Below are positions 1-64,000 of a stretch of 64,000 nt of DNA, piece by piece. Under the pieces are notes generated by a model, which did not search any database, was not told where the DNA came from, and worked only from the letters and a program-made list of their open reading frames with translations. The stretch covers positions 1,115,001 through 1,179,000 of the forward strand of contig NZ_CP098361.1 in NCBI RefSeq assembly GCF_030388245.1, given 5' to 3'. Within the stretch, counting starts at the first letter, position 1. The number at the start of each line of letters is the position of its first letter. Both the position numbers and the translations under genes were made by a program. This DNA comes from Paracoccus sp. TOH (GTDB lineage: Bacteria > Pseudomonadota > Alphaproteobacteria > Rhodobacterales > Rhodobacteraceae).

Positions 1-1557
1 GGCGGTGCCGCGGCTGCTGTTCATCACCGCATCCATCCCGCCCCGTGCCGTGCGCAGGTTCAGCGGGTTGATGTCCAGCTCGGGCCAGTCCGGCACCGGC
101 TCGACCGTGCCGTCGATGGCCTTGACCAGCCGCGGCGCGACCGCGCGACCGGTCGCCACCCGCGCCGTCATCACCGCCAGTTGCAGCGGCGAGGCCAGGA
201 CATAGCCCTGGCCGATCGAGGCGTTCAGCGAATCGCCGATCTGCCATTCCTGGTCGTAGCGCGCCTTCTTCCAGGCGCGGTCCGGCGCGATGCCCTCGGC
301 GATGGCGGACATGGGCAGGTCGTGGCGCACGCCGATGCCCAGCTTGCGCGCCATGGCGGCGATGCGGTCGATGCCGACCCGCTGCGCCAGCTCGTAGAAA
401 TACACGTCGCAGGAATGTTCCAGGCTGCCCTGCGCATCGACCATGCCATGGCCGTCCCGGCGCCAGCAATGGAAGCGGCGACCGGCGACCTGGGTGTAGC
501 CGGGGCAATAGAAGCGCGAGCCGGGGTTGATCACGCCCGCTTCCAGCCCGGCCAGCAGCGTCACCATCTTGAAGGTCGAGCCGGGCGGATAGACGCCCTG
601 CACGGTCTTGTCGGCCAGCGGGCGGTGGTCATGCTCCATCAGCGCCCGGTAATCCGGACCCGAGATGCCGCGCACGAACTTGTTCGGATCGAAGACCGGT
701 GAGGAGGAGATCGCCAGGATGTCGCCGTTGGTGACGTCGATCACCACCGCGGCGGCGCTTTCGCTGCCCAGCCGCTGGGTGGAGAAATTCTGCAGGCCGG
801 CGTCCAGGGTGGTCTGCACCGTGGCGCCCTGCTGACCTTCCTGCCGCGACAGCTCGCGCATCTCGCGCCCGGCGCTGTTCACCTCGACCCGGCGCGAGCC
901 GGCCTTGCCGCGCAGCGCCTCCTCCAGCTTGGCCTCCATGCCGACCTTGCCCAGCTGGAACTCGGGCAGGCGCAGCACCGGGTCCGGGTTCTCGATCTTC
1001 GACAGGTCGTAATCCGAGACCGGGCCGACATAGCCCAGCACATGCGCGAAATCGCCGGCGCGCGGATAGCTGCGCGACAGGCCGGCCTCGGGCGTGACGC
1101 CGGGCAGGGCGGGGGCGTTCAGCGCGATCGAGGAAAATTCGGCCCAGCTCAGCCGGTCGGCGACCAGCACCGGGGCGACGGCGCTGCGCTTGCGGATCTC
1201 CTCGAGGATCTCGGCGGCCTGGCGGTCGGACATCGGGATGATCTGGCGCAGCCGGGCGATCACGGTCGAGACGTCGCCGGCCTCCTCGCGGGTCAGGGTG
1301 ACGCGGTAGTTCTGTTCGTTCCCGGCGATGATGGTGCCGTTGCGGTCCAGGATCAGCCCGCGCGCCGGCGGCAGCAGGCGGATCTTGATCGAGTTGCCGT
1401 CCGACAGCATCCGGTATTCGTCGGCATGCTCGATCTGCATCGAGCGCAGCTTCAGCCCCAGCGCCGTGACCACAGCCGCCTGGATCGCGCCCAGCATCAC
1501 CACCCGGCGGGTGATGGACCGGCTGCTTTCGGCGATTTGGCGTTCCGATTTGCGCAT
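1..1557 (-). CDS. mrdA: Penicillin-binding protein 2 (peptidoglycan transpeptidase), 3' end beyond window
   Basis: Elongation-specific transpeptidase that cross-links lateral-wall peptidoglycan together with RodA and the MreBCD complex in the inner membrane and periplasm. The reading frame starts at an ATG three bases after mreD and runs off the left edge, so about 519 residues are visible. A single membrane anchor lies near residues 20-40, followed by the PBP dimerisation region. The catalytic motif GSTFK is present with the nucleophile at Ser327, and the second motif HSCDVYFYE follows about 50 residues later. The third (KTG) motif would lie outside the window. Last visible gene of the mreB-mreC-mreD-mrdA operon; rodA probably follows. 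Family assignment is firm. Confidence 0.95.
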   Translation of the reverse strand, partial: MRKSERQIAESSRSITRRVVMLGAIQAAVVTALGLKLRSMQIEHADEYRMLSDGNSIKIRLLPPARGLILDRNGTIIAGNEQNYRVTLTREEAGDVSTVIARLRQIIPMSDRQAAEILEEIRKRSAVAPVLVADRLSWAEFSSIALNAPALPGVTPEAGLSRSYPRAGDFAHVLGYVGPVSDYDLSKIENPDPVLRLPEFQLGKVGMEAKLEEALRGKAGSRRVEVNSAGREMRELSRQEGQQGATVQTTLDAGLQNFSTQRLGSESAAAVVIDVTNGDILAISSSPVFDPNKFVRGISGPDYRALMEHDHRPLADKTVQGVYPPGSTFKMVTLLAGLEAGVINPGSRFYCPGYTQVAGRRFHCWRRDGHGMVDAQGSLEHSCDVYFYELAQRVGIDRIAAMARKLGIGVRHDLPMSAIAEGIAPDRAWKKARYDQEWQIGDSLNASIGQGYVLASPLQLAVMTARVATGRAVAPRLVKAIDGTVEPVPDWPELDINPLNLRTARGGMDAVMNSSRGTA

Positions 1558-1560
1558 GGG

Positions 1561-2091
1561 TCAGCGAAGCCTCGCGTCACGTTCCGCACGGTTGCGGGGC
1601 AGGCCGAACAGCCAGCCCGCCAGCCCGGCCACCAGCGGATAGGCCCCGGTCGTGGCGATGAATTGCAGCAGCACCTGACCCAGCGGCGGCAGGGGCAGGA
1701 AGAAGATCGCCAGCAGGAAACGGTTCGCCACCATCATCAGTGCCAGAAGCATCGTCACGCGCAGCCATTCAACCATGAATGGCAGTTCGCGCCAATGCTG
1801 CTCGCGGTTTCTTGCGGCTTCGGTCCCCATCACCGCCACGGCGGCGAACAGGCCGATGGGGCGCAAAAGCAGGATGTCCTCGATCAGGAACAGCAGGGCG
1901 ATGGTCAGCACCGGCACCTGTTCGGGGCGGCGCAGCACCCAGACCAGCACCAGGCACAGCGCCAGGTCCGGGCCGGGCCAGCCGATCCGGCCCGGCGCCA
2001 GCGGCAGAAGCCGCCAGAACAGGATCGCCAGGAACAGGATCACGAACAGCGCCTGGCCCAGGAACCTCTGGCGGCGGGCCGGCTCAATCAT
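1561..2091 (-). CDS. mreD: Rod shape-determining protein MreD
   Basis: Small polytopic inner-membrane protein of the elongasome, 176 residues, of usual MreD length. About five hydrophobic segments are visible, including one near residues 12-28 and others near 42-55 and 60-75. The start overlaps the end of mreC by 8 bases, so translation is probably coupled, and mrdA begins three bases downstream. MreD sequences diverge strongly; the call rests on size, hydrophobicity and its fixed place between mreC and mrdA. Confidence 0.9.
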   Translation of the reverse strand: MIEPARRQRFLGQALFVILFLAILFWRLLPLAPGRIGWPGPDLALCLVLVWVLRRPEQVPVLTIALLFLIEDILLLRPIGLFAAVAVMGTEAARNREQHWRELPFMVEWLRVTMLLALMMVANRFLLAIFFLPLPPLGQVLLQFIATTGAYPLVAGLAGWLFGLPRNRAERDARLR

Positions 2092-3052
2092 CCGCCGCTC
2101 CGGCCGGGTCGGGCTCGGCCGCGAGTTCGGGATTGGCGGCGGCCGGATTGGGGGTGTCGAGGTTCATCGCCGGCGGCATCGGCGGGCCGATGAAATCGGC
2201 CGGCGGCGGCGGGATCAGCAGCCCGGTATCGGCCAGCCGCTCGGCCGGGTGGCTGCGCAGCACGCGCAGGAATTCCAGCCGCCCGTAATCGGCGGCGAGC
2301 CGCACCCGCAGCCGTCCGTCGCTGGCCAGCGCCACCTGGCCGACCAGCAGCCCGGCCGGGAACACGCCGCCGTCGCCCGAGCTGACCACGCGGTCGCCGG
2401 GGCGGATGTTTTCCGGGCTTTCGATGAAATCCAGCGCCGGCAGGGCGGTGTTGTCGCCGGTCAGCAGCGCGTGCTGGCCCGAGGGCAGGATGGTCACCGG
2501 CATGCGGCTGGAGGGATCGGTCAGCAGCATCACCCGGCTGGTGGTCTGCCCGACGCCCGAGATGCGGCCCACCAGCCCCAGCCCGTCCATCGTCGCCCAG
2601 CCGTCCAGGATGCCGTCGCGGGCGCCGACGTTCAGCAGTACCGACTGCCGGAAGGCGGTGCCGCTGTCGGTCATCACCACGCCGGAAACCGAGGTCAGCG
2701 CCGGGTCGATGCGCACATTGTTCTGCGCCAGCAGCTTGGCGTTTTCCTGTTCCAGCTGCACCGCGGCCTCTTTCCAGGCCGACATCTTCTGCAGCTCGCG
2801 CCGCAGCTCCTGGTTCTGCTCATAGAGCCGGGCATAGGACTGGAAGCCCGCGACCATGCGCGACAGCTTGGTCACCGGCATGGTCACCCATTCGAAACTG
2901 GGCACGAAGCGGTCGATGAAGGCCGAGCGCATCCGCTCGGCCCGCGGGCTGTCGATCTGCCAGAACAGGAAGATCGACAGCAGCGCCAGCACCAGCAGCG
3001 AAACCAGGATGCGGCGGACCGGAGTCGCGTAATCTGGGCCCTTGCGCGCCAT
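2084..3052 (-). CDS. mreC: Rod shape-determining protein MreC
   Basis: Bitopic protein whose periplasmic part scaffolds the cell-wall elongation complex between cytoplasmic MreB and PBP2. The 322 residues show a short basic N-terminus, one membrane segment at about 15-32, a coiled coil near 70-105 (EQNQELRRELQKM...), then the beta-rich MreC domain with GVVMTDSG and a conserved GDRVVSSGDGG stretch. The C-terminus is a proline/alanine-rich tail of about 45 residues, common in alphaproteobacterial MreC. It sits 13 bases after mreB and overlaps mreD by 8 bases. Confidence 0.95.
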   Translation of the reverse strand: MARKGPDYATPVRRILVSLLVLALLSIFLFWQIDSPRAERMRSAFIDRFVPSFEWVTMPVTKLSRMVAGFQSYARLYEQNQELRRELQKMSAWKEAAVQLEQENAKLLAQNNVRIDPALTSVSGVVMTDSGTAFRQSVLLNVGARDGILDGWATMDGLGLVGRISGVGQTTSRVMLLTDPSSRMPVTILPSGQHALLTGDNTALPALDFIESPENIRPGDRVVSSGDGGVFPAGLLVGQVALASDGRLRVRLAADYGRLEFLRVLRSHPAERLADTGLLIPPPPADFIGPPMPPAMNLDTPNPAAANPELAAEPDPAGAADD

Positions 3053-3065
3053 GGGCCTGGTCCGA

Positions 3066-4310
<1,245 letters not shown>

Positions 4311-4353
4311 CTAGCCTGCCGGGCATGTCGGATGCGAAAGAAGGGACAGCGGC

Positions 4354-5193
4354 GTGCAAGACGATATCGTGGGGATCTGCCGCTTTTCCTTCCTGGGGAA
4401 ATGCGACTGGGCCGAGACCGCGGGGCAGGGCGGCGACAGCCCCGGCCTGATGGCGCGGCGCCGGGCCATGCTCTACGCGCCGGGACGGCTGGCACGCCGC
4501 TTCGCCGCCTTCGAGACGCTCTGCCTGCCCTCGATCCGGGCGCAGACCGACCCGGATTTCCGCTTCTGGATCCTGACCTCGCCCGAGATGCCGGGCGAAT
4601 GGCTGGAGCGGCTGCGCGGGCTTTGCGCGGGGGTGCCGCAGATCCGGCTGATCGTCTCGGACAAGCGCGAGACGGTGAACGCGCTGCGCGAGCCGCTGCG
4701 CGAGGCGGCCGAGGCGGCAGGCCGGCCGGTGATCCAGTTCCGCGTCGATGACGACGACGCCTTCAGCCGCCACCACGTCGCCCGCATCCGCAGCCACGCA
4801 AGGCGCTTCGCCGACCTGCCGGCTTTCGCCATCAGCTATCCGCAGGGCCTGGTCATGGGCAGCTACGAGGGCGACCCGATCAGCTACTGGCGCGCGCATC
4901 AGCCCTTTCTCGGCGCCGGCGTGGCGGTGCGGATGCGGGGCGCGGGCCGTTGCATCTATGCCTACAACCATTTCCAGCTGCCCAAGCATTTCCCGGCCTT
5001 CACCGATATCGCCGGCCTGGGCTATCTGCAGACCCGCTGGGACGAGGGCGATTCCGTCGCCACCATCGTCGCGAAATTCCCGAAATGGTTCCAGCGGCTG
5101 GACCCGGCCGCCTTCCGGCAGGCGTTGGCCGAGGATTTCCCCTTCCTGCAGGATGTCGATCTGGGCTTTGTGGAACGCAAAGGGGCGGCCTGA
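4354..5193 (+). CDS. Putative rhamnosyltransferase-like glycosyltransferase
   Basis: Probable cytoplasmic glycosyltransferase of 279 residues resembling the putative rhamnosyl transferase family (PF11316 type). Features are an N-terminal strand (IVGICRFSFLG), a basic-aromatic region, CLPSIRAQTDPDFRFWILTS typical of GT-A sugar transferases, and an acidic cluster DDDD at residues 132-135 that can serve as the metal-binding DxD motif. It starts at GTG with AAGGGA upstream. It stands alone between mreB and leuA, divergent from mreB and convergent with leuA, so neighbours give no hint of the acceptor. Donor sugar is unknown. Confidence 0.75.
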   Translation: MQDDIVGICRFSFLGKCDWAETAGQGGDSPGLMARRRAMLYAPGRLARRFAAFETLCLPSIRAQTDPDFRFWILTSPEMPGEWLERLRGLCAGVPQIRLIVSDKRETVNALREPLREAAEAAGRPVIQFRVDDDDAFSRHHVARIRSHARRFADLPAFAISYPQGLVMGSYEGDPISYWRAHQPFLGAGVAVRMRGAGRCIYAYNHFQLPKHFPAFTDIAGLGYLQTRWDEGDSVATIVAKFPKWFQRLDPAAFRQALAEDFPFLQDVDLGFVERKGAA

Positions 5194-5229
5194 CAGCCGC
5201 CCCGTCCGCCTGCGCCGATCCGCAGCGGA

Positions 5230-6792
5230 TCAGTGCGAATACATGCTGACCTGCTTGGCATCGGCGCCTTCGCCGACCATCTCGCGGCGCACCTTCAGCC
5301 GGTTCAGCGCCCCGACATAGGCCTTGACGCTGGCCAGGATGGTGTCGGTATCCGAGGCCTGTCCGGTGGCGATGCGGCCTTCCTCCTCCATGCGCACGCT
5401 GACGGTGGCCTGGGCATCGGTGCCCTCGGTCACGGCATGGACCTGATACAGTTGCAGATGCGCCTTGTGCGGCCAGATCGCCTTGACGGCGTTGAAACAG
5501 GCGTCGACCGGGCCGTCGCCGGTGGCATGGACGGATTTCTCCTCGCCGCCGACGCTCAGCGTCAGGTCGGCCGACTGGCCGTCCGTGCCGCAGACCACCC
5601 GCAGATGCTTGACCTGCAGGTAGTCGTCCTCGGTATTGCTGGCGGCATCCTGCATCAGCGCCACCAGGTCGTCGTCGTAAATCTCCTTCTTGCGGTCGGC
5701 CAGCGCCTTGAACCGCACGAAGATGTCCTTCAGCTGGTTGTCGCCCAGCTCATAGCCCAGGTCGCGCAGCTTCGCGCGCAGCGCGGCGCGGCCCGAATGC
5801 TTGCCCATGGCGATATTGGCCTCGTTCAGGCCGATATCGGCGGGGCGCATGATCTCGAAGGTCTCGACATTCTTCAGCACCCCGTCCTGATGGATGCCGG
5901 ATTCGTGCAGGAAGGCGTTCTTGCCGACGATGGCCTTGTTGAACTGCACCGGAAAGCCCGAGACCTGGCTGACCCGGCGCGAGATGCCCATGATCTTCGT
6001 CGTGTCGATTCCGGTGTCATAGGGCATGATGTCGTGGCGCACCTTCAGCGCCATCACCACCTCTTCCAGCGCGGTATTGCCGGCCCGCTCGCCCAGCCCG
6101 TTGATGGTGCATTCGATCTGGCGCGCGCCGGCCTCGACGGCGGCCAGGGCGTTGGCGGTCGCCATGCCCAGGTCGTTGTGGCAATGCGTGGCGAAGACCG
6201 CCCCGTCGGCGCCCGGCACCCGCTCCAGCAGCATGCGGATCAGCGCGGCGGATTCGCGCGGCGCGGTATAGCCGACGGTGTCGGGGATGTTGATGGTGGT
6301 GGCGCCCGCCTTGATGGCGATCTCGACCACCCGGCACAGGTAGTCGTGCTCGGTCCGGGTGGCGTCCATCGGCGACCATTGCACGTCGTCGCACAGGTTG
6401 CGGGCATGGGTCACGGTCTGCTCGATCCGCTCGGCCATCTGGTCCATGTCCAGGTTCGGAATGGCGCGATGCAGCGGCGAGGTGCCGATGAAGGTGTGGA
6501 TGCGCGGGCGCTTGGCGTGTTTCACCGCCTCCCAGCAGCGGTCGATATCGGGGAACTGGGCGCGGGCCAGGCCGCAGATCACGGCGTTCTGCGCCTGTTT
6601 CGCGATCTCGCTCACGGCGGCGAAATCGCCCTCCGAGGCGATGGGAAAGCCCGCCTCGATGATGTCCACGCCCATCTCGTCCAGCATCTGGGCGATTTCC
6701 AGCTTCTCGGTATGGGTCATGGTGGCGCCGGGCGATTGCTCGCCGTCGCGCAGGGTGGTGTCGAAGATCAATACGCGGTTTTTGTCGGTCAT
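5230..6792 (-). CDS. leuA: 2-isopropylmalate synthase
   Basis: First committed step of leucine synthesis: condenses 2-oxoisovalerate with acetyl-CoA. The 520 residues have the catalytic TIM barrel with DTTLRDGEQSPGAT near the N-terminus, the metal-binding HCHNDLG motif, GLGERAGN, and a C-terminal regulatory domain that normally binds leucine. Length fits the bacterial enzyme. The gene stands alone on the minus strand and is preceded by a leucine-rich leader ORF and a hairpin (6849-6972), indicating attenuation control in addition to any feedback inhibition. Confidence 0.97.
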   Translation of the reverse strand: MTDKNRVLIFDTTLRDGEQSPGATMTHTEKLEIAQMLDEMGVDIIEAGFPIASEGDFAAVSEIAKQAQNAVICGLARAQFPDIDRCWEAVKHAKRPRIHTFIGTSPLHRAIPNLDMDQMAERIEQTVTHARNLCDDVQWSPMDATRTEHDYLCRVVEIAIKAGATTINIPDTVGYTAPRESAALIRMLLERVPGADGAVFATHCHNDLGMATANALAAVEAGARQIECTINGLGERAGNTALEEVVMALKVRHDIMPYDTGIDTTKIMGISRRVSQVSGFPVQFNKAIVGKNAFLHESGIHQDGVLKNVETFEIMRPADIGLNEANIAMGKHSGRAALRAKLRDLGYELGDNQLKDIFVRFKALADRKKEIYDDDLVALMQDAASNTEDDYLQVKHLRVVCGTDGQSADLTLSVGGEEKSVHATGDGPVDACFNAVKAIWPHKAHLQLYQVHAVTEGTDAQATVSVRMEEEGRIATGQASDTDTILASVKAYVGALNRLKVRREMVGEGADAKQVSMYSH

Positions 6793-6848
6793 GGCTTGGT
6801 CTTTCTTGCGCCGAAGGTTTGCTCGGGGGGAACCGGGCGCGAACCAGA

Positions 6849-6877
6849 CTGAGCGGCGGCCCGGAAGACCCGCTCAG
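6849..6877 (-). promoter_or_regulatory. Candidate attenuator hairpin upstream of leuA
   Basis: An 8-bp perfect inverted repeat (CTGAGCGG at 6870-6877 on the minus strand pairing with CCGCTCAG at 6849-6856) encloses a 13-base loop. The stop codon of the leader peptide lies inside the first arm, so a ribosome at the end of the leader would cover the stem. There is no strong U-tract after it, so it could be a weak terminator, a pause, or one arm of a longer alternative fold. Confidence 0.5.
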
Positions 6878-6972
6878 CGCAGCGTAAGAAGCAGCAGACC
6901 GCGGGGACGCACGCCGAAGCCCGCGCTGTCCTGCGCGTCGCGGTCGGAGCTGATATGGCACATCCGGGTCAT
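6874..6972 (-). CDS. Leucine leader peptide (candidate leuL), 32 aa
   Basis: A 32-residue ORF, too short for normal gene finding, ends in Gly-Leu-Leu-Leu-Leu-Thr-Leu-Arg-stop: five leucine codons in the last seven. It lies 81 bases upstream of leuA in the same direction. Leader peptides rich in the regulated amino acid just before the biosynthetic gene are the hallmark of ribosome-mediated attenuation: leucine shortage stalls the ribosome on the Leu codons and changes the downstream fold. A second in-frame ATG three codons in (6963) would give 29 residues. The best promoter candidate places transcription start at or next to the first ATG, so the leader may be translated without a Shine-Dalgarno sequence. 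Confidence 0.72.
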   Translation of the reverse strand: MTRMCHISSDRDAQDSAGFGVRPRGLLLLTLR

Positions 6973-6979
6973 GCGCCGG

Positions 6980-7009
6980 ACTATAAGCCCCGCGCCACCG
7001 GCTTGAAAA
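6980..7009 (-). promoter_or_regulatory. Candidate promoter of the leu leader / leuA
   Basis: Minus-strand -10 TATAGT (6980-6985, five of six to consensus) is preceded after 18 bases by TTTTCA (7004-7009, four of six). The expected start point, about 7 bases after the -10, is the A of the leader ATG at 6972. This would give a leaderless leader mRNA, as described for the trpL uORF of Sinorhizobium meliloti. Confidence 0.5.
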
Positions 7010-7093
7010 GACGAAAAACACCCCGCCGGCGAAATTCCCGGACCCGCCCCGGAAACCGGCTTTCCCTCTGGCGGAAGGACCGGCCGGCTTCGC

Positions 7094-7156
7094 GCGGGGC
7101 GTTAGGCCCCGCTTCGCCTTTCACCGTTTTCCAAATACCCCGGCGGCCGCGCCACC
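7094..7156 (-). repeat. Intergenic repeat element, copy 1 (3' of purD)
   Basis: Read on the minus strand, this begins about 12 bases after the purD stop: a GC-rich stretch, the core GGGGTATTTGGAAAACGG... (23 nt, 7119-7141), then a hairpin with a 7-bp perfect stem and 5-base loop (7094-7112). The core is identical to copy 2 (30810-30832, opposite strand) and differs by one base from copy 3 (53821-53843). Copies 1 and 3 also share the upstream GC-rich part, giving about 38 bases with three mismatches. Hairpin sequences differ between copies but a hairpin is always present. Together with the leu leader this accounts for the 375-base gap between leuA and purD. Confidence 0.75.
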
Positions 7157-7167
7157 GACGCGGCGGT

Positions 7168-8430
7168 TCACAGCGCGCGCCAGCCGATGTCGCGGCGGCA
7201 GAAGCCCTCGGGCCAGTCGATGGCATCGGCCAGCGCATAGGCGCGGGCATGGGCCTCGGCCAGGGTCGCGCCGCGGCCGGTCGCGGCCAGCACCCGGCCG
7301 CCGGTGGCGACGATCCGGCCGTCGCGGCGCGCGGTCCCGGCATGAAAGACCATGCGGAAACTGTCCTCGGCCAAGGCGTCGAGCCCGCGGATGGCGCTGC
7401 CCTTCTCGTAGGCGCCGGGATAGCCCCGCGCGGCCAGCACCACGGTCAGGGCATGGTCGTCGGCCCAGTTGACCGAGGCCGTGCCCAGCCGGCCCTCGGC
7501 GCAGGCCAGGATCAGGTCCAGCGCCTGGGCGCCCAGCCGCATCATCAGCACCTGACATTCCGGGTCGCCGAAGCGGACATTGTATTCCACCAGCCGCGCC
7601 CGGCCGTCCCGGATCATCAGCCCGGCATAAAGCACGCCCTGGAACGGCGTGCCGCGCCGCGCCATCTCGGCCACCGTGGGACGCACGATCTCGGCCATCA
7701 CCTGCTCCTGGATCTCCGCCGTCAGCACCGGGGCCGGGGAATAGGCGCCCATGCCGCCGGTATTCGGCCCGGTGTCGCCCTCGCCCACGCGCTTGTGGTC
7801 CTGCGCCGTGCCGATCGGCAGGCAGTCCACCCCGTCGCACAGCACGAAGAAGCTCGCCTCCTCGCCCGCCATGAACTCCTCGACCACCACCTCGGCCCCG
7901 GCCGCGCCGAAGGCGCCGCCGAAGGCGTCGTCGATGGCGGCGACGGCCTCGGCCTCGGTCATGGCCACGGTCACGCCCTTGCCGGCGGCCAGCCCGTCGG
8001 CCTTGACGACGATGGGGGCGCCCTGCGCGCGGATATAGGCCCGCGCCGGCTCGGCGGCGTCGAAACGCGCCCAGGCGGCGGTCGGCGCGCCGCAGGCGTC
8101 GCAAACCTCCTTGGTGAAGGCCTTGGAGGCTTCCAGCATCGCCGCCGCCCTGGACGGACCGAAGGCCAGGATGCCCGCCGCCCGCAGCTCGTCGGCGATG
8201 CCGGCCGCCAGCGGCGCCTCGGGGCCGATCACCACCAGGTCGATGGCGTTCTCCTCGCAGAAGCCGATCACGGCGGGGCCGGACAGGATGTCCAGATCCG
8301 CCAGCCGCGCCAGCGGCTCCATCCCGGCATTTCCCGGCGCGACGAACAGCCGGTCGCATTTCGGATTCTGCCGGATCGCCCAGGCCAGCGCATGTTCGCG
8401 CCCGCCGCTGCCGAGGATCAGGATGTTCAT
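7168..8430 (-). CDS. purD: Phosphoribosylamine--glycine ligase
   Basis: GAR synthetase, second step of de novo purine synthesis, joining 5-phosphoribosylamine and glycine with ATP. The 420 residues begin with the typical [17 protein letters not shown]; the ATP-grasp core includes [13 protein letters not shown] and the FGDPECQ segment. Length is normal. It is divergent from xseA (109 bases apart) and followed by repeat copy 1. No other pur genes are nearby. Confidence 0.97.
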
Positions 8431-8539
8431 GCGGAAAGGCCCCCTTGCGAATGGTCTCGCGCCTTCTAGGAACTGGCCCGGCCCGGATCAATCCCCCAAG
8501 CCCCTTGATCCCGCGCCCGGCCCGCGTCACAACCGGGCC

Positions 8540-10099
8540 ATGGAGCTTTTCGAAGACACGCCCGCCAGCAACGCCCATGAATTCACCGTCTCGGAAATCT
8601 CGGGCGCGGTGAAGCGCGTGATCGAGGGCGAGTTCGGCCGGGTCCGCGTGCGCGGCGAGATCGGCCGCGTCTCGCGCCCGTCCTCGGGGCATCTCTATTT
8701 CGACCTGAAGGACGAACGCGCCTGCATCGCCGCCGTGACCTGGAAAGGCCAGGCCGCGCGCCTGTCCACCCGTCCCGAGGAAGGCATCGAGGTCATCGCC
8801 ACCGGCCGGCTGACCACCTTTCCCGGCCAGTCGAAATACCAGCTGATCGTCGAGGAGATCGAGCCCGCCGGCGCCGGCGCGCTGATGATGATGCTGGAAA
8901 AACGCCGCAAGGCGCTGGCGGCCGAGGGGCTGTTCGACGAATCGCGCAAGCGGCCGCTGCCCTATCTGCCGCGGGTGATCGGCGTGGTGACCTCGCCCTC
9001 GGGCGCGGTGATCCGCGACATCCTGCACCGGCTGCGCGACCGCTTCCCGACCCGGGTGCTGATCTGGCCGGTGGCGGTGCAGGGCGAAGCCTGCGCACCG
9101 CAGGTCGCCGCCGCCATCCAGGGCTTCAACGCGCTGCCCGGGGACGGTCCGGTTCCGCGCCCCGAGCTGCTGATCGTCGCGCGGGGCGGCGGCAGCCTCG
9201 AGGATCTCTGGGGCTTCAACGAGGAAGCCGTGGTCCGTGCCGCGGCGGCAAGTGAGATCCCGCTGATCTCGGCCGTGGGGCACGAGACGGATACCACGCT
9301 GATCGACTTCGCCTCGGACCGCCGGGCGCCGACGCCCACCGCCGCCGCCGAGATGGCGGTGCCGGTGCGCGCCGAACTTGCCGCCCGGCTGGCCGAGATC
9401 CGGGCCCGGATGATGCGCGCCGCCCAGACCGGCAACCAGCGCCAGCGCCAGCGGCTGGCCGATCTCGGCCGCGCGCTTGGCCGGCCGCAGGCGCTGACCG
9501 ATCCGGCGCGGCAGCGCTTCGACCTGTTCGCCGAACGGCTGGAACCGGCGCTGCGCGGCTTCGTGCGCGCCCGCCGCGACCGGCTGAACGCGCTGCCGCT
9601 GTCGCTTTCGGCGCTGCGCGCCATGCTGCGCAACCGGCGCGAGGCGCTGCAGGGCCATCAGCAGCGCCTGCCGCTGTCGCTGGCCCGGCTGCGGCAGCGC
9701 CGGGCCGAGCGGCTGGCCGATCTGGGTCAGCGGCTGGAACGTGCCCGGTCGCGGATGCTGGCCGACAGCGCCCGGCAGATCGCCCGCGACCGCGCGGCGC
9801 TCGACCAGTTCGCGGCGCGGCTTGCCGCCGGCGCCGCCCGCCTCCTGCCGCCGCGCCGCGAGGCGCTGGAGCGGCTCGACCGGCTGCGCCAGACCCTGGG
9901 CTATCGCGAAACCCTGCGCCGCGGCTTCGCCGTCGTTCACGGTCCCGCAGGCCTGCTCACCTCGGCCGCGGAAGCGGCGCAAACCCCGCGCTTCGAGATC
10001 GAGTTCCACGACGGCCGCATGGCGGCCCGCCCCGACACGCCGCCGGCCAAACCCGCCCGCAAGCCAAGGCAGCCCAAGGGCCAGCCATCGCTGTTCTAG
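8540..10099 (+). CDS. xseA: Exodeoxyribonuclease VII large subunit
   Basis: Catalytic subunit of exonuclease VII, which degrades single-stranded DNA together with XseB. I start at MELFEDTPASNAHEFTVSEIS, giving 519 residues; the upstream 143-residue in-frame extension is antisense to purD and unlike the family. The N-terminal OB fold (GRVRVRGEIGRVSRPSSGHLYFDLKD) is followed by the nuclease domain with VVTSPSGAVIRDI, VARGGGSLEDLWGFNEE and SAVGHETD, then a long helical arginine-rich region with coiled-coil character and a basic tail (KPARKPRQPKGQ). No xseB is adjacent. Confidence 0.96.
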   Translation: MELFEDTPASNAHEFTVSEISGAVKRVIEGEFGRVRVRGEIGRVSRPSSGHLYFDLKDERACIAAVTWKGQAARLSTRPEEGIEVIATGRLTTFPGQSKYQLIVEEIEPAGAGALMMMLEKRRKALAAEGLFDESRKRPLPYLPRVIGVVTSPSGAVIRDILHRLRDRFPTRVLIWPVAVQGEACAPQVAAAIQGFNALPGDGPVPRPELLIVARGGGSLEDLWGFNEEAVVRAAAASEIPLISAVGHETDTTLIDFASDRRAPTPTAAAEMAVPVRAELAARLAEIRARMMRAAQTGNQRQRQRLADLGRALGRPQALTDPARQRFDLFAERLEPALRGFVRARRDRLNALPLSLSALRAMLRNRREALQGHQQRLPLSLARLRQRRAERLADLGQRLERARSRMLADSARQIARDRAALDQFAARLAAGAARLLPPRREALERLDRLRQTLGYRETLRRGFAVVHGPAGLLTSAAEAAQTPRFEIEFHDGRMAARPDTPPAKPARKPRQPKGQPSLF

Positions 10100-10135
10100 A
10101 AGCGGCGCCGGCGCGTCCCGCCGGGGACCGCGCCC

Positions 10136-11368
10136 CTAGCGCGCGATCTCGCGCGGCCGCAGCATCAGCCACAGAAGCGCGCCGCCCGCCAGCACCAGGA
10201 AGGGCAGCATGGCCAGGTTCACTGCGCTCCAGCCGGCCTGCGGCGAGCCGCCCATGCAGTTCATCAGCCCGCCCGAGGACAGCGAGGCCAGGAACACGCC
10301 GGAAAACACCACGGCGTCGTTCAGGCCCTGCACCCGCTCGCGCTCCTCGGGGCGATAGGCGCGGGTCAGCATGGCGGTGGCACCGATATAGCCGAAGTTC
10401 CAGCCCAGCCCCAGCAGGATCATCGCCAGGTAGAAATGCGACAGCTCGACCCCGGACAGCGCCACCGCCCCGGCGCCGGCCAGGATCGCCAGGCCCAGCA
10501 TGACGATGCGGGTGGCGCCGAAACGGGCGATCAGATGGCCGGTGAAGAACGAGGGCGCGAACATCGCCAGCACATGGCCCGAGACGATGTTCGCCGCATC
10601 CGCCGTGGCGAAGCCGCAGCCCACCACCGCCAGCGGCGCCGAGGTCATCACCAGGTTCATCAGCGCATAGGAGACCATGCCGCAGATCATCGCCACGGTG
10701 ATCTGCGGCACCCGCAACAGCGCACCCAGCGGCCGGCCCTCGGCATGGCCCCCGGCCGGGGCGGGCGGGCGCGGGATGTCGAGAAAGGCGAAGATCGCCG
10801 GGCCGAGCAGGTTCAGCCCGATGATGGCCGCATAGGTGGCCAAAAAGGGGATGGCGGTCAGGTCGGCGGTCAGCCGCACCAGCAGCGGGCCGGTGAAGGC
10901 GGCGGCAAGCCCGCCGGCCAGAACCCAGGAAATGGCGCGCGACTGGAACTCGGGCGGGGCGCAATCGGTGGCGGCGAAGCGGAAGAAGCCCTGTGCCGCC
11001 ATATAGACCCCGGTGAACAGCGCGCTGGCGGTGAAAAGCCAGAAATTGCCCGCCGACAGCGCGTAGGCCGCGATCCCCGCCCCCAGCGCCGCCGAGCCGC
11101 AGGAGAGCAGGAACCCGGCCCGCCGCCCATGCCGGCGCATGAAGCCCGAAAGCGGCCGGGCTGACAGCGCCGAGCCCAGGATCATCATCGACAGGGGCAG
11201 GGTGGCGATGCAGGGATTGGGGCTGAGCATCTGGCCGGCCAGCCCGCCGACGATGAAGATCATCGACATTTGCGCCCCCAGGAGCGCCTGGGCCAGCAGC
11301 AGCACGATGACATTGCGCCGGGCGCGGCGCATGGCGTCGGGACCGGCAAGATCGGGTGCGGCGGTCAT
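10136..11368 (-). CDS. MFS transporter, substrate unknown
   Basis: Polytopic inner-membrane protein of 410 residues with about twelve hydrophobic segments in two halves, consistent with the major facilitator superfamily. The loop between segments 2 and 3 has the basic pattern ([12 protein letters not shown]) seen in MFS motif A, and an equivalent GHLIARFG occurs in the second half. Its start overlaps the end of eda by 4 bases (ATGA), so the two are probably co-translated. A sugar-acid substrate would fit the KDPG aldolase partner but is only inference. Confidence 0.8.
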
Positions 11369-12003
11369 GTCAACGCGACGGCCTCACGGGCGCGGGTTTC
11401 GATGGCCTGCCAGTCGCCGGCGGCGACATCGGCATCGGGGGCGATCCAGCTGCCGCCGACGCAGACCACGTTCGGCAGCGCCAGGTAGTCGGGGGCGTTT
11501 CGCGGCGTCACGCCGCCGGTCGGGCAGAAGCCGACCTGCGGCAGCGGCCCGGCCAGGGATTTCAGCGATTTCGCCCCGCCCGCCGCCTCGGCCGGGAAGA
11601 ATTTCAGCATGGAATAGCCCAGCTCCATCGCCCGCATCACCTCGGAGGCGGTGACCGCGCCGGGCAAAAGCGGCAGGCCGATCTCCTCGCAGGCCCGGGC
11701 CAGCCGCTCGGTCAGGCCGGGCGAGACGGCGAAGCTGGCGCCGGCATCCTTGGCGCGTTTCGCGTCGTCGGGGGTCAGCACCGTGCCGGCGCCGACATGC
11801 CCGCCGGGAACCTTCGCCATCTGGCGGATGACGTCGAGCGCGGCGGGAGTGCGCAGCGTGACCTCCAGCACCGGCAGGCCGCCTGCGACCAGGGCGGCGG
11901 CCAGCCCCTCGGCGCGGCCGGCGTCGCCCACGACCAGAACGGGGATCACCGGGGCGAGTTCGCAAAGCGCGCGGGTGTTCCGGGACTGGGTTTCGGGGGT
12001 CAT
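11365..12003 (-). CDS. eda: 2-dehydro-3-deoxyphosphogluconate (KDPG) aldolase
   Basis: Class I aldolase of the Entner-Doudoroff pathway, splitting KDPG into pyruvate and glyceraldehyde-3-phosphate. I start at MTPETQSRN (212 residues, family-typical) rather than at an in-frame codon 20 residues upstream. Motifs include [23 protein letters not shown], the [11 protein letters not shown] segment carrying the Schiff-base lysine, and FCPTGGV. The edd partner is not adjacent; instead the gene overlaps an MFS transporter gene. About 180 bases separate it from the upstream ygiB-like gene. Confidence 0.95.
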
Positions 12004-12184
12004 GGCGGGCCTCGTTCTTGCGGAAACTGCCGGCAGGTTGCGCTTTTCCGCGCGGCTGCGCAAGGGTCGGTGTTAGCGTTAACTGCCGTCAAGGGGGCGG
12101 GCTTGCCGGGGCAGGGGCCGTCCGCCTCCCTGACGGCTGGCGCCGCCATTCACCCCGGCGGGGATTTCGGCAACGGAACGCCCC

Positions 12185-12835
12185 TCAGCCGCCGAAGCTG
12201 CTGCGCCCGCCCGAGCGGGCGGTGGAGGAAGCGCCGAAGCCGCCGCGCTGGCTGACCTGGGCGGCGCTCATCGGCGGCTTGCCGATGGTCGAGGGCGCGC
12301 GCTGGAAGGTCGTGGCCGACACCTTGCCGGCGCCGCGGTTGCTGGCGAAGCTCTGGTCGCCCTTGGGGGTGGAATAGCGGCCGTCGGCGGTGTTCACCAT
12401 CGGCTGCGAGAAGATGCCGCCGCCGCGCGACAGCATCGAGCCCATCATGTAGCCGACCAGCAGCGGCATGAAGGAAAAGCCGCCGCCGGAATTCTGCGCC
12501 TCTTGCGTCGTCTGCGTGGGATCGCCGCCGCAATTGCCGGCGCCGTGTTCCTGCTCGCACAGTTCCTTGGATTCATAGCGCGGGGCGGTTTCCATGAATT
12601 CCTGCTGGGCGGCGGCGAAGTTCTTGCGGCAATCCTCCTCGGTGAACCACAGGGTTTCCTGCTTGCTGGCGGCGATGCAGCTTTCCAGGTCGGGAAAGCT
12701 CTGCGCGTCCATGCGGTCGTCCTCGCAGGCGGCCAGCGCCAGGGTGGCGGTTCCGGCCAGCACCAGGGCGACATGGCGGCCGCGCTTGCGGGTGGGGCGC
12801 TTGCCGGGATCGGAATTGGAGAATGCTTCGGTCAT
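12185..12835 (-). CDS. DUF1190 (YgiB-like) protein
   Basis: 216 residues with a basic N-terminus (KRPTRKRGRHVAL) and a hydrophobic segment ending in LALAACEDD, which resembles a signal peptide with a lipoprotein-type cysteine. The middle has paired cysteines and the acidic-aromatic pattern ESCIAAS...TEEDCRKNF seen in the DUF1190/UPF0441 family; the C-terminal half is glycine/serine rich. It lies 3 bases after the ygiC-like gene in the same direction, the pairing known in Escherichia coli as ygiB-ygiC. Molecular function is not established; a cell-envelope role is likely. Confidence 0.8.
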   Translation of the reverse strand: MTEAFSNSDPGKRPTRKRGRHVALVLAGTATLALAACEDDRMDAQSFPDLESCIAASKQETLWFTEEDCRKNFAAAQQEFMETAPRYESKELCEQEHGAGNCGGDPTQTTQEAQNSGGGFSFMPLLVGYMMGSMLSRGGGIFSQPMVNTADGRYSTPKGDQSFASNRGAGKVSATTFQRAPSTIGKPPMSAAQVSQRGGFGASSTARSGGRSSFGG

Positions 12836-12838
12836 GGA

Positions 12839-14062
12839 TCAGCCCTCGATGAAATGCGGCTTGAAGCGGGACAGGTTGTGGGTGATGCGCGAACGGTCCT
12901 CGCGCAGGCCGAGGCCGCAGCAGGCCTCGCCGACGATCCAGGCGCCGAGCACCGGATGGAAGCCGCCCAAATCCGGCAGCGGCGCCAGGGCCTGCACGAT
13001 CATCGGGTGGTGCGAATAACTGTCGTCCTGGGTGCGCGCCACTTCGCGCCCCTGTTCGTTGATCACCACCCCCGCACCCTCGCGCGAGAAGATCGGCTTG
13101 GTCACATGGCCGCGCGCCAGCGTCTCGCGCGCCGCCTCGAAGGCCGCGGCCACGGCGGCGGCGGGGCTGCCGCCGGCCAGCGCCTCCTGCACGTCATCGA
13201 GGAAGAAGGCGGGCAGCAGGTTCGGGTGGCCGGGGAACATCTGCCAGAGCAGCGGCAGGATGCCCTTGTTCGACAGAACCGCCTTCCAAGGCGGCTCGAT
13301 GAAGCGGGTGCCGGAGCTTTGCAGATGCGCGGCGAACTCGTCGCGCAGCATGTCCTCCCAGGGGTAGAGCTTGAAAAGCGTGCCGATGACGCGGGACTGC
13401 TCGTCGGCGAACTGGCCCTCCTCGGTCAGGCCGATCTGGCCGAGCGCGGTGAAATGCGCGCCCAGACCCGCCTCGCGCGCCGCCCAGGCCAGGGTCTCGA
13501 CGGTGGCGTAATCCTCGGGATTGTCGGGATCGGCGGCGAAATGCACGTCCTCGCCATCGGCGCAGATCTGCGTCCAGCGCGCCACGATCGCCTCGTGAAT
13601 GCTGTTGAACTGGTCGCAATCCCCGTCGAGGACCCCCGCCGCCCGTTGCTGCTCGAACCAGAGCCACTGGAAGCTGGCGGATTCGTAAAGCGAGGTCGGG
13701 GTGTCGGCATTGTATTCCAGCAGCTTCGCCGGACCGCTGCCGTCATAGGCCAGGTCCATGCGGCCATAAAGCTCGGGTTCGCCCCGCGTCCAGCTGGAGG
13801 CCACCAGATCCCAATGGCGCTGGGGAATGCCCAGCCGCGCCAGCCAGGTCTCGTCGGCGATGGCGCGGGCCACCGCTTCGCGGCACAGGGCATGCAATTC
13901 GGTCGCGGGCGCTTCGATGTCTTCCTCGATCTCGCGCAGGGTGAAGCGATAGGCGCTGGTCTCGTCCCAATAGGGCTCGCCGCCCATGTCGGCGAAGGTG
14001 AAGCCGAGCTTCTCGGCCTCGTCGCGCCAGCCGGGGCGTTCGGGAAGGGTGCGTTTTTCCAT
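12839..14062 (-). CDS. Glutathionylspermidine synthase-family ATP-grasp protein (YgiC-like)
   Basis: 407-residue ATP-grasp ligase resembling the synthetase half of glutathionylspermidine synthase, without the amidase half, as in YgiC. I start at MEKRTLPERPGW, which has AAGGAGAG just upstream; a longer form would add 25 arginine/proline-rich residues. Motifs: GRMDLAYDG, LLEYNADTPTSLYES, FIEPPWKAVLSNKG, KPIFSREGAGV. Whether the family truly makes a peptide-polyamine bond is unknown. It pairs with the DUF1190 gene 3 bases downstream. Confidence 0.85.
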   Translation of the reverse strand: MEKRTLPERPGWRDEAEKLGFTFADMGGEPYWDETSAYRFTLREIEEDIEAPATELHALCREAVARAIADETWLARLGIPQRHWDLVASSWTRGEPELYGRMDLAYDGSGPAKLLEYNADTPTSLYESASFQWLWFEQQRAAGVLDGDCDQFNSIHEAIVARWTQICADGEDVHFAADPDNPEDYATVETLAWAAREAGLGAHFTALGQIGLTEEGQFADEQSRVIGTLFKLYPWEDMLRDEFAAHLQSSGTRFIEPPWKAVLSNKGILPLLWQMFPGHPNLLPAFFLDDVQEALAGGSPAAAVAAAFEAARETLARGHVTKPIFSREGAGVVINEQGREVARTQDDSYSHHPMIVQALAPLPDLGGFHPVLGAWIVGEACCGLGLREDRSRITHNLSRFKPHFIEG

Positions 14063-14163
14063 GATCTCTCCTTGCCTCCCGAGATAGGGCGGCAGGCCGG
14101 CCCCGCGCAACCCCGCGGGGCGCGGCGGGCGCCGCATTTTCGCGCGGTCGCCCGGAACGCCGC

Positions 14164-14871
14164 TCAGACCGCGACGCCGAAGAGCTTGCCGATCCCCGCC
14201 GTCACGGCCAGCGCGAAGATACCGCCCAGCACCACGCGCAGCACCGCCCGGCCAAGCGGCGCGCGGCCGGCCCAGGCCCCCAGCGCCCCCAGCAGCGCCA
14301 GGGCCAGCACCACCGCCGCCAGCACCGTCGTGATGACCGCGCCGCCCGGCGCGAAGACCGCCGCCAGCAGCGGCACCGCCGCCGCCAGGCTGAAGGTCGC
14401 AGCCGAGGCCAGCGCCGCCTGCAGCGGATTGGCGGCCAAGACCTCGCTGAGCCCCAGCTCGTCGCGCAGATGCGCGGCCAGCGCGTCCTGCTCGGTCACC
14501 TCGCGCGCCGCCTGCAGCGCCGTGCCGGGCGTCATGCCGCGCGATTCATAGATCGCCGCCAGCTCGTGCAATTCGTCCTCGGGCATCTCCTTCAGCGCCG
14601 CGCTTTCGCGGGCGATGTCGGCGCGCTCGGTATCCGATTGCGAACTGACCGAGACATATTCGCCCATGGCCATCGACAGCGCCCCGGCGACCAGGCCGGC
14701 CAGCCCGGCGATCAGCACCGCCTCGCGTCCCGGGGCGGCGGCGGCGACGCCGGTGATCAGCGCCCCCACCGAGATGATGCCGTCATTCGCCCCCAGCACG
14801 GATGCGCGCAGCCAGCCCATGCGGTTGATATAATGCGGGTCGTCGGGATGGGCGCTCGGCTTCGGGGTCAT
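14164..14871 (-). CDS. VIT1/CCC1-family transporter
   Basis: Polytopic membrane protein of 235 residues of the VIT (vacuolar iron transporter) family, which moves Fe2+ or Mn2+ in characterised members. I start at MTPKPSAHPDDP with GAGGAAAC upstream; a longer in-frame start lacks family similarity. Typical first helix segment RASVLGANDGIISVGALITGV and GLVAGALSMAMGEYVSVSSQSD are present, followed by an acidic cytoplasmic segment (EMPEDELHELAAIYESRGM) and three C-terminal helices. Divergent from the SDR gene. A manganese importer operon lies 1 kb away, so a Mn or Fe role is plausible. Confidence 0.88.
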   Translation of the reverse strand: MTPKPSAHPDDPHYINRMGWLRASVLGANDGIISVGALITGVAAAAPGREAVLIAGLAGLVAGALSMAMGEYVSVSSQSDTERADIARESAALKEMPEDELHELAAIYESRGMTPGTALQAAREVTEQDALAAHLRDELGLSEVLAANPLQAALASAATFSLAAAVPLLAAVFAPGGAVITTVLAAVVLALALLGALGAWAGRAPLGRAVLRVVLGGIFALAVTAGIGKLFGVAV

Positions 14872-15082
14872 CGTTTCCTCGTCTGGTTTTTGCCGCCAGC
14901 TTAACCGCAGGGGCGGTATTTGCCAGCCTTGCGTCCCGCGCCCGGCGCGGTCAGGCTGCGGACAGGCGAATCCCGCCGAAACGAGGGCGACGATGCGGCA
15001 GAACCCGGCCGGCCGCGGCCGCGGGAGGGTTGCAATCCGGCGCCAGACGTCATCACGCATGGTTTTGCACAAGGGGGATTTC

Positions 15083-15832
15083 ATGCGGCTTCAGGGCAAG
15101 ACGGCTTTGGTCACCGGCGCCGGCTCGGGCTTCGGGCGCGGCATCGCCGAAACCTTCGCGCGCGAGGGCGCCAAGGTCGCGCTGCTGGACATCGACCTGG
15201 CGGCGGCCGAGGCCGCCGCGCAAGACATCGGCGCCCCGGCCATCGCCATCGCCGGCGACGTCAGCCAGGCCGAGCAGGTCGCCGCCGCCGTCGCCCGGAC
15301 GCGCGCGGGCTTCGGCGGGCTCGACATCGTGGTGAACAATGCCGGCTGGACCACGCCGAACGGGCCGCTTCTGGCCACCGACGAGGCGGCCTTCCGCAGG
15401 ATCTACGAGGTCAATGTGCTGTCGATCTTTCACATGACCCATGCCGTGGTGCCCTATTGGCGCGAGCGCGGCCAAGGCGTGATGATCAATGTCGGCTCGA
15501 CCGCGGGCATCCGGCCCCGGCCGGGCCTGACCTGGTACAATTCCTCGAAAGGGGCGGTGAATACCATGACCCGCAGCCTGGCGGCCGAGCTGGCCCCGGA
15601 CGGGATCCGGGTGAACGGCATCGCCCCGGTGATGGGCGAGACCGGGATGCTCGGGCAGTTCATGGGCTGCGAGGACACGCGCGAGAACCGGGCCCGCTTC
15701 ATCGCCACCATCCCGCTGGGGCGGCTGTCGACGCCGCGCGACATCGCCAACGCGGCGCTCTACCTCGCCTCGGACGAGGCCGATTTCATCACCGGCGTCA
15801 TCCTCGAGGTCGATGGCGGGCGGACGATCTAG
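15083..15832 (+). CDS. Short-chain dehydrogenase/reductase (SDR)
   Basis: 249-residue classical SDR. The cofactor motif TGAGSGFG is at residues 11-18, NNAG near 86, and the catalytic triad is Ser139, Tyr152 and Lys156 (YNSSK). Asp36 after the second strand suggests NAD(H) preference. The start is preceded by AAGGGGG. The C-terminal part has the usual ITGVILEVDGG. Substrate is not evident and neighbours do not help. Its stop codon overlaps that of the convergent sitD-type gene within a shared CTAG (15829-15832). Confidence 0.88.
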   Translation: MRLQGKTALVTGAGSGFGRGIAETFAREGAKVALLDIDLAAAEAAAQDIGAPAIAIAGDVSQAEQVAAAVARTRAGFGGLDIVVNNAGWTTPNGPLLATDEAAFRRIYEVNVLSIFHMTHAVVPYWRERGQGVMINVGSTAGIRPRPGLTWYNSSKGAVNTMTRSLAAELAPDGIRVNGIAPVMGETGMLGQFMGCEDTRENRARFIATIPLGRLSTPRDIANAALYLASDEADFITGVILEVDGGRTI

Positions 15833-16674
15833 CCCGCGCTTTGGTCAACCGCGCCCTGCGCCCGCCGCGTGGCGATGTTGCGCCACAGGAAGGCCAGCAC
15901 GAACAGCGCCGTCAGCACCAGCACGATGGTCGGCGCCGGGGCGCTGTTCAGCCAGAAGCTGGCCCAGACCCCGCTGACCGAGGCGAAGGCCGCGACGCCG
16001 ACCGCGGCGGCCAGCATGGCGGGCAGCCGCCGCGTCATCAGGAAGGCCACGGCCCCCGGCGCGATCAGCAGCGCCACCGCCAGGATGATGCCGACCGCGC
16101 TGAGCATGGCGACCACCGTGGCCGAGATCATCGCCAGAAGCCCGTAATTCAGCACCTGCAACGCCAGCCCCGAGACCCGCGCCTGCACCGGGTCGAAGGC
16201 CAAAAGCGCGAAGTCGCGCCATTTCAGCAGCAGCGCCAGCCCGACCAGCGCCGAGATGCTGCCCGCGAGGCGCAGATCCTCGGGCCCGACGCCCAGCATG
16301 TTGCCGAACAGGATGTGATCCAGGTGCAGATCGGTCTGGATCGCGGTGTAAAGCACCACCCCCAGCCCGAACATGCCCGACATGACCACGCCCAGCACCG
16401 TGTCGGCCTTGACCCGGCTGTTGCCCTGCAGCCAGCCCGACAGCATGGCACAGCCCAGCCCGGCCACGAAGGCGCCGAGGATCAGCGGCAGGCCGGCGAT
16501 ATGGGCCAGAACCACGCCGGGCAGCACCGCATGGCTGACCGCGTCGCCCATCAGCGACCAGCCCTTGAGCACTAGGAAACAGGACAGCAGCCCGGCGGGC
16601 AGGGCGACCATCAGCCCGATCAGCGCCGCATCGCGCATGAAGGGAAAGGAAAACGGCAGCAGCAGCCAGTCCAT
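15829..16674 (-). CDS. sitD: Metal ABC transporter permease (SitD/MntD-type)
   Basis: Second integral-membrane subunit of the Mn-type ABC importer, 281 residues with about eight hydrophobic segments and the ABC-3 family pattern LKGWSLMGDAVSHAVLPGV near the N-terminus. It starts one base into the stop of the preceding permease gene (TGATG); a GTG three bases earlier is a possible alternative. Last gene of the sitABCD operon. The two permeases are related to each other, so the importer probably uses a heterodimeric channel. Confidence 0.9.
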   Translation of the reverse strand: MDWLLLPFSFPFMRDAALIGLMVALPAGLLSCFLVLKGWSLMGDAVSHAVLPGVVLAHIAGLPLILGAFVAGLGCAMLSGWLQGNSRVKADTVLGVVMSGMFGLGVVLYTAIQTDLHLDHILFGNMLGVGPEDLRLAGSISALVGLALLLKWRDFALLAFDPVQARVSGLALQVLNYGLLAMISATVVAMLSAVGIILAVALLIAPGAVAFLMTRRLPAMLAAAVGVAAFASVSGVWASFWLNSAPAPTIVLVLTALFVLAFLWRNIATRRAQGAVDQSAG

Positions 16675-17534
16675 CACGCGGCCTCCTCCAGCGCCGCGCG
16701 GGCCCGGCGGCGGGCGGCGAGCAGGCCGTGTTTCGGCGCCAGCAGGAAGACGGCCAGGAAGATCAGCGTCTGCAGGCAGACGATCACCCCGCCAGTCGCG
16801 CCGTCCAGAAAGAACGAGACATAGGCCCCCAGCGCCGAGGTGGCCGAGCCGATCGCCACCGAGATCAGGATCAGCCGCGGAAAACGGTCGGTCAGCAGAT
16901 AGGCGGTCGCGCCGGGCGTCACCACCAGCGCCACCACCAGGAAGGCGCCGACGGTCTGCATCGCCGCGACCGTGCAGGCCGAAAGCAGGGTGAAGAACAG
17001 CACCTTCAGCGCCTGCGGATTCAGTCCGACGGTGCGGGCATGGCTTTCGTCGAAGAACACCACCATCAGGTCGCGCCATTTCGCCGCCAGGATCAGCAGC
17101 GAGAGGCCGCCGATCAGCGCCAGTTGCAGCGTATCGCCGGGGGTGATCGCCAGGATGTTGCCCATGGTGATGGTCTGCACGCTGACCGCCATCGGATTGA
17201 GCGAGACCATGAACAGCCCCAGGCCGAAGAAGCCGGTGAAGATCAGGCCGATGATCGCGTCCTCGCGCAGCCCGCTGCGCTTGTTCAGGAACAGCATGGT
17301 CAGCGCCGCAAGCCCGCCCGACAGGAACGCCCCCAGCGCGAAGGGCAGGCCCAGCATGTAGGCCCCGGCGACGCCCGGCACGATGGAATGCGAAAGCGCG
17401 TCGCCGATCAGCGACCAGCCCTTGAGCATCAGATAGGCCGAAAGGAAGGCGCACACCCCGCCGACCAGGCCCGAGACCCAGATCGCGTCGGTCATGTAGC
17501 CGTATTCGAAGGGCACCAGCAGGGTGCTGATCAT
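16674..17534 (-). CDS. sitC: Metal ABC transporter permease (SitC/MntC-type)
   Basis: First permease subunit, 286 residues with about eight membrane segments and the ABC-3 signature [19 protein letters not shown]. The basic C-terminal tail ([14 protein letters not shown]) is cytoplasmic. It overlaps the ATPase gene by 4 bases at its start and the second permease gene by one base at its end, consistent with coupled translation and fixed subunit ratio. Confidence 0.92.
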
Positions 17535-18397
17535 TTCGATTCCGCCTCCTCGCGGGCGCTGCGCTGCCGGTCGTCGTAAAAGACCAGCGGCCGCTCGTCG
17601 TCCGACAGCACGGTCAGCGCGCGCGGGTCGTCGTCGTCATGCAGGCGCCGCCCGCCCAGCACGAAATGCCGCAGCACGCCGCCGAAGGCGAGGCGCAGGT
17701 TGTCGGGGGTGAAGATTTCGGCCGTGGGGCCATGGGCCAGCACGGTGTTCTTCACCAGCACCACCCGGTCGCAATATTCCGGGACCGAGCCGAGGTCGTG
17801 GGTCGAGACCAGCATGACTCGCCCCTCCTCCCGCATCTGCTGCAACAGCGCGATGATGGCGGATTCGGTCTTGACGTCCACGCCGGTGAAGGGCTCGTCC
17901 AGCAGGATGACCCGGGCGCCCTGCGCCAGCGCCCGGGCCAGGAAGACGCGCTTCTTCTGGCCGCCCGACAGCTCGCCGATCTGGCGGTGGCGGAAGTCCT
18001 GCATGTTCACCCGCGCCAGCGCCTCGTCCACGGCGCGGCGATCCTCGGGCCGGGCGCGGCGCAGAAAGCCCATATGGCCGTAGCGGCCCATCATCACCAC
18101 GTCCTCGACCAGCACCGGGAAGGTCCAGTCCACCTCCTCGGCCTGCGGCACATAGGCGATCAGGTTCTGGCGCAGCGCCTGCGGCACGGTCAGGCCCAGC
18201 ACCCGCACCTTGCCGGCGGCGGCAGGCACGAAGCCCATCAGCGCCTTGAACAGCGTGGACTTCCCCGAGCCGTTCACCCCCACCAGCGCCGTGACCGAGG
18301 CTTGCGGCACGGAAAAGCTGGCATCGCGCAGCGCGGTGAAGCCGTTGCGATAGGCCACCGTCAGGTTGGATACCTCGATGCCGGGGGCATCATCCAT
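17531..18397 (-). CDS. sitB: Metal ABC transporter ATP-binding protein (SitB/MntB-type)
   Basis: ATPase of the importer, 288 residues. Walker [11 protein letters not shown]-loop VPQAEEVDW, signature LSGGQKKR, Walker [14 protein letters not shown] and switch His in STHDL are all present, so the domain looks catalytically intact. The C-terminal 50 residues are a charged extension typical of this subfamily. It overlaps both the solute-binding-protein gene (8 bases) and the downstream permease gene (4 bases). Confidence 0.95.
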
Positions 18398-19295
18398 GGG
18401 ACAGCCCCTTCACGATGGTCTCGGACGTCACGCGCAGCAGGTCCAGATAGGTCGGCACCGGCCCGTCCGGCTCGGACAGGCTGTCGACGTAAAGCACGCC
18501 GCCATAGCGCGCCCCGGTCTCGGCGGCGATCTGCCGGGCCGGGCGGTCCGAGACGGTGCTTTCCGAGAACACCACCGGGATCTTGTGCTGCTTGATCGCA
18601 TCGACGACGCGGCGCACCTGCTGCGGCGTGCCCTGGGCATCGGCGTTGATCGGCCACAGGAACAGCTCGTTCAGATGGAAATCCCGCGCGAGGTAAGAGA
18701 AGGCCCCTTCCGATGTCACCAGCCAGCGCCGTTCCTCGGGCAGGGCGCGGGCGGCGTCGCGCAGCGGGCCGACGGTGCGGGCGATCTCGCCCTTGTAGCG
18801 GCCGGCATTGGCGCGATAGGTGCCGGTGCCCTGCGGATCGGCCTTGGACAGCGCGGCGGCGATGTTGTCCACATAGACCAGTGCCGTATCCAGCGCCATC
18901 CAGGCATGCGGGTTGGGTTTGCCGTCGTAATGTCCGCCCGAGATCGGCATCGGCGCGATCCCCTCGGTCAGCGTGGCCGAGGGCAGCGCGCCCAGATTGT
19001 GTAGGAACTGCTCGAACCACAGTTCCAGGTTCAGCCCGTTGCGCAGGATCAGGCGCGCGTCGCGGGCGCCGATCAGGTCGCTGGGCGTCGGTTCGTAATT
19101 GTGGATCTCGGCCCCCGGCTTGGTGATCGAAACCACCTCGGCCCGGTCGCCGGCCACGTTGCGGGCCATGTCGGCAAGGATGGTGAAGGTGGTCGCCACC
19201 TTGAGCCGGCCGGCCTGCGCCCGCGCCGGGCCGGAGGCCAGGGCGGGGGCGGCAAGCCCGGCAAGGGCCGTGGTCAGGAAAGTTCTGCGCTTCAT
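18390..19295 (-). CDS. sitA: Metal ABC transporter substrate-binding protein (SitA/MntA-type)
   Basis: Periplasmic cluster A-I binding protein, 301 residues from [13 protein letters not shown]; longer in-frame starts run into the mur gene on the other strand. The N-terminus has a twin-arginine-like RRTFL before the hydrophobic core and an AxA cleavage site near residue 27. Likely metal ligands are His65 (EIHNYEP), His130 (NPHAWM), a Glu in SESTVS and an Asp in YVDSLS. A His-rich loop, common in zinc-specific ZnuA, is absent, favouring manganese. First gene of the operon, preceded by a strong promoter with an operator candidate. Confidence 0.92.
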
Positions 19296-19332
19296 GATCC
19301 GATTCTTGTGCTCTGGACCTCGTCCTGTCGCC

Positions 19333-19361
19333 GTTATCTGCGAACCATTCTCAACTGTCAA
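19333..19361 (-). promoter_or_regulatory. sitABCD promoter with embedded Fur/Mur-type operator
   Basis: On the minus strand a perfect -35 TTGACA (19356-19361), a 17-base spacer and -10 GATAAC (19333-19338). The spacer is filled by a Fur-like imperfect palindrome, TTGAGAATGGTTCGCA (19339-19354), so a bound repressor would block RNA polymerase. The expected start point is near 19326, about 30 bases before sitA. A Mur/Fur-type regulator gene is divergent next door. Confidence 0.72.
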
Positions 19362-19366
19362 GCCAG

Positions 19367-19383
19367 TTGCAATTTCTTCGCAT
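19367..19383 (+). promoter_or_regulatory. Possible second Mur box before mur
   Basis: TTGCAATTTCTTCGCAT is a partial inverted repeat (TGC...GCA) 18 bases before the mur start. Position fits autoregulation, but symmetry is poor and I see no clear promoter on this strand. Confidence 0.3.
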
Positions 19384-19400
19384 CTGAGCCAGAAAACCGC

Positions 19401-19823
19401 ATGGAGATCGAGACCCGCGCCCAATCCTTCGAGGAGGCGCTGCGCCGTGTCGGCGTGCGCATCACCCGCCAGCGCGCCGCGCTGCTGCGGGTGCTGGCGG
19501 CGGCCGAGGACCATCCCGATGCGACGCAGCTGCACCAGCGGGCGACGGCGGCGGGGGCAGGGGTGTCGCTGGCGACGGTCTATCGCACGCTTTCCGCGCT
19601 CGAGGCGCAGGGCGTGATCCAGAAGCTGGAATTCGAGGGCGAGCCGGCCCGGTTCGAGCCCGCCGACGGCACCCATCACGACCACATGATCGACGTCGAG
19701 ACCGGCGAGGTGATGGAATTCGTCAACGAGCGCATCGAGCGGCTGCAGGCCGAGATCGCCGCCGAGATGGGCTACGAGATCGTCCGCCACCGGCTGGAGC
19801 TTTACGTCCGGCGCCGCCGATGA
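19401..19823 (+). CDS. mur: Fur-family transcriptional regulator, probably Mur (manganese uptake regulator)
   Basis: 140-residue Fur-family repressor. The N-terminal winged helix contains RITRQRAALLRVL and the recognition region VSLATVYRTLSAL; the metal and dimerisation part has THHDHMIDVETGEVMEF (HHDH at 92-95). The CxxC zinc pair of gamma-proteobacterial Fur is missing, which is typical of alphaproteobacterial Fur/Mur. Its position divergent from sitABCD, with a Fur-like box in the sit promoter, supports a Mn-responsive role. I start at MEIETRAQ; upstream in-frame residues overlap sitA. Zur or Fur remain possible. Confidence 0.85.
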   Translation: MEIETRAQSFEEALRRVGVRITRQRAALLRVLAAAEDHPDATQLHQRATAAGAGVSLATVYRTLSALEAQGVIQKLEFEGEPARFEPADGTHHDHMIDVETGEVMEFVNERIERLQAEIAAEMGYEIVRHRLELYVRRRR

Positions 19824-20179
19824 GCCTGACGGTCTTCGACAAGATCATTTCGGATCGCGGTTCGCGCTATGCGGTGTCGGGCGGGCCGGCGCGGACCCGC
19901 GCCGAGGCCGAGGCGCTGCTGGCCGAACTGCGCCGCAACAAGCGTTTCGCCAAGGCCACGCACAACACCTGGGCGGCGATCCTGTCGGGCGACGCGGTCC
20001 GCGACGACGACGGCGAAAGCGGCGCCGGCCAGATCATCCTGCAGATGCTGGAACGCGCCGGGCTGGCCGACCATGTGGTGATCGTGACCCGCTGGTATGG
20101 CGGCAAGCATCTGGGCGGCGACCGTTTCCGGCATGTCGTCGATGCGGTGCGGCACTATCTGGCGCAGACCGGGCGCTAA
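19820..20179 (+). CDS. IMPACT-family (YigZ N-terminal-like) protein
   Basis: 119-residue protein matching only the IMPACT/UPF0029 domain: DDDGESGAGQ followed by VTRWYGGKHLGGDRF. Full-length YigZ has about 200 residues with a C-terminal ferredoxin-like domain that is absent here. The start overlaps the mur stop (ATGA), so it is probably expressed with mur. Its stop overlaps that of the convergent DUF2237 gene by 4 bases. Eukaryotic IMPACT acts on translation control; bacterial function is unclear. Confidence 0.82.
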   Translation: MSLTVFDKIISDRGSRYAVSGGPARTRAEAEALLAELRRNKRFAKATHNTWAAILSGDAVRDDDGESGAGQIILQMLERAGLADHVVIVTRWYGGKHLGGDRFRHVVDAVRHYLAQTGR

Positions 20180-20550
20180 TCCTCGCGCCCGACCGCATGG
20201 GCGCGCAGCAGCGCCAGCGGCACGATCTCCAGCGTGCGGGCATGGGTGGCCTCCAGCACCACCTGGGGCGCGGCGAATTCCTGCGCCGCCTGCAGGAAGC
20301 GCGCGGCGCAAAGGCACCAGCGGTCGCCGGGTTTCAGCCCCGGAAAGCGGAATTCCGGCCGCGGCGTGCTCAGGTCGTTGCCCAGGTATTTCGACAGCGC
20401 CAGGAATTCGGCGGTGACGACGACGCAGACGGTATGCCGCCCGCTGTCCTCGGGGCCGGTATTGCAGCAGCCGTCGCGGAAGAATCCGGTCAGCGGCGCG
20501 GTCGAGCAGGTCTCGAGCCGGCCGCCAAGGACATTGAGCGCCGCGTCCAT
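20176..20550 (-). CDS. DUF2237 protein
   Basis: 124 residues of the DUF2237 family: conserved LNVLGGRLETCSTAPLTGFFRDGCCNTGPEDSGRHTVC start, GNDLSTPRPEFRFPGLKPGDRWCLCAARF middle, and VVLEATHARTLEIVPL end. Several conserved cysteines suggest metal binding or redox chemistry, but function is unknown. It follows the DUF2332 gene by 3 bases and is probably in one unit with it and pth. Confidence 0.85.
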   Translation of the reverse strand: MDAALNVLGGRLETCSTAPLTGFFRDGCCNTGPEDSGRHTVCVVVTAEFLALSKYLGNDLSTPRPEFRFPGLKPGDRWCLCAARFLQAAQEFAAPQVVLEATHARTLEIVPLALLRAHAVGRED

Positions 20551-20553
20551 CCC

Positions 20554-21603
20554 TCAGGCCTCCCTTGGCTGCCAGTCGATCCAGCGGGCATGGAAATCCG
20601 CCCGCCCCAGATCCCAGGCCCGCATGGCGCCCCCGGACCAGAGTCGCAGGCGCAGCCCCGCGCCATCGCCGCCGTCGTTTTCCATGGCGAAATGCGCCAG
20701 CGGCTGCGCGGCGTTGGCGCGCGCGCCGGCCTGTTGCAGCGTTGCCTCGATGCGGTCGCGGGTGGCTTGTGGAAAATATTGCGCGGCGACGGTGTGATAG
20801 ACCAGCCGGCCATGCGCGGCCGAGCCTGCCAGCCGGGATTCAAGCCATTCGCCGGCATCGCCCCGGTCGACGCAAGGCGGATGCGCGGCCGCGACCGCCA
20901 GCGCCGCGCGCAACCGCGCCAGCCGGTCTTGCTGATCGGGCCAGACATAGGCCATCAGCCGGAACCCGTCCGCCGCCGGATCGAGCGGGTTCAGATCCAC
21001 GCCGCGCGCCTCTCCGACCTTCAGGGCGGCGGCCGACGGCGGCGTGCCCCGCCAGCGCGGCATCAGCCGCACCTGCGGCACCGCTTCACCCGCCATCGTG
21101 GCCCGGGAACCTTGTTCATCGACAAGGCTATAGAGCGGAAAGTTCAGGTTGAGTCCAGCACTGGAGCCCAGTTCCAGCAGGTCGAAGCGCGTGCCAGGCA
21201 GCAACCCGGCCAGGAAGCGCGCCGCAGCGATCAGCACCGCCGAGCGGCCGACCTCGTTGGTCTGCGGCGGAGACTCGATGAAATCGAGGATATGATTCCC
21301 ATGCGTCTTGATTTCATTGAAAATATCCAGATCAAGCTGCGTGCCGCCACCCATGGCATAGGCCCGCGCCAGGTCGGGTGCGCGCCCCGACCGCGCCAGC
21401 GCATGCAGCGCCCCGCACAGCCGCAGCGGCAGCGAATCCGCGCCCACGGCCGGATCGCCCGGCCAGGTCTTCACCCGCCGCCCGACCGGCCCCTGGTCGG
21501 CAGCGATGATGCGGGTCAGTGCCTCGCAGATCCGCGCCGTCAGCCCCGAGCCAAGCTCGCGGCAGGCGCGGGTCTGATGCGCGAATGCCTCCTGCCAGGC
21601 CAT
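20554..21603 (-). CDS. DUF2332 family protein
   Basis: 349-residue soluble protein of the DUF2332 family. A central LLELGSSAGLNLNFPLY resembles the SAM-binding glycine loop of Rossmann methyltransferases, and WRGTPPSAAALKVGEARGVDLNPLDP is family-typical. The coding sequence is slightly richer in A/T around 21280-21350 than its neighbours. It begins one base into the pth stop (TGATG). A methyltransferase-like activity is inference. Confidence 0.8.
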   Translation of the reverse strand: MAWQEAFAHQTRACRELGSGLTARICEALTRIIAADQGPVGRRVKTWPGDPAVGADSLPLRLCGALHALARSGRAPDLARAYAMGGGTQLDLDIFNEIKTHGNHILDFIESPPQTNEVGRSAVLIAAARFLAGLLPGTRFDLLELGSSAGLNLNFPLYSLVDEQGSRATMAGEAVPQVRLMPRWRGTPPSAAALKVGEARGVDLNPLDPAADGFRLMAYVWPDQQDRLARLRAALAVAAAHPPCVDRGDAGEWLESRLAGSAAHGRLVYHTVAAQYFPQATRDRIEATLQQAGARANAAQPLAHFAMENDGGDGAGLRLRLWSGGAMRAWDLGRADFHARWIDWQPREA

Positions 21604-22307
21604 CAGCGGAACCTGTCGCCAAGCGCGCGCAGCCGGTCGGCGAAGCTCGACGGCTCGGGCGGCGTTTCCGCTGCAGGTTTCGCTAAAGGTTTCAAGGGCT
21701 TTCCTTCCGGATCCTCCGGTCGTGTGCCGCTGTTGCGGGGCGGCGAGACCCGCACCGCCACGGCGTTCATCACCCGCGCGTCATCGCCCGCCGCCAGCGC
21801 CACGGCGCCGTCCGAGATGCCGCGCAGCAGGTCGTCCAGCCCGGTCTCCTCGGCCTTGGCGAAATCCGACAGCACATAGCCCGCGACGCGATCCTTGTGG
21901 CCGGGATGGCCGATGCCGATGCGCAGCCGGCGATAGGACTCGCCGATATGCTGATGGATCGAGCGCAGCCCGTTATGCCCGGCATGGCCGCCGCCGGTCT
22001 TGAGCCGAACCTTGCCCGGCGCCAGGTCCAGTTCGTCATGCAGCACGATCACGTCCTGGGGGGTGAGCTTCAGATAGCGCATCGCCTCGCCCACCGACTG
22101 GCCCGACAGGTTCATGAAGGTCGCGGGCTTGAGCAGGGTGACCCGCTCCTCGCCCAGCCGGCCCTCGGCCGTCTCGCCCTGGAAGCGGCTGCGCCAGGGG
22201 GTGAAGCCGTGGTCCGCGGCGATGCGGTCCACCGCCATGAAGCCCACGTTATGCCGGTTGGCGGCGTATTTCGCGCCCGGATTGCCCAGGCCGACGATCA
22301 GTTTCAT
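21603..22307 (-). CDS. pth: Peptidyl-tRNA hydrolase
   Basis: Recycles peptidyl-tRNA released during translation. 234 residues: LIVGLGNPGAKYAANRHNVGFMAVD contains the catalytic His20-equivalent; FMNLSGQSV, LHDELDLAPGKVRLKTGGGHAGHNGLRSI and RLRIGIGHP are conserved. A proline-rich tail of about 40 residues follows the usual domain end, common in alphaproteobacteria. The L25 gene rplY often found beside pth is not here; instead DUF2332 and DUF2237 genes follow. Confidence 0.96.
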   Translation of the reverse strand: MKLIVGLGNPGAKYAANRHNVGFMAVDRIAADHGFTPWRSRFQGETAEGRLGEERVTLLKPATFMNLSGQSVGEAMRYLKLTPQDVIVLHDELDLAPGKVRLKTGGGHAGHNGLRSIHQHIGESYRRLRIGIGHPGHKDRVAGYVLSDFAKAEETGLDDLLRGISDGAVALAAGDDARVMNAVAVRVSPPRNSGTRPEDPEGKPLKPLAKPAAETPPEPSSFADRLRALGDRFR

Positions 22308-22502
22308 GCGTTTCTCCGTGGCTTGGCGCCAGCTTACCGGCGGCTCGGGGAAGGGGCAAATTTTATCGCTCTCTTGTCCTCGCGGGCTGGCGTTACTAAG
22401 ACTCTGTCAACCTTTCGCGTCTAAGAGCGGTCCAGGGCGAGCACGCTCTTGGGTCGAATCGCGGAACGGACAGGCCAGGCAGGGACAAAAGCAAGGACAG
22501 AC

Positions 22503-23132
22503 ATGCACGATCCGGCAGAATTCTACATGAACACGCTCGTCCCGATGGTCGTCGAACAGACCAGCCGCGGCGAACGTGCCTACGACATCTTCTCGCGCCT
22601 GCTGAAGGAACGGATCATCTTCATGTCCGGTCCGGTCCATGACGGCATGGCGACGCTGATCTCGGCGCAGCTGCTGTTTCTCGAGGCGGAGAACCCGACC
22701 AAGGACATCAGCATGTATATCAACAGCCCCGGCGGCGTGGTGACCGCCGGCCTGTCGATCTATGACACCATGCAATACATCAAGCCGCGCGTCTCGACGC
22801 TGGTGGTGGGACAGGCGGCCTCGATGGGCTCGCTGCTGCTCTGCGCCGGCCAGCCGGGGCACCGGTTCTCGCTGCCGAACAGCCGCATCATGGTGCACCA
22901 GCCCTCGGGCGGCTTCCAGGGTCAGGCCACCGATATCCTGATCCATGCGCGCGAGACGGAAAAGCTCAAGCGCCGCTTGAACGAGATCTATGTCAAGCAT
23001 ACCAGCCGCACCCTGCAGGAGGTCGAGGAGGCGCTGGAGCGCGACCGTTTCATGTCGCCCGAGGAGGCCAAGGAATGGGGCCTGATCGACGAGATCCTTG
23101 AGGCGCGCGGCAAGGCCGAACCCGACAAGTGA
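22503..23132 (+). CDS. clpP: ATP-dependent Clp protease proteolytic subunit
   Basis: Serine peptidase that forms the tetradecameric chamber fed by ClpX or ClpA. 209 residues from [14 protein letters not shown]; a GTG or TTG-type upstream start would add 18 unrelated residues. The catalytic triad is Ser107 (GQAASMGS), His132 (MVHQPSGG) and Asp181 (ERDRF), with the spacing of E. coli ClpP. clpX follows after 163 bases. The 195-base gap to divergent pth shows no convincing sigma32-type promoter. Confidence 0.98.
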
Positions 23133-23172
23133 TCACGGCTGCGGGAAGCGGCCAAGCCTGACGTTTTGGGGA

Positions 23173-23201
23173 TTGTGACGGGCCGGGGTGGCCCGTAACA
23201 T
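23173..23201 (+). promoter_or_regulatory. Possible clpX promoter with hairpin in the spacer
   Basis: TTGTGA (23173-23178), 17-base spacer, TAACAT (23196-23201). The spacer is almost entirely a perfect 7-bp inverted repeat (ACGGGCC / GGCCCGT, 23178-23196, 5-base loop). It may be an operator, or the hairpin may be an RNA element in a clpP-clpX transcript; no U-tract follows, so it is not a classic terminator. Confidence 0.35.
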
Positions 23202-23295
23202 ATACACTGACGCGGGGCGTGGCCTGGCCACGTCGCAAAAAGGGCGGTCGTCCGGCACTTCTGCCGGGCCTCCGGGACAATACGAGGATCATCTG

Positions 23296-24561
<1,266 letters not shown>

Positions 24562-24651
24562 TCCCGGCGCCGGGTTTCCGATCCGCCCGGAACACGCGGG
24601 CTGCGCCGGGCCGCTGCCGCGGGACGCGCGCCGCAGGACGGGCAAGGCAGC

Positions 24652-24678
24652 AAGGGCCATCGGCTTGATGGCCCTTTC
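24652..24678 (+). terminator. Intrinsic terminator of clpX
   Basis: Perfect 9-bp stem AAGGGCCAT / ATGGCCCTT with a 7-base loop (24661-24667), followed by a short T run. It lies 91 bases after the clpX stop. The strongest plus-strand terminator in the window. Confidence 0.85.
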
Positions 24679-24922
24679 GCATGTCTGGCGGCCTTTGGTA
24701 TCTGCTTTGGGCGTCGCTTTTCCGGCGGCCTTTGCCCGACGCAACTCTCATCGACCGGTCAGCGCCCCTTCTCGGCGATCCCCGGCTCGGGCAGGCCGCG
24801 CCGGGCCAGCGCCAGCTGCGGCCCGGTGCCGCGCTCGCGAAAGGTTTCGTCATGCTTCTCTGGACCTTCGGCGCTAGTTGCGCCATATCTCGGCCGACAC
24901 CCGTATGAAGAGGTTCTGACCC
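24679..24922 (+). other. Intergenic stretch between clpX terminator and NDUFA12 gene
   Basis: About 240 bases with no supported gene. Short ORFs here (up to 75 codons) have no start signals or recognisable motif. The promoter for the NDUFA12-mlaD-DUF2155 unit must lie here; CATATC at about 24883 is a possible -10 but I found no good -35. Confidence 0.4.
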
Positions 24923-25297
24923 ATGTCGCTTCTGCTTCGCATCCTGACCTGGTGGAACAGCCAGACCCTGAACACCCAGGTCTGGACCAGGCTCTATGGC
25001 GAGAAGGTCGGCGAGGACGATCAGGGCAACATCTATTACCAGTCGGGCGGCGGCAAGCGGCGCTGGGTCATCTACAATGGCGAGGCCGAGGCGAGCCGCG
25101 TCTCGCCGGAATGGCATGGCTGGCTGCACCACACCTACAAGGAGCCGCCGACCCGCGAACCGCTGGCCCGCAAATCCTGGGAAAAGCCGCATGAGCCGAA
25201 CCTGACCGGCACCGCCGCCGCCTATCACCCGGCCGGTTCGCTCTATCGTGCCGAGCCGGTCGAGCGGCGCGATTACGACGCCTGGCAGCCCGAGTAA
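24923..25297 (+). CDS. NDUFA12-family supernumerary complex I subunit
   Basis: 124-residue homologue of mitochondrial NDUFA12 (B17.2). Typical segments are [41 protein letters not shown] and [20 protein letters not shown]. In Paracoccus denitrificans, complex I contains homologues of mitochondrial supernumerary subunits including this one; the protein sits on the hydrophilic arm near the membrane junction. The nuo operon is not in the window. It precedes mlaD by 4 bases. Confidence 0.93.
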
Positions 25298-25301
25298 GCG
25301 C

Positions 25302-25769
25302 ATGAACAGCGCCGCGGAACGGGCCGAGCTTTGGGTTGGCGCGGCCGTTCTGGCCGTCGCTGCCGGCTTTCTGGCCTGGTCCACCTCCGGCAGCCCGCTG
25401 ACCGCCCGGCTGGGCGGCGGCTATGAGTTGCGGGCGGCCTTTCCGAATGTCGACGGCATCGAGGTCGGCACCGAGGTCAGGGTCGCGGGCGTGCGCGTCG
25501 GCCGCGTCGCGGCGGTCGAGCTGAACCCGCAGACCTATTACGCCGAGGCCCGGCTGCGGCTGCCGCCCGAAATCCGCCTGCCCAGCGACAGCGCCGCGCT
25601 GATCCAGTCGGACGGGCTGCTGGGCGGCGCCTATATCGAGCTGCAGCCCGGCGGCGCGCCCGACGACCTGCAGCCCGGCGACGAGATCGAGGACGTGCAG
25701 GGCGCCGTCAGCCTGATCTCGCTGATGATGAAATTCGTGGATTCGCAAAGCTCGGAGGATGGAACATGA
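25302..25769 (+). CDS. mlaD: MlaD-like phospholipid-transport protein
   Basis: 155-residue inner-membrane-anchored MCE-domain protein. One membrane helix at about 8-26 is followed by the MCE fold: AAFPNVDGIEVGTEVRVAGVRVGRV, then SDGLLGGAYIELQPGG and a short C-terminal helix. MlaD forms a hexameric ring with the MlaFEB ABC transporter and moves phospholipids between membranes. Other mla genes are absent nearby; in Rhodobacteraceae mlaD commonly sits apart, between the NDUFA12 and DUF2155 genes. Confidence 0.9.
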   Translation: MNSAAERAELWVGAAVLAVAAGFLAWSTSGSPLTARLGGGYELRAAFPNVDGIEVGTEVRVAGVRVGRVAAVELNPQTYYAEARLRLPPEIRLPSDSAALIQSDGLLGGAYIELQPGGAPDDLQPGDEIEDVQGAVSLISLMMKFVDSQSSEDGT

Positions 25770-26275
25770 CCGATCTTCTGGCCCGGACCTGCCTGTGCCT
25801 GCTGCTGGCCGCCACCGCCTTCGCCACTCCCGTACGCGCGCAGGAGGAGGAACCGCCGGCCGAGGACCAGCATCTGATGGTCGACCCGGCCTTCAGCGAC
25901 GATCCCGACGCGGTGGTCCCGGCCGAGCCCTCGGCCGCCGAGCGCCAGCGCGCCGCCGAGGCCGCCCGTGGCCCGGAAACCGCGCGCGGCAATGGCGCGC
26001 AGCTGCGCGGGCTCGACAAGATCACCGGCCGCACCGAGGATTTCAACCTGGCGATCGGCCAGACAGCCGAGTTCGGCCGGCTCGAGGTCAGCCTGGCCGA
26101 ATGCCGCTATCCGGCCGCCGATCCCAGTTCGGACGCCTATGCCGAGCTGACGATCATCGACCGGCGCGCCAATGCGCGGCTGTTTTCCGGCTGGATGATC
26201 GCCTCGTCCCCGGCGCTTTCGGCGCTGGATGATTCCCGCTATGACGTCTGGGTTCTGTCCTGCAGCAGCGCCTGA
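25766..26275 (+). CDS. DUF2155 exported protein
   Basis: 169 residues with a signal peptide cleaved near ATPVRAQ (about residue 26), an acidic proline/alanine-rich linker to residue 75, then the DUF2155 domain (LRGLDKITGRTEDFNLAIGQTAEFGRLEVSLAECRYP, ending LFSGWMIASSPALSALDDSRYDVWVLSC). Probably periplasmic, function unknown. The start overlaps the mlaD stop (ATGA). Its last 37 bases overlap the 3' end of the convergent aat gene. Confidence 0.88.
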   Translation: MTDLLARTCLCLLLAATAFATPVRAQEEEPPAEDQHLMVDPAFSDDPDAVVPAEPSAAERQRAAEAARGPETARGNGAQLRGLDKITGRTEDFNLAIGQTAEFGRLEVSLAECRYPAADPSSDAYAELTIIDRRANARLFSGWMIASSPALSALDDSRYDVWVLSCSSA

Positions 26276-26877
26276 GGGCTGGGCAGGCGATGCGCCCGGA
26301 TATCGGCCCGGACCCGCAGCGCCGCGGCAAGCCGGTGGCGGTATTCCACCTTGGGAATGGTCAGCCCGCCCATCGAGGCCAGGTGCGGGTTGGGATATTG
26401 CGTGTCCCACAGCGTGAAACCGCAGCGCGCCAGATGCGCCGACATCCAGATCATCGCCGCCTTCGAGGCATTGCTGCGCCGCGAGAACATGCTTTCGGCG
26501 AAGAAAGCCCCGCCCAGGGTCAGGCCGAACATGCCGCCGATCAGTTCATCGCCGGCATAGACCTCGAGCGAATGGGCATGGTCCAGGCGGTGCAGCTCGC
26601 GGTAAAGCGCGAAAAGCGGCTTGTTGATCCAGGTCTCCTCGCGGTCGGCGCAGCCCAGTACGGTGCCGGTGAAATCGCGGTCGATGCTGGCCCGCCAGTC
26701 GCAATGCCGCAGGAAGCGCCGCATCGAGCGCGAGATATGCACCCCGCCCACCGGCAGGATGCCGCGCAGCGCCGGGTCGAACCAGTAGAGCTGCGGATCG
26801 GTGGCGGATTGCGCCATCGGAAACACGCCCTGCGCATAGGCGGCCAGCATCCGTTCGGCCGTCAAGCCGCTGCTCAT
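26239..26877 (-). CDS. aat: Leucyl/phenylalanyl-tRNA--protein transferase
   Basis: Adds Leu or Phe to N-terminal Arg/Lys of proteins, marking them for ClpAP. 212 residues with AYAQGVFPMAQ, the tryptophan-containing YWFDPALRGILP, GGVHISRSMRR, WINKPLFALYRELHRLDHAHSLEVY and GGMFGLTLGGAFFAESMFS. Usual family length. It follows accC by 38 bases and may be co-transcribed with accBC. Its end overlaps the DUF2155 gene on the other strand by 37 bases. Confidence 0.96.
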   Translation of the reverse strand: MSSGLTAERMLAAYAQGVFPMAQSATDPQLYWFDPALRGILPVGGVHISRSMRRFLRHCDWRASIDRDFTGTVLGCADREETWINKPLFALYRELHRLDHAHSLEVYAGDELIGGMFGLTLGGAFFAESMFSRRSNASKAAMIWMSAHLARCGFTLWDTQYPNPHLASMGGLTIPKVEYRHRLAAALRVRADIRAHRLPSPQALLQDRTQTS

Positions 26878-26915
26878 GCGCGGCCTCCGGATCGTGCCGG
26901 CCGCACCAGCATGGC

Positions 26916-28265
26916 TCAGGCGGCGGCCATCTCGGCCAGCCAGCGCTCCAGCCAGTGGATCGAATAGTCGCCGCTCTGGATGTCGGGATTCTCGATCAGG
27001 GCGCGGAACAGCGGCACGGTGGTGTCCACCCCGTCCACGATCAGCTCGCCAAGCGCACGGTTCAGCCGGGCCAGCGCCTCGGGCCGGTCGCGGCCATGCA
27101 CGATCAGCTTGCCGATCAGGCTGTCGTAATAGGGCGGGATACGATAGCCGTCATAGATGGCGCTGTCCATCCGCACGCCCAGGCCGCCCGGCGCGTGATA
27201 TTGCGAGATGGTGCCGGGCGAGGGAATGAAGTTCGGCAGCCGCTCGGCATTGATCCGCACCTCGATGGCATGGCCGCGGATCTCGAGATCCTCCTGACGG
27301 AACTCCATGTCCTCGCCCGAGGCGACCAGGATCTGCTGGCGGACCAGGTCGACGCCGAAGATCGCCTCGGTCACCGGATGTTCGACCTGCAGGCGGGTGT
27401 TCATTTCGATGAAGTAGAACTCGCCGTCCTCGAACAGGAACTCGATGGTGCCGGCGCCGCGATAGCCGAGCTTCGCCATGGCATTGGCGCAGATGCCGCC
27501 GATGCGGGCGCGCTGCTCGGGCGTGATGACCGGACCCGGGGCTTCCTCCAGCACCTTCTGGTGGCGGCGCTGCAGCGAGCAGTCGCGTTCGCCCAGGTGC
27601 ACGGCCTTGCCGCGGCCGTCGCCGAAGACCTGGATCTCGATATGGCGCGGGCGCTGCAGATATTTCTCGATATAGACCTCGTCATTGCCGAAGGCGGCCT
27701 TCGACTCGGCCCGGGCGGTGCGGAAGGCGTTTTCCAGTGCCGCCTCGTCCAGCGCCACCTTCATGCCGCGCCCGCCGCCGCCGGCGGTCGCCTTGATGAT
27801 GACCGGATAGCCGATCTCGGCCGCGACGCGCTTGGCGGCCGCCACGTCCGGCACCCCGCCCTCCGAGCCGGGCACCACCGGGATGCCCAGCGATTTCGCG
27901 GTTTCCTTGGCGGTGATCTTGTCGCCCATGATGCGGATATGTTCCGCCGACGGGCCGATGAAGGTGATGCCGTGATCCTCGACCATCTGCACGAAGCCGG
28001 CGTTTTCCGACAGGAAGCCGTAGCCGGGATGGATGGCTTGGGCGCCGGTGATCTCGCAGGCCGAGATGATGGCGGGCATGGACAGGTAGCTGTCGGTCGA
28101 GGGCGGCGGGCCGATGCAGACGGATTCGTCGGCCATGCGCACATGCATGGCATCGGCATCGGCGGTGGAATGCACCGCGACCGAGGCGATGCCCATCTCG
28201 CGGCAGGCGCGGATGACGCGCAGCGCGATCTCGCCGCGATTGGCGATCAGGATCTTGTCGAACAT
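26916..28265 (-). CDS. accC: Acetyl-CoA carboxylase, biotin carboxylase subunit
   Basis: Carboxylates biotin on AccB with bicarbonate and ATP in the first step of fatty-acid synthesis. 449 residues: [21 protein letters not shown] start, ATP-grasp loop [12 protein letters not shown], the catalytic [14 protein letters not shown] motif, and a normal C-terminal domain. Starts 7 bases after accB, the standard accBC arrangement. Confidence 0.98.
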
Positions 28266-28272
28266 CCCGGCC

Positions 28273-28797
28273 TCACTCGACGACCATCAGGGGGGCGCCG
28301 AACTCGACCGGGCTGCCGTCGTCGACGAGGATGCGCTTGACCGTGCCGGAACGCGGCGCGGGGATGTGGTTCATGGTCTTCATCGCCTCGACGATCATCA
28401 GCGTCTCGCCTTCCTTGACCTGCTGGCCGACGGCGACGAAGGCCGCCGCGCCGGGCTCGGGCGCCAGATAGGCGGTGCCGACCATGGGCGAGGTCACGAC
28501 GCCGGGCAGGCTGGCCGGATCCTCGTTGCCGGCCGCGGACGGGGCAGGGGCGGCCGGGGCGGCGGAGGCGGTAGCCGCCGGGGCTTGCGGCGCGGCCGGG
28601 GCGGCCACGGTCTGGATGATCTGCTTGTTCTGTTTCGACAGGCTGACGGTCAGGCGGTCGTTCTCGTCATATTCGCGCTTGACGGTCAGTTCGGTCAGTT
28701 CGTTGCGGTTGAGCAGCTCGGCAAGGGCCTGGATGAAGGCGACGTCGCCTTCGTGATGACGCTTTTCGTGACCAGCTTGTTTGGAATCGTCGCTCAT
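28273..28797 (-). CDS. accB: Acetyl-CoA carboxylase biotin carboxyl carrier protein
   Basis: 174 residues: a charged N-terminal segment, an alanine/proline-rich linker at about 70-100, and a C-terminal biotinyl domain whose [11 protein letters not shown] motif carries the biotinylated lysine. The thumb-like insertion ([27 protein letters not shown]) is typical of AccB. Upstream of accC. The gap to the upstream acyltransferase gene is about 98 bases. Confidence 0.97.
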
Positions 28798-28895
28798 GCC
28801 GTCCTCTGGATGTCGTTCATGGGGCCGCGTTCTCTGCGCGGCGGCTTGCGGGGCTTATAAACCGGACTGGAAGCCGAGGGAAAGGGATTTGCCGT

Positions 28896-29786
28896 CTAGC
28901 GCCGGCGTTTCCAGCGCCGGTGGACCCAGAACCATTGCTCCATATGGGCGCGCACCAGGCGTTCCAGGTCGTCGTTCAGCGCCTGCATCATGGTCGCCGC
29001 ATCGCTGTGCGCGACCGGCTCGCCGACCTCGACGCGAAAGCTCAGCCCGTCGGGCTGGCGCACCCCGGCGATGGGCAGGATCAGCGCGTCATAGCGCAGC
29101 GCCAGCTCGGCCGGGGTCAGCACCGTTTTGGTCGGCAGGCCGAAAAAGCGCAGCTCGGTGCCGTGGTCGTCGAACTGGTCGAAGCCCAGCGCCATCCAGC
29201 CGCCGCCCTTCAGAAAGCGCAGCATGGCGGCCAGCCCGGCGCGGCCGCGCGGGAACATCGGCTCGGCGATGGCGCGCATGGCGGGGATGTAATGGCGGTT
29301 GAAGGCTTCGTTGTTCATCGGCCGGTAGAGCGCGCCGACCGGCCAGCCGCGCCCCGAAAGCGCGGCGCGCATGGCGTCGTAATTGCCGAAATGCGCCACC
29401 GCCAGGATCACCGGGCGGCCGGCCTGCGCCGCCTGTTCCAGCGCCGGCAGGCCGGGGCCGGTCAGCGGGTCCGAGGCGTGGATGCGGTCGGTGAACTCGG
29501 TGCCGGAATAGATCTCGGCCAGCGACCGGCCGGCATTGGCGGGCACGGCGCGAAGCAGGTAGCGCACCTGAGCTTCTGTCAGGTCGGGCCGGGCCCTGGC
29601 CAGGTTGACGCGGATGCGGCTGCGCCAGCCGGCCAGCGGTCCCAACGCATGGGCAAAGAGCCAGCCCATCGCCGGGATGCGCCGCCGATAGGGCAGCAGC
29701 CGCGCCAGGCCCATGATGGCAAGGAAGGCGCCGTTGGCGATGCGGTCGCGCAGGGCCACCGGCTCGGGTGTGTCGGTCTCGCTCAT
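28896..29786 (-). CDS. LpxL/HtrB-family lipid acyltransferase
   Basis: 296-residue inner-membrane acyltransferase of the lauroyl/myristoyl (LpxL/LpxM) family, probably adding a secondary acyl chain to lipid A. Motifs: a hydrophobic N-terminal region, AVAHFGNYDAMRAAL with the catalytic HxxxxD, and a substrate segment LGFDQFDDHGTELRFFGLPTKTV. I start at MSETDTPEPVALRD, 11 bases after the upstream DMT gene; a longer in-frame reading fuses the two frames and is spurious. Acyl length is unknown. Confidence 0.87.
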   Translation of the reverse strand: MSETDTPEPVALRDRIANGAFLAIMGLARLLPYRRRIPAMGWLFAHALGPLAGWRSRIRVNLARARPDLTEAQVRYLLRAVPANAGRSLAEIYSGTEFTDRIHASDPLTGPGLPALEQAAQAGRPVILAVAHFGNYDAMRAALSGRGWPVGALYRPMNNEAFNRHYIPAMRAIAEPMFPRGRAGLAAMLRFLKGGGWMALGFDQFDDHGTELRFFGLPTKTVLTPAELALRYDALILPIAGVRQPDGLSFRVEVGEPVAHSDAATMMQALNDDLERLVRAHMEQWFWVHRRWKRRR

Positions 29787-29797
29787 CGCGGTCCTGT

Positions 29798-30724
29798 TCA
29801 GGCGGCCCGGTTCATCGCGCGGGCCTCGCGCATCCAGACATATAGTCCCGCCGCCACGATGATCAACGCGCCGACAAAGGTCCAGAGGTCGGGCAGGGTG
29901 CCCCAGATGAGCCAGCCCCAGATCCCGGCCCAGATCAGCCCGGTATAGCCGAAGGGGGCGATGGCGGCGGCCTCGGCCAGGGCGAAGGCCCGGATCAGCA
30001 GCGCCTGCGCCACCGTGCCAAGGCTGCCAAGCAGCAGGAAGGCCCAGAGATCGCCGGCGGCGACGGGCTGCCAGAAGAACGGCACCGCCAGCGAGGACAG
30101 CACCGAGCCGACCAGCGCCGACCACAGCACCGAGGTGGCGGTGGAATCGCTGCGGGCGATGCGGGTCAGGATCGCGCCGGCGGCATAGGTGAAGGCCGCG
30201 ACCAGCGCCAGCAGCGCCGCCGGATGGAAGACGCCGGCGCCGGGGCGGATGATGATCAGCGCGCCGCAAAGCGCGGCGAGGATGCCGAGAATGCGGCGAA
30301 TGCCGATGGATTCGCCCAGGAAGATCGCGGCGCCCAGCGTGATCAGCACCGGGTTGATGTCCATGATCGCGGTGGCCTCGGCCAGTCCGATGAATTGCAG
30401 CGCGCTGAAGAACAGCAGGATCGAGCCGAGCTGCGTGACGCCGCGGAAGAACTGCACCCCCGGCCGCCGGGTGGCGAGCGCGCTGCGCAGCCGCGGCGCG
30501 AGAATGACCGCGACGATGGCCAGATTGGTGACGAAGCGGGCCCAGACCACCTGCACCGGGTGGTAGAGCGTCGAGAGATGCTTGCCGGTCGCGTCCATCA
30601 GCGTGAACAGGAAGATCGCCAAGAGCAGCAGCAGGATGCCGCGCAGTTGCGTGGTGCGGCCCGGATCGCCCGCGGGGGCGAGGATCTGCGGCAAGGCGCC
30701 GGGGCTGGGTTCGGGCGGTGTCAT
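29798..30724 (-). CDS. DMT-superfamily (EamA) transporter
   Basis: 308-residue protein with about ten hydrophobic segments in two repeats of five, the EamA pattern; conserved GKHLSTLYHPVQVVWARF and VLITLGAAIFLGESIGIRRILGILAALCGALIIIRPG are present. Likely an inner-membrane exporter of small metabolites; substrate unknown. It precedes the lipid acyltransferase gene by 11 bases, so the two may be co-transcribed. Confidence 0.88.
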   Translation of the reverse strand: MTPPEPSPGALPQILAPAGDPGRTTQLRGILLLLLAIFLFTLMDATGKHLSTLYHPVQVVWARFVTNLAIVAVILAPRLRSALATRRPGVQFFRGVTQLGSILLFFSALQFIGLAEATAIMDINPVLITLGAAIFLGESIGIRRILGILAALCGALIIIRPGAGVFHPAALLALVAAFTYAAGAILTRIARSDSTATSVLWSALVGSVLSSLAVPFFWQPVAAGDLWAFLLLGSLGTVAQALLIRAFALAEAAAIAPFGYTGLIWAGIWGWLIWGTLPDLWTFVGALIIVAAGLYVWMREARAMNRAA

Positions 30725-30809
30725 GGCAGGTCCCTCGTGCCGCCGTTATGCCTTCGGGCGGCGGCGGGGTCCATGGGGGCAGCGCGAGTGCCCCGGCCGC
30801 GCGGGGGCA

Positions 30810-30864
30810 GGGGTATTTGGAAAACGGTGAAAGCCGGGCGGGGTGGCTTTCCGGGGCGCCCGGC
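30810..30864 (+). repeat. Intergenic repeat element, copy 2 (opposite orientation)
   Basis: On the plus strand the 23-nt core (30810-30832) is identical to copy 1 and is followed directly by a hairpin with an 8-bp perfect stem (30833-30840 with 30857-30864, 16-base loop). Unlike copies 1 and 3 it points against both flanking genes (tkt and the DMT gene are on the minus strand), so it is not in the 3' UTR of any visible gene. With the tkt terminator it fills the 217-base gap. Confidence 0.72.
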
Positions 30865-30902
30865 ATGCGTGCCTGGGACACGAAGAAGCCGCCGGCCGGA
30901 TG

Positions 30903-30935
30903 AAAAAGGGCCGCGCGTCGTGCGGGCGCGGCCCC
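30903..30935 (-). terminator. Intrinsic terminator of tkt
   Basis: Minus strand: perfect 9-bp stem GGGCCGCGC / GCGCGGCCC (30926-30934 with 30908-30916), 9-base loop, then TTTTT (30907-30903). It lies 7 bases after the tkt stop codon. Confidence 0.88.
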
Positions 30936-30941
30936 AGGGGT

Positions 30942-32960
30942 TTAGCCGAGCAGGCGGCGGGCCTCGGCGGCGGCCGCCTCGGCGGTGATGCCGAATTCCT
31001 TGTAAAGCGTCGGGGCCGGGGCCGAGGCGCCGAAGCCGGTCATGCCGATGAAGCCGGAGGCTTCCTCGCGGCCGCGTTCGCCCAGCAGCAGCCAGTCCCA
31101 GGGCTGGCGCACCGCCGCCTCGATGGCGACGCGCACCGTGCCGGCGGGCAGGACCTGCCGGCGGTATTCCGCGTCCTGGTCACGGAAAAGCTCCATCGAC
31201 GGCACCGAGACCACGCGGGTCGGCACGCCCTCGGCCTCGAGCGTCTCGCGCGCGGCGACGGCGATCTCGACCTCGGAGCCCGAGGCCATCAGGATCACCC
31301 GGGGCGTGGCGCTGGCTTCGCGCAGCACATAGGCACCGCGGGCGGTCAGGTTCTCGCCCGCGGTTTCGCGCAGCGTCGGCAGGTTCTGGCGCGACAGGGC
31401 CATGACCATCGGGGTGGATTCGCTCGACAACGCGATTTCCCAGGCCTCGGCGGTCTCGACCAGGTCGCAGGGGCGCAGGGTCAGGGTGTTGGGCGTGGCG
31501 CGGCAGATCGCCAGGTGTTCGACCGGCTGGTGGGTCGGGCCGTCCTCGCCCAGGCCGATGCTGTCATGGGTCATGACATAGGTCACCGGCAGGCCCATCA
31601 GCGCCGAAAGCCGCATGGCGCCGCGGGCATAATCGGTGAAGCACATGAAGGTGCCGCCATAGGGGCGCAGGCCGCCATGCAGCCAGATGCCGTTCATCGC
31701 CGCCGCCATGCCATGTTCGCGGATGCCGTAATAGACATAGCGGCCGGTGCGGTTCTCCGGCGTGAAGGCGCCCAGATCCTTGGTCTTAGTGTTGTTCGAG
31801 CCGGTCAGGTCGGCCGAGCCGCCGAGGGTTTCGGGCAGTTCGGGGTTGATGACCTCCAGCACCATTTCGCTGGCCTTGCGGGTCGCGAGTTTGGGCTTGG
31901 CGGCCAGCGCTTGTTCCTTGAGCGCGGCGATGGTGGGCGCCAGCCGGTCGCTGACGCCGCCCGAAATGCGGCGGGCGAATTCGTCGCGGTTCTGGGCCGC
32001 ATCGACGCGGGTGGCCCAGGCTTCGCGCGCCTCGCGGCCGCGGGCGCCGATGGCGCGCCAGTCGGCCAGGATGTCCTCGGGGATCACGAAGGGTCCGTGT
32101 TCCCAGCCGAAGGCGGCGCGGGCGGCGGCGATCTCCTCGGCCCCCAGCGGCGAGCCATGGGCGCCGGAACTGTCCTGCTTCTTCGGCGCGCCGTAGCCGA
32201 TGATGGTCTTGCAGGCGACCAGCACCGGGCGGTCGTCCTGGGCGCTGGCGGCGTCGGAAAGCGCGCGCTCGATATCGGCCGGGTCGTGGCCGTCGCAGGA
32301 CAGCGTGCGCCAGCCCGAGGCCTCGAAGCGTTTCAGCTGGTCGGTCGAATCCGACAGCGACACCCGGCCGTCGATGGTGATGTCGTTGTTGTCCCAAAGG
32401 ACGATCAGGTTCTTCAGCTTCTGGTGGCCGGCCAGGCCGATCGCCTCCTGGCTGATGCCCTCCATCAGGCAACCGTCGCCGGCGATGACCCAGGTCTTGT
32501 GGCTGCACAGGTCGGCGCCGAACTGGGCGCGCATCGCCTCCTCGGCGATGGCGAAGCCGACGGCGGTGGCGATGCCCTGGCCCAGCGGGCCGGTGGTGGT
32601 CTCGACCCCCTCGGCATGGCCGTATTCGGGATGGCCGGCGGTGATGGCGCCCCATTGCCGGAAGTTGCGGATCTGATCGAGCGACATCTGTTCGTAGCCG
32701 GTCAGGTAGAGCAGCGAATAGATCAGCATCGAGCCGTGACCGGCGGACAGCACGAAGCGGTCGCGGTCGAACCAGTTCGGCGCGGCGGCGTCGAATTTCA
32801 GGTGGTTGCGGAACAGGACCGTGGCGACGTCGGCCATGCCCATCGGCATGCCGGGATGGCCGGACTGCGCCGCCTCGACGGCGTCCATGGAAAGGGCGCG
32901 GATGGCGGTGGCGAGGCGCCAGTGGGCGGGATCGGCCTTGCGGCGGGCGGCGATGTCCAT
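30942..32960 (-). CDS. tkt: Transketolase
   Basis: Thiamine-diphosphate enzyme of the pentose phosphate and Calvin pathways. 672 residues from [28 protein letters not shown]; an upstream in-frame reading of about 100 residues is not family-like. Motifs: [17 protein letters not shown], the ThDP-binding [13 protein letters not shown]...[14 protein letters not shown], and the [17 protein letters not shown] loop with catalytic histidine. Monocistronic: terminator directly after it and a divergent neighbourhood upstream. Confidence 0.97.
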
Positions 32961-33041
32961 ATCGGGCTTCCGTGCTGTTGGATGGCGGCACGTCCTGATA
33001 GGCAGGCAGGCGCGCGGTTGCAAGCCGCGATGGGTTCGGAC

Positions 33042-33490
33042 CGGGCGGTTTGGCATGGCTGGAGATGTCTCCATCATCGGCTTTCGCCAGGATCGGTCGG
33101 CGCCCGGCCGATCTGTCTGCGCATCGTCGCCGGGGCGCCGGCGGCGGCAAGCCGTTTGCCATCCATGTCCGGCGCGGCGGCATCCTGGACGGCGATCCCT
33201 GGTCCTCTTGCTCGCGGCCGTCCAAATACGTGCCGGACGAATTCTCCCGTGCCTGCGTTTTGGCAAGCAAGGGCCCGGTCATCGCTTTCTCCGACACGCC
33301 GGCCGCCGTCGCGTCTGTGGCAGGGCGACTTGCGGCGCAAGCCGAGCCCTGGCCGGATCTGCGGCTGGACAAGGTGCTGCGGCAGGCGCGGCGGGCGGGG
33401 TTGTCCGGCGGGCGCTGCTCGGCGGGTCTGCTCACGACATCGTCAGAAAGGAATTGCCAAAGCACTGGAGAGCCCGCAATCTGTCAATAA
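33042..33490 (+). pseudogene. Probable remnant of a surface-glycan-type gene
   Basis: The 558-base gap between tkt and the NCS2 permease gene contains an open frame whose middle reads like a real protein: [16 protein letters not shown] at about 33155, then KYVPDEF and [13 protein letters not shown]. The HVRRGD-like element and the SD(T/S) pattern recall fucosyltransferase-like or related nucleotide-sugar enzymes. Sequence before and after loses any protein-like character, and there is no ribosome-binding site, so I read it as a truncated fragment. It could instead be a small divergent gene. Confidence 0.4.
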
Positions 33491-33518
33491 AACCAGCAAT
33501 CTGGACAGGGAGGCCCCG

Positions 33519-35009
33519 ATGGCAAGGTCTGCAACATCCGCGGTGGAGCCGGTCGACGAGATCCTGCCGCCGCTGCGCATGGCGACGCTGGGCCTGCAGC
33601 ATGTGCTGGTCATGTATGCCGGCGCCGTGGCGGTGCCGCTGATCGTCGGCCGGGCGCTGAAGCTGTCGCCCGAGGATGTGGCATTCCTGATTTCGGCCGA
33701 TCTGTTCTGCTGCGGCATCGCGACCATCATCCAGTCGCTGGGGGTGACGCGCTGGTTCGGCATCCAGCTGCCGGTGATGATGGGGGTGACCTTCGCCTCG
33801 GTCGGGCCGATGGTGGCGATGGCCAATGCCTATCCGGGGCCGGACGGCGCGCGGATGATCTTCGGCGCCATCATCGGCGCCGGCATCGTCGCCATGCTGA
33901 TCGCGCCCTTCGTCGGCCGGATGCTGAAATTCTTCCCGCCGCTGGTGACCGGCACCATCATCCTGGTGATCGGCGTCACGCTGATGCGGGTGGGGATCAA
34001 CTGGATCTTCGGCAACCCGGTCGGGCCGACCGCGCCCAAGCTGGTGGACCCGGTGGCGGCGGGCTGGCTGAACCAGTTGAAGGAGCTGGCCGGAACCGGC
34101 GCCGTGCCGGCGCTGCCCGAGGGCTTCGCCCCGGCGCCCAGCGTGCAGAACCCGCTTTACGCCCAGCCCATCAACATCGCCATCTCGGGCGTGGTTCTGG
34201 TGGCGATCCTGCTGATCGCGCGGCTTGGCCGCGGCTTCGTCGCCAATATTGCCGTGCTGCTGGGGATGCTGATCGGCGCGGCGCTGACCATCGTGCTGGG
34301 CCAGATGACCTTCGACAAGGTGGCCGAGGCGCATTGGTTCGGCATCGTCGCGCCCTTCCATTTCGGCATGCCGATCTTTGACCCGGTGCTGATCGTGACC
34401 ATGGTGCTGGTGATGATCGTGGTGATGATCGAATCGACCGGCATGTTCCTGGCGCTCGGCGAGATGACGGGGCGCGAGATCACGCCCCGGCGGCTCAGCG
34501 CCGGGCTGCGCACCGACGGCCTCGGCACGCTGATCGGCGGCATCTTCAACACCTTCCCCTATACCTCGTTCAGCCAGAATGTCGGCCTGGTCGGCGTCAC
34601 CGGCATCAAGAGCCGGTTCATCTGCGTCGCCGGCGGGCTGATCCTGATCCTGTTCGGGCTGGTGCCCAAAATGGGCGCGGCGGTGGAATCGCTGCCGACC
34701 CCGGTGCTGGGCGGCGCCGGCCTGGTGATGTTCGGCATGGTCGCCGCGACCGGCATCCGCATCCTCTCGACGGTGGATTTCGCCGGCAACCGCAACAACC
34801 TGTTCGTGGTGGCGGTGGCGCTTGGCTTCGGGATGATCCCGCTGATCGCGCCCGACTTCAAGCAATGGCTGCCGCATGCCATCCACCCGCTGATCGAATC
34901 GGGCATCCTGCTGGCCACCATCGCGGCGGTGGCGCTGAATGCTTTCTTCAACGGCACCGGCGGCAGCGCCGACGACGCCAAGCGCGCCGCCAGCATGGCC
35001 GATCATTGA
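33519..35009 (+). CDS. NCS2-family nucleobase:cation symporter (xanthine/uracil type)
   Basis: 496-residue permease with 12-14 membrane segments. The NCS2 signature QNVGLVGVTG occurs near residue 360, and the region FGIQLPVMMGVTFASVGPM matches substrate-binding helix 3 of xanthine/urate carriers. I start at MARSATSAVEP with GGGAGG upstream; the much longer in-frame reading upstream is antisense to tkt. Substrate among uracil, xanthine and urate is unresolved. It ends 7 bases into the convergent CorC-type gene. Confidence 0.9.
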   Translation: MARSATSAVEPVDEILPPLRMATLGLQHVLVMYAGAVAVPLIVGRALKLSPEDVAFLISADLFCCGIATIIQSLGVTRWFGIQLPVMMGVTFASVGPMVAMANAYPGPDGARMIFGAIIGAGIVAMLIAPFVGRMLKFFPPLVTGTIILVIGVTLMRVGINWIFGNPVGPTAPKLVDPVAAGWLNQLKELAGTGAVPALPEGFAPAPSVQNPLYAQPINIAISGVVLVAILLIARLGRGFVANIAVLLGMLIGAALTIVLGQMTFDKVAEAHWFGIVAPFHFGMPIFDPVLIVTMVLVMIVVMIESTGMFLALGEMTGREITPRRLSAGLRTDGLGTLIGGIFNTFPYTSFSQNVGLVGVTGIKSRFICVAGGLILILFGLVPKMGAAVESLPTPVLGGAGLVMFGMVAATGIRILSTVDFAGNRNNLFVVAVALGFGMIPLIAPDFKQWLPHAIHPLIESGILLATIAAVALNAFFNGTGGSADDAKRAASMADH

Positions 35010-36394
35010 TCGGCGGCGGACTCGCCGGTTGACGGCGCCTCGGCCAGGGGGCGGATGCGCAGGCGGGTGACGCGGTTCTCGCGCCGCGCCACCACCTCGA
35101 AACGATAGCCTTGGAACGAGAACACCTGGCCCGGCGCGGGGATCGACTGGGCCATGTGGATCACCAGCCCGGCGACGGTATTGGCCTCGTCGTCCGGCAG
35201 CGACCAGTCCAGCGCCCGGTTCAGGTCGCGGATGGTCATGGCGCCGTCGACCAGGTAATCGCCCTGCGGGTTGGGCACCAGCGATTGCGCGGCGTCCGTG
35301 TCGTGTTCGTCGGTGATCTCGCCGACGATCTCCTCCAGGATGTCCTCGAGCGTGATCAGCCCGCGCAGGCTGCCGTATTCGTCCACCACCAGCGCGAAAT
35401 GCGTGTGCCGTTTCAGGAATTCGCGCATCTGCTCGTCCAGGGACGTGGTGTCGGGCACGAAATAGGGCGGCATGGCAGTGCTGAGCACGTCGAAATTGCG
35501 CAGCGCCTCGGGGTCGGTTTCCTGCAGCGCCTTGCGCACCCCGCGCAGCAGATCCTTGGCGTGGATCACTCCGATGACGTTCTCGCGCTCGCCGCGATAG
35601 ACCGGCAGGCGGGTGTGCGGGCTTTTCAGCACCCGGTCCAGCACCTCCTCGGTGGCAAGGTCGGCGTCGATCATCTCGATCCGCGAGCGGTGCAGCATGA
35701 TCTCCTCGACCGAGCGGTCGCCCAGGTCCAGCGCGCCCATCAGCCGGTCGCGCTCCTCCTTCTGCACGGTGCCGCTGGACTGGGCGATGGCCAGGGCGCC
35801 GGCGATCTCCTCCTGCACCGAGAAGACATGGCCGGATTGGTCGGCGCGCACCCCGAACAGCGCCAGGATGCCGCGCACCACCAACCGCACCACCGTCACC
35901 ACCGGGGCCAGGATGCGGGTGCTGACGCCGATCGGGCGGGCGACGCGACTGGCCAGATCCTCGGGCGCAAGGATGGCATAGGTCTTGGGCAGCACCTCGG
36001 AGAAGATCAGCACCAGCGCCGTCATCACCAGCGTGGCCGCCGCCACGCCGCTGGAGCCCAGCAACCGGGTGAACAGCGCGGTGGCCAGGCTGGCGGCCAG
36101 GATGTTGACCACATTGTTGCCCAGCAGGATCGAGCCGATCAGGCTTTCGCTGTCCTCGGTCACCGCCAGCGCCCTTTGCGCGCCCTCGTCGCCCTTGTCG
36201 GCCCGTGCCCGCAGCTTGCTGCGGCTCGAGGCGGTCAACGCGGTCTCGGAACCAGAGAAGAAGGCGGAAAGCCCCAGCAACACCAGGATGGCGGCGCCGG
36301 TCAGCCAGAAGGCCATGTCATAGCCGGCCAGGCCGACAGCAGCGGCGGGGTCGGGGGCCGGGGCAGCGGCGGCCGCGGTCATCAGGGTGGTCAT
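35003..36394 (-). CDS. HlyC/CorC-family protein (CNNM-like, DUF21-CBS-CorC)
   Basis: 463 residues: N-terminal CNNM/DUF21 membrane domain with about four helices (FFSGSETALTASSRSKL is characteristic), tandem CBS domains around 230-355 (including HTHFALVVDEYGSLRGLITLEDILEEIVGEI) and a C-terminal CorC/HlyC transporter-associated domain. Relatives act in Mg2+/Co2+ efflux; older annotation as haemolysin is unsupported. The start overlaps the xerD stop (ATGA); a second ATG 12 bases downstream is possible. Confidence 0.9.
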   Translation of the reverse strand: MTTLMTAAAAAPAPDPAAAVGLAGYDMAFWLTGAAILVLLGLSAFFSGSETALTASSRSKLRARADKGDEGAQRALAVTEDSESLIGSILLGNNVVNILAASLATALFTRLLGSSGVAAATLVMTALVLIFSEVLPKTYAILAPEDLASRVARPIGVSTRILAPVVTVVRLVVRGILALFGVRADQSGHVFSVQEEIAGALAIAQSSGTVQKEERDRLMGALDLGDRSVEEIMLHRSRIEMIDADLATEEVLDRVLKSPHTRLPVYRGERENVIGVIHAKDLLRGVRKALQETDPEALRNFDVLSTAMPPYFVPDTTSLDEQMREFLKRHTHFALVVDEYGSLRGLITLEDILEEIVGEITDEHDTDAAQSLVPNPQGDYLVDGAMTIRDLNRALDWSLPDDEANTVAGLVIHMAQSIPAPGQVFSFQGYRFEVVARRENRVTRLRIRPLAEAPSTGESAADQ

Positions 36395-37365
36395 GGCGTG
36401 TCGCTCCGGCGCCGTTTGGCCAGCGGGTGATGGTTCAGCACCAGGTCGCGCATCCTTGCGTCCAGCACATGCGTATAGATCTCGGTCGTGCCCAGGTCGG
36501 CATGGCCCAGCAGCGTCTGGATGGCGCGCAGGTCGGCCCCGCCTTCCAGCAGATGCGTGGCGAAGGCGTGGCGCAGCACATGCGGCGAGACGCGGGAGGG
36601 GGCGATCCCGGCGGCGCTGGCAAGCTGGCCCAGCAGGCCGTTCATTGCCTGCCGGGACATGTGGCCTTCGCGAGAGGGGGCGGGGAACAGCCAGCGCGCG
36701 CCCTTGCCGGCGACCAGCCGGCCCAGCGGGCTGTCCTCGGGTGCGTGGTCGCGCAGCGCCAGCCAAACGGCCAGCGCGCGCCGGGCCGGGTCGCTCAGCG
36801 GCACCATGCGCTCCTTGCCGCCCTTGCCGCGGATCAGCAGCAGCGCCGGGTCGCCGCGGCAGGCGCCGACCGGCAGCGCCACCAGTTCGCTGACCCGCAT
36901 CCCGGTGGCATAAAGCAGTTCCAGCAGCACCATGTTGCGGGCACGCTCGGTCTCGTTGCGGCCCAGCCGGGGCAGGGCGTCGAACATGGCCTGCACCTCG
37001 GCCCGGTCCAGCGTCTTGGGCAGGCGCTGCTGGCGGCCCGGACCGCTGATGCGGCCGGCGGGATCGTCCTCGCGCCAACCTTCTTCCAGCGCGAAGCGCA
37101 TGATCTGCCGGATCGAGGCCAGCCGCCGCGCCCGCGTCGCGCGCGACAGGCCCTGCGCGTCGCAAAAGGACAGGTAGTCCTCGATCCCCTCGCGCGGGAC
37201 CGAAAGCAGGGTCTGACCGCGGCGATCCAGCCAGCCGGCGAAATCCTTCAGGTCGCGGCCATAGGCCAACAGGGTGTTGCGGGCGGCACCGGCCTCGGCC
37301 GCCTGCGCGTCCAGAAAGGCCGATATGCGGCCCTGATCGCCCCGCCCGTCGCCGTTGCCGGTCAT
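36391..37365 (-). CDS. xerD: Tyrosine recombinase XerD
   Basis: Resolves chromosome dimers at dif with XerC. 324 residues: N-terminal SAM-like core-binding domain (FLDAQAAEAGAARNTLLAYGRDLKDF) and a catalytic domain with all residues: Arg157, Lys184, His262, Arg265, His288 and nucleophile Tyr297. No integrase-type accessory features and no att-like repeats nearby, so it is the housekeeping enzyme. XerC rather than XerD cannot be excluded without phylogeny. Lies 7 bases after the exported protein gene. Confidence 0.93.
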   Translation of the reverse strand: MTGNGDGRGDQGRISAFLDAQAAEAGAARNTLLAYGRDLKDFAGWLDRRGQTLLSVPREGIEDYLSFCDAQGLSRATRARRLASIRQIMRFALEEGWREDDPAGRISGPGRQQRLPKTLDRAEVQAMFDALPRLGRNETERARNMVLLELLYATGMRVSELVALPVGACRGDPALLLIRGKGGKERMVPLSDPARRALAVWLALRDHAPEDSPLGRLVAGKGARWLFPAPSREGHMSRQAMNGLLGQLASAAGIAPSRVSPHVLRHAFATHLLEGGADLRAIQTLLGHADLGTTEIYTHVLDARMRDLVLNHHPLAKRRRSDTP

Positions 37366-37372
37366 CGCCGGC

Positions 37373-39010
37373 TCACGGTGTGCTGCCGCCGCTGCCCGGC
37401 TCGGGCAGCAACACCGGGGCCAGGACCAGATCGACCATGGCCTGCCGGGCGATCTCTTGCTGGCCCAGGACGCGCAGCACCCGCAATCCCTGCGCCGCGC
37501 GGGGCAGGTCGCCGTCCAGCCCGGCATCGACATCGGCCATGGCGCCCAGCAGCGCCTCGCCGCGCTTGTTGGCAAGGATGAGCTGCGCCGCGCCTTGCGG
37601 CACGTTCCGTTCCGAAGGGCCCAGGAAGGCCGGGAACAGCAGCGCCGCGCGCTCGCTCGCCTCGCCCTCGGGCGGGGCGGCTTCCGGCTCGCCGCCGGCA
37701 AAGCGCAGCAGCCAGAGATCGAAGGCCGGGGCGTCGTCGGCGGGCGGGTCCGGCACCACCTGCGGCTGCGCCGCCTGCAATGCCAGCCACAGCGCGATCC
37801 GGCCCGGGCGCCCGTCCAGCCCCAGGGCGCCCAGTTCGGCCCCCGCCATCTCGGCCAGCGCCGGGCCCAGCCCGGCCGCGACCATGGCCTCGAAAGCCGG
37901 CGGCAGCGCCCTGGCGACGGCGGCATTGTCGCGCAGCGTCAGCGCGTCGTTCAGCGCCTGCATGGCCTCGGCGCGGTCCCAGACCCCGCCCGAGGCGGCG
38001 GGTTTCTGTTCCAGATAGATCATCCGCAGCTGCGAGGCCGGGATGGCGCCGGCGCGGGCCAGTCGTTCTGCCGCATCCAGCCGCGCCTTCCAGCCGCCGT
38101 TCTGGTCCAGGTCGGCCAGCGCGAAGGCCAGGGGCAGGCTGGTCGAGGCCAGGGGCTGGCCGATCGCCTCGTGCAGGCGCAGCTCCAGCGGCGTGACCAC
38201 CGGCGGCGGCACCAGCTCCTCGGCGGCGTCGGAATAGCCGTCGTCGAGATAATGCGCCAGCAGCGCCGCCATCGGCGGGTCGATCTGGCCCATGGTTTCG
38301 GCGCCATGGAACACCAGCGCCGCCGCGGTCCAGTCGCCGCCAAGCGCCAGGCAATAGATCCGGGCCGGGAAGCTGGGCGCGACGCCCGGGGTGCGGTCCA
38401 TGATGCCGCAGCCCTGCGCCTCGTCGCCGGAAAGCAGGGCGATGTCGAACAGGCGGCGGAACCGCTCGGGATCGCCCGGGCCGGCGGCCTTGAGCAATTC
38501 CTTGGCCGCGCCGGTCGCACCCATGTCCAGCAGCTTGTCCACCCGGGCCAGGAACAGCGCGCCTTCCTGCCCCGGTTCGGCGCGGGGTGGGCGCAGCTGC
38601 GCGGCCAGCAGGCGGCGTTCCAGCCGCCGCAGCGCCGGCAGGCGCGGGTCCGAGCGGCCGATCAACTGCACCAGCACCGCCGAATCGCTGTCGCCCCACA
38701 GATCGCCCGGCAGGCCGGCGGCGCGGGGCGAGACGGTGCCCTTGCCGTCCGGATTGCCCTCGCCCAGCCGGGTCACGCCGACCGGCTCGACCGCGCCGGT
38801 GGGGGCGATGTCGCGCCGGCTCTGCCGCTTCAGCTCGGGCGGGCGCGGGTCGCCGGGCCGCCAGGATGAGATATTGTCCGGCTGCTGCACGCTGCCCGAC
38901 AGCCAGTCGCTGGCCGAAAGCGGCGGCTTGGCCGTAACCGGCTGTGCGGAAGCCAGGCCTGCCGCCAGGGCAAGCGCAAGGCCAAGAAAGGGGCGTTCAG
39001 TCGAGGTCAT
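37373..39010 (-). CDS. Exported protein of unknown function
   Basis: 545 residues from MTSTERPFLGLALALAAGLASAQPV, with a clear signal peptide cleaved near residue 23. The mature part is alanine/leucine-rich and mostly helical with short repeated helix pairs, compatible with a TPR-like solenoid. No catalytic motif seen. It overlaps the preceding small membrane protein gene by 14 bases and precedes xerD by 7 bases, so all three are probably one operon. An upstream start at 39022 would add four residues. Confidence 0.75.
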   Translation of the reverse strand: MTSTERPFLGLALALAAGLASAQPVTAKPPLSASDWLSGSVQQPDNISSWRPGDPRPPELKRQSRRDIAPTGAVEPVGVTRLGEGNPDGKGTVSPRAAGLPGDLWGDSDSAVLVQLIGRSDPRLPALRRLERRLLAAQLRPPRAEPGQEGALFLARVDKLLDMGATGAAKELLKAAGPGDPERFRRLFDIALLSGDEAQGCGIMDRTPGVAPSFPARIYCLALGGDWTAAALVFHGAETMGQIDPPMAALLAHYLDDGYSDAAEELVPPPVVTPLELRLHEAIGQPLASTSLPLAFALADLDQNGGWKARLDAAERLARAGAIPASQLRMIYLEQKPAASGGVWDRAEAMQALNDALTLRDNAAVARALPPAFEAMVAAGLGPALAEMAGAELGALGLDGRPGRIALWLALQAAQPQVVPDPPADDAPAFDLWLLRFAGGEPEAAPPEGEASERAALLFPAFLGPSERNVPQGAAQLILANKRGEALLGAMADVDAGLDGDLPRAAQGLRVLRVLGQQEIARQAMVDLVLAPVLLPEPGSGGSTP

Positions 39011-39245
39011 CTTGTCCCGCATCGGTGCCGGCCGCCTGCGGCGCGGATTGGGCCGCCGCGTCCTGTTCCGGGCCGGGGGCCGGCTCGGCGGGTTCGGCCG
39101 GGACGGGCGTCTCGGCGCCCAGGTCCAGCTCGACCGGCATCCGCATCTCGCGCGGGTCCGAACTCATGTCGCCGAAATAGGCATAGCCCGCCAGACCCGC
39201 CAGAATCAGCAGGACCAGAACCGCCACCACTTTCAAAAGCCGCAT
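38997..39245 (-). CDS. Small single-pass membrane protein
   Basis: 82 residues: a basic start (MRLLK), one membrane helix at about 5-24 (VVAVLVLLILAGLAGYAYF), a short conserved-looking MSSDPREMRMPVELDLG stretch, and a low-complexity acidic Pro/Ala tail. Inner-membrane anchored with the tail probably in the periplasm. Function unknown. Divergent from aroK (124 bases) and overlapping the next gene by 14 bases. Confidence 0.7.
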   Translation of the reverse strand: MRLLKVVAVLVLLILAGLAGYAYFGDMSSDPREMRMPVELDLGAETPVPAEPAEPAPGPEQDAAAQSAPQAAGTDAGQDDLD

Positions 39246-39369
39246 GAAATACCCTTTCCGCCTCAATCCATTGCCGGTCTCATGCCGGTTCGCGCGAAAT
39301 ATATATGGCATTTCCCGAAAGATCACGCCATCAGTCACAGCCGTTGCAAATGACGGGTCCGGTGGGGTG

Positions 39370-39906
39370 ATGCGGCGAAATATCGTGCTGATCGGGATGA
39401 TGGGGGCGGGCAAGACCGCGATTGGCGGCGAGCTTGCGCGCCGGCTGCGCCGGCCGTTCTCGGATACCGATGCCGAGATCGAGCGCGCCGCCGCCATGAC
39501 CATCCCCGAAATCTTTGCCCGCGACGGCGAGGAATTCTTCCGCGCCCGCGAATCGGAGGTGCTGGGCCGGGTCCTGGCCGCGGGACGCGGCATCGTCTCG
39601 ACCGGCGGCGGCGCCTGGCTGCGGCCCGAGAACCGCAGCCGCATCGGCGAGCAGGGGGTCTCGGTCTGGCTGGATTGCGACGCGGACACGCTCTGGCACC
39701 GGGTCCGCCACCGGCCGACCCGGCCGCTGCTGCAGACCGCCGACCCGCGCGGCACGCTGGAGCGGCTGCTGGCCGAACGCAGCCCGGTCTATGCGCTGGC
39801 CGATATCCGCGTCCCGGCGCAGCGCGGCGACAGCATCGAAGAAACCGCGAATCGCGTGCTCGACGCCATCCGGGCGCATGATCCCGCGATCCTGGAGGGC
39901 AAATGA
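39370..39906 (+). CDS. aroK: Shikimate kinase
   Basis: Phosphorylates shikimate in the chorismate pathway. 178 residues from MRRNIVLIG; Walker A GMMGAGKT is at 9-16, the shikimate-binding DTDAEIE at about 32-38, and the GGGAWL motif near 80. A longer in-frame start would add 42 unrelated residues and cross the divergent gene. The stop overlaps the aroB start (ATGA), the usual aroKB coupling. Confidence 0.95.
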   Translation: MRRNIVLIGMMGAGKTAIGGELARRLRRPFSDTDAEIERAAAMTIPEIFARDGEEFFRARESEVLGRVLAAGRGIVSTGGGAWLRPENRSRIGEQGVSVWLDCDADTLWHRVRHRPTRPLLQTADPRGTLERLLAERSPVYALADIRVPAQRGDSIEETANRVLDAIRAHDPAILEGK

Positions 39907-41009
39907 GCACCGAAACCGTTCACGTGGATCTGGGCCTGCGTTCCTATGACGTGCGCATCGGCCAGGGCCTGCTGGCCCGCGCCGGCGAGGAGATCGTGGC
40001 GCTGGCCGGCCGGCGCCGGGTCGCCATCCTGACCGACGAGACGGTCGCGACGCTGCACCTGCCGGCGCTGCAGCAGGCGCTGGCCGGCGCGGGCATCGCG
40101 GCCCCGGCGCTGGCGCTGCCAGCCGGCGAGGCGACGAAATGCTGGGCGGAACTCGGCCGCGCCGTGGAATGGCTGCTGGCGCAGAAGGTCGAGCGCAAGG
40201 ACCTGGTCATCGCGCTGGGCGGCGGGGTGATCGGCGATCTGGCCGGTTTCGCTGCCGCGATCCTGCGCCGGGGCGTGCGCTTCGTGCAGATCCCGACCAC
40301 GCTGCTGGCGCAGGTGGACAGTTCCGTCGGCGGCAAGACCGGCATCAACAGCCCGCAGGGCAAGAACCTGATCGGCGCCTTCCACCAGCCGACGCTGGTG
40401 CTGGCCGATATCGACGTGCTGGGCACGCTGAGCCCGCGCGATTTCCGCGCCGGCTATGGCGAAGTGGCGAAATACGGCCTGCTGGGCGACGAATCCTTCT
40501 TTGAATGGCTCGAGGCCAATGCCGCCGCCCTGGCCGCCGACCCGGCGCTGCGCCAGCGCGCCGTGCGCCATTCGGTCGAGATGAAGGCCGGCATCGTCCA
40601 GCGCGACGAAACCGAGCAGGGCGAGCGCGCGCTCTTGAACCTGGGCCATACCTTCGGCCATGCGCTGGAATCGGCCACCGGCTATTCCGACCGCCTGCTG
40701 CATGGCGAGGGGGTGGCCATCGGCTGCACCCTGGCCTTCGAACTGTCGGCGCGGATGGGCCTGTGCAGCCAAGAGGCGCCATCGCGTGTCGCGGCGCATT
40801 TCGCCGCCATGGGCCTGCCCTCGCGCATCGCCGACATTCCCGGCGGGCTGCCCGACGACGAGGCTTTGGTCGCGCTGATGGCACAGGACAAGAAGGTGCA
40901 GGACGGCCGGCTGCGCTTCATCCTGGCGCGCGGCATCGGCCAGGCCTTCGTCACCGATGCGGTCGATCCGGCGGCGCTGCGGGCGGTGCTGGCGGAATCG
41001 CGGCGCTAG
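39903..41009 (+). CDS. aroB: 3-dehydroquinate synthase
   Basis: NAD- and metal-dependent cyclisation of DAHP to dehydroquinate. 368 residues: LPAGEATKCW, the NAD-binding ALGGGVIGDLAGFAAAILRRG, PTTLLAQVDSSVGGKTGIN and the metal-binding NLGHTFGHALE with a later HGEGVAIG. Slightly longer than the E. coli enzyme, as usual in alphaproteobacteria. Its stop shares a CTAG with the stop of the convergent phaG. Confidence 0.97.
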   Translation: MSTETVHVDLGLRSYDVRIGQGLLARAGEEIVALAGRRRVAILTDETVATLHLPALQQALAGAGIAAPALALPAGEATKCWAELGRAVEWLLAQKVERKDLVIALGGGVIGDLAGFAAAILRRGVRFVQIPTTLLAQVDSSVGGKTGINSPQGKNLIGAFHQPTLVLADIDVLGTLSPRDFRAGYGEVAKYGLLGDESFFEWLEANAAALAADPALRQRAVRHSVEMKAGIVQRDETEQGERALLNLGHTFGHALESATGYSDRLLHGEGVAIGCTLAFELSARMGLCSQEAPSRVAAHFAAMGLPSRIADIPGGLPDDEALVALMAQDKKVQDGRLRFILARGIGQAFVTDAVDPAALRAVLAESRR

Positions 41010-41476
41010 TCGCCGCGCCGCCGTTCCGGTTCCCCGTCGCCGTGGGGCAGCAGGCCCTCGTCCACCACGCCCTCGCCATAGCCGGTCACGTCGCGCGGCG
41101 CCGCCGGATGGCCCTCCTGGGTCTGGGGGCGCGGCGGCACCGCCTCGTCATGGCCCAGCTTGGTGTCGCGGTCGCGCCGCAGCGCCGCCCGGCCCAGCAT
41201 CAACAGCGTGATCGGCGTGGTCGCCATGATGAAGATGCCGACCATCAGCTCGTGCATGATGAGGCGCCCTTCCAGCAGCGTGAACATCAGCATCGAGGCC
41301 AGGATGATGAGCAGCGTGCCGTAGCTGTAGCCCAGCGTCGGCGCGTGCAGCCGCTGATAGAAGCTTTTCAGCCGCACCAGCCCCAGCCCGCCCAGCACGG
41401 TCAGCGTGGCGCCGATGACGACGAACAGCGCGACGATCAGCGCGGCCCAGGGCGGCAGAAGCTCGAGATGCCTCAT
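41006..41476 (-). CDS. phaG: Cation/proton antiporter subunit G
   Basis: 156 residues with three membrane segments in the first 110 residues ([27 protein letters not shown], the [24 protein letters not shown] region and the following helix), then a long hydrophilic tail of about 50 residues rich in charged residues. The membrane part matches MrpG/MnhG/PhaG. Last gene of the operon, overlapping phaF by 4 bases. Confidence 0.9.
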
Positions 41477-41754
41477 TCGATCACCTCGCCGCGCATCAGG
41501 AACTTGGCCGCGCAGACCGTGGTGACGAAGCCCAGGACGGCGATGACCAGCGCGCCCTCGAAGAAGAAGACGTTGCCGTTTCCCATGCCGATCACCAAAA
41601 ACAGCAGCATGGCGTTCATGTACATGGTGTCCAGCGCCAGCACCCGGTCCTGGGCGCGCGGCCCGCGCAGCATCCGCCAGCAGGCCAGCGCCAAGGCCAG
41701 GATCAGGGCGATCTGGGCATAGCCCAGGGCGAAGCGGAGGATTTCGGCGGTCAT
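41473..41754 (-). CDS. phaF: Cation/proton antiporter subunit F
   Basis: 93 residues with three membrane helices; the conserved [21 protein letters not shown] segment is typical of MrpF. Overlaps phaE and phaG by 4 bases each. Confidence 0.92.
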
Positions 41755-42239
41755 TCGAAAATCTCCATGAGCAGCGCCTCGTAACGGTTGCGGACCAGAT
41801 CCTGCCAGTCGTCCTCGCTGCGCAGGTCCAGCACATGCAGCAGCAGCCGGCCGCTTTCCTGCTCGAACTCGATCCAGGCGGTGCCGGGGGTCGCGGTCAG
41901 GATGATCGCCAGCACGGCGATGGCGTTCGGTTCGCGCAGTTGCAGGGTCAGCTCGACGAAGCCCGAGTGATAGGCGGGGTGGGTCGGCCCCAGGATCAGA
42001 ACCCGCGCCACCGCGATGTTCGAGCGCAGGATGTCCAGCGCCACGATGAAGAACAGCTGCGGAATGGCCAGCCAGCGGCGGAACTTGGGCTTGGCCGGAT
42101 GCAGGTGTTCGACCGACCAGCCGGCGATCAGGGCGATGAAGGTGCCAAGCAGCAGGTTGCCCAGCGAAAAGCTGGTCAGCACCAGCCACATCAGCACCAG
42201 TGCAAGCGACAGGACCGGATGCGGAATGGCGCGGCTCAT
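41751..42239 (-). CDS. phaE: Cation/proton antiporter subunit E
   Basis: 162 residues with two to three N-terminal helices and a cytoplasmic C-terminal domain. The segment [20 protein letters not shown] with PGFVELTL-type continuation and [15 protein letters not shown] is characteristic of MrpE/PhaE. Overlaps phaD and phaF by 4 bases each. Confidence 0.92.
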
Positions 42240-43966
42240 TCCCCGCCCTCCTCGATCTGGTCGGCATCGTCGGCGGCGGTCGGATCGGGGGCGCTGTTCT
42301 GGGCCGGCGCGGCGCGCACGTCCTGCGCCCCGGCCAGCACCGCGTTGCGATAGATCCCCGGCTCCAGCAGCGCCACGGCGGTGGCGCGGGTGTAGTTGAG
42401 CAGCACATCGGCGCGCACCGTCTGCAGGGCGATCATCGCCAGCAGCAGCACCACCGGGATCACCTCGAGCGCCAGGATGCGCGGGGTCGGGCCTTCCTCG
42501 GCCCAGAAGCGGCGGATGCCGAAGCGCATCAGCGCGATCAGCGCGCCCAGTCCCGACAGGATCAGCATGGCCGCATAGATCCACAGGATCACCGGCAGCG
42601 CGCCCGAGGCGTGCAGGTTGTCCTGCACCGCGCCCTGCAGGATGGCAAACTTGCCGATGAAGCCCGGCATCGGCGGCAGGCCGGCGATCATCGCCGCCAC
42701 CAGGGCAAAGCACATCGCCATGGTCAGCCAGCTGACCGTGCGGGTGCTGGCCGGGGCGGTCATGTCCTCGACCGTGTCGAGCCCCATCGGCGCCCAGCGT
42801 TCGCTGAGCGGGTCGGCGACGTCCTCGGCCGGGGCGTCGTCATTGCCGCCGTCTCCGCGGCTGACCGGCTCGGCGATCAGGAAGAAGGCCGAGATGGCGG
42901 CGGTCGAGCCGATCATGTAGTAAAGCGCCCCCCCCAGCATTCCCGGCCCGCCGCCCGCCTGGGCAAAGCCGACCGCCGCCAGCACCGTGCCCGAGGAGAT
43001 GATCGCCAGATAGCCGCCCTTGCGCGTCAGTTCCGGCGTGCCCAGGATGCCGATCATGCCGAAGCCCATGGTCAGCACGCCGCCGATCATCAGCGCCGGC
43101 GCGCCGAACCCGGCCGAGGGACCGGCATCCGGCCCCAGCACCAGAAGCGACAGCCGCAGGATGACATAGATGCCGACCTTGGTCATGATCGCCATGATGG
43201 CCGCGGCCGGCGGCGAGGCGGCGCCATAGGTCGGCGGCAACCAGAAACACAGCGGCCAGGCCGCGGCCTTGATCAGGAAGGCCAGCCCCAGGAAGGCTGC
43301 GGCGGCGTGGAACAGCATCCGCTCGGCATCGTCGAGCCAGTGGAGCGCCCGGCCGATATCGGCCATGTTCAGCGTGCCGGTGGTACCATAGACCAGCGCC
43401 ACCCCGATCAGGAAGAACAGCGAGGCGGCCAGGTTCACCGCGATGTAATGCAGCCCGGCCTTGATCCGCTCGGGGCCCGAGCCGTGCAGCATCAGCCCGT
43501 AGGAGGCCGCGAGCATCACCTCGAAGAACACGAAAAGGTTGAACAGGTCGCCGGTCAGGAAGGCGCCGTTCACCCCGGCCAGCAGGAACTGGAACATGCT
43601 GTGGTAATGCTGGCCCTTGCCGTGCCAGCCCGCCGCCGCATAGATCAGCGACGGCGCCGCCAGCAATGCGGTCAGCATCACCATCATCGCCGAAAGCCGG
43701 TCCAGCACCAGCACGATGCCGATCGGCACTGGCCAGTCCCCCAGCCGGTAAAGGCCGACCACGGTGCCGGCCTGCTCGCCCGCGGATTTCACCCCGGCCA
43801 TCAGCTCGACCGAAGCCAGGAAGGTCAGCCCGACCGCCACCAGCCCCATGACCAGCTTGGTCTGCCGGTTGCGGTCGTTGTAGAACAGCATGATCGCGCC
43901 GGCGACCAGCGGCACCAGGATCGGTGCGATCATCAGGTGGTTGGGGGCGATGCCTTCGTTCATCAT
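42236..43966 (-). CDS. phaD: Cation/proton antiporter subunit D
   Basis: 576-residue proton-channel subunit homologous to complex I NuoM/NuoN, with about 14 helices. Key features are the glutamate in [18 protein letters not shown], the lysine in [19 protein letters not shown] and a second lysine in [12 protein letters not shown] charged loop ([20 protein letters not shown]) and acidic C-terminal tail are extra relative to short MrpD forms. Start chosen at the first of two adjacent ATGs, overlapping phaC by 4 bases. Confidence 0.94.
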
Positions 43967-44307
43967 GGCTTGCGCTCCCTTCCATCGACATGGTCGGTGC
44001 CGGCCACGCCGCGCGCGGCGATCATGACGACAAGAAACAGCGCCGTGGTGGCGAAGCTGATGACGATGGCGGTCAGCACCAGCGATTGCGGCAGCGGATC
44101 GGCATAGGCGGTGGGATCGACGAAGCCGCCCTTGGGCATGATCGGCGCCGCGCCGATGTAAAGCCGGCCCATGGCGAAGATGAACAGGTTCACGCCATAG
44201 GCCAGCAGACACAGCCCGACGATGACCTGGTAAGAGCGCGGCCGCAGGATCAGCCAGACGCCCGAGCCGCAGAGCACGCCGATGGCCAGGGCCAGGATCA
44301 GTTCCAT
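43963..44307 (-). CDS. phaC: Cation/proton antiporter subunit C
   Basis: 114-residue NuoK-like subunit with three helices; LRPRSYQVIVGLCLLAYGVNLFIFAMG and DPLPQSLVLTAIVISFATTALFLV are typical of MrpC. Overlaps phaAB by one base and phaD by 4. In this context phaC means antiporter subunit, not polyhydroxyalkanoate synthase. Confidence 0.94.
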   Translation of the reverse strand: MELILALAIGVLCGSGVWLILRPRSYQVIVGLCLLAYGVNLFIFAMGRLYIGAAPIMPKGGFVDPTAYADPLPQSLVLTAIVISFATTALFLVVMIAARGVAGTDHVDGRERKP

Positions 44308-47186
44308 CAGCGGACCTCCTCGGTGTCGTCGGCGGGGCGCGGCCGCGGGGCGACGCGCAGCGACTGGTGGGCGATGGCGATCAGCATCAGCACGATGGCG
44401 CCCAGCACCAGCGAGAACACCCCGAAATCGAACAGCATCGCGGTCGAGAACGGCACCTTGCCGATCACCGGAATGTCCAGGTACTGCGCATGGGCGCTGA
44501 GGAACGGATAGCCGAAGATCCAGGCCCCGGCCCCCACCGACGCGGCGATGGTCAGGCCCGAGGCCATCCAGCGCACCGGCAGCACGGTCAGCCGCGCCTC
44601 GACCCAGCGCACATTCGCGGCGACATATTGCAGCAGCAGGCCGATGGCCAGCGTCACCCCGGCCGCGAAGCCGCCGCCCGGCAGGTCATGGCCGCGGAAG
44701 AACAGATAGGCCGAAAGCGCGATGATCGGCGCGAACATCCATTGCATCAGCACCGCCGGCACGAAGAGATAGGCTTCCAGCGCCTGTTCCTCGGCATCGA
44801 GCTGCGGGCGCGGCCGCTCGACGCTTTCCGGCGCCGGGCGGAAACGGCGCAGCAGGGCATAGACGGTCAGCCCGACCACGGCCAGCACCGTGATCTCGCC
44901 GAAGGTGTCGAAGGCGCGGAAATCGACCAGGATGACGTTGACGACATTGGTGCCGCCGCCCTCGACATAGGCGTTGCGCAGGAACCAGTCGCCGACCGAG
45001 GCGCCGGGCGGGGTCAGCAGCACCGCCAGCGCCAGCGCCGTCATGCCGCTGCCGCAGGCCAGCGCGATCAGCAGGTCGCGGAAGCGGCGCGAATGGGCGG
45101 CGAAGTTGTTGTCGCCGGCGATCTCTGCGCTGCGCTTGGGCAGCCAGCGCAGGCCGAGCAGCAAAAGCGCGGTGGTCGCGATCTCGACCAGCAGCTGGGT
45201 CACGGCCAGGTCGGGGGCCGAGAGCCAGACGAAGGTGGCGCAGGTCACCAGCCCGGCACCGCCCATCAGCACCAGTGCGGCGAACCGGTGGTATTTCGCC
45301 TGCCAGGCGGCGCCAAGCGCGCAGGTGCCGCCGACCAGCCACAGCAGGGCAAAGACCAGCTCGCGCGAGCTGACCGAGGGCATCGGCACCACCCAGTCCA
45401 GCGTGCCGAGCGCGAACCAGGCCCCGGCCAGGCCCAGCAGCACGATGGCGCGCAGCTGCGCCTGCAGCCCGTTCGCCGACAGCACCCGCAGCGCCAGGCG
45501 CGGCAGGCGGATCGAGAGCAGCTGCAACAGCCAGTCGAACCCACGGCCGAAATCCAGCCGGCGCATCAGCCGCGTGCCGTCCTCGCCCGAATCGATCAGC
45601 CGGCGCGGCAGCAGATAGATCAGCGTGCCCAAGGTCATGGCGATCAGGCTCATGATCAGGGCCGGGGTCACGCCATGCCAGACCTTCAGGCTGAATTCCG
45701 GCAGCCCGGGCCCGACCACGGCCTGGCTGGCGGTTTGCAGCCAGGGGGTCAGGACCTGCTGCGGGAACATGCCGATGCCCAGGCAGATCGCCACCAGCAC
45801 CGCCACCGGCAGGCGCATCAGCAACGGCGGCTCGTGCGGCTGCTGCGGCAGATCGGTCGCCGGCGGGCCGAAGAACACCGTGACGATGAAGCGCAGCGAA
45901 TAGGCGGCGCTGAATGCCCCGGCCAGCACCGCGACATAGGGCGCCAGATTGTCCAGTGGGCTGCCGTTGTTCCACAGATAGGTGGCCTCGAAGAACATTT
46001 CCTTGGACAGGAAACCGTTGAGCAGCGGCACCCCGGCCATGGCGCCCGAGGCGATGATCGCCAGCGCCGCGGTGACCGGCATGGCGCGCGCCAGCCCGGA
46101 CAACCGGCGCATGTCGCGGGTGCCGGTCTCGTGGTCGATGATGCCGGCCGCCATGAACAGCGATGCCTTGAAGACCGCGTGGTTCACGATATGGAACACG
46201 GCCGCGATCAGCGCGAAGGGGGTGCCGATCCCGGCCAGCGCGGTGATCAGCCCCAGATGGCTGATGGTGGAATAGGCCAGCAGCCCCTTGAGATCGTGGC
46301 GGAACAGCGCCACCACCGCACCCAGCAGCAGCGTCGTCAGGCCGATCCCGGTCACCAGCTGGAACCAGGCCTCGGTGCCGCCCAGCGCCGGATGGAAACG
46401 CAGCAGCACGAAGACCCCGGCCTTCACCATGGTCGCCGAATGCAGGTAGGACGAGACCGGCGTCGGCGCCGCCATCGCATTGGGCAGCCAGAAATGGAAC
46501 GGGAACTGCGCCGATTTGGTGAAGGCCCCGAACAGGAACAGCAGCAGGATCACCGGATAGAGCCGGTGCCCGGTGATCTGCGGCCCGGCCTTCAGCACCG
46601 CGTCGAGATCGTAGCTGCCGACGATCTGTCCGATCAGGATCATCGCCACCATCAGCCCCAGCCCGCCCGAGGCGGTGACGATCAGCGACATCCGCGCCCC
46701 GTCGCGCGCGTCCTGCCGGTGGAACCAGTAGCCGATCAGCAGGAACGAGATCAGGCTGGTCAGCTCCCAGAACACCACCAGCATGATGATGTTGCCCGAA
46801 AGCAGCAGCCCCGACATGGCCCCGGAAAAGGCCAGCAGGCAGGAATAGAGCCGCGGCACCGGGTCGTCGGGCGCCATGTAATAGCGCGCATAGAGGATGA
46901 CCAGGAAGCCGATCCCCACCACCAGCACCATGAACAGCCAGGAAAACCCGTCGATGCGGAAGGTCAGGTCCAGGCCGATGGAACTGATCCAGTGGAAGGT
47001 GCCGGTGATGCTTTGATTGTCCGTCACCGCCGGGTAGAGCACGATCAGGATGGCCAGCGCCACGATCATGGTCAGCCCGGCGAGCCAGGCTTCGGCGTTG
47101 CGCGCCCCGATCGGAAGCGTGGCCGCCAGCGCGGCCGACACGAATGGCGTCAGAACAAGCAAGAGCAACAGGTTCTGTTCGACCAT
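44307..47186 (-). CDS. phaAB: Fused cation/proton antiporter subunits A and B
   Basis: 959 residues joining MrpA and MrpB. The N-terminal about 500 residues are NuoL-like (FWELTSLISFLLIGYWFHRQ, KSAQFPFHFWLPNAMAAPTPVSSYLHSATMVKAG); the middle contains the MrpA C-terminal NuoJ-like part with QLLVEIATTALLLLGLRWLP; the last about 140 residues are MrpB with FFRGHDLPGGGFAAG. AB fusion marks group 2 Mrp systems such as Sinorhizobium Pha (K+/H+). First gene of the six-gene operon. Confidence 0.95.
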   Translation of the reverse strand: MVEQNLLLLLVLTPFVSAALAATLPIGARNAEAWLAGLTMIVALAILIVLYPAVTDNQSITGTFHWISSIGLDLTFRIDGFSWLFMVLVVGIGFLVILYARYYMAPDDPVPRLYSCLLAFSGAMSGLLLSGNIIMLVVFWELTSLISFLLIGYWFHRQDARDGARMSLIVTASGGLGLMVAMILIGQIVGSYDLDAVLKAGPQITGHRLYPVILLLFLFGAFTKSAQFPFHFWLPNAMAAPTPVSSYLHSATMVKAGVFVLLRFHPALGGTEAWFQLVTGIGLTTLLLGAVVALFRHDLKGLLAYSTISHLGLITALAGIGTPFALIAAVFHIVNHAVFKASLFMAAGIIDHETGTRDMRRLSGLARAMPVTAALAIIASGAMAGVPLLNGFLSKEMFFEATYLWNNGSPLDNLAPYVAVLAGAFSAAYSLRFIVTVFFGPPATDLPQQPHEPPLLMRLPVAVLVAICLGIGMFPQQVLTPWLQTASQAVVGPGLPEFSLKVWHGVTPALIMSLIAMTLGTLIYLLPRRLIDSGEDGTRLMRRLDFGRGFDWLLQLLSIRLPRLALRVLSANGLQAQLRAIVLLGLAGAWFALGTLDWVVPMPSVSSRELVFALLWLVGGTCALGAAWQAKYHRFAALVLMGGAGLVTCATFVWLSAPDLAVTQLLVEIATTALLLLGLRWLPKRSAEIAGDNNFAAHSRRFRDLLIALACGSGMTALALAVLLTPPGASVGDWFLRNAYVEGGGTNVVNVILVDFRAFDTFGEITVLAVVGLTVYALLRRFRPAPESVERPRPQLDAEEQALEAYLFVPAVLMQWMFAPIIALSAYLFFRGHDLPGGGFAAGVTLAIGLLLQYVAANVRWVEARLTVLPVRWMASGLTIAASVGAGAWIFGYPFLSAHAQYLDIPVIGKVPFSTAMLFDFGVFSLVLGAIVLMLIAIAHQSLRVAPRPRPADDTEEVR

Positions 47187-47218
47187 CGGCGTCCTTCTGC
47201 GGTTCGGGGGCTTGCGCG

Positions 47219-47248
47219 ATCATAGCCGTCGCGGGGCGGAAAACACAA
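47219..47248 (-). promoter_or_regulatory. Candidate pha operon promoter
   Basis: Minus strand: TTGTGT (47243-47248), 18-base spacer, TATGAT (47219-47224, five of six). Start expected near 47212, about 25 bases before phaAB. This region is visibly less GC-rich than its surroundings. Confidence 0.55.
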
Positions 47249-47349
47249 CCGAGCCAATCGAGAAAATCGACGAGAAAGCCGCGGATCAGCAATATTTTAT
47301 CGCCCGCCGGTCCGGCCTTCCGGCCCGCGGCGGGCGGCGCGGCCGGGGG

Positions 47350-48612
47350 TTAGTCTTTCCCCAGCCGCGACACGTCCCGGAGCTGCCCGCCGGTCGCCAG
47401 CAATTCCCGGGGAACGGGATGGCTGATGAAATGGATCGGGCTTGCCGTTGGGCCATAGGCGCCGCAGGCATGAATGGCGAGCAGGTCGCCCACCTCCAGC
47501 CGGGGCAGGGCGACGCCGCCGCCGAGCTTGTCGATCGAGGTGCAGAGCGGGCCGGAGATGTCCTGCTTTTGCTCGGGCCGGGCGCCGTCCTCATCGCCGC
47601 CGACCCGGTGCAGGACGTAATTGCGCCGCAGCACCATGCCGAAATTGCCCGAGGCCGCCAGGTTCGCGTTCAGCCCGCCGTCGCAGATCGCGATGCGTGT
47701 GCCGCGCGATTGTTTGACCGAGACGACGCGGGTCACGAACCAGCCCGCCGGCCCGACCAGGTAGCGGCCCAGCTCCAGCTCCAGCCGGGTCGCGGGGAAG
47801 CGTCCGGCGAAGGCGTCGAGCTCCGGGCCGATCCCGGCGGCGATGGCGGCAAGGTCCAGTTCGCTGTCGCCGGGATGGTAGGGAATGCCGAGGCCCGCGC
47901 CGAAGACCAGCTTCTGCGGGGTAAGGGCCAGCGCCTCGCAGATCTCGGAGAAGACCTGCATGAAGATCCGCCAGTTCTCGCAGATCGCCTCGGGGCGCAG
48001 GCATTGCGTGCCGGAATAGATGTGCAGCCCGATGATGCGCAGATGGGGCAGGGCGGCGATGCGCGGCAGGATCTCGGCCGCATCCTCGACATCGACGCCG
48101 AACGGGCTGGGGCGTCCGGCCATCTGGTCGCCGAAACCCTTGGGCACCCGCGCCGGCGCGATGCGCACCAGGACCGGCTGCACCAGGCCCAGTTCGCCGG
48201 CGATGGCGTCGGCCAGTTCGGCCTCGCGCAGGCTTTCCAGCACCAGCTCGCCCAGGCCTCCCGCGATGGCGGGGCGCAGCTCGGTCGCCTGCTTGGCGGG
48301 GCCGGTGAAGCTGATGCGCCCGGCCTCCCAGCCGGCCTGCATGGCCAGCCCGAATTCGCCGCCCGAGGAAATGTCGAGATGGTCCAGCCGGTCGCGCATC
48401 CAGGACAGCAGCGCCGGGTTGGGGTTGCTTTTCACCGCGAAGCTGATGGCGAACCAGCGGCCCAGATGGGCGCGCAGATGCGCCAGCCGCGCCTCGACCA
48501 GGTCGGTGGAATAGACATAGGCCGGGGTGCCGAAGCGCCCGGCGGCTTCGGCCAGCAGCCGGTCCGGCGCCGCGCCCTGGGTCGCGGCCGGGTCAGCCAA
48601 GGCTGTCGACAT
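47350..48612 (-). CDS. PLP-dependent decarboxylase (LysA/ODC-like, type III fold)
   Basis: 420-residue fold-type III decarboxylase related to diaminopimelate and ornithine decarboxylases and to carrier-protein-dependent forms such as BtrK. Lys61 in FAVKSNPNPALL is the PLP lysine; SSGGEFGLA, HIYSGTQCL, ICDGGLNANL and the C-terminal HACGAYGP active-site loop follow. It is not the housekeeping lysA, because it overlaps an acyl carrier protein gene by 20 bases and sits with an AMP-forming ligase. The similar decarboxylase of exosortase A-associated clusters is another relative. Likely substrate: an aminoacyl group on the ACP (inference). Confidence 0.85.
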   Translation of the reverse strand: MSTALADPAATQGAAPDRLLAEAAGRFGTPAYVYSTDLVEARLAHLRAHLGRWFAISFAVKSNPNPALLSWMRDRLDHLDISSGGEFGLAMQAGWEAGRISFTGPAKQATELRPAIAGGLGELVLESLREAELADAIAGELGLVQPVLVRIAPARVPKGFGDQMAGRPSPFGVDVEDAAEILPRIAALPHLRIIGLHIYSGTQCLRPEAICENWRIFMQVFSEICEALALTPQKLVFGAGLGIPYHPGDSELDLAAIAAGIGPELDAFAGRFPATRLELELGRYLVGPAGWFVTRVVSVKQSRGTRIAICDGGLNANLAASGNFGMVLRRNYVLHRVGGDEDGARPEQKQDISGPLCTSIDKLGGGVALPRLEVGDLLAIHACGAYGPTASPIHFISHPVPRELLATGGQLRDVSRLGKD

Positions 48613-48829
48613 AGGCCAGGATCGCGTCGATGGTGTCGAAATTGTCCAGCGTCACATCGCCCGGCTGCACATGCACCCCCGCCTTGCTTTCGACGAAGCC
48701 GATCAGCCCGACCATCGAGACGGAATCCAGCATTCCGGTCGAGAACAGCTCGGTATCGCCGTCGATGGGCTGGTCGATGTTCAGCTCGGACTGGACGTAG
48801 GAAATCAGCGCTTGCTTGCTCAGGCTCAT
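48593..48829 (-). CDS. Acyl carrier protein of the glycan-modification operon
   Basis: 78-residue phosphopantetheine carrier. The attachment site is Ser36 in GMLDSVSMVGL; helices I-IV are recognisable and the protein is acidic. It is not the fatty-acid AcpP, whose DSLD motif differs. It lies 4 bases after the ligase gene and overlaps the decarboxylase gene by 20 bases, so the three are translated together. It probably carries an amino acid loaded by the ligase. Confidence 0.88.
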   Translation of the reverse strand: MSLSKQALISYVQSELNIDQPIDGDTELFSTGMLDSVSMVGLIGFVESKAGVHVQPGDVTLDNFDTIDAILAYVDSLG

Positions 48830-48833
48830 GGTC

Positions 48834-50423
48834 TCATGCCTTCTGTCGTTCCTGCAGGGGGGCAGCCGCCTTGGCGGCCGAAATGATGGCGGGGCGATCC
48901 AGCTTGCCGCTGGCGGTGCGCGGCATGGCGCCGCCCCAAGGGTGGAATCGCTGCGGACGCATGTAATGCGGCATGGCGCGGGCGCAATGCGCGGCCAGCG
49001 CGGCCTCGGTCCCCTGCGGCAGATAGGTCACGGCGACGTGAACCGCCTGGCCCAGATCGGCATCCTCGACCCCCCAGGCCACCACATCGGCCACCAGCCC
49101 GCTTTGCGAGACCGCATCCTCGACCTCGGTCGGCGACAGGCGGAAGCCCAGCGTCTTGATCATCTCGTCCATGCGGCTGACGAACCACAGGTCGCCGTCC
49201 TCGTCCACGCGCACCAGGTCGCCCGACCAGACCACCGGCTGATCGCCCAGGACATCGGCAAGCTCGGGACAGGGGCGGATCTTCTGGGCCGTCACCTCGG
49301 GTTTTTCCCAATAGCCCATGCTGACCAGCGGCCCGGCATGCACCAGTTCGCCCTGCTCGCCGGGACCGGCGACGCCCTCGCCATGCTTGATGGCAAAGAC
49401 CTGCGCATTGGGAATCTGCCGGCCGATCGAGCCCATCTTGGCCGCGAATTTGGCCGGAGGCAGATAGGTCGAGCGGAAGGCCTCGGTCAGCCCATACATC
49501 AGGTAGATGTCCACGCCCGGAAACACCTGCGGCAGCGCCTGCAGGATGTTGGGGGGGATCTTGCCGCCGGTATTGGTGATGCGCTTCAGCGCCGGCAACG
49601 CCACCGGATTTTCCTGCAGCAGCCGCACGATCTGGTTCCACAAGGGCGGCACGCCGGCAAGGCCGGTCACCGCCTCGGCCCGCGCCATGCGGATGATCTC
49701 GGCCGGCATGGTCAGCGGTTGGTGGACCACGGTGCCGCCGACCAGCAGCATGGTGGTCAGCTGGTTCAGCCCGGCATCAAAGCTGTAGGGCAGGACCGAG
49801 AGCAGCCGGTCGCCTTCCTCCAGCCCCAGATATTGCGCGACCGAGATCGCGCCCACGCGGATGTTGCGATGGCTGAGCATCACCCCCTTGGGCGCGCCGG
49901 TCGAGCCCGAGGTGTAGATGATCATCGCCAACCCTTTCGGGTCGCATTCGTCGGGCGCGGAGCCGCTGTCGGCCGGCAGGGCCGCCCACGGGTCCGCGCC
50001 CTGGACAAGGCCCTCGGCCTTGCCCTGAACCAGGTAAGCCGTGCCCTCGGGCAAGGCATGTTCGTCCGCAAGCCCGTTCAGCGCGTTGCGGGGCAGGATC
50101 ACCGCCCGCGCCCGGCAGTCGCGGGCGACATAGGCCAGCTGCGCGGTGGTCCAGCGGATGTTCACGTTGACGACCACCGCGCCCATCTTCCAGGCGCCCA
50201 GCATCGCCGCGACCTCTTCGATGCCCTTGCGCAGGTGCACGATCACCCGATCGCCGGGGCGGATGCCGCGCCGGGTCAGCCAGTCGGCGACGCGCCCGGC
50301 CTCGGCCGCAAGTTCGGCATAGGTCGCCGCGCGGTCCCGGTCCACCGCCGCCACCTTCCCGGCGCGCTCGGGAAGATTGTCAGCCAGCAGCCGCCACATG
50401 CAGCGGTCGAAATCGTCACTCAT
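48834..50423 (-). CDS. AMP-forming acyl/aminoacyl ligase (ANL superfamily)
   Basis: 529-residue adenylating enzyme. Core motifs: YTSGSTGAPKGVMLSH (P-loop), MYGLTEAF, the SGDLV aspartate, and the C-terminal hinge and lysine GKLDRP. I start at MSDDFDRCMW; an upstream in-frame start would add 19 basic residues inside the preceding gene. It resembles the ligase paired with PLP decarboxylases in exosortase A clusters and amino-acid-activating enzymes that load stand-alone carrier proteins. Overlaps the hexapeptide-transferase gene by 8 bases. Confidence 0.88.
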   Translation of the reverse strand: MSDDFDRCMWRLLADNLPERAGKVAAVDRDRAATYAELAAEAGRVADWLTRRGIRPGDRVIVHLRKGIEEVAAMLGAWKMGAVVVNVNIRWTTAQLAYVARDCRARAVILPRNALNGLADEHALPEGTAYLVQGKAEGLVQGADPWAALPADSGSAPDECDPKGLAMIIYTSGSTGAPKGVMLSHRNIRVGAISVAQYLGLEEGDRLLSVLPYSFDAGLNQLTTMLLVGGTVVHQPLTMPAEIIRMARAEAVTGLAGVPPLWNQIVRLLQENPVALPALKRITNTGGKIPPNILQALPQVFPGVDIYLMYGLTEAFRSTYLPPAKFAAKMGSIGRQIPNAQVFAIKHGEGVAGPGEQGELVHAGPLVSMGYWEKPEVTAQKIRPCPELADVLGDQPVVWSGDLVRVDEDGDLWFVSRMDEMIKTLGFRLSPTEVEDAVSQSGLVADVVAWGVEDADLGQAVHVAVTYLPQGTEAALAAHCARAMPHYMRPQRFHPWGGAMPRTASGKLDRPAIISAAKAAAPLQERQKA

Positions 50424-51060
50424 GATCAGGGGCCCTTCCTTCGGCCGCGCTTGCCGGCGGGGCCTTTTTCTTGGCGGCAAAGATCGGCAGGCTGGGATAG
50501 ATCCTGGCCGGAGAGCCGATCACCACCGAATCCGAGGGCACGTTGGTCGTTACAGCGGTATTGGCGCCGATCCGCACCCGGTCGCCGATGCGGATGGCGC
50601 CGAGCACCGTCGCGTTCACGCCGATGAACACGTCATTGCCGATCACCGGTGCGCCGGGACGCATGTTCGTGCCGATGGTGACGTTGTGCATGACGCCGCA
50701 ACGGTCGCCGATGACCACGTCGGGATGGATCGAGAGCGAACCCTCGGCGTGGATGATGTGGAAATCCGCGCCGATGCTGACCTGCGGCGGGATCCAGACC
50801 TTGGTCACGTTGAGGATGAAGAGCTTCATCAGCGCATAGGGCTTGCTCGCCAGCCAGCGCAGGGCCGGGTTCTGCAGCCCGATGGCCCAATGCCCGTATC
50901 GGTAGATCGCCAGCGAGACGAAGGCCGGGTCCGTCAGCGAACTGCCATGTCTCCTGTAGTCTTCCCTAAGGATCCTGAACATCACCACGCACTTGCTAAT
51001 CAATTTGGCAGGAAAATCTGGCTCCCGGACCCATATTCCAATGTCTTGCGAGAAACTCAA
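50416..51060 (-). CDS. Left-handed beta-helix acyltransferase (serine acetyltransferase-like)
   Basis: 214 residues: a helical N-terminal 85 residues like serine O-acetyltransferases, then hexapeptide repeats from about residue 90 (IHPDVVIGDRCGVMHNVTIGTN, VIGNDVFIGVNATVLGAIRIGDRVRIGANTAVTTNVP). The catalytic-type His is in GADFHIIHAEG. Its 5' part and upstream sequence (about 50940-51080) are clearly lower in GC than the rest, hinting at a recombination joint. In this operon it may acylate a sugar or a carrier-bound intermediate. Confidence 0.85.
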   Translation of the reverse strand: MSFSQDIGIWVREPDFPAKLISKCVVMFRILREDYRRHGSSLTDPAFVSLAIYRYGHWAIGLQNPALRWLASKPYALMKLFILNVTKVWIPPQVSIGADFHIIHAEGSLSIHPDVVIGDRCGVMHNVTIGTNMRPGAPVIGNDVFIGVNATVLGAIRIGDRVRIGANTAVTTNVPSDSVVIGSPARIYPSLPIFAAKKKAPPASAAEGRAPDHE

Positions 51061-51081
51061 CCTGACTGTTAGGACGGGTTT

Positions 51082-52134
51082 TCAGGGTTCGGCGGCCGCG
51101 ATCAGGTCAAGCGTGCGGCGGATCTGGTCCCATTCCACCCGATAGCCGCCGGCGGTGCCCGAGCCCACGACCATGGCATAGCGCTGCTGCCAGCAATCCG
51201 TCAGCAGCTTCAGCGAGGTGGTCACCCGGTCCGCCGGCTGCAGGGTCAGCAGCGTGCCGCCGGCCGGCATGGCGATCACGCCATGGGCAAGCTGGCTGCC
51301 CTCGACCCCCACCACCAGCCGGGCCGCGCCCGCCGCCTCGGCCATCTGGTCGGCATCGTGGCGGTCGACATAAAGTGTGCGGAAGCCGTATTCGACCTCC
51401 AGCCGCTCGGCGATCTCGGCCTCGTTCACCAGGATGCGGGCGTCGCCGCTGGCGCCGCGGAAGATGAAGACGCCGGGCAGCGGCTTCAGCGCCCGGTCCT
51501 TGAGGATGCGGGCGCGATTCTCCTGCGCGCGGGCGCGACGGTGGCTGTTGTTGTGCAGGTCGTCGAACAGGATCAGCTCGTCGAAATGCACCTCGCCGAT
51601 GCGGCGCGGCGCCATGCCCAGCAAGGTCTCGTAGCGCGCGATATGCCCGCCGCGCGCCGGGGCCGAGGTGACGGGCGCCCCGGCCGCCTCGGCCAGCCGA
51701 TAGGCCAGGCAGTCGTTCAGCAGCCAGTTGCCGAACCAGCGATTGCCGATCCAGCTTTCGTAAAGCGCGCCCGACAGGCTGTCGCGCGGCCGCGGATAGG
51801 TCGGCCCGGAATGCCGGCGCTGGCGCAGGTGGCGTTCGGCGCCGCGCGCATGCAGCACGCCGTCGACGAAATCCACGTCGCGGAAGCGATAGCCCATGGT
51901 CGGCGGCGTGCGTTCGGCCGGATCGCCCTGCATCTGCGCCAGGATGTCGGGCAGGCCGCCGAACTCGGTCCGGGCGATATGCTCGACCTGATCCGGCAAC
52001 CAGATCCCCGGCGCGATCTCGACCTCATCGGCCGGGCAGATCTCCCAGCGGTCGACGGCCGTGTCGAAGAACTCCGCCCGGCCCAGACCGAGAAGGCGAC
52101 GCAGGCGGTTATGGATCGGTCTGAGGGAATGCAT
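51082..52134 (-). CDS. GT61-like (DUF563) glycosyltransferase
   Basis: 350-residue protein resembling glycosyltransferase family 61: NRWFGNWLLNDCLAYRLAEAAG, a middle HFDELILFDDLHNN, IFIFRGASGDAR-type strand (positions about 225-240) and the C-terminal LVVGVEGSQLAHGVIAMPAGGTLLTLQP, where GAQL/H-type residues bind the nucleotide sugar in the family. Probably cytoplasmic, building a surface polysaccharide. Lies 61 bases after the esterase gene and 21 bases before the acyltransferase gene. Confidence 0.82.
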   Translation of the reverse strand: MHSLRPIHNRLRRLLGLGRAEFFDTAVDRWEICPADEVEIAPGIWLPDQVEHIARTEFGGLPDILAQMQGDPAERTPPTMGYRFRDVDFVDGVLHARGAERHLRQRRHSGPTYPRPRDSLSGALYESWIGNRWFGNWLLNDCLAYRLAEAAGAPVTSAPARGGHIARYETLLGMAPRRIGEVHFDELILFDDLHNNSHRRARAQENRARILKDRALKPLPGVFIFRGASGDARILVNEAEIAERLEVEYGFRTLYVDRHDADQMAEAAGAARLVVGVEGSQLAHGVIAMPAGGTLLTLQPADRVTTSLKLLTDCWQQRYAMVVGSGTAGGYRVEWDQIRRTLDLIAAAEP

Positions 52135-52195
52135 GGCGTCTCGGCTGGCGGGATCGGGACAAGTTTAGGGGGCGAGGGGAGCGGCGCAAGCGGGA

Positions 52196-53350
52196 TCAGC
52201 CGCTGCCGGGCGGATCCTCCGCATTCAGCACCTCGATCAGCGTTTCGGCGATCATGGCGTGGTCCGCGGCCGAGGGGTGCCACAGGCAGGCATTGCGCCG
52301 TGGTTCGCCCAGGATTACCAGCCGGTTGGCGATGCCCCTGGCGGTCAGCAGGTCCGAGGCGCTGCGATGCGCCTCGACCAGCTCGGGGCCGTATTCGCCG
52401 AAGGCCAGAAGCACCATCAGCGCGCCGGGGTTCTCCTGCGCGCGGGCGGTGACGAAATCGGCCAGCGCCGGCCCGAAATCGCGGCGCAGCTGGCTCTTGT
52501 CGGTCCAGCGCTCGCCCGGCGCCAGCTCGGAGCCGAAGACATTCGAGCCAAGCCCGATGACGATGATATCGGCCTGGCGCTGCGGCAGGGCGGTCGCCGC
52601 CGCATCCCCCGGCAGCGCCAGCGGGTAAAGCCGGTCCATGGTGTGGTCGGGGTCGGCACCGCCATAATTGCGCAGCAGGCCGATGCCGGAACGGGCGACC
52701 AGCCGATAATCCGCGCCGAGCGCCGTTGCCACCTGAGGGCCGAAACTGCGGCTGGTATCGGTGGCGGCATAGATCTCCTCGTCGCCGCAATCGCGGTGCT
52801 CGGCGGTGTTGGCAAAGCCGACGGTGTCGGAATCGCCGATGAACTCGATCAGCCGCCCCGGCTCCGGCGGCGGCAGGGCCTTGGCCGCGGCATCAAGAAG
52901 AAAGCCGCCGAACAGCGCCGGCCCTTTCGATTCGCTGATCTTCTCGGCGCGAATCGCATGCGGACCGGGCGTCAGCCCGTCGATGCGCAGATCCTGCCGG
53001 CCGGGGCGAGAGATCTCGACCGGCTTGCCGTCCAGCACCACCCGCCAGCGATTGACCGCATCGTCGAAGCGCAGGGTGATGCCCGTCCCCTCGAACCGGG
53101 CCGCGGCATGGAATCCCGGCCATTCGTGGCGATAGCCCTGGGCGGGCCCGGCTGCGGCGCGGCCCGTCACCTTGGCGGACAGGGCGACCAGATCGGGCTG
53201 CGGCGGGATCAGCCGGACCCGAAAGTCCGCGTCCTTGGCCAGGCCGATCTGCGGCACCGGGATCATTGGCCGCGCCGGTCCCGGCCAGGCGAAGAAGCCG
53301 ACCATCGCGACCAGCGCGATGCCGAAAACCGTGATGCCGATCGCTTTCAT
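52196..53350 (-). CDS. SGNH/GDSL esterase, CE2-like, membrane anchored
   Basis: 384 residues: an N-terminal membrane helix or signal (AIGITVFGIALVAMVGFFAW), a beta-sandwich (YRHEWPGFHAAARFEGTGITLRFDD) like carbohydrate esterase family 2, then an SGNH domain with nucleophile block FIGDSDTVGF, GLGSNVFG and the C-terminal WHPSAADH Asp-His pair. Probably periplasmic polysaccharide deacylase. Start is uncertain: ATGs at 53365 and 53368 would add five or six residues. First gene of the glycan-modification operon. Confidence 0.82.
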   Translation of the reverse strand: MKAIGITVFGIALVAMVGFFAWPGPARPMIPVPQIGLAKDADFRVRLIPPQPDLVALSAKVTGRAAAGPAQGYRHEWPGFHAAARFEGTGITLRFDDAVNRWRVVLDGKPVEISRPGRQDLRIDGLTPGPHAIRAEKISESKGPALFGGFLLDAAAKALPPPEPGRLIEFIGDSDTVGFANTAEHRDCGDEEIYAATDTSRSFGPQVATALGADYRLVARSGIGLLRNYGGADPDHTMDRLYPLALPGDAAATALPQRQADIIVIGLGSNVFGSELAPGERWTDKSQLRRDFGPALADFVTARAQENPGALMVLLAFGEYGPELVEAHRSASDLLTARGIANRLVILGEPRRNACLWHPSAADHAMIAETLIEVLNAEDPPGSG

Positions 53351-53431
53351 CCGTCCTGCACTCATCATACCCAACACACCGGCGATTCCGGCGATCCTGA
53401 CCGAACCCGGCCGGCAAATCCAGCCGCGTCG

Positions 53432-53690
53432 TCAGCCGCGGAATCCGGCGCGAATCCCGATCGCGTCGCGGATGTCATAATGATGGTCGCCGATGAAGAA
53501 ACCGTGAAGGTCGATCTCCTCGGCATGGGTCGTCGGCCCGTGCAGGCTGTGATCCATCATTCCCAGCACCGGGTTGTTCGTAAAATCGCCGCGACGATGG
53601 GCCGCGTCTCGACTTCGACCAGATAGGAGAGCCGTCCCGTCCCGTCACCCCGGTGATCGGCGCCTTCATCGTCACCACAACACTGTCACT
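53432..53690 (-). pseudogene. Frameshifted 3' remnant of an unidentified gene
   Basis: Two adjacent minus-strand frames together read as one protein: GTGRLSYLVEVETRPIVAAI (upstream frame) continues as TNNPVLGMMDHSLHG and then IDLHGFFIGDHHYDIRDAIG to a stop at 53432. The join falls at the A4 tract 53582-53585 (T4 on the coding strand); one extra T would restore the frame. The upstream part has a stop and no start, so the gene is also 5'-truncated. I do not recognise the family. It lies 82 bases before the SGNH esterase gene and may have belonged to that operon. Confidence 0.45.
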
Positions 53691-53791
53691 CATTCACTTG
53701 CGGGGCAGGGAAGCGCACCATCGCATCTTGTCAACGCCCAGGCGCGCAACGGCGCCCCACCATTCATCACCCGATCGCGCCATCGGAAGCC

Positions 53792-53858
53792 GGCGGCGCC
53801 GGGAAGGCGCCACCTCTCGATTTCACCGTTTTCCCAATACCCCCGCGGCCGCACCACC
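53792..53858 (-). repeat. Intergenic repeat element, copy 3 (3' of proS)
   Basis: Minus strand, about 15 bases after the proS stop: GC-rich segment, the 23-nt core at 53821-53843 (one difference from copies 1 and 2), then a 9-bp hairpin with one G-U pair and a 5-base loop (53792-53814). Arrangement relative to the stop codon is the same as for copy 1 after purD. Confidence 0.74.
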
Positions 53859-53874
53859 GGAACGGCCGCCCGGC

Positions 53875-55227
53875 TCATTGCGCCGCGTCGAAGACCGGCT
53901 GGTAGATCTCCTTCAGCCGCGCCACCGCCTCCTGCGGCGACAGCTCGACCGACTCGCCGGTCCGGCGCGCGGTCAGCTCGACCTTGTTCGCCGCCAGGCC
54001 GCGCGGGCCGACGGTGATCCGCCAGGGCAGGCCGATCAGGTCCATGGTGGCGAATTTCGCCCCCGCCCGCTCGTCGCGGTCGTCATAGAGCGGGTCCAGC
54101 CCCTGCGCCTTCAGCTCGGCGTAAAGCGCCTCGCAGGCGCCGTCGGTCGAGGCATCGCCCTGCTTGAGATTGACGATGCCGACATGGAAGGGGGTCACGC
54201 CTTCGGGCCAGATGATGCCCTTGTCGTCATGGCTGGCCTCGATGATGGCGCCCAGCAGGCGGCTGACGCCGATGCCGTGCGAACCCATGTGCACCGGCAC
54301 GCGGGTGCCGTCGGGGCCGACCACCGTCGCCCCCATCGGCTCGGAATACTTGGTGCCGAAATAGAAGATCTGCCCGACCTCGATGCCGCGCGCCTGGCGG
54401 CGGCGGGGCTCGGGGATCTGCTCGAACAGCGCCGCGTCATGGGTCTCGTCGGTGCGGGCGTAGCGGCTGGTGAATTCTTCCAGCACCGCCTGGCACTCGG
54501 CCACGTCGTCGTAGTCGATGGCCCGGTCGCCGAATTTCAGGTCGGTGATCTCGCTGTCGTAGAACACCTCGGATTCGCCGGTCTCGGCCAGCACCAGGAA
54601 TTCATGCGTATAGTCGCCGCCGATCGGCCCGCCATCGGCGCGCATCGGGATCGCCTGCAGGCCCATGCGCTCATAGCTGCGCAGGTAGCTGACCAGGTGA
54701 CGGTTATAGGCGTGCAGCGCGTCTTCCTTGGTCAGGTCGAAATTGTAGCCGTCCTTCATCAGGAATTCGCGGCCGCGCATGACGCCGAAACGCGGGCGGA
54801 TCTCGTCGCGGAACTTCCACTGGATGTGATACAAGGTCAGCGGCAGGTCTTTATAGCTGTTCACATGCGACCGGAAGATGTCGGTGATCATCTCCTCATT
54901 GGTGGGTCCGTAGAGCAGGTCGCGCTTGTGGCGGTCCTTGATGCGCAGCATCTCCTCGCCATAGTCGTCATAGCGGCCGCTCTCGCGCCACAGGTCGGCC
55001 GATTGCAGGGTCGGCATCAGCATGGCGATATGGCCGGCGCGGGCCTGTTCCTCGTGCACGATCTGCTCGATGCGCCTGAGCACCTTGTAGCCCAGCGGCA
55101 GCCAGGAATAGATGCCGGCCGCCTGTTGCTTGATCATGCCTGCCCGCAGCATCAGCCGGTGGCTGACGATCTGGGCCTCTTTGGGGTCTTCCTTCAGGAC
55201 GGGCATGAAATAGCGCGACAGACGCAT
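53875..55227 (-). CDS. proS: Prolyl-tRNA synthetase (short alphaproteobacterial type)
   Basis: Charges tRNA-Pro. 450 residues from [19 protein letters not shown]. Class II motifs: [17 protein letters not shown], motif 2 [23 protein letters not shown], motif 3 [10 protein letters not shown]. It is about 120 residues shorter than E. coli ProRS and lacks most of the INS editing domain between motifs 2 and 3, as is usual in alphaproteobacteria. The upstream 30-residue in-frame extension is rejected. Divergent from the PerM-type gene. Confidence 0.96.
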
Positions 55228-55355
55228 GGCGAAATCCTCATGATGGCCGGGACGAGTTAGCGCAGAGCGGATAGCGGGGCAACGCCCTTCCTTGCAAGCG
55301 GCGCCGCGACCGTCCACATAGGAACGCGAACCCGGGACAGGAGCGGAAAACAGCC

Positions 55356-56660
55356 ATGCAATTGCCGGTGCACAAACAGGTCCTGTATTGGGGCGCGGCG
55401 CTGGCCGTCCTGCTGCTGGCGCTTTGGGGGCTGGGCAATGCCATCATGCCCTTCATCATGGGCGCGGCGGTGGCCTATCTCTTCGACCCGCTCGCCGACC
55501 GGCTGGAGCGGCTGGGGCTGTCGCGCACCGCTTCGGTGGTGGTCATCACGCTTTGCGGCCTGCTGGTGGTGGTGGCGCTGTTTCTGCTGCTGGTGCCGGT
55601 GCTGGTCCGCCAGACCACGGCGCTGATCGAGACGGCGCCGCAGATGTTCCAGCAGTTGCAGCAATTCCTGATGACCCGCTTTCCCGAGATCTTCACCGAG
55701 GGCAGCCCGGTCAACACCGCGCTCACCAACATGGGCCAACAGATCAGCGAGCGCGGCGGACAGCTGGTCAGCACGCTGCTCGGCTCGGTCATGGGCGTTG
55801 TCAGCATGGTCATGCTGATCGTCATCGTGCCGGTGGTGGCATTCTACCTGCTGCTCGACTGGGACAACATGGTGGACCGGCTGGACGAGTTGCTGCCCCG
55901 CGACCATGCCGGCACCGTCCGCCGCCTGGGGCACGAGATCGACGCGGCGCTGTCGGGATTCGTGCGCGGGCAGGGCATGGTGATCCTGATCCTTGGCACC
56001 TTCTATTCGGTCTGCCTGGGGCTGGTCGGGCTGCCCTTCGGGGTGGCGATCGGGGTGATCGCTGCCTCGCTCTCGTTCATTCCCTATGTGGGTGTGCTGG
56101 TCGGCGGCGCCACCGCCATCGGCGTGGCGCTGTTCTCGTTCTGGGGCGAGCCGCTCTGGATCGGCGCGGTGATCGCGGTCTTCGTCATCGGCCAGATCGT
56201 CGAGGGCAACTACCTGCAGCCCAAGATCGTCGGCGGCCATGTCGGGCTGCATCCGGTCTGGCTGATGCTGGCCCTGACCGTCTTCGGCACGCTGTTCGGC
56301 TTTGTCGGGCTGCTGGTCGCGGTGCCGCTGGCGGCGGCGCTGGGTGTGCTGGTGCGCTTCGCGGTCGGACGCTACAAGGAAAGCGCGCTTTATACCGGGC
56401 GCGAGGTGCCTTCGCCGCCGGCCCCGCCCACCATGGTCGAGCTGGTGCCGCGCGGCACCACCGAGCGCGCGCGCCAATTGGCGCAGATGTCGCGCGACGT
56501 GGCGGTGGCGCAGATCCAGCGCGAGGAGCATCTGGCGCATCTGCTGGAGGAGCATCAGCATCGCCAGCATGCCGGCAAGGTACCGGATGCCGAAGGCCCG
56601 CCCTCGCCCTCGGAGCTCTGGGCCGAGGCCCGCGAGAGCCGGGAAGGCAAGGACGGCTGA
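55356..56660 (+). CDS. AI-2E/PerM-family membrane protein
   Basis: 434 residues with about eight hydrophobic segments: two near the start ([40 protein letters not shown]), a soluble middle, and the C-terminal cluster [27 protein letters not shown]... with [24 protein letters not shown], which defines the family. A charged tail of about 80 residues follows. Members include AI-2 exporter candidates and Na+/H+ antiporters; substrate unknown. The hdaA gene starts 3 bases after its stop. Confidence 0.88.
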
Positions 56661-56663
56661 ACG

Positions 56664-57353
56664 GTGGCAAGACAGCTGACCCTGGACCTGACGATGCCGC
56701 CGGCATCGTCGCGCGACGACTTCCTGATCACCTCGGCCAATCGCGACGCGCTTGCCATGCTGGACGAACCGGCGCGCTGGCCGCAGGGCCGGCTGCTGCT
56801 GATCGGCGCCGGCGGCGCCGGCAAGTCGCATCTGGTCGGCTTCTGGGCGGCCGAGCATGGCGCGCAGCTGTGTCAGGCCTGGACCCTGACCCCCGGCAAT
56901 GCCGGCGATCTGGTGCAGCCGCATGCGGCGCTGGTCGTCGAGGACGCGCATGAGATCGGCGGCAATGCCACGGCCGAACAGGGGCTGTTCCACCTGTGGA
57001 ATCTGGCCGGCGCGCGCCAGACGCTGCTGCTGATCACCGCGCGCACGGCGCCGCGCGACTGGGGGGTGATGCTGCCCGATCTGCGTTCGCGGCTGGAGAC
57101 GGCCGCGCAGGCGATCCTTGGTCCGCCCGACGACGCGCTGCTGCCGGCGGTGCTGGTCAAGCTGTTCGCCGACCGCCAGATCCAGGTCGCGCCCGAAGTG
57201 GTGGACTGGCTGGCCTTGCGCATGGAGCGCGATCTGGACCTGGCCCGCCGCCTGGTCGCCGCCATCGACCGGGAATCGCTGGCCGACCGTCGCGCCATCA
57301 CCCGGCGCCTGGCCGCCGAGCTTCTGGACAAGCTCACCCCCGCCGAAGCATGA
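56664..57353 (+). CDS. hdaA: DnaA-related regulator HdaA
   Basis: 229-residue AAA+ protein like the ATPase part of DnaA without the DNA-binding domain [32 protein letters not shown] start (the QLTLDL is a clamp-binding motif), degenerate P-loop [17 protein letters not shown] as Walker B, and sensor regions. In Caulobacter, HdaA with the DNA clamp stimulates DnaA-ATP hydrolysis and prevents over-initiation. It starts at GTG, three bases after the PerM-type gene, and precedes ppk; the PerM-hdaA-ppk-ppx order is common in alphaproteobacteria. Confidence 0.9.
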
Positions 57354-57385
57354 TCCCCCGCGCATTTTCCCGGAAGTTCCGTGAC

Positions 57386-59551
57386 ATGACCCAAGCCGAT
57401 TTCCTGAAATCCCCCTTTTCCTCGCCCCGCGCACTGCCCGAAGGCACGCCCGAGGGGCCGGCGCGCTTCTTCAACCGCGAGATCAGCTGGCTCGCCTTCA
57501 ACTGGCGGGTGCTCGACGAGGCGCGCAACCCGCGCGTGCCGCTGCTGGAACGGCTGCGCTTCCTGTCGATCTCGGCCACCAACCTTGACGAATTCTACAC
57601 CGTCCGCGTCGCCGGCCTGCGCGAACTGGTGCGCGAGGGCAACACCAACCTTTCCGACGACGGGCTGACCGCGGCCGAGCAGCTGGCGCTGGTCAATGCC
57701 GATGCCCGCCGGCTGATGGGCGCCCAGCAGGCGGTGTGGACCGGCCTGCGGCGCGAGATGGAATTGGCCGACATCTCGATCCTGTCGCGCGGCCGCGTCA
57801 CCCGGGCCGAGGAGGAATTCCTGCGCCGGCATTTCATGGAGCAGGTGTTTCCGGTGCTGTCGCCGCTGGCCATCGACCCGGCGCATCCGTTCCCCTTCAT
57901 CCCCAACACCGGCTTCTCGCTGGCGCTGGAGCTGGCGCGGGAAAGCGACGGCCAGCAGATGCAGGCGCTGCTGCCGATCCCGCAGCAGATCGCCCGCTTC
58001 ATCCCGCTGCCCGGCGGCAAGCGTTTCCTGCGGCTGGAAGACCTGCTGCTGATGCATCTGCCCAGCCTGTTTCCCGGCTATCGCGACATCGGCCATTGCG
58101 CCTTCCGCGTGCTGCGCGACAGCGACCTGGAGGTCGAGGAGGAAGCCGAGGATCTGGTGCGCGAGTTCGAGACGGCGCTGAAGCGCCGCCGCCGCGGCTC
58201 GGTCATCCGCCTGAAGATCACCGCCGGCGCCCCCGGCCGGCTGCGCCGGCTGATCATGGAGGAGCTCGAGGTCGATCCCGAGGAGGTGATCGAGGTCGAG
58301 GGCCTTCTGGGCATGGCGGATCTGCGCGAACTGGTTCTGGACGGTCGCCGCGACCTGCAATGGCCGGGCTTCACCCCGCGCGTGCCGGAACGGGTCCAGG
58401 ACCATGACGGCGACATGTTCGCGGCGATCCGGCAAAAGGACATGCTGCTGCATCACCCCTACGAGACCTTCGACATGGTGGTGCGCTTCCTGGCGCAGGC
58501 GGCGCGCGATCCGGACGTGCTGGCGATCAAGCAGACGCTTTACCGGACCTCGCGCGACAGCCCCATCGTCGACGCGCTTTGCGAGGCGGCCGAATCGGGA
58601 AAATCCGTCACCGCGCTGGTCGAGCTGAAGGCGCGTTTCGACGAGGCCGCGAACATCCGCCAGTCCCGCCGGCTGGAACGCGCGGGGGCGCATGTCGTCT
58701 ATGGCTTCGTGCAATACAAGACCCATGCCAAGATCAGCACCGTGGTCCGGCGCGAGGGCGACCAGCTGGTCACCTATTGCCATTTCGGCACCGGCAACTA
58801 CCACCCGATCACGGCGCGGATCTATACCGACCTGTCGCTGTTCACCTGCGACCCGGCGCTGGGACGCGACGCCTCGAAGGTGTTCAATTTCCTGTCCGGC
58901 TACGTGCAGCCCGACGGGCTGGAGAACATGGCCATCTCGCCCATCGACCTCAAGGAGACGCTGCTGGGCCTGATCGCGCGCGAGGCGGAACTCGCCCGCC
59001 GCGGCCGGCCGGCCGAGATCTGGGCCAAGATGAACAGCCTGATCGAGAAGGACGTGATCGAGGCGCTTTATGCCGCGAGCCAGGCCGGGGTCAGGATCAA
59101 CCTGGTGATCCGCGGCATCTGCGGCTTGCGGCCCGGCATCGCCGGCCTGTCGGAAAACATCCGCGTCAAGTCGATCGTCGGGCGTTTCCTGGAACATTCG
59201 CGCATCGTCTGCTTCGGCAACGGCCATGCGCTTCCGTCGAAGCGGGCGCGGGTCTTCATCAGCTCGGCCGACTGGATGGGACGCAACCTGTCGCGCCGGG
59301 TGGAAACCCTGATCGAATGCTTCAACGAGACGGTCAAGGCGCAGATCACCAGCCAGATCATGGCCGCCAACATGGCCGACGAGGCGCAAAGCTGGCTTCT
59401 GCAGCCCGACGGGCGCTATCTGCGCTATCTGCCGGCCGGCCGCGACGACCTGTTCTGCTGTCACAAGTTCTTCATGGAAAACCCCTCATTGTCCGGCCGC
59501 GGCAGCGCGGGCGCCCGGGACGTTCCGGCTCTGACGCACTCGACGGATTGA
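57386..59551 (+). CDS. ppk: Polyphosphate kinase 1
   Basis: Makes polyphosphate from ATP. 721 residues: N-terminal [38 protein letters not shown], head domain, and the two phospholipase D-like catalytic domains. His447 in YKTHAKIS is the autophosphorylated residue and His604 in LEHSRIVCF the second conserved histidine. A start at 57350, overlapping the hdaA stop (ATGA), would add 12 residues and is possible; I prefer 57386 because family similarity begins there. ppx follows after 67 bases. Confidence 0.96.
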
Positions 59552-59618
59552 CGCAAAGGGTTAATTGCCCCATCCAAGGCGCGCGTGCCCACGAGGTAAC
59601 GGAATCGAGAGGAACCCG

Positions 59619-61160
59619 ATGAACGGTGTCTTGACCGCTAGCGGAGAAACCATCGAGCCCTTCGGGAGATCGCTGTTCGAGCGGGCCTCGGAACGCTCGC
59701 TGAGCCGGGTGGGCGTGGTCGATGTCGGCTCGAACTCGATCCGCATGGTGGTCTTCGACGGCGCGGCGCGCTCGCCGGCCTATTTCTACAACGAGAAGGT
59801 CATGGCCGGGCTGGGGCAGGGACTGGCCACCACCGGCCGGCTGAACCCCGAGGGCGTGCAGCGCGGCATGGTGGCGCTGCGGCGCTTCGCCGCCCTGGCC
59901 GAGGGCATGGGCATCAAGCCGCTGACCTGCGTCGCCACCGCCGCCGTGCGCGAGGCCGAGGATGGCCCCGCCTTCCGCAAGGCGGTCGAGAAAGAGACCG
60001 GCCTCAAGCTGCATGTGATCGAGGGCGAGGAAGAAGCGCGGCTGTCCGCACAGGGCGTGCTGCTGGGCTGGCCGGATGCGAAGGGGCTGGTCTGCGACAT
60101 CGGCGGCAACTCGATGGAACTGGCCGAGGTCGCCGACGGCGAGGTCGGCCGCCGTGTCTCGACGCCGCTGGGCCCGTTCCGGCTGCAGCAGGTCAAGGGC
60201 GGCGCCTCGGGCCTGCGCGACCATATCCGCAAGGCGATCGACCAGGCCGCCGCCGTGCTGGGGCGCGGGCATGAGCAGATCTACCTGGTCGGCGGTTCCT
60301 GGCGGGCGATCGCGCGGCTGGACATGGAACGGGTGAAATACCCGATGACGGTGCTGCATGAATACCGCATGTCGCCCGAGGCGGTGGCCGACACGGTGAA
60401 ATGGATCGGCGACAAGACGGTGTCCGAAATGCGGGCGATGACCGGCATCTCGCAAAGCCGGATGGAGCTGGTGCCGCTGGCCAGCCTGGTGCTGCGCCAG
60501 CTGGTCGAAAGCATGAAGCCGAAATCGCTGGCCGTCTCCTCCTATGGCATCCGCGAGGGGCTGCTCTACGAGCAGATGCCCTCGGGCCTGCGCTCTCGCG
60601 ATCCGCTGATCGAGGCGGCACGCTTCGCCGAGCGGCAGATGGCGCGGATGCCGGGGTTCGGCAAGAAGCTCTACCAGTTCCTCGAGCCGCTGTTCGGCGA
60701 CCTGCCGCCCGAGCGCGACCGGCTGATCCGCGCCGCCTGCCTGCTGCATGACACTACCTGGCGCACCCATCCCGACTATCGCGCCGACGCCTGTTTCGAC
60801 AATGTGACGCGGGCCAACATGGCTGCGCTGTCGCATCCCGAGCGGGTGTTCCTGGGCCTGTCGCTGCTGCATCGCTACAAGAACAGCCGCGCCAATTCGC
60901 CGATGGCGCCGCTGTTCGCGCTGCTCTCGGACAAGGAGATCCGCGATGCCGAGGTGCTGGGCAAGGCGATGCGCTTCGGCGCCATGTTCTCGGTCAAGGA
61001 TCCGGCCGAGGCGGGAACGCTGAAGCTGCCGCCCAAGAAGAAGCTTTTGGAGCTGAAGCTGACCCGCACCGGCCGGGCGCTGATGGGCGAGGTGGCCGAG
61101 GCGCGTTTCCGGGCGCTGGCCGAGGCGCTGGGGGTGGCGCCGGTGGTGACGCAGGACTGA
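59619..61160 (+). CDS. ppx: Exopolyphosphatase / guanosine pentaphosphatase family (Ppx/GppA)
   Basis: 513 residues from MNGVLTASGETIEPFG with AGAGGAA upstream. The actin-like phosphatase domains show GVVDVGSNSIRMVVFDG, ATAAVREAEDG, VIEGEEEARLSAQGV and DIGGNSMEL; a C-terminal HD-like helical region contains RAACLLHDTTWRTHPDYRAD. Hydrolyses polyphosphate ends, and in some species pppGpp. Paired with ppk, so the two set the cellular polyphosphate level. Confidence 0.95.
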   Translation: MNGVLTASGETIEPFGRSLFERASERSLSRVGVVDVGSNSIRMVVFDGAARSPAYFYNEKVMAGLGQGLATTGRLNPEGVQRGMVALRRFAALAEGMGIKPLTCVATAAVREAEDGPAFRKAVEKETGLKLHVIEGEEEARLSAQGVLLGWPDAKGLVCDIGGNSMELAEVADGEVGRRVSTPLGPFRLQQVKGGASGLRDHIRKAIDQAAAVLGRGHEQIYLVGGSWRAIARLDMERVKYPMTVLHEYRMSPEAVADTVKWIGDKTVSEMRAMTGISQSRMELVPLASLVLRQLVESMKPKSLAVSSYGIREGLLYEQMPSGLRSRDPLIEAARFAERQMARMPGFGKKLYQFLEPLFGDLPPERDRLIRAACLLHDTTWRTHPDYRADACFDNVTRANMAALSHPERVFLGLSLLHRYKNSRANSPMAPLFALLSDKEIRDAEVLGKAMRFGAMFSVKDPAEAGTLKLPPKKKLLELKLTRTGRALMGEVAEARFRALAEALGVAPVVTQD

Positions 61161-61321
61161 CCGTCCCGGGTCCGACCCTGCCCGAACGAGCCGACGGCTT
61201 CCCGGCGCCGCCGTCCCGGGCATCCTTGCCCACGCCGCGGCGATCGGCCCGGCGCAGTCGCCGCAGGTTTGGTGTCAGATCGGGAGCCCCCGGCGATCCT
61301 TCGGACGCCGAGAGCGGTCCT

Positions 61322-62371
61322 TCAGGCGCCCCAGGTCCGTTCCAGCACTGAAAGCCAGTTCTTCCAGGCGATCTTTTCCATCAGATCGCGGCCATAACCA
61401 TGTGCCAGCATCGCCTCGATCAGGTTCGGCAGCGCCGAGGCATCGGCCAGATCCTCGGGCATGTCGGCGCCGTCGAAATCCGAGCCGAGCGCGACGCCAT
61501 CCTCGCCCAGCAGGGACAGCAGGTGGTCGAGATGGCGCAGCATGATCTCGAAGCCGTGCATCGGCTCGCGCCGGCCCTCGGGATGCAGGAAGCCCACGGC
61601 GAAATTCAGCCCGACCAGGCCGCCGGTGCCGGCGATCACCCGCAATTGCCGGTCGGTCAGGTTGCGCGAGCTGGGCGCCACGGCATGGGCGCAGCTATGG
61701 CTGGCGACCAGCGGCGCATCCGACAGCCGCGCCACGTCGTCGAAGCCCTTCTCGTTCAGATGCGACAGGTCCAGCATGATCCGCAGCCGGTTGCATTCCC
61801 GCACCAGATCCTTGCCCGCCTCTGTCAGCCCCGGCCCGGTATCGGGCGAGGACGGGAAGGCGAAGGGCACGCCATGGGCATAGCGGGTCGGCCGCGACCA
61901 GACCGGCCCCAGCGAGCGCAGCCCCATGGCGTGCCAGACATGCAGCGCGTCAAGATCGGGGATCGGCTCGGCGCCCTCGATATGCAGGATGGCGGCGATG
62001 CGGCCGGCGGCGATGCTGGAGCGCAGTTCGGCGGCGGTGCGGCAGATGTCCAGCGTGCCGGTCCGCGCCATCGCCATCAGCTGCCCGGCCTGGGCCAGGG
62101 CATGGGGCAGGGCCGCGGCGGCCGGCACTTCGGCCGGCAGCGGAAGCGCGAAGGGCGGGTTCTTCTTCAGCATCGCGGCCAGCGCATCGTCGGGGCCGGG
62201 CGGCGAGGGCGTCCAGATGGCGAAGAAGCCGCCGGCGAAGCCGCCCAACCTCATGCGCGGCAGATCCAGATGACCGGTGCCGTCGCCCTCGAGCCAGAGC
62301 CGGTCGCGCGCCGGCCCCGCGGCCACCATGCGCTGCAGAAAATCGTTGTGACCGTCAAAGACCGGAATCAT
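61322..62371 (-). CDS. Membrane (renal-type) dipeptidase, family M19
   Basis: 349-residue zinc dipeptidase. Metal ligands: FDGHNDF (His8, Asp10), the bridging Glu in LHIEGAEPI, histidines in ASHSCAHAV, and Asp in GSDFDGADM. No signal peptide is visible from the chosen ATG (GGAAGG upstream), so it is probably cytoplasmic. An in-frame extension of 30 residues upstream has no support. Substrates may include D-amino-acid dipeptides. The 161 bases before ppx show nothing recognisable. Confidence 0.92.
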   Translation of the reverse strand: MIPVFDGHNDFLQRMVAAGPARDRLWLEGDGTGHLDLPRMRLGGFAGGFFAIWTPSPPGPDDALAAMLKKNPPFALPLPAEVPAAAALPHALAQAGQLMAMARTGTLDICRTAAELRSSIAAGRIAAILHIEGAEPIPDLDALHVWHAMGLRSLGPVWSRPTRYAHGVPFAFPSSPDTGPGLTEAGKDLVRECNRLRIMLDLSHLNEKGFDDVARLSDAPLVASHSCAHAVAPSSRNLTDRQLRVIAGTGGLVGLNFAVGFLHPEGRREPMHGFEIMLRHLDHLLSLLGEDGVALGSDFDGADMPEDLADASALPNLIEAMLAHGYGRDLMEKIAWKNWLSVLERTWGA

Positions 62372-62516
62372 CGCGCCTTCCTTTCGCTCAGTGGCCGCAC
62401 CATGCGCCCGATGCCGGGAAGCTGCAACCTCCTGACCGGCAAGCCGGAAAACCGCTGCCATTCCCGCCGTCCTGCGCTAAGCTGCAGCTGTCGCGAGGCA
62501 AGAGGAGGCCCAGCCA

Positions 62517-62840
62517 ATGACCCGGATCGCAAAGGAATTCGACGGCCAGACGGTGATCTGCACCTTCGAGGTGACACCCGGTTCGGCGCATGACGTGATC
62601 GACGCGCTGAACGATGCCTACAAGCATGTGATCAGCCAACAGCCCGGCTATATCTCGGGGGCGATCCATCTGAACGATGCGCAGACCCGCATCGCCACCT
62701 ATTCGCAATGGCGCGACCGGCGCGACTATCAGGCCATGCTGCGCAGCCCCGAGATGCGCGAGAGGAACCGCGCCATCGCCACCATGTGCCGGCATTTCGA
62801 GCCGGTGATGTACGAGGTGATCGACACCTGGCAAGCCTGA
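62517..62840 (+). CDS. ABM-domain (antibiotic biosynthesis monooxygenase-like) protein
   Basis: 107 residues forming one ferredoxin-like ABM domain: VICTFEVTPGSAHDVIDALNDAYKHVISQQPGYISGAIHLNDAQTRIATYSQWRDRRDYQAML, ending YEVIDTWQA. Such dimeric proteins include cofactor-less monooxygenases and haem-degrading enzymes; activity here is unknown. GAGGAGG-like sequence lies before the ATG. Stands between the divergent dipeptidase gene and parA. Confidence 0.85.
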   Translation: MTRIAKEFDGQTVICTFEVTPGSAHDVIDALNDAYKHVISQQPGYISGAIHLNDAQTRIATYSQWRDRRDYQAMLRSPEMRERNRAIATMCRHFEPVMYEVIDTWQA

Positions 62841-62954
62841 GGCGCCGGCCGATGCTGCGGCTGCGAAAAAGCCTCGCCTTGCGTGCGTTTCGCCCCTAGT
62901 CTGGCGGAAAACGGCCCGCAACGCCGGGCGGGCCGAGGCCGGAACGGAGGGCTC

Positions 62955-63590
62955 ATGGCAGGACGCATCATCACGGTTGCCCAGCAGAAGGGCGGCTCGG
63001 GCAAGACCACCATCGCGGTGAATCTGGCGGTGGCGCTGCGCGGGCGGGGACATACCGTCGCGCTGCTGGACACCGATCCGCAGGGCAGCATGGGGCGCTG
63101 GTTCCTGGAACGGCTGGGCCGGCTGGGCGAGGACGAGGCGCTGGAGTTCTCGACCTCCTCGGCCTGGGGGGCCAGCTACGAATCCGACAAGCTGAAGAAG
63201 CGTTTCGATTACGTCATCATCGACACGCCACCCAAGATCGACAGCGACCTGCGCCCGGCGCTGCGGGTGGCCGATCTGGTGCTGGTGCCGGTGGCGACCA
63301 GCCATGTCGACCTGTGGGCGACCGAGGGGGTTCTGGACCTGGCCCGGCGCGAGAAATGCGACATGCTGATCGTGCTGAACCGCACCCGGCCGCATACCCG
63401 CCTGGCGGTGGAAGTGGCCGGGAAGGCCGAGGAACTGGGCGCCGAGGTGGCCGGCGCGCAGATCGCCAACCGCGTCGGCTATGCCGAGACGCTGGGCCAG
63501 GGGCTGGGCGCGGGCGACGGGTCGCGCCATGCCCAGGCCCGGGCCGAGGTCGAGGCGCTGACCGACGAGATCCTGTCTCGCCTGCCCTGA
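62955..63590 (+). CDS. Orphan ParA-family ATPase
   Basis: 211-residue ParA/MinD-type ATPase. Deviant Walker A KGGSGKTT at residues 12-19, switch LDTDPQGSMGRW, Walker B YVIIDTPP, and LVPVATSHVDLWATEGVLD. It lacks the N-terminal helix-turn-helix of chromosomal ParA and has no parB next to it, so it belongs to the orphan group that positions protein clusters on the nucleoid (for example PpfA for cytoplasmic chemoreceptors in Rhodobacter). Cargo is unknown. AACGGAGG upstream supports the start. Confidence 0.88.
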   Translation: MAGRIITVAQQKGGSGKTTIAVNLAVALRGRGHTVALLDTDPQGSMGRWFLERLGRLGEDEALEFSTSSAWGASYESDKLKKRFDYVIIDTPPKIDSDLRPALRVADLVLVPVATSHVDLWATEGVLDLARREKCDMLIVLNRTRPHTRLAVEVAGKAEELGAEVAGAQIANRVGYAETLGQGLGAGDGSRHAQARAEVEALTDEILSRLP

Positions 63591-63683
63591 GATCGGCGGC
63601 GTTCCGCCGAGCCGCGCAAGGCAAGGAACCCGCCGATGCCCGGGGCGTTGTCGCCGAGTTGTCCGTATCGAGGAGACCGTCCC

Positions 63684-63974
63684 ATGAAGCCGATCCTGCC
63701 CGTCGTGATGCTCGCCCCGCTGCTGGCGGCGGCCTGCGTCCCGGAATCGACCGCCCCGGAACCCGCCGCGCCGCCCGCGATTGCCGATGACAGCTGTGGC
63801 GCCAGCCGCTACCTGCCGCTGATCGGCCAGACCGGCCCGACCATCAGCGTGCCGGCCAACACGCCCTATCGCAGCTACAAGACCGGCGACCCGGTGACCA
63901 TGGATTACAACCCGGCCCGGCTGAACTTCGAACATGACAAGACCGGCAAGCTGGTCCGGGTGAGCTGCGGCTGA
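63684..63974 (+). CDS. I78-family peptidase inhibitor lipoprotein
   Basis: 96 residues with a lipoprotein signal: lipobox LAAAC, lipidation at Cys18, then a Pro/Ala/Glu linker and an inhibitor I78 domain (DDSCGASRYLPLIGQTGPTISVPA, ending MDYNPARLNFEHDKTGKLVRVSCG). Likely periplasmic, bound to the membrane, and inhibiting subtilisin-type proteases. A longer in-frame start 16 residues upstream is unlikely. The window ends 26 bases after the stop. Confidence 0.87.
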   Translation: MKPILPVVMLAPLLAAACVPESTAPEPAAPPAIADDSCGASRYLPLIGQTGPTISVPANTPYRSYKTGDPVTMDYNPARLNFEHDKTGKLVRVSCG

Positions 63975-64000
63975 CCCGGCGTCCGGCGCCGGGGTCTGAC

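Follow-up and report, generated by a model that had tools for sequence, protein, structure and literature searches.

Gene content of the locus

The window analysed here, a 64,000-nucleotide stretch of the Paracoccus sp. TOH genome, carries the six genes of interest and a remnant of a seventh:

53435-53593, minus strand: decayed colD tail (70% identity over ColD residues 337-389)
53350-52196, minus strand: CE2-type SGNH esterase (384 aa from ATG; Pfam CE2_N 65.3 bits, cut-off 27.9)
52134-51082, minus strand: GT61 glycosyltransferase (350 aa; Pfam PF04577 52.4 bits, cut-off 27)
50982-50416, minus strand: HEX, hexapeptide acyltransferase of a serine-acetyltransferase-like subfamily (Pfam Hexapep 50.9 bits)
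50423-48834, minus strand: LIG, VinN-like AMP-forming amino-acid ligase (529 aa; Pfam AMP-binding 268 bits plus its C-terminal domain; pocket residues D216, T285 and R317)
48829-48593, minus strand: ACP, stand-alone carrier (78 aa, Ser36; Pfam PP-binding 27.5 bits, cut-off 20.8)
48612-47350, minus strand: DEC, BtrK-like fold type III PLP decarboxylase (420 aa, Lys61; matches both Pfam Orn/DAP/Arg decarboxylase domains)

The co-directional, closely packed order described in the sequence-only reading was recovered, with all six genes nearly contiguous on one strand. HEX and LIG overlap by 8 nt, LIG and ACP are separated by 4 nt, and ACP and DEC overlap by 20 nt. Both residue assignments also held, as D35-S36 of ACP and Lys61 of DEC were each conserved in 54/54 aligned rows. 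The likely start of HEX is the ATG at 50982; its ORF opens at 51060, and alignments with distant relatives begin near residue 27. An alternative GTG start for the esterase lies at 53377. Since the flanking genes in the window, identified through their relatives, are proS and one for an Mrp-type antiporter, the operon's earlier description as part of a surface-glycan operon draws on its own genes and their relatives and finds no backing in the flanks.

The colD tail is the sole colD match in the genome. Eleven Paracoccus loci carry a gmd-fcl-colD set ahead of the esterase gene; of this set, only the decayed colD tail is left in the window strain. A DegT/DnrJ gene upstream of the P. ferrooxidans block, considered as a perosamine-type aminotransferase, is ColD (PDB 2gms, 503 bits, SHHIxTMEGG stretch), and the amino-sugar idea was therefore dropped. 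Decay of the operon after colD loss has little support, with all six frames open and dN/dS of 0.08-0.38 relative to locus L008. Relative to L009 and L056, the five non-ACP genes gave 0.14-0.30, and the short ACP gave 0.72 and 0.45, respectively. L056 is the locus of P. denitrificans DSM 413, which has the same gene set.

Predicted chemistry of the ligase, carrier and decarboxylase

The top PDB match of the LIG core was VinN (111.7 bits), with 216 columns aligned gap-free. VinN loads 3-methylaspartate via its beta-carboxylate, and roles have been assigned to Asp230, Ser299 and Arg331 (PMC7756342). Their counterparts in LIG are D216, T285 and R317, with Ser replaced by Thr at the second position, where 21 of 52 block ligases retain Ser. 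The pocket Asp and Arg were kept in every block ligase (52/52) and in 24/24 other ligases, while the R317-type Arg was found in 0 of 10 other alignable AMP-binding domains of the genome. PMC11253843 describes the VinN-type beta13-beta14 loop as one residue shorter than that of alpha-amino-acid domains; given the gap-free alignment, LIG shares this short loop. Two VinN residues are replaced in LIG: the bulky Phe231 that faces the loop is Ala217, and Lys330 is Phe316. At the position of Ala217, 24/52 block ligases have Tyr and a single distant relative has Phe. When candidates were ranked by structure, several aryl-CoA ligases came level with VinN, to within 1 Z. LIG is best read as an enzyme predicted to activate an amino acid at its distal carboxylate, with an Asp-type pocket. 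Because this pocket combines an amino-binding Asp with a carboxyl-binding Arg, we consider a fatty-acid ligase unlikely.

DEC matched BtrK best in the PDB (217 bits, compared with 129 bits for the best DapDC). A housekeeping LysA or ornithine decarboxylase was also considered for DEC and rejected: two other superfamily members, including the housekeeping LysA, are encoded elsewhere in the genome, and DEC did not group with LysA. The DEC tree was a quick version in which the long frames of L115 and L117 were cut to their last 420 residues, making the positions of these two meaningless. The best reading of DEC is a BtrK-type enzyme, predicted from its sequence to act on a carrier-bound amino acid. 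A BtrK-like decarboxylase, a carrier and a ligase with distal-carboxylate residues together make a decarboxylated aminoacyl thioester, as originally proposed, the best reading of the trio's product.

The best NCBIfam matches of LIG and DEC were the "exosortase A system-associated" models TIGR03098 and TIGR03099, although both scored below cut-off (507.5 vs 592.35 and 365.9 vs 478.45). Of 299 Pseudomonadota genomes sampled, 51 had relatives of DEC at E <= 1e-85 to TIGR03099. In the ligase pocket, the exosortase A-associated ligases share the D and R, and VinN is the nearest model; BtrJ is a ligase of a different type.

The trio had earlier been modelled on the glutamate-loading BtrJ/BtrI/BtrK. 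The kinship of DEC to BtrK stands, but the nearest ligase model is VinN and the predicted product is beta-alanyl. It is unlikely, in our estimate, that LIG loads L-Glu through its gamma-carboxylate and that DEC then yields 4-aminobutyryl-S-ACP, as in butirosin biosynthesis. BtrK, the best match of DEC, does act on glutamyl-BtrI (as named in entry 7ru7), and Ala217 in place of Phe231 leaves room. However, LIG aligns gap-free to VinN and keeps the aspartate-placing residues. Moreover, according to PMC12186527, L-Asp is activated by AfcQ, a VinN-type enzyme that has the corresponding Arg, and is decarboxylated on the carrier by AfcP.

Recurrence of the block and its acyltransferase

The order GT61-hexapeptide-ligase-carrier-decarboxylase recurs across alphaproteobacteria. 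Among 53 loci, HEX accompanied the trio in 52 and GT61 in 48, bearing out the expectation that the trio is conserved together with glycan genes. Within the genus, 38 of 39 HEX genomes carried a matching DEC, and the two shared one contig in 38 genomes. The CE2 esterase was present in 25/53 loci, 24 of them Paracoccus. The esterase thus lies outside the core, and trimming of the glycan by this enzyme, unsupported as first written, would at best be lineage-specific. Polysaccharide or nucleotide-sugar genes lay near the block in 32/53 loci, and none of the searched-for polysaccharide genes did in the other 21.

The P. aminophilus block adjoins iron-siderophore uptake genes. In Neorhizobium loci, matches to a PPTase and to adenylation domains lie some 6-7 kb from the block. 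The Burkholderia locus L130 was examined as a candidate afc cluster; its neighbours are acyl-CoA dehydrogenase-like and KAS III-like. The best 120 of 3997 matches in a protein search were mostly from Paracoccus. Literature searches found nothing on the six-gene system.

These siderophore, PPTase and adenylation-domain neighbours are what one might expect if the trio fed a small secreted metabolite of the siderophore or lipopeptide type, with HEX acylating the metabolite instead of a glycan. The Vin, Afc and Bol trios all make natural products. Against this stand the frequency of GT61 in the 53 loci, the polysaccharide-export/chain-length genes adjoining the block in 20, the gmd-fcl-colD set in 11, and the location of exosortase-type relatives within polysaccharide clusters. 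We regard a metabolite role as quite improbable.

The nearest solved relatives of HEX are the serine acetyltransferases CysE/EpsC (73 bits), yet its scores against the NCBIfam serine O-acetyltransferase models fell well below cut-off (EpsC, 94.5 vs 150; cysE, 78.4 vs 210.65). The SAT histidine is aligned in HEX, but the preceding Asp is Ile, and a three-residue gap replaces the Arg-His stretch. In CysE/EpsC, this stretch binds serine. The structure model of HEX was poor (pLDDT 58). Its conservation count covers 46/53 rows, the seven omitted being those for which start-picking gave too short a frame. A class-wide HEX search gave 1/385, a figure that may miss some, with at most eight candidates scored per genome.

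HEX could instead be an ordinary acetyl-CoA-dependent O-acetyltransferase whose product is deacetylated by CE2; a different enzyme would then transfer beta-alanyl, or the group would be incorporated into a chain. Acetyltransferases make up its relatives in both PDB and NCBIfam, and CE2 models describe deacetylases (the esterase scored 66.8 against the NCBIfam AxeC2 model, cut-off 500). In addition, PMC12186527 has AfcQ building beta-Ala chains on its own carrier. HEX nevertheless tracks the trio, both in the loci and across the genus, whereas CE2 does so in only 25/53 loci, and we give this alternative a low probability.

A proposed beta-alanyl pathway and its relation to known systems

We propose, with a probability of about 0.5, that the trio makes a beta-alanyl thioester and that HEX moves beta-alanyl to a surface polysaccharide that GT61 helps build. 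LIG would adenylate L-aspartate at its side-chain carboxylate and load the phosphopantetheine of ACP, and DEC would strip the free alpha-carboxyl to give beta-alanyl-S-ACP. HEX would then transfer beta-alanyl to a sugar hydroxyl or amino group on the polysaccharide, the presumed acceptor assembled with the help of GT61. In Paracoccus, the CE2-type esterase may edit this glycan. The Asp-type pocket, the kinship to BtrK and the linkage of HEX and GT61 are supported by sequence, structure model and conservation; that LIG takes Asp instead of Glu we only infer. Counting against the pathway are the loss of VinN's F231 and K330 (Ala217 and Phe316 in LIG), the structural tie with aryl-CoA ligases, the natural-product role of all trios studied so far, the siderophore uptake genes in P. 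aminophilus, the use of acetyl-CoA by the nearest characterised relatives of HEX, the 21 loci without searched polysaccharide genes, and the absence of the colD set from the window strain.

Carrier-based amino-acid decarboxylation is known from natural-product pathways. If our proposal is true, this chemistry also charges a bacterial glycan, beta-alanyl would give the surface sugar coat positive charge, and the five-gene unit marks where to look for such decarboxylation. It also suggests a concrete substrate, with L-Asp converted to beta-alanyl, for an enzyme pair that is linked to polysaccharides and has no functional name. By the same pocket, the unexplained exosortase A-associated pairs would also make beta-alanyl for polysaccharides. 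Those pairs differ from the window type, which shares about 40% identity with high-scoring members and is accompanied by HEX and GT61. The window's genome has no match to the exosortase model PF09721, which 14 of the 29 genomes searched contain.

Reports on VinN/VinL/VinO (vicenistatin), AfcQ/AfcK/AfcP (AFC-BC11) and BolO/BolC/BolN (bolagladin) describe the same stand-alone ligase, carrier and PLP decarboxylase, with a pocket Asp and Arg and an Asp-type substrate converted to a beta-aminoacyl thioester, as predicted here. Whereas those trios feed polyketides or peptides, the present one is paired with GT61 and hexapeptide genes, and the six-gene block contains no PKS or KAS gene. BtrI/BtrK of butirosin biosynthesis share decarboxylation of a carrier-bound amino acid but use glutamate.

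DltA/DltC D-alanylate teichoic acid, and the tetronate system of Vibrio cholerae O1 has carrier and ligase genes. To our knowledge, neither includes a decarboxylase. ACP scored 31 and 27 bits against DltC models in NCBIfam (cut-offs 68 and 52). In V. cholerae O1, perosamine is acylated with tetronate, according to PMC3441752. Both systems resemble our proposal in placing a short acyl or aminoacyl group onto a cell-surface polymer. At somewhat less than even odds, the block may be a Gram-negative counterpart of teichoic-acid D-alanylation, in which a VinN/BtrK-type trio and a dedicated HEX would yield a positively charged beta-alanyl polysaccharide.

Gene content of the six-gene set

The identities proposed in the sequence-only reading for all six genes were upheld by Pfam and NCBIfam matches. 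They encode a CE2-type esterase, followed by the block comprising GT61, a hexapeptide protein (HEX), an AMP-forming ligase (LIG), a stand-alone carrier (ACP), and a fold type III PLP decarboxylase (DEC).

53350 to 47350, minus strand: CE2-type esterase, GT61, HEX, LIG, ACP, and DEC, in that order
53435-53593, minus strand: decayed colD tail (53 residues at 70% identity), located between proS and the esterase gene

By far the best NCBIfam models were the "exosortase A system-associated" ligase TIGR03098 for LIG and decarboxylase TIGR03099 for DEC, with scores short of the curated cut-offs. No exosortase match was present in the window's genome. DEC matched the butirosin decarboxylase BtrK with 217 bits (DEC residues 24-418), compared with a best DapDC score of 129 bits. 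A tree from a quick search placed DEC within a clade of block decarboxylases and separate from LysA. Besides DEC, the genome holds two further members of this superfamily, one of them LysA-like.

The closest PDB relatives of HEX were serine acetyltransferases (73 bits). We compared the histidine of these enzymes, the Asp preceding it, and their serine-binding Arg-His stretch. The histidine aligned in HEX and was kept in 46 of the 46 rows counted, the Asp was replaced by Ile, and the Arg-His stretch was absent. From its sequence, we take HEX not to be a serine acetyltransferase. The quality of its structure model was too low for use.

Conservation of the block

A DEC-based scan, biased to close relatives, supplied 53 loci (three on contigs <10 kb) from Paracoccus, Neorhizobium/Rhizobium, Hyphomicrobium, Novosphingobium, Sphingobium, Ruegeria, Defluviimonas, and MAGs. 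ACP was present in 53/53, HEX and LIG each in 52/53, and GT61 in 48/53. CE2 occurred in 25 of the 53, namely L043 and 24 of the 25 loci from Paracoccus. In a Ramlibacter MAG, a 6.9 kb contig (L028), perhaps misbinned, carries HEX, LIG, ACP, and DEC of alphaproteobacterial type.

Among 125 genomes of the window's genus, 39 had HEX, 40 had DEC, and 38 had both, on the same contig in 38/38. The exceptions were G516 (HEX without DEC) and G506 and G521 (lower-scoring DEC without HEX). The HEX match at G533:C1:3336551-3337083 is split into two abutting pieces, resembling a frame shift. Outside the genus HEX is rare: 3/120 genomes at family level, two of these in the window's genus, and 1/385 at class level, where few candidates were scored. 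Of the 51 DEC relatives found across the phylum, the surroundings of 28 were inspected: 20 had a LIG relative nearby and 2 had the HEX-GT61 block.

Glycan genes around the block

Polysaccharide or nucleotide-sugar genes accompanied 32/53 loci, counting L042 on a weak DegT match only; the remaining 21/53 had none of those looked for. A polysaccharide chain-length gene occurred in 20/53 (14 Neorhizobium/Rhizobium-type, 4 Novosphingobium, 1 Sphingobium, and 1 Paracoccus). The Neorhizobium locus L053 also held genes for a Wza-type exporter, a tyrosine-kinase-like protein, GT2 enzymes, and an undecaprenyl-phosphate sugar transferase. Upstream of its GT61 gene (4947-6158, plus strand) lies a 403-residue protein with no Pfam match, SGNH-like by eye (GHSLTD and DEVHL stretches) and perhaps a substitute for the CE2 esterase. 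The single Poly_export match in the window's genome lies ~106 kb from the block.

The genes gmd, fcl, and colD stand immediately upstream in 11 of the Paracoccus loci. ColD scores 503 bits against 2gms, a clear assignment, and the product of the second gene resembles Fcl, so these loci probably specify a GDP-colitose-type sugar. The window lacks this set and retains the colD tail, which follows a frame break (by eye) and is the sole colD match in its genome. Its closest relative with the complete set is P. binzhouensis (L008).

Proposed pathway and related systems

From pocket and kinship, we propose that LIG would convert L-Asp, ATP, and ACP to beta-aspartyl-S-ACP, which DEC would decarboxylate to beta-alanyl-S-ACP. 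From gene linkage only, we propose that HEX would transfer the beta-alanyl group to a sugar, GT61 would assemble the acceptor, and CE2 may edit in Paracoccus. Three signs run counter to this pathway. Phe231 and Lys330 of VinN, the vicenistatin-pathway 3-methylaspartate ligase and nearest PDB model, are not conserved in LIG. Ligase-carrier-decarboxylase trios studied so far all serve natural products. Siderophore-uptake genes adjoin the P. aminophilus block. In this species, on plasmid pAMI5 (L131), these iron-siderophore uptake genes precede the six genes, and a second GT61 gene (11270-12322, minus strand) faces them.

Related ligases also occur beyond the block. A ligase-decarboxylase-carrier group lies within a glycosyltransferase cluster on S. 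meliloti pSymB, Aureimonas has a ligase-decarboxylase pair with a carrier close by, and Sphingomonas has a pair in an XrtA-annotated cluster. Exosortase A-associated and polysaccharide-cluster ligases (L097-L101, L103-L105, L129, and L132) share an Asp and an Arg like those of VinN and are therefore predicted to take the same class of substrate as LIG. Directly before the ligase lie a 295-residue protein in S. meliloti (L129, 13964-14851, plus strand) and a 289-residue protein in Aureimonas (L132, 8957-9826, plus strand), neither matching a Pfam or NCBIfam model at 0.01.

A term search of the main text of Haft 2006 (PMC1569441) found no occurrence of decarboxylase, ligase, or acyl carrier. Searches of an open-access library, in which most subscription papers are lacking, gave no report of this chemistry being used for a glycan. 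Vicenistatin, AFC-BC11, and bolagladin biosynthesis already use the same chemistry.
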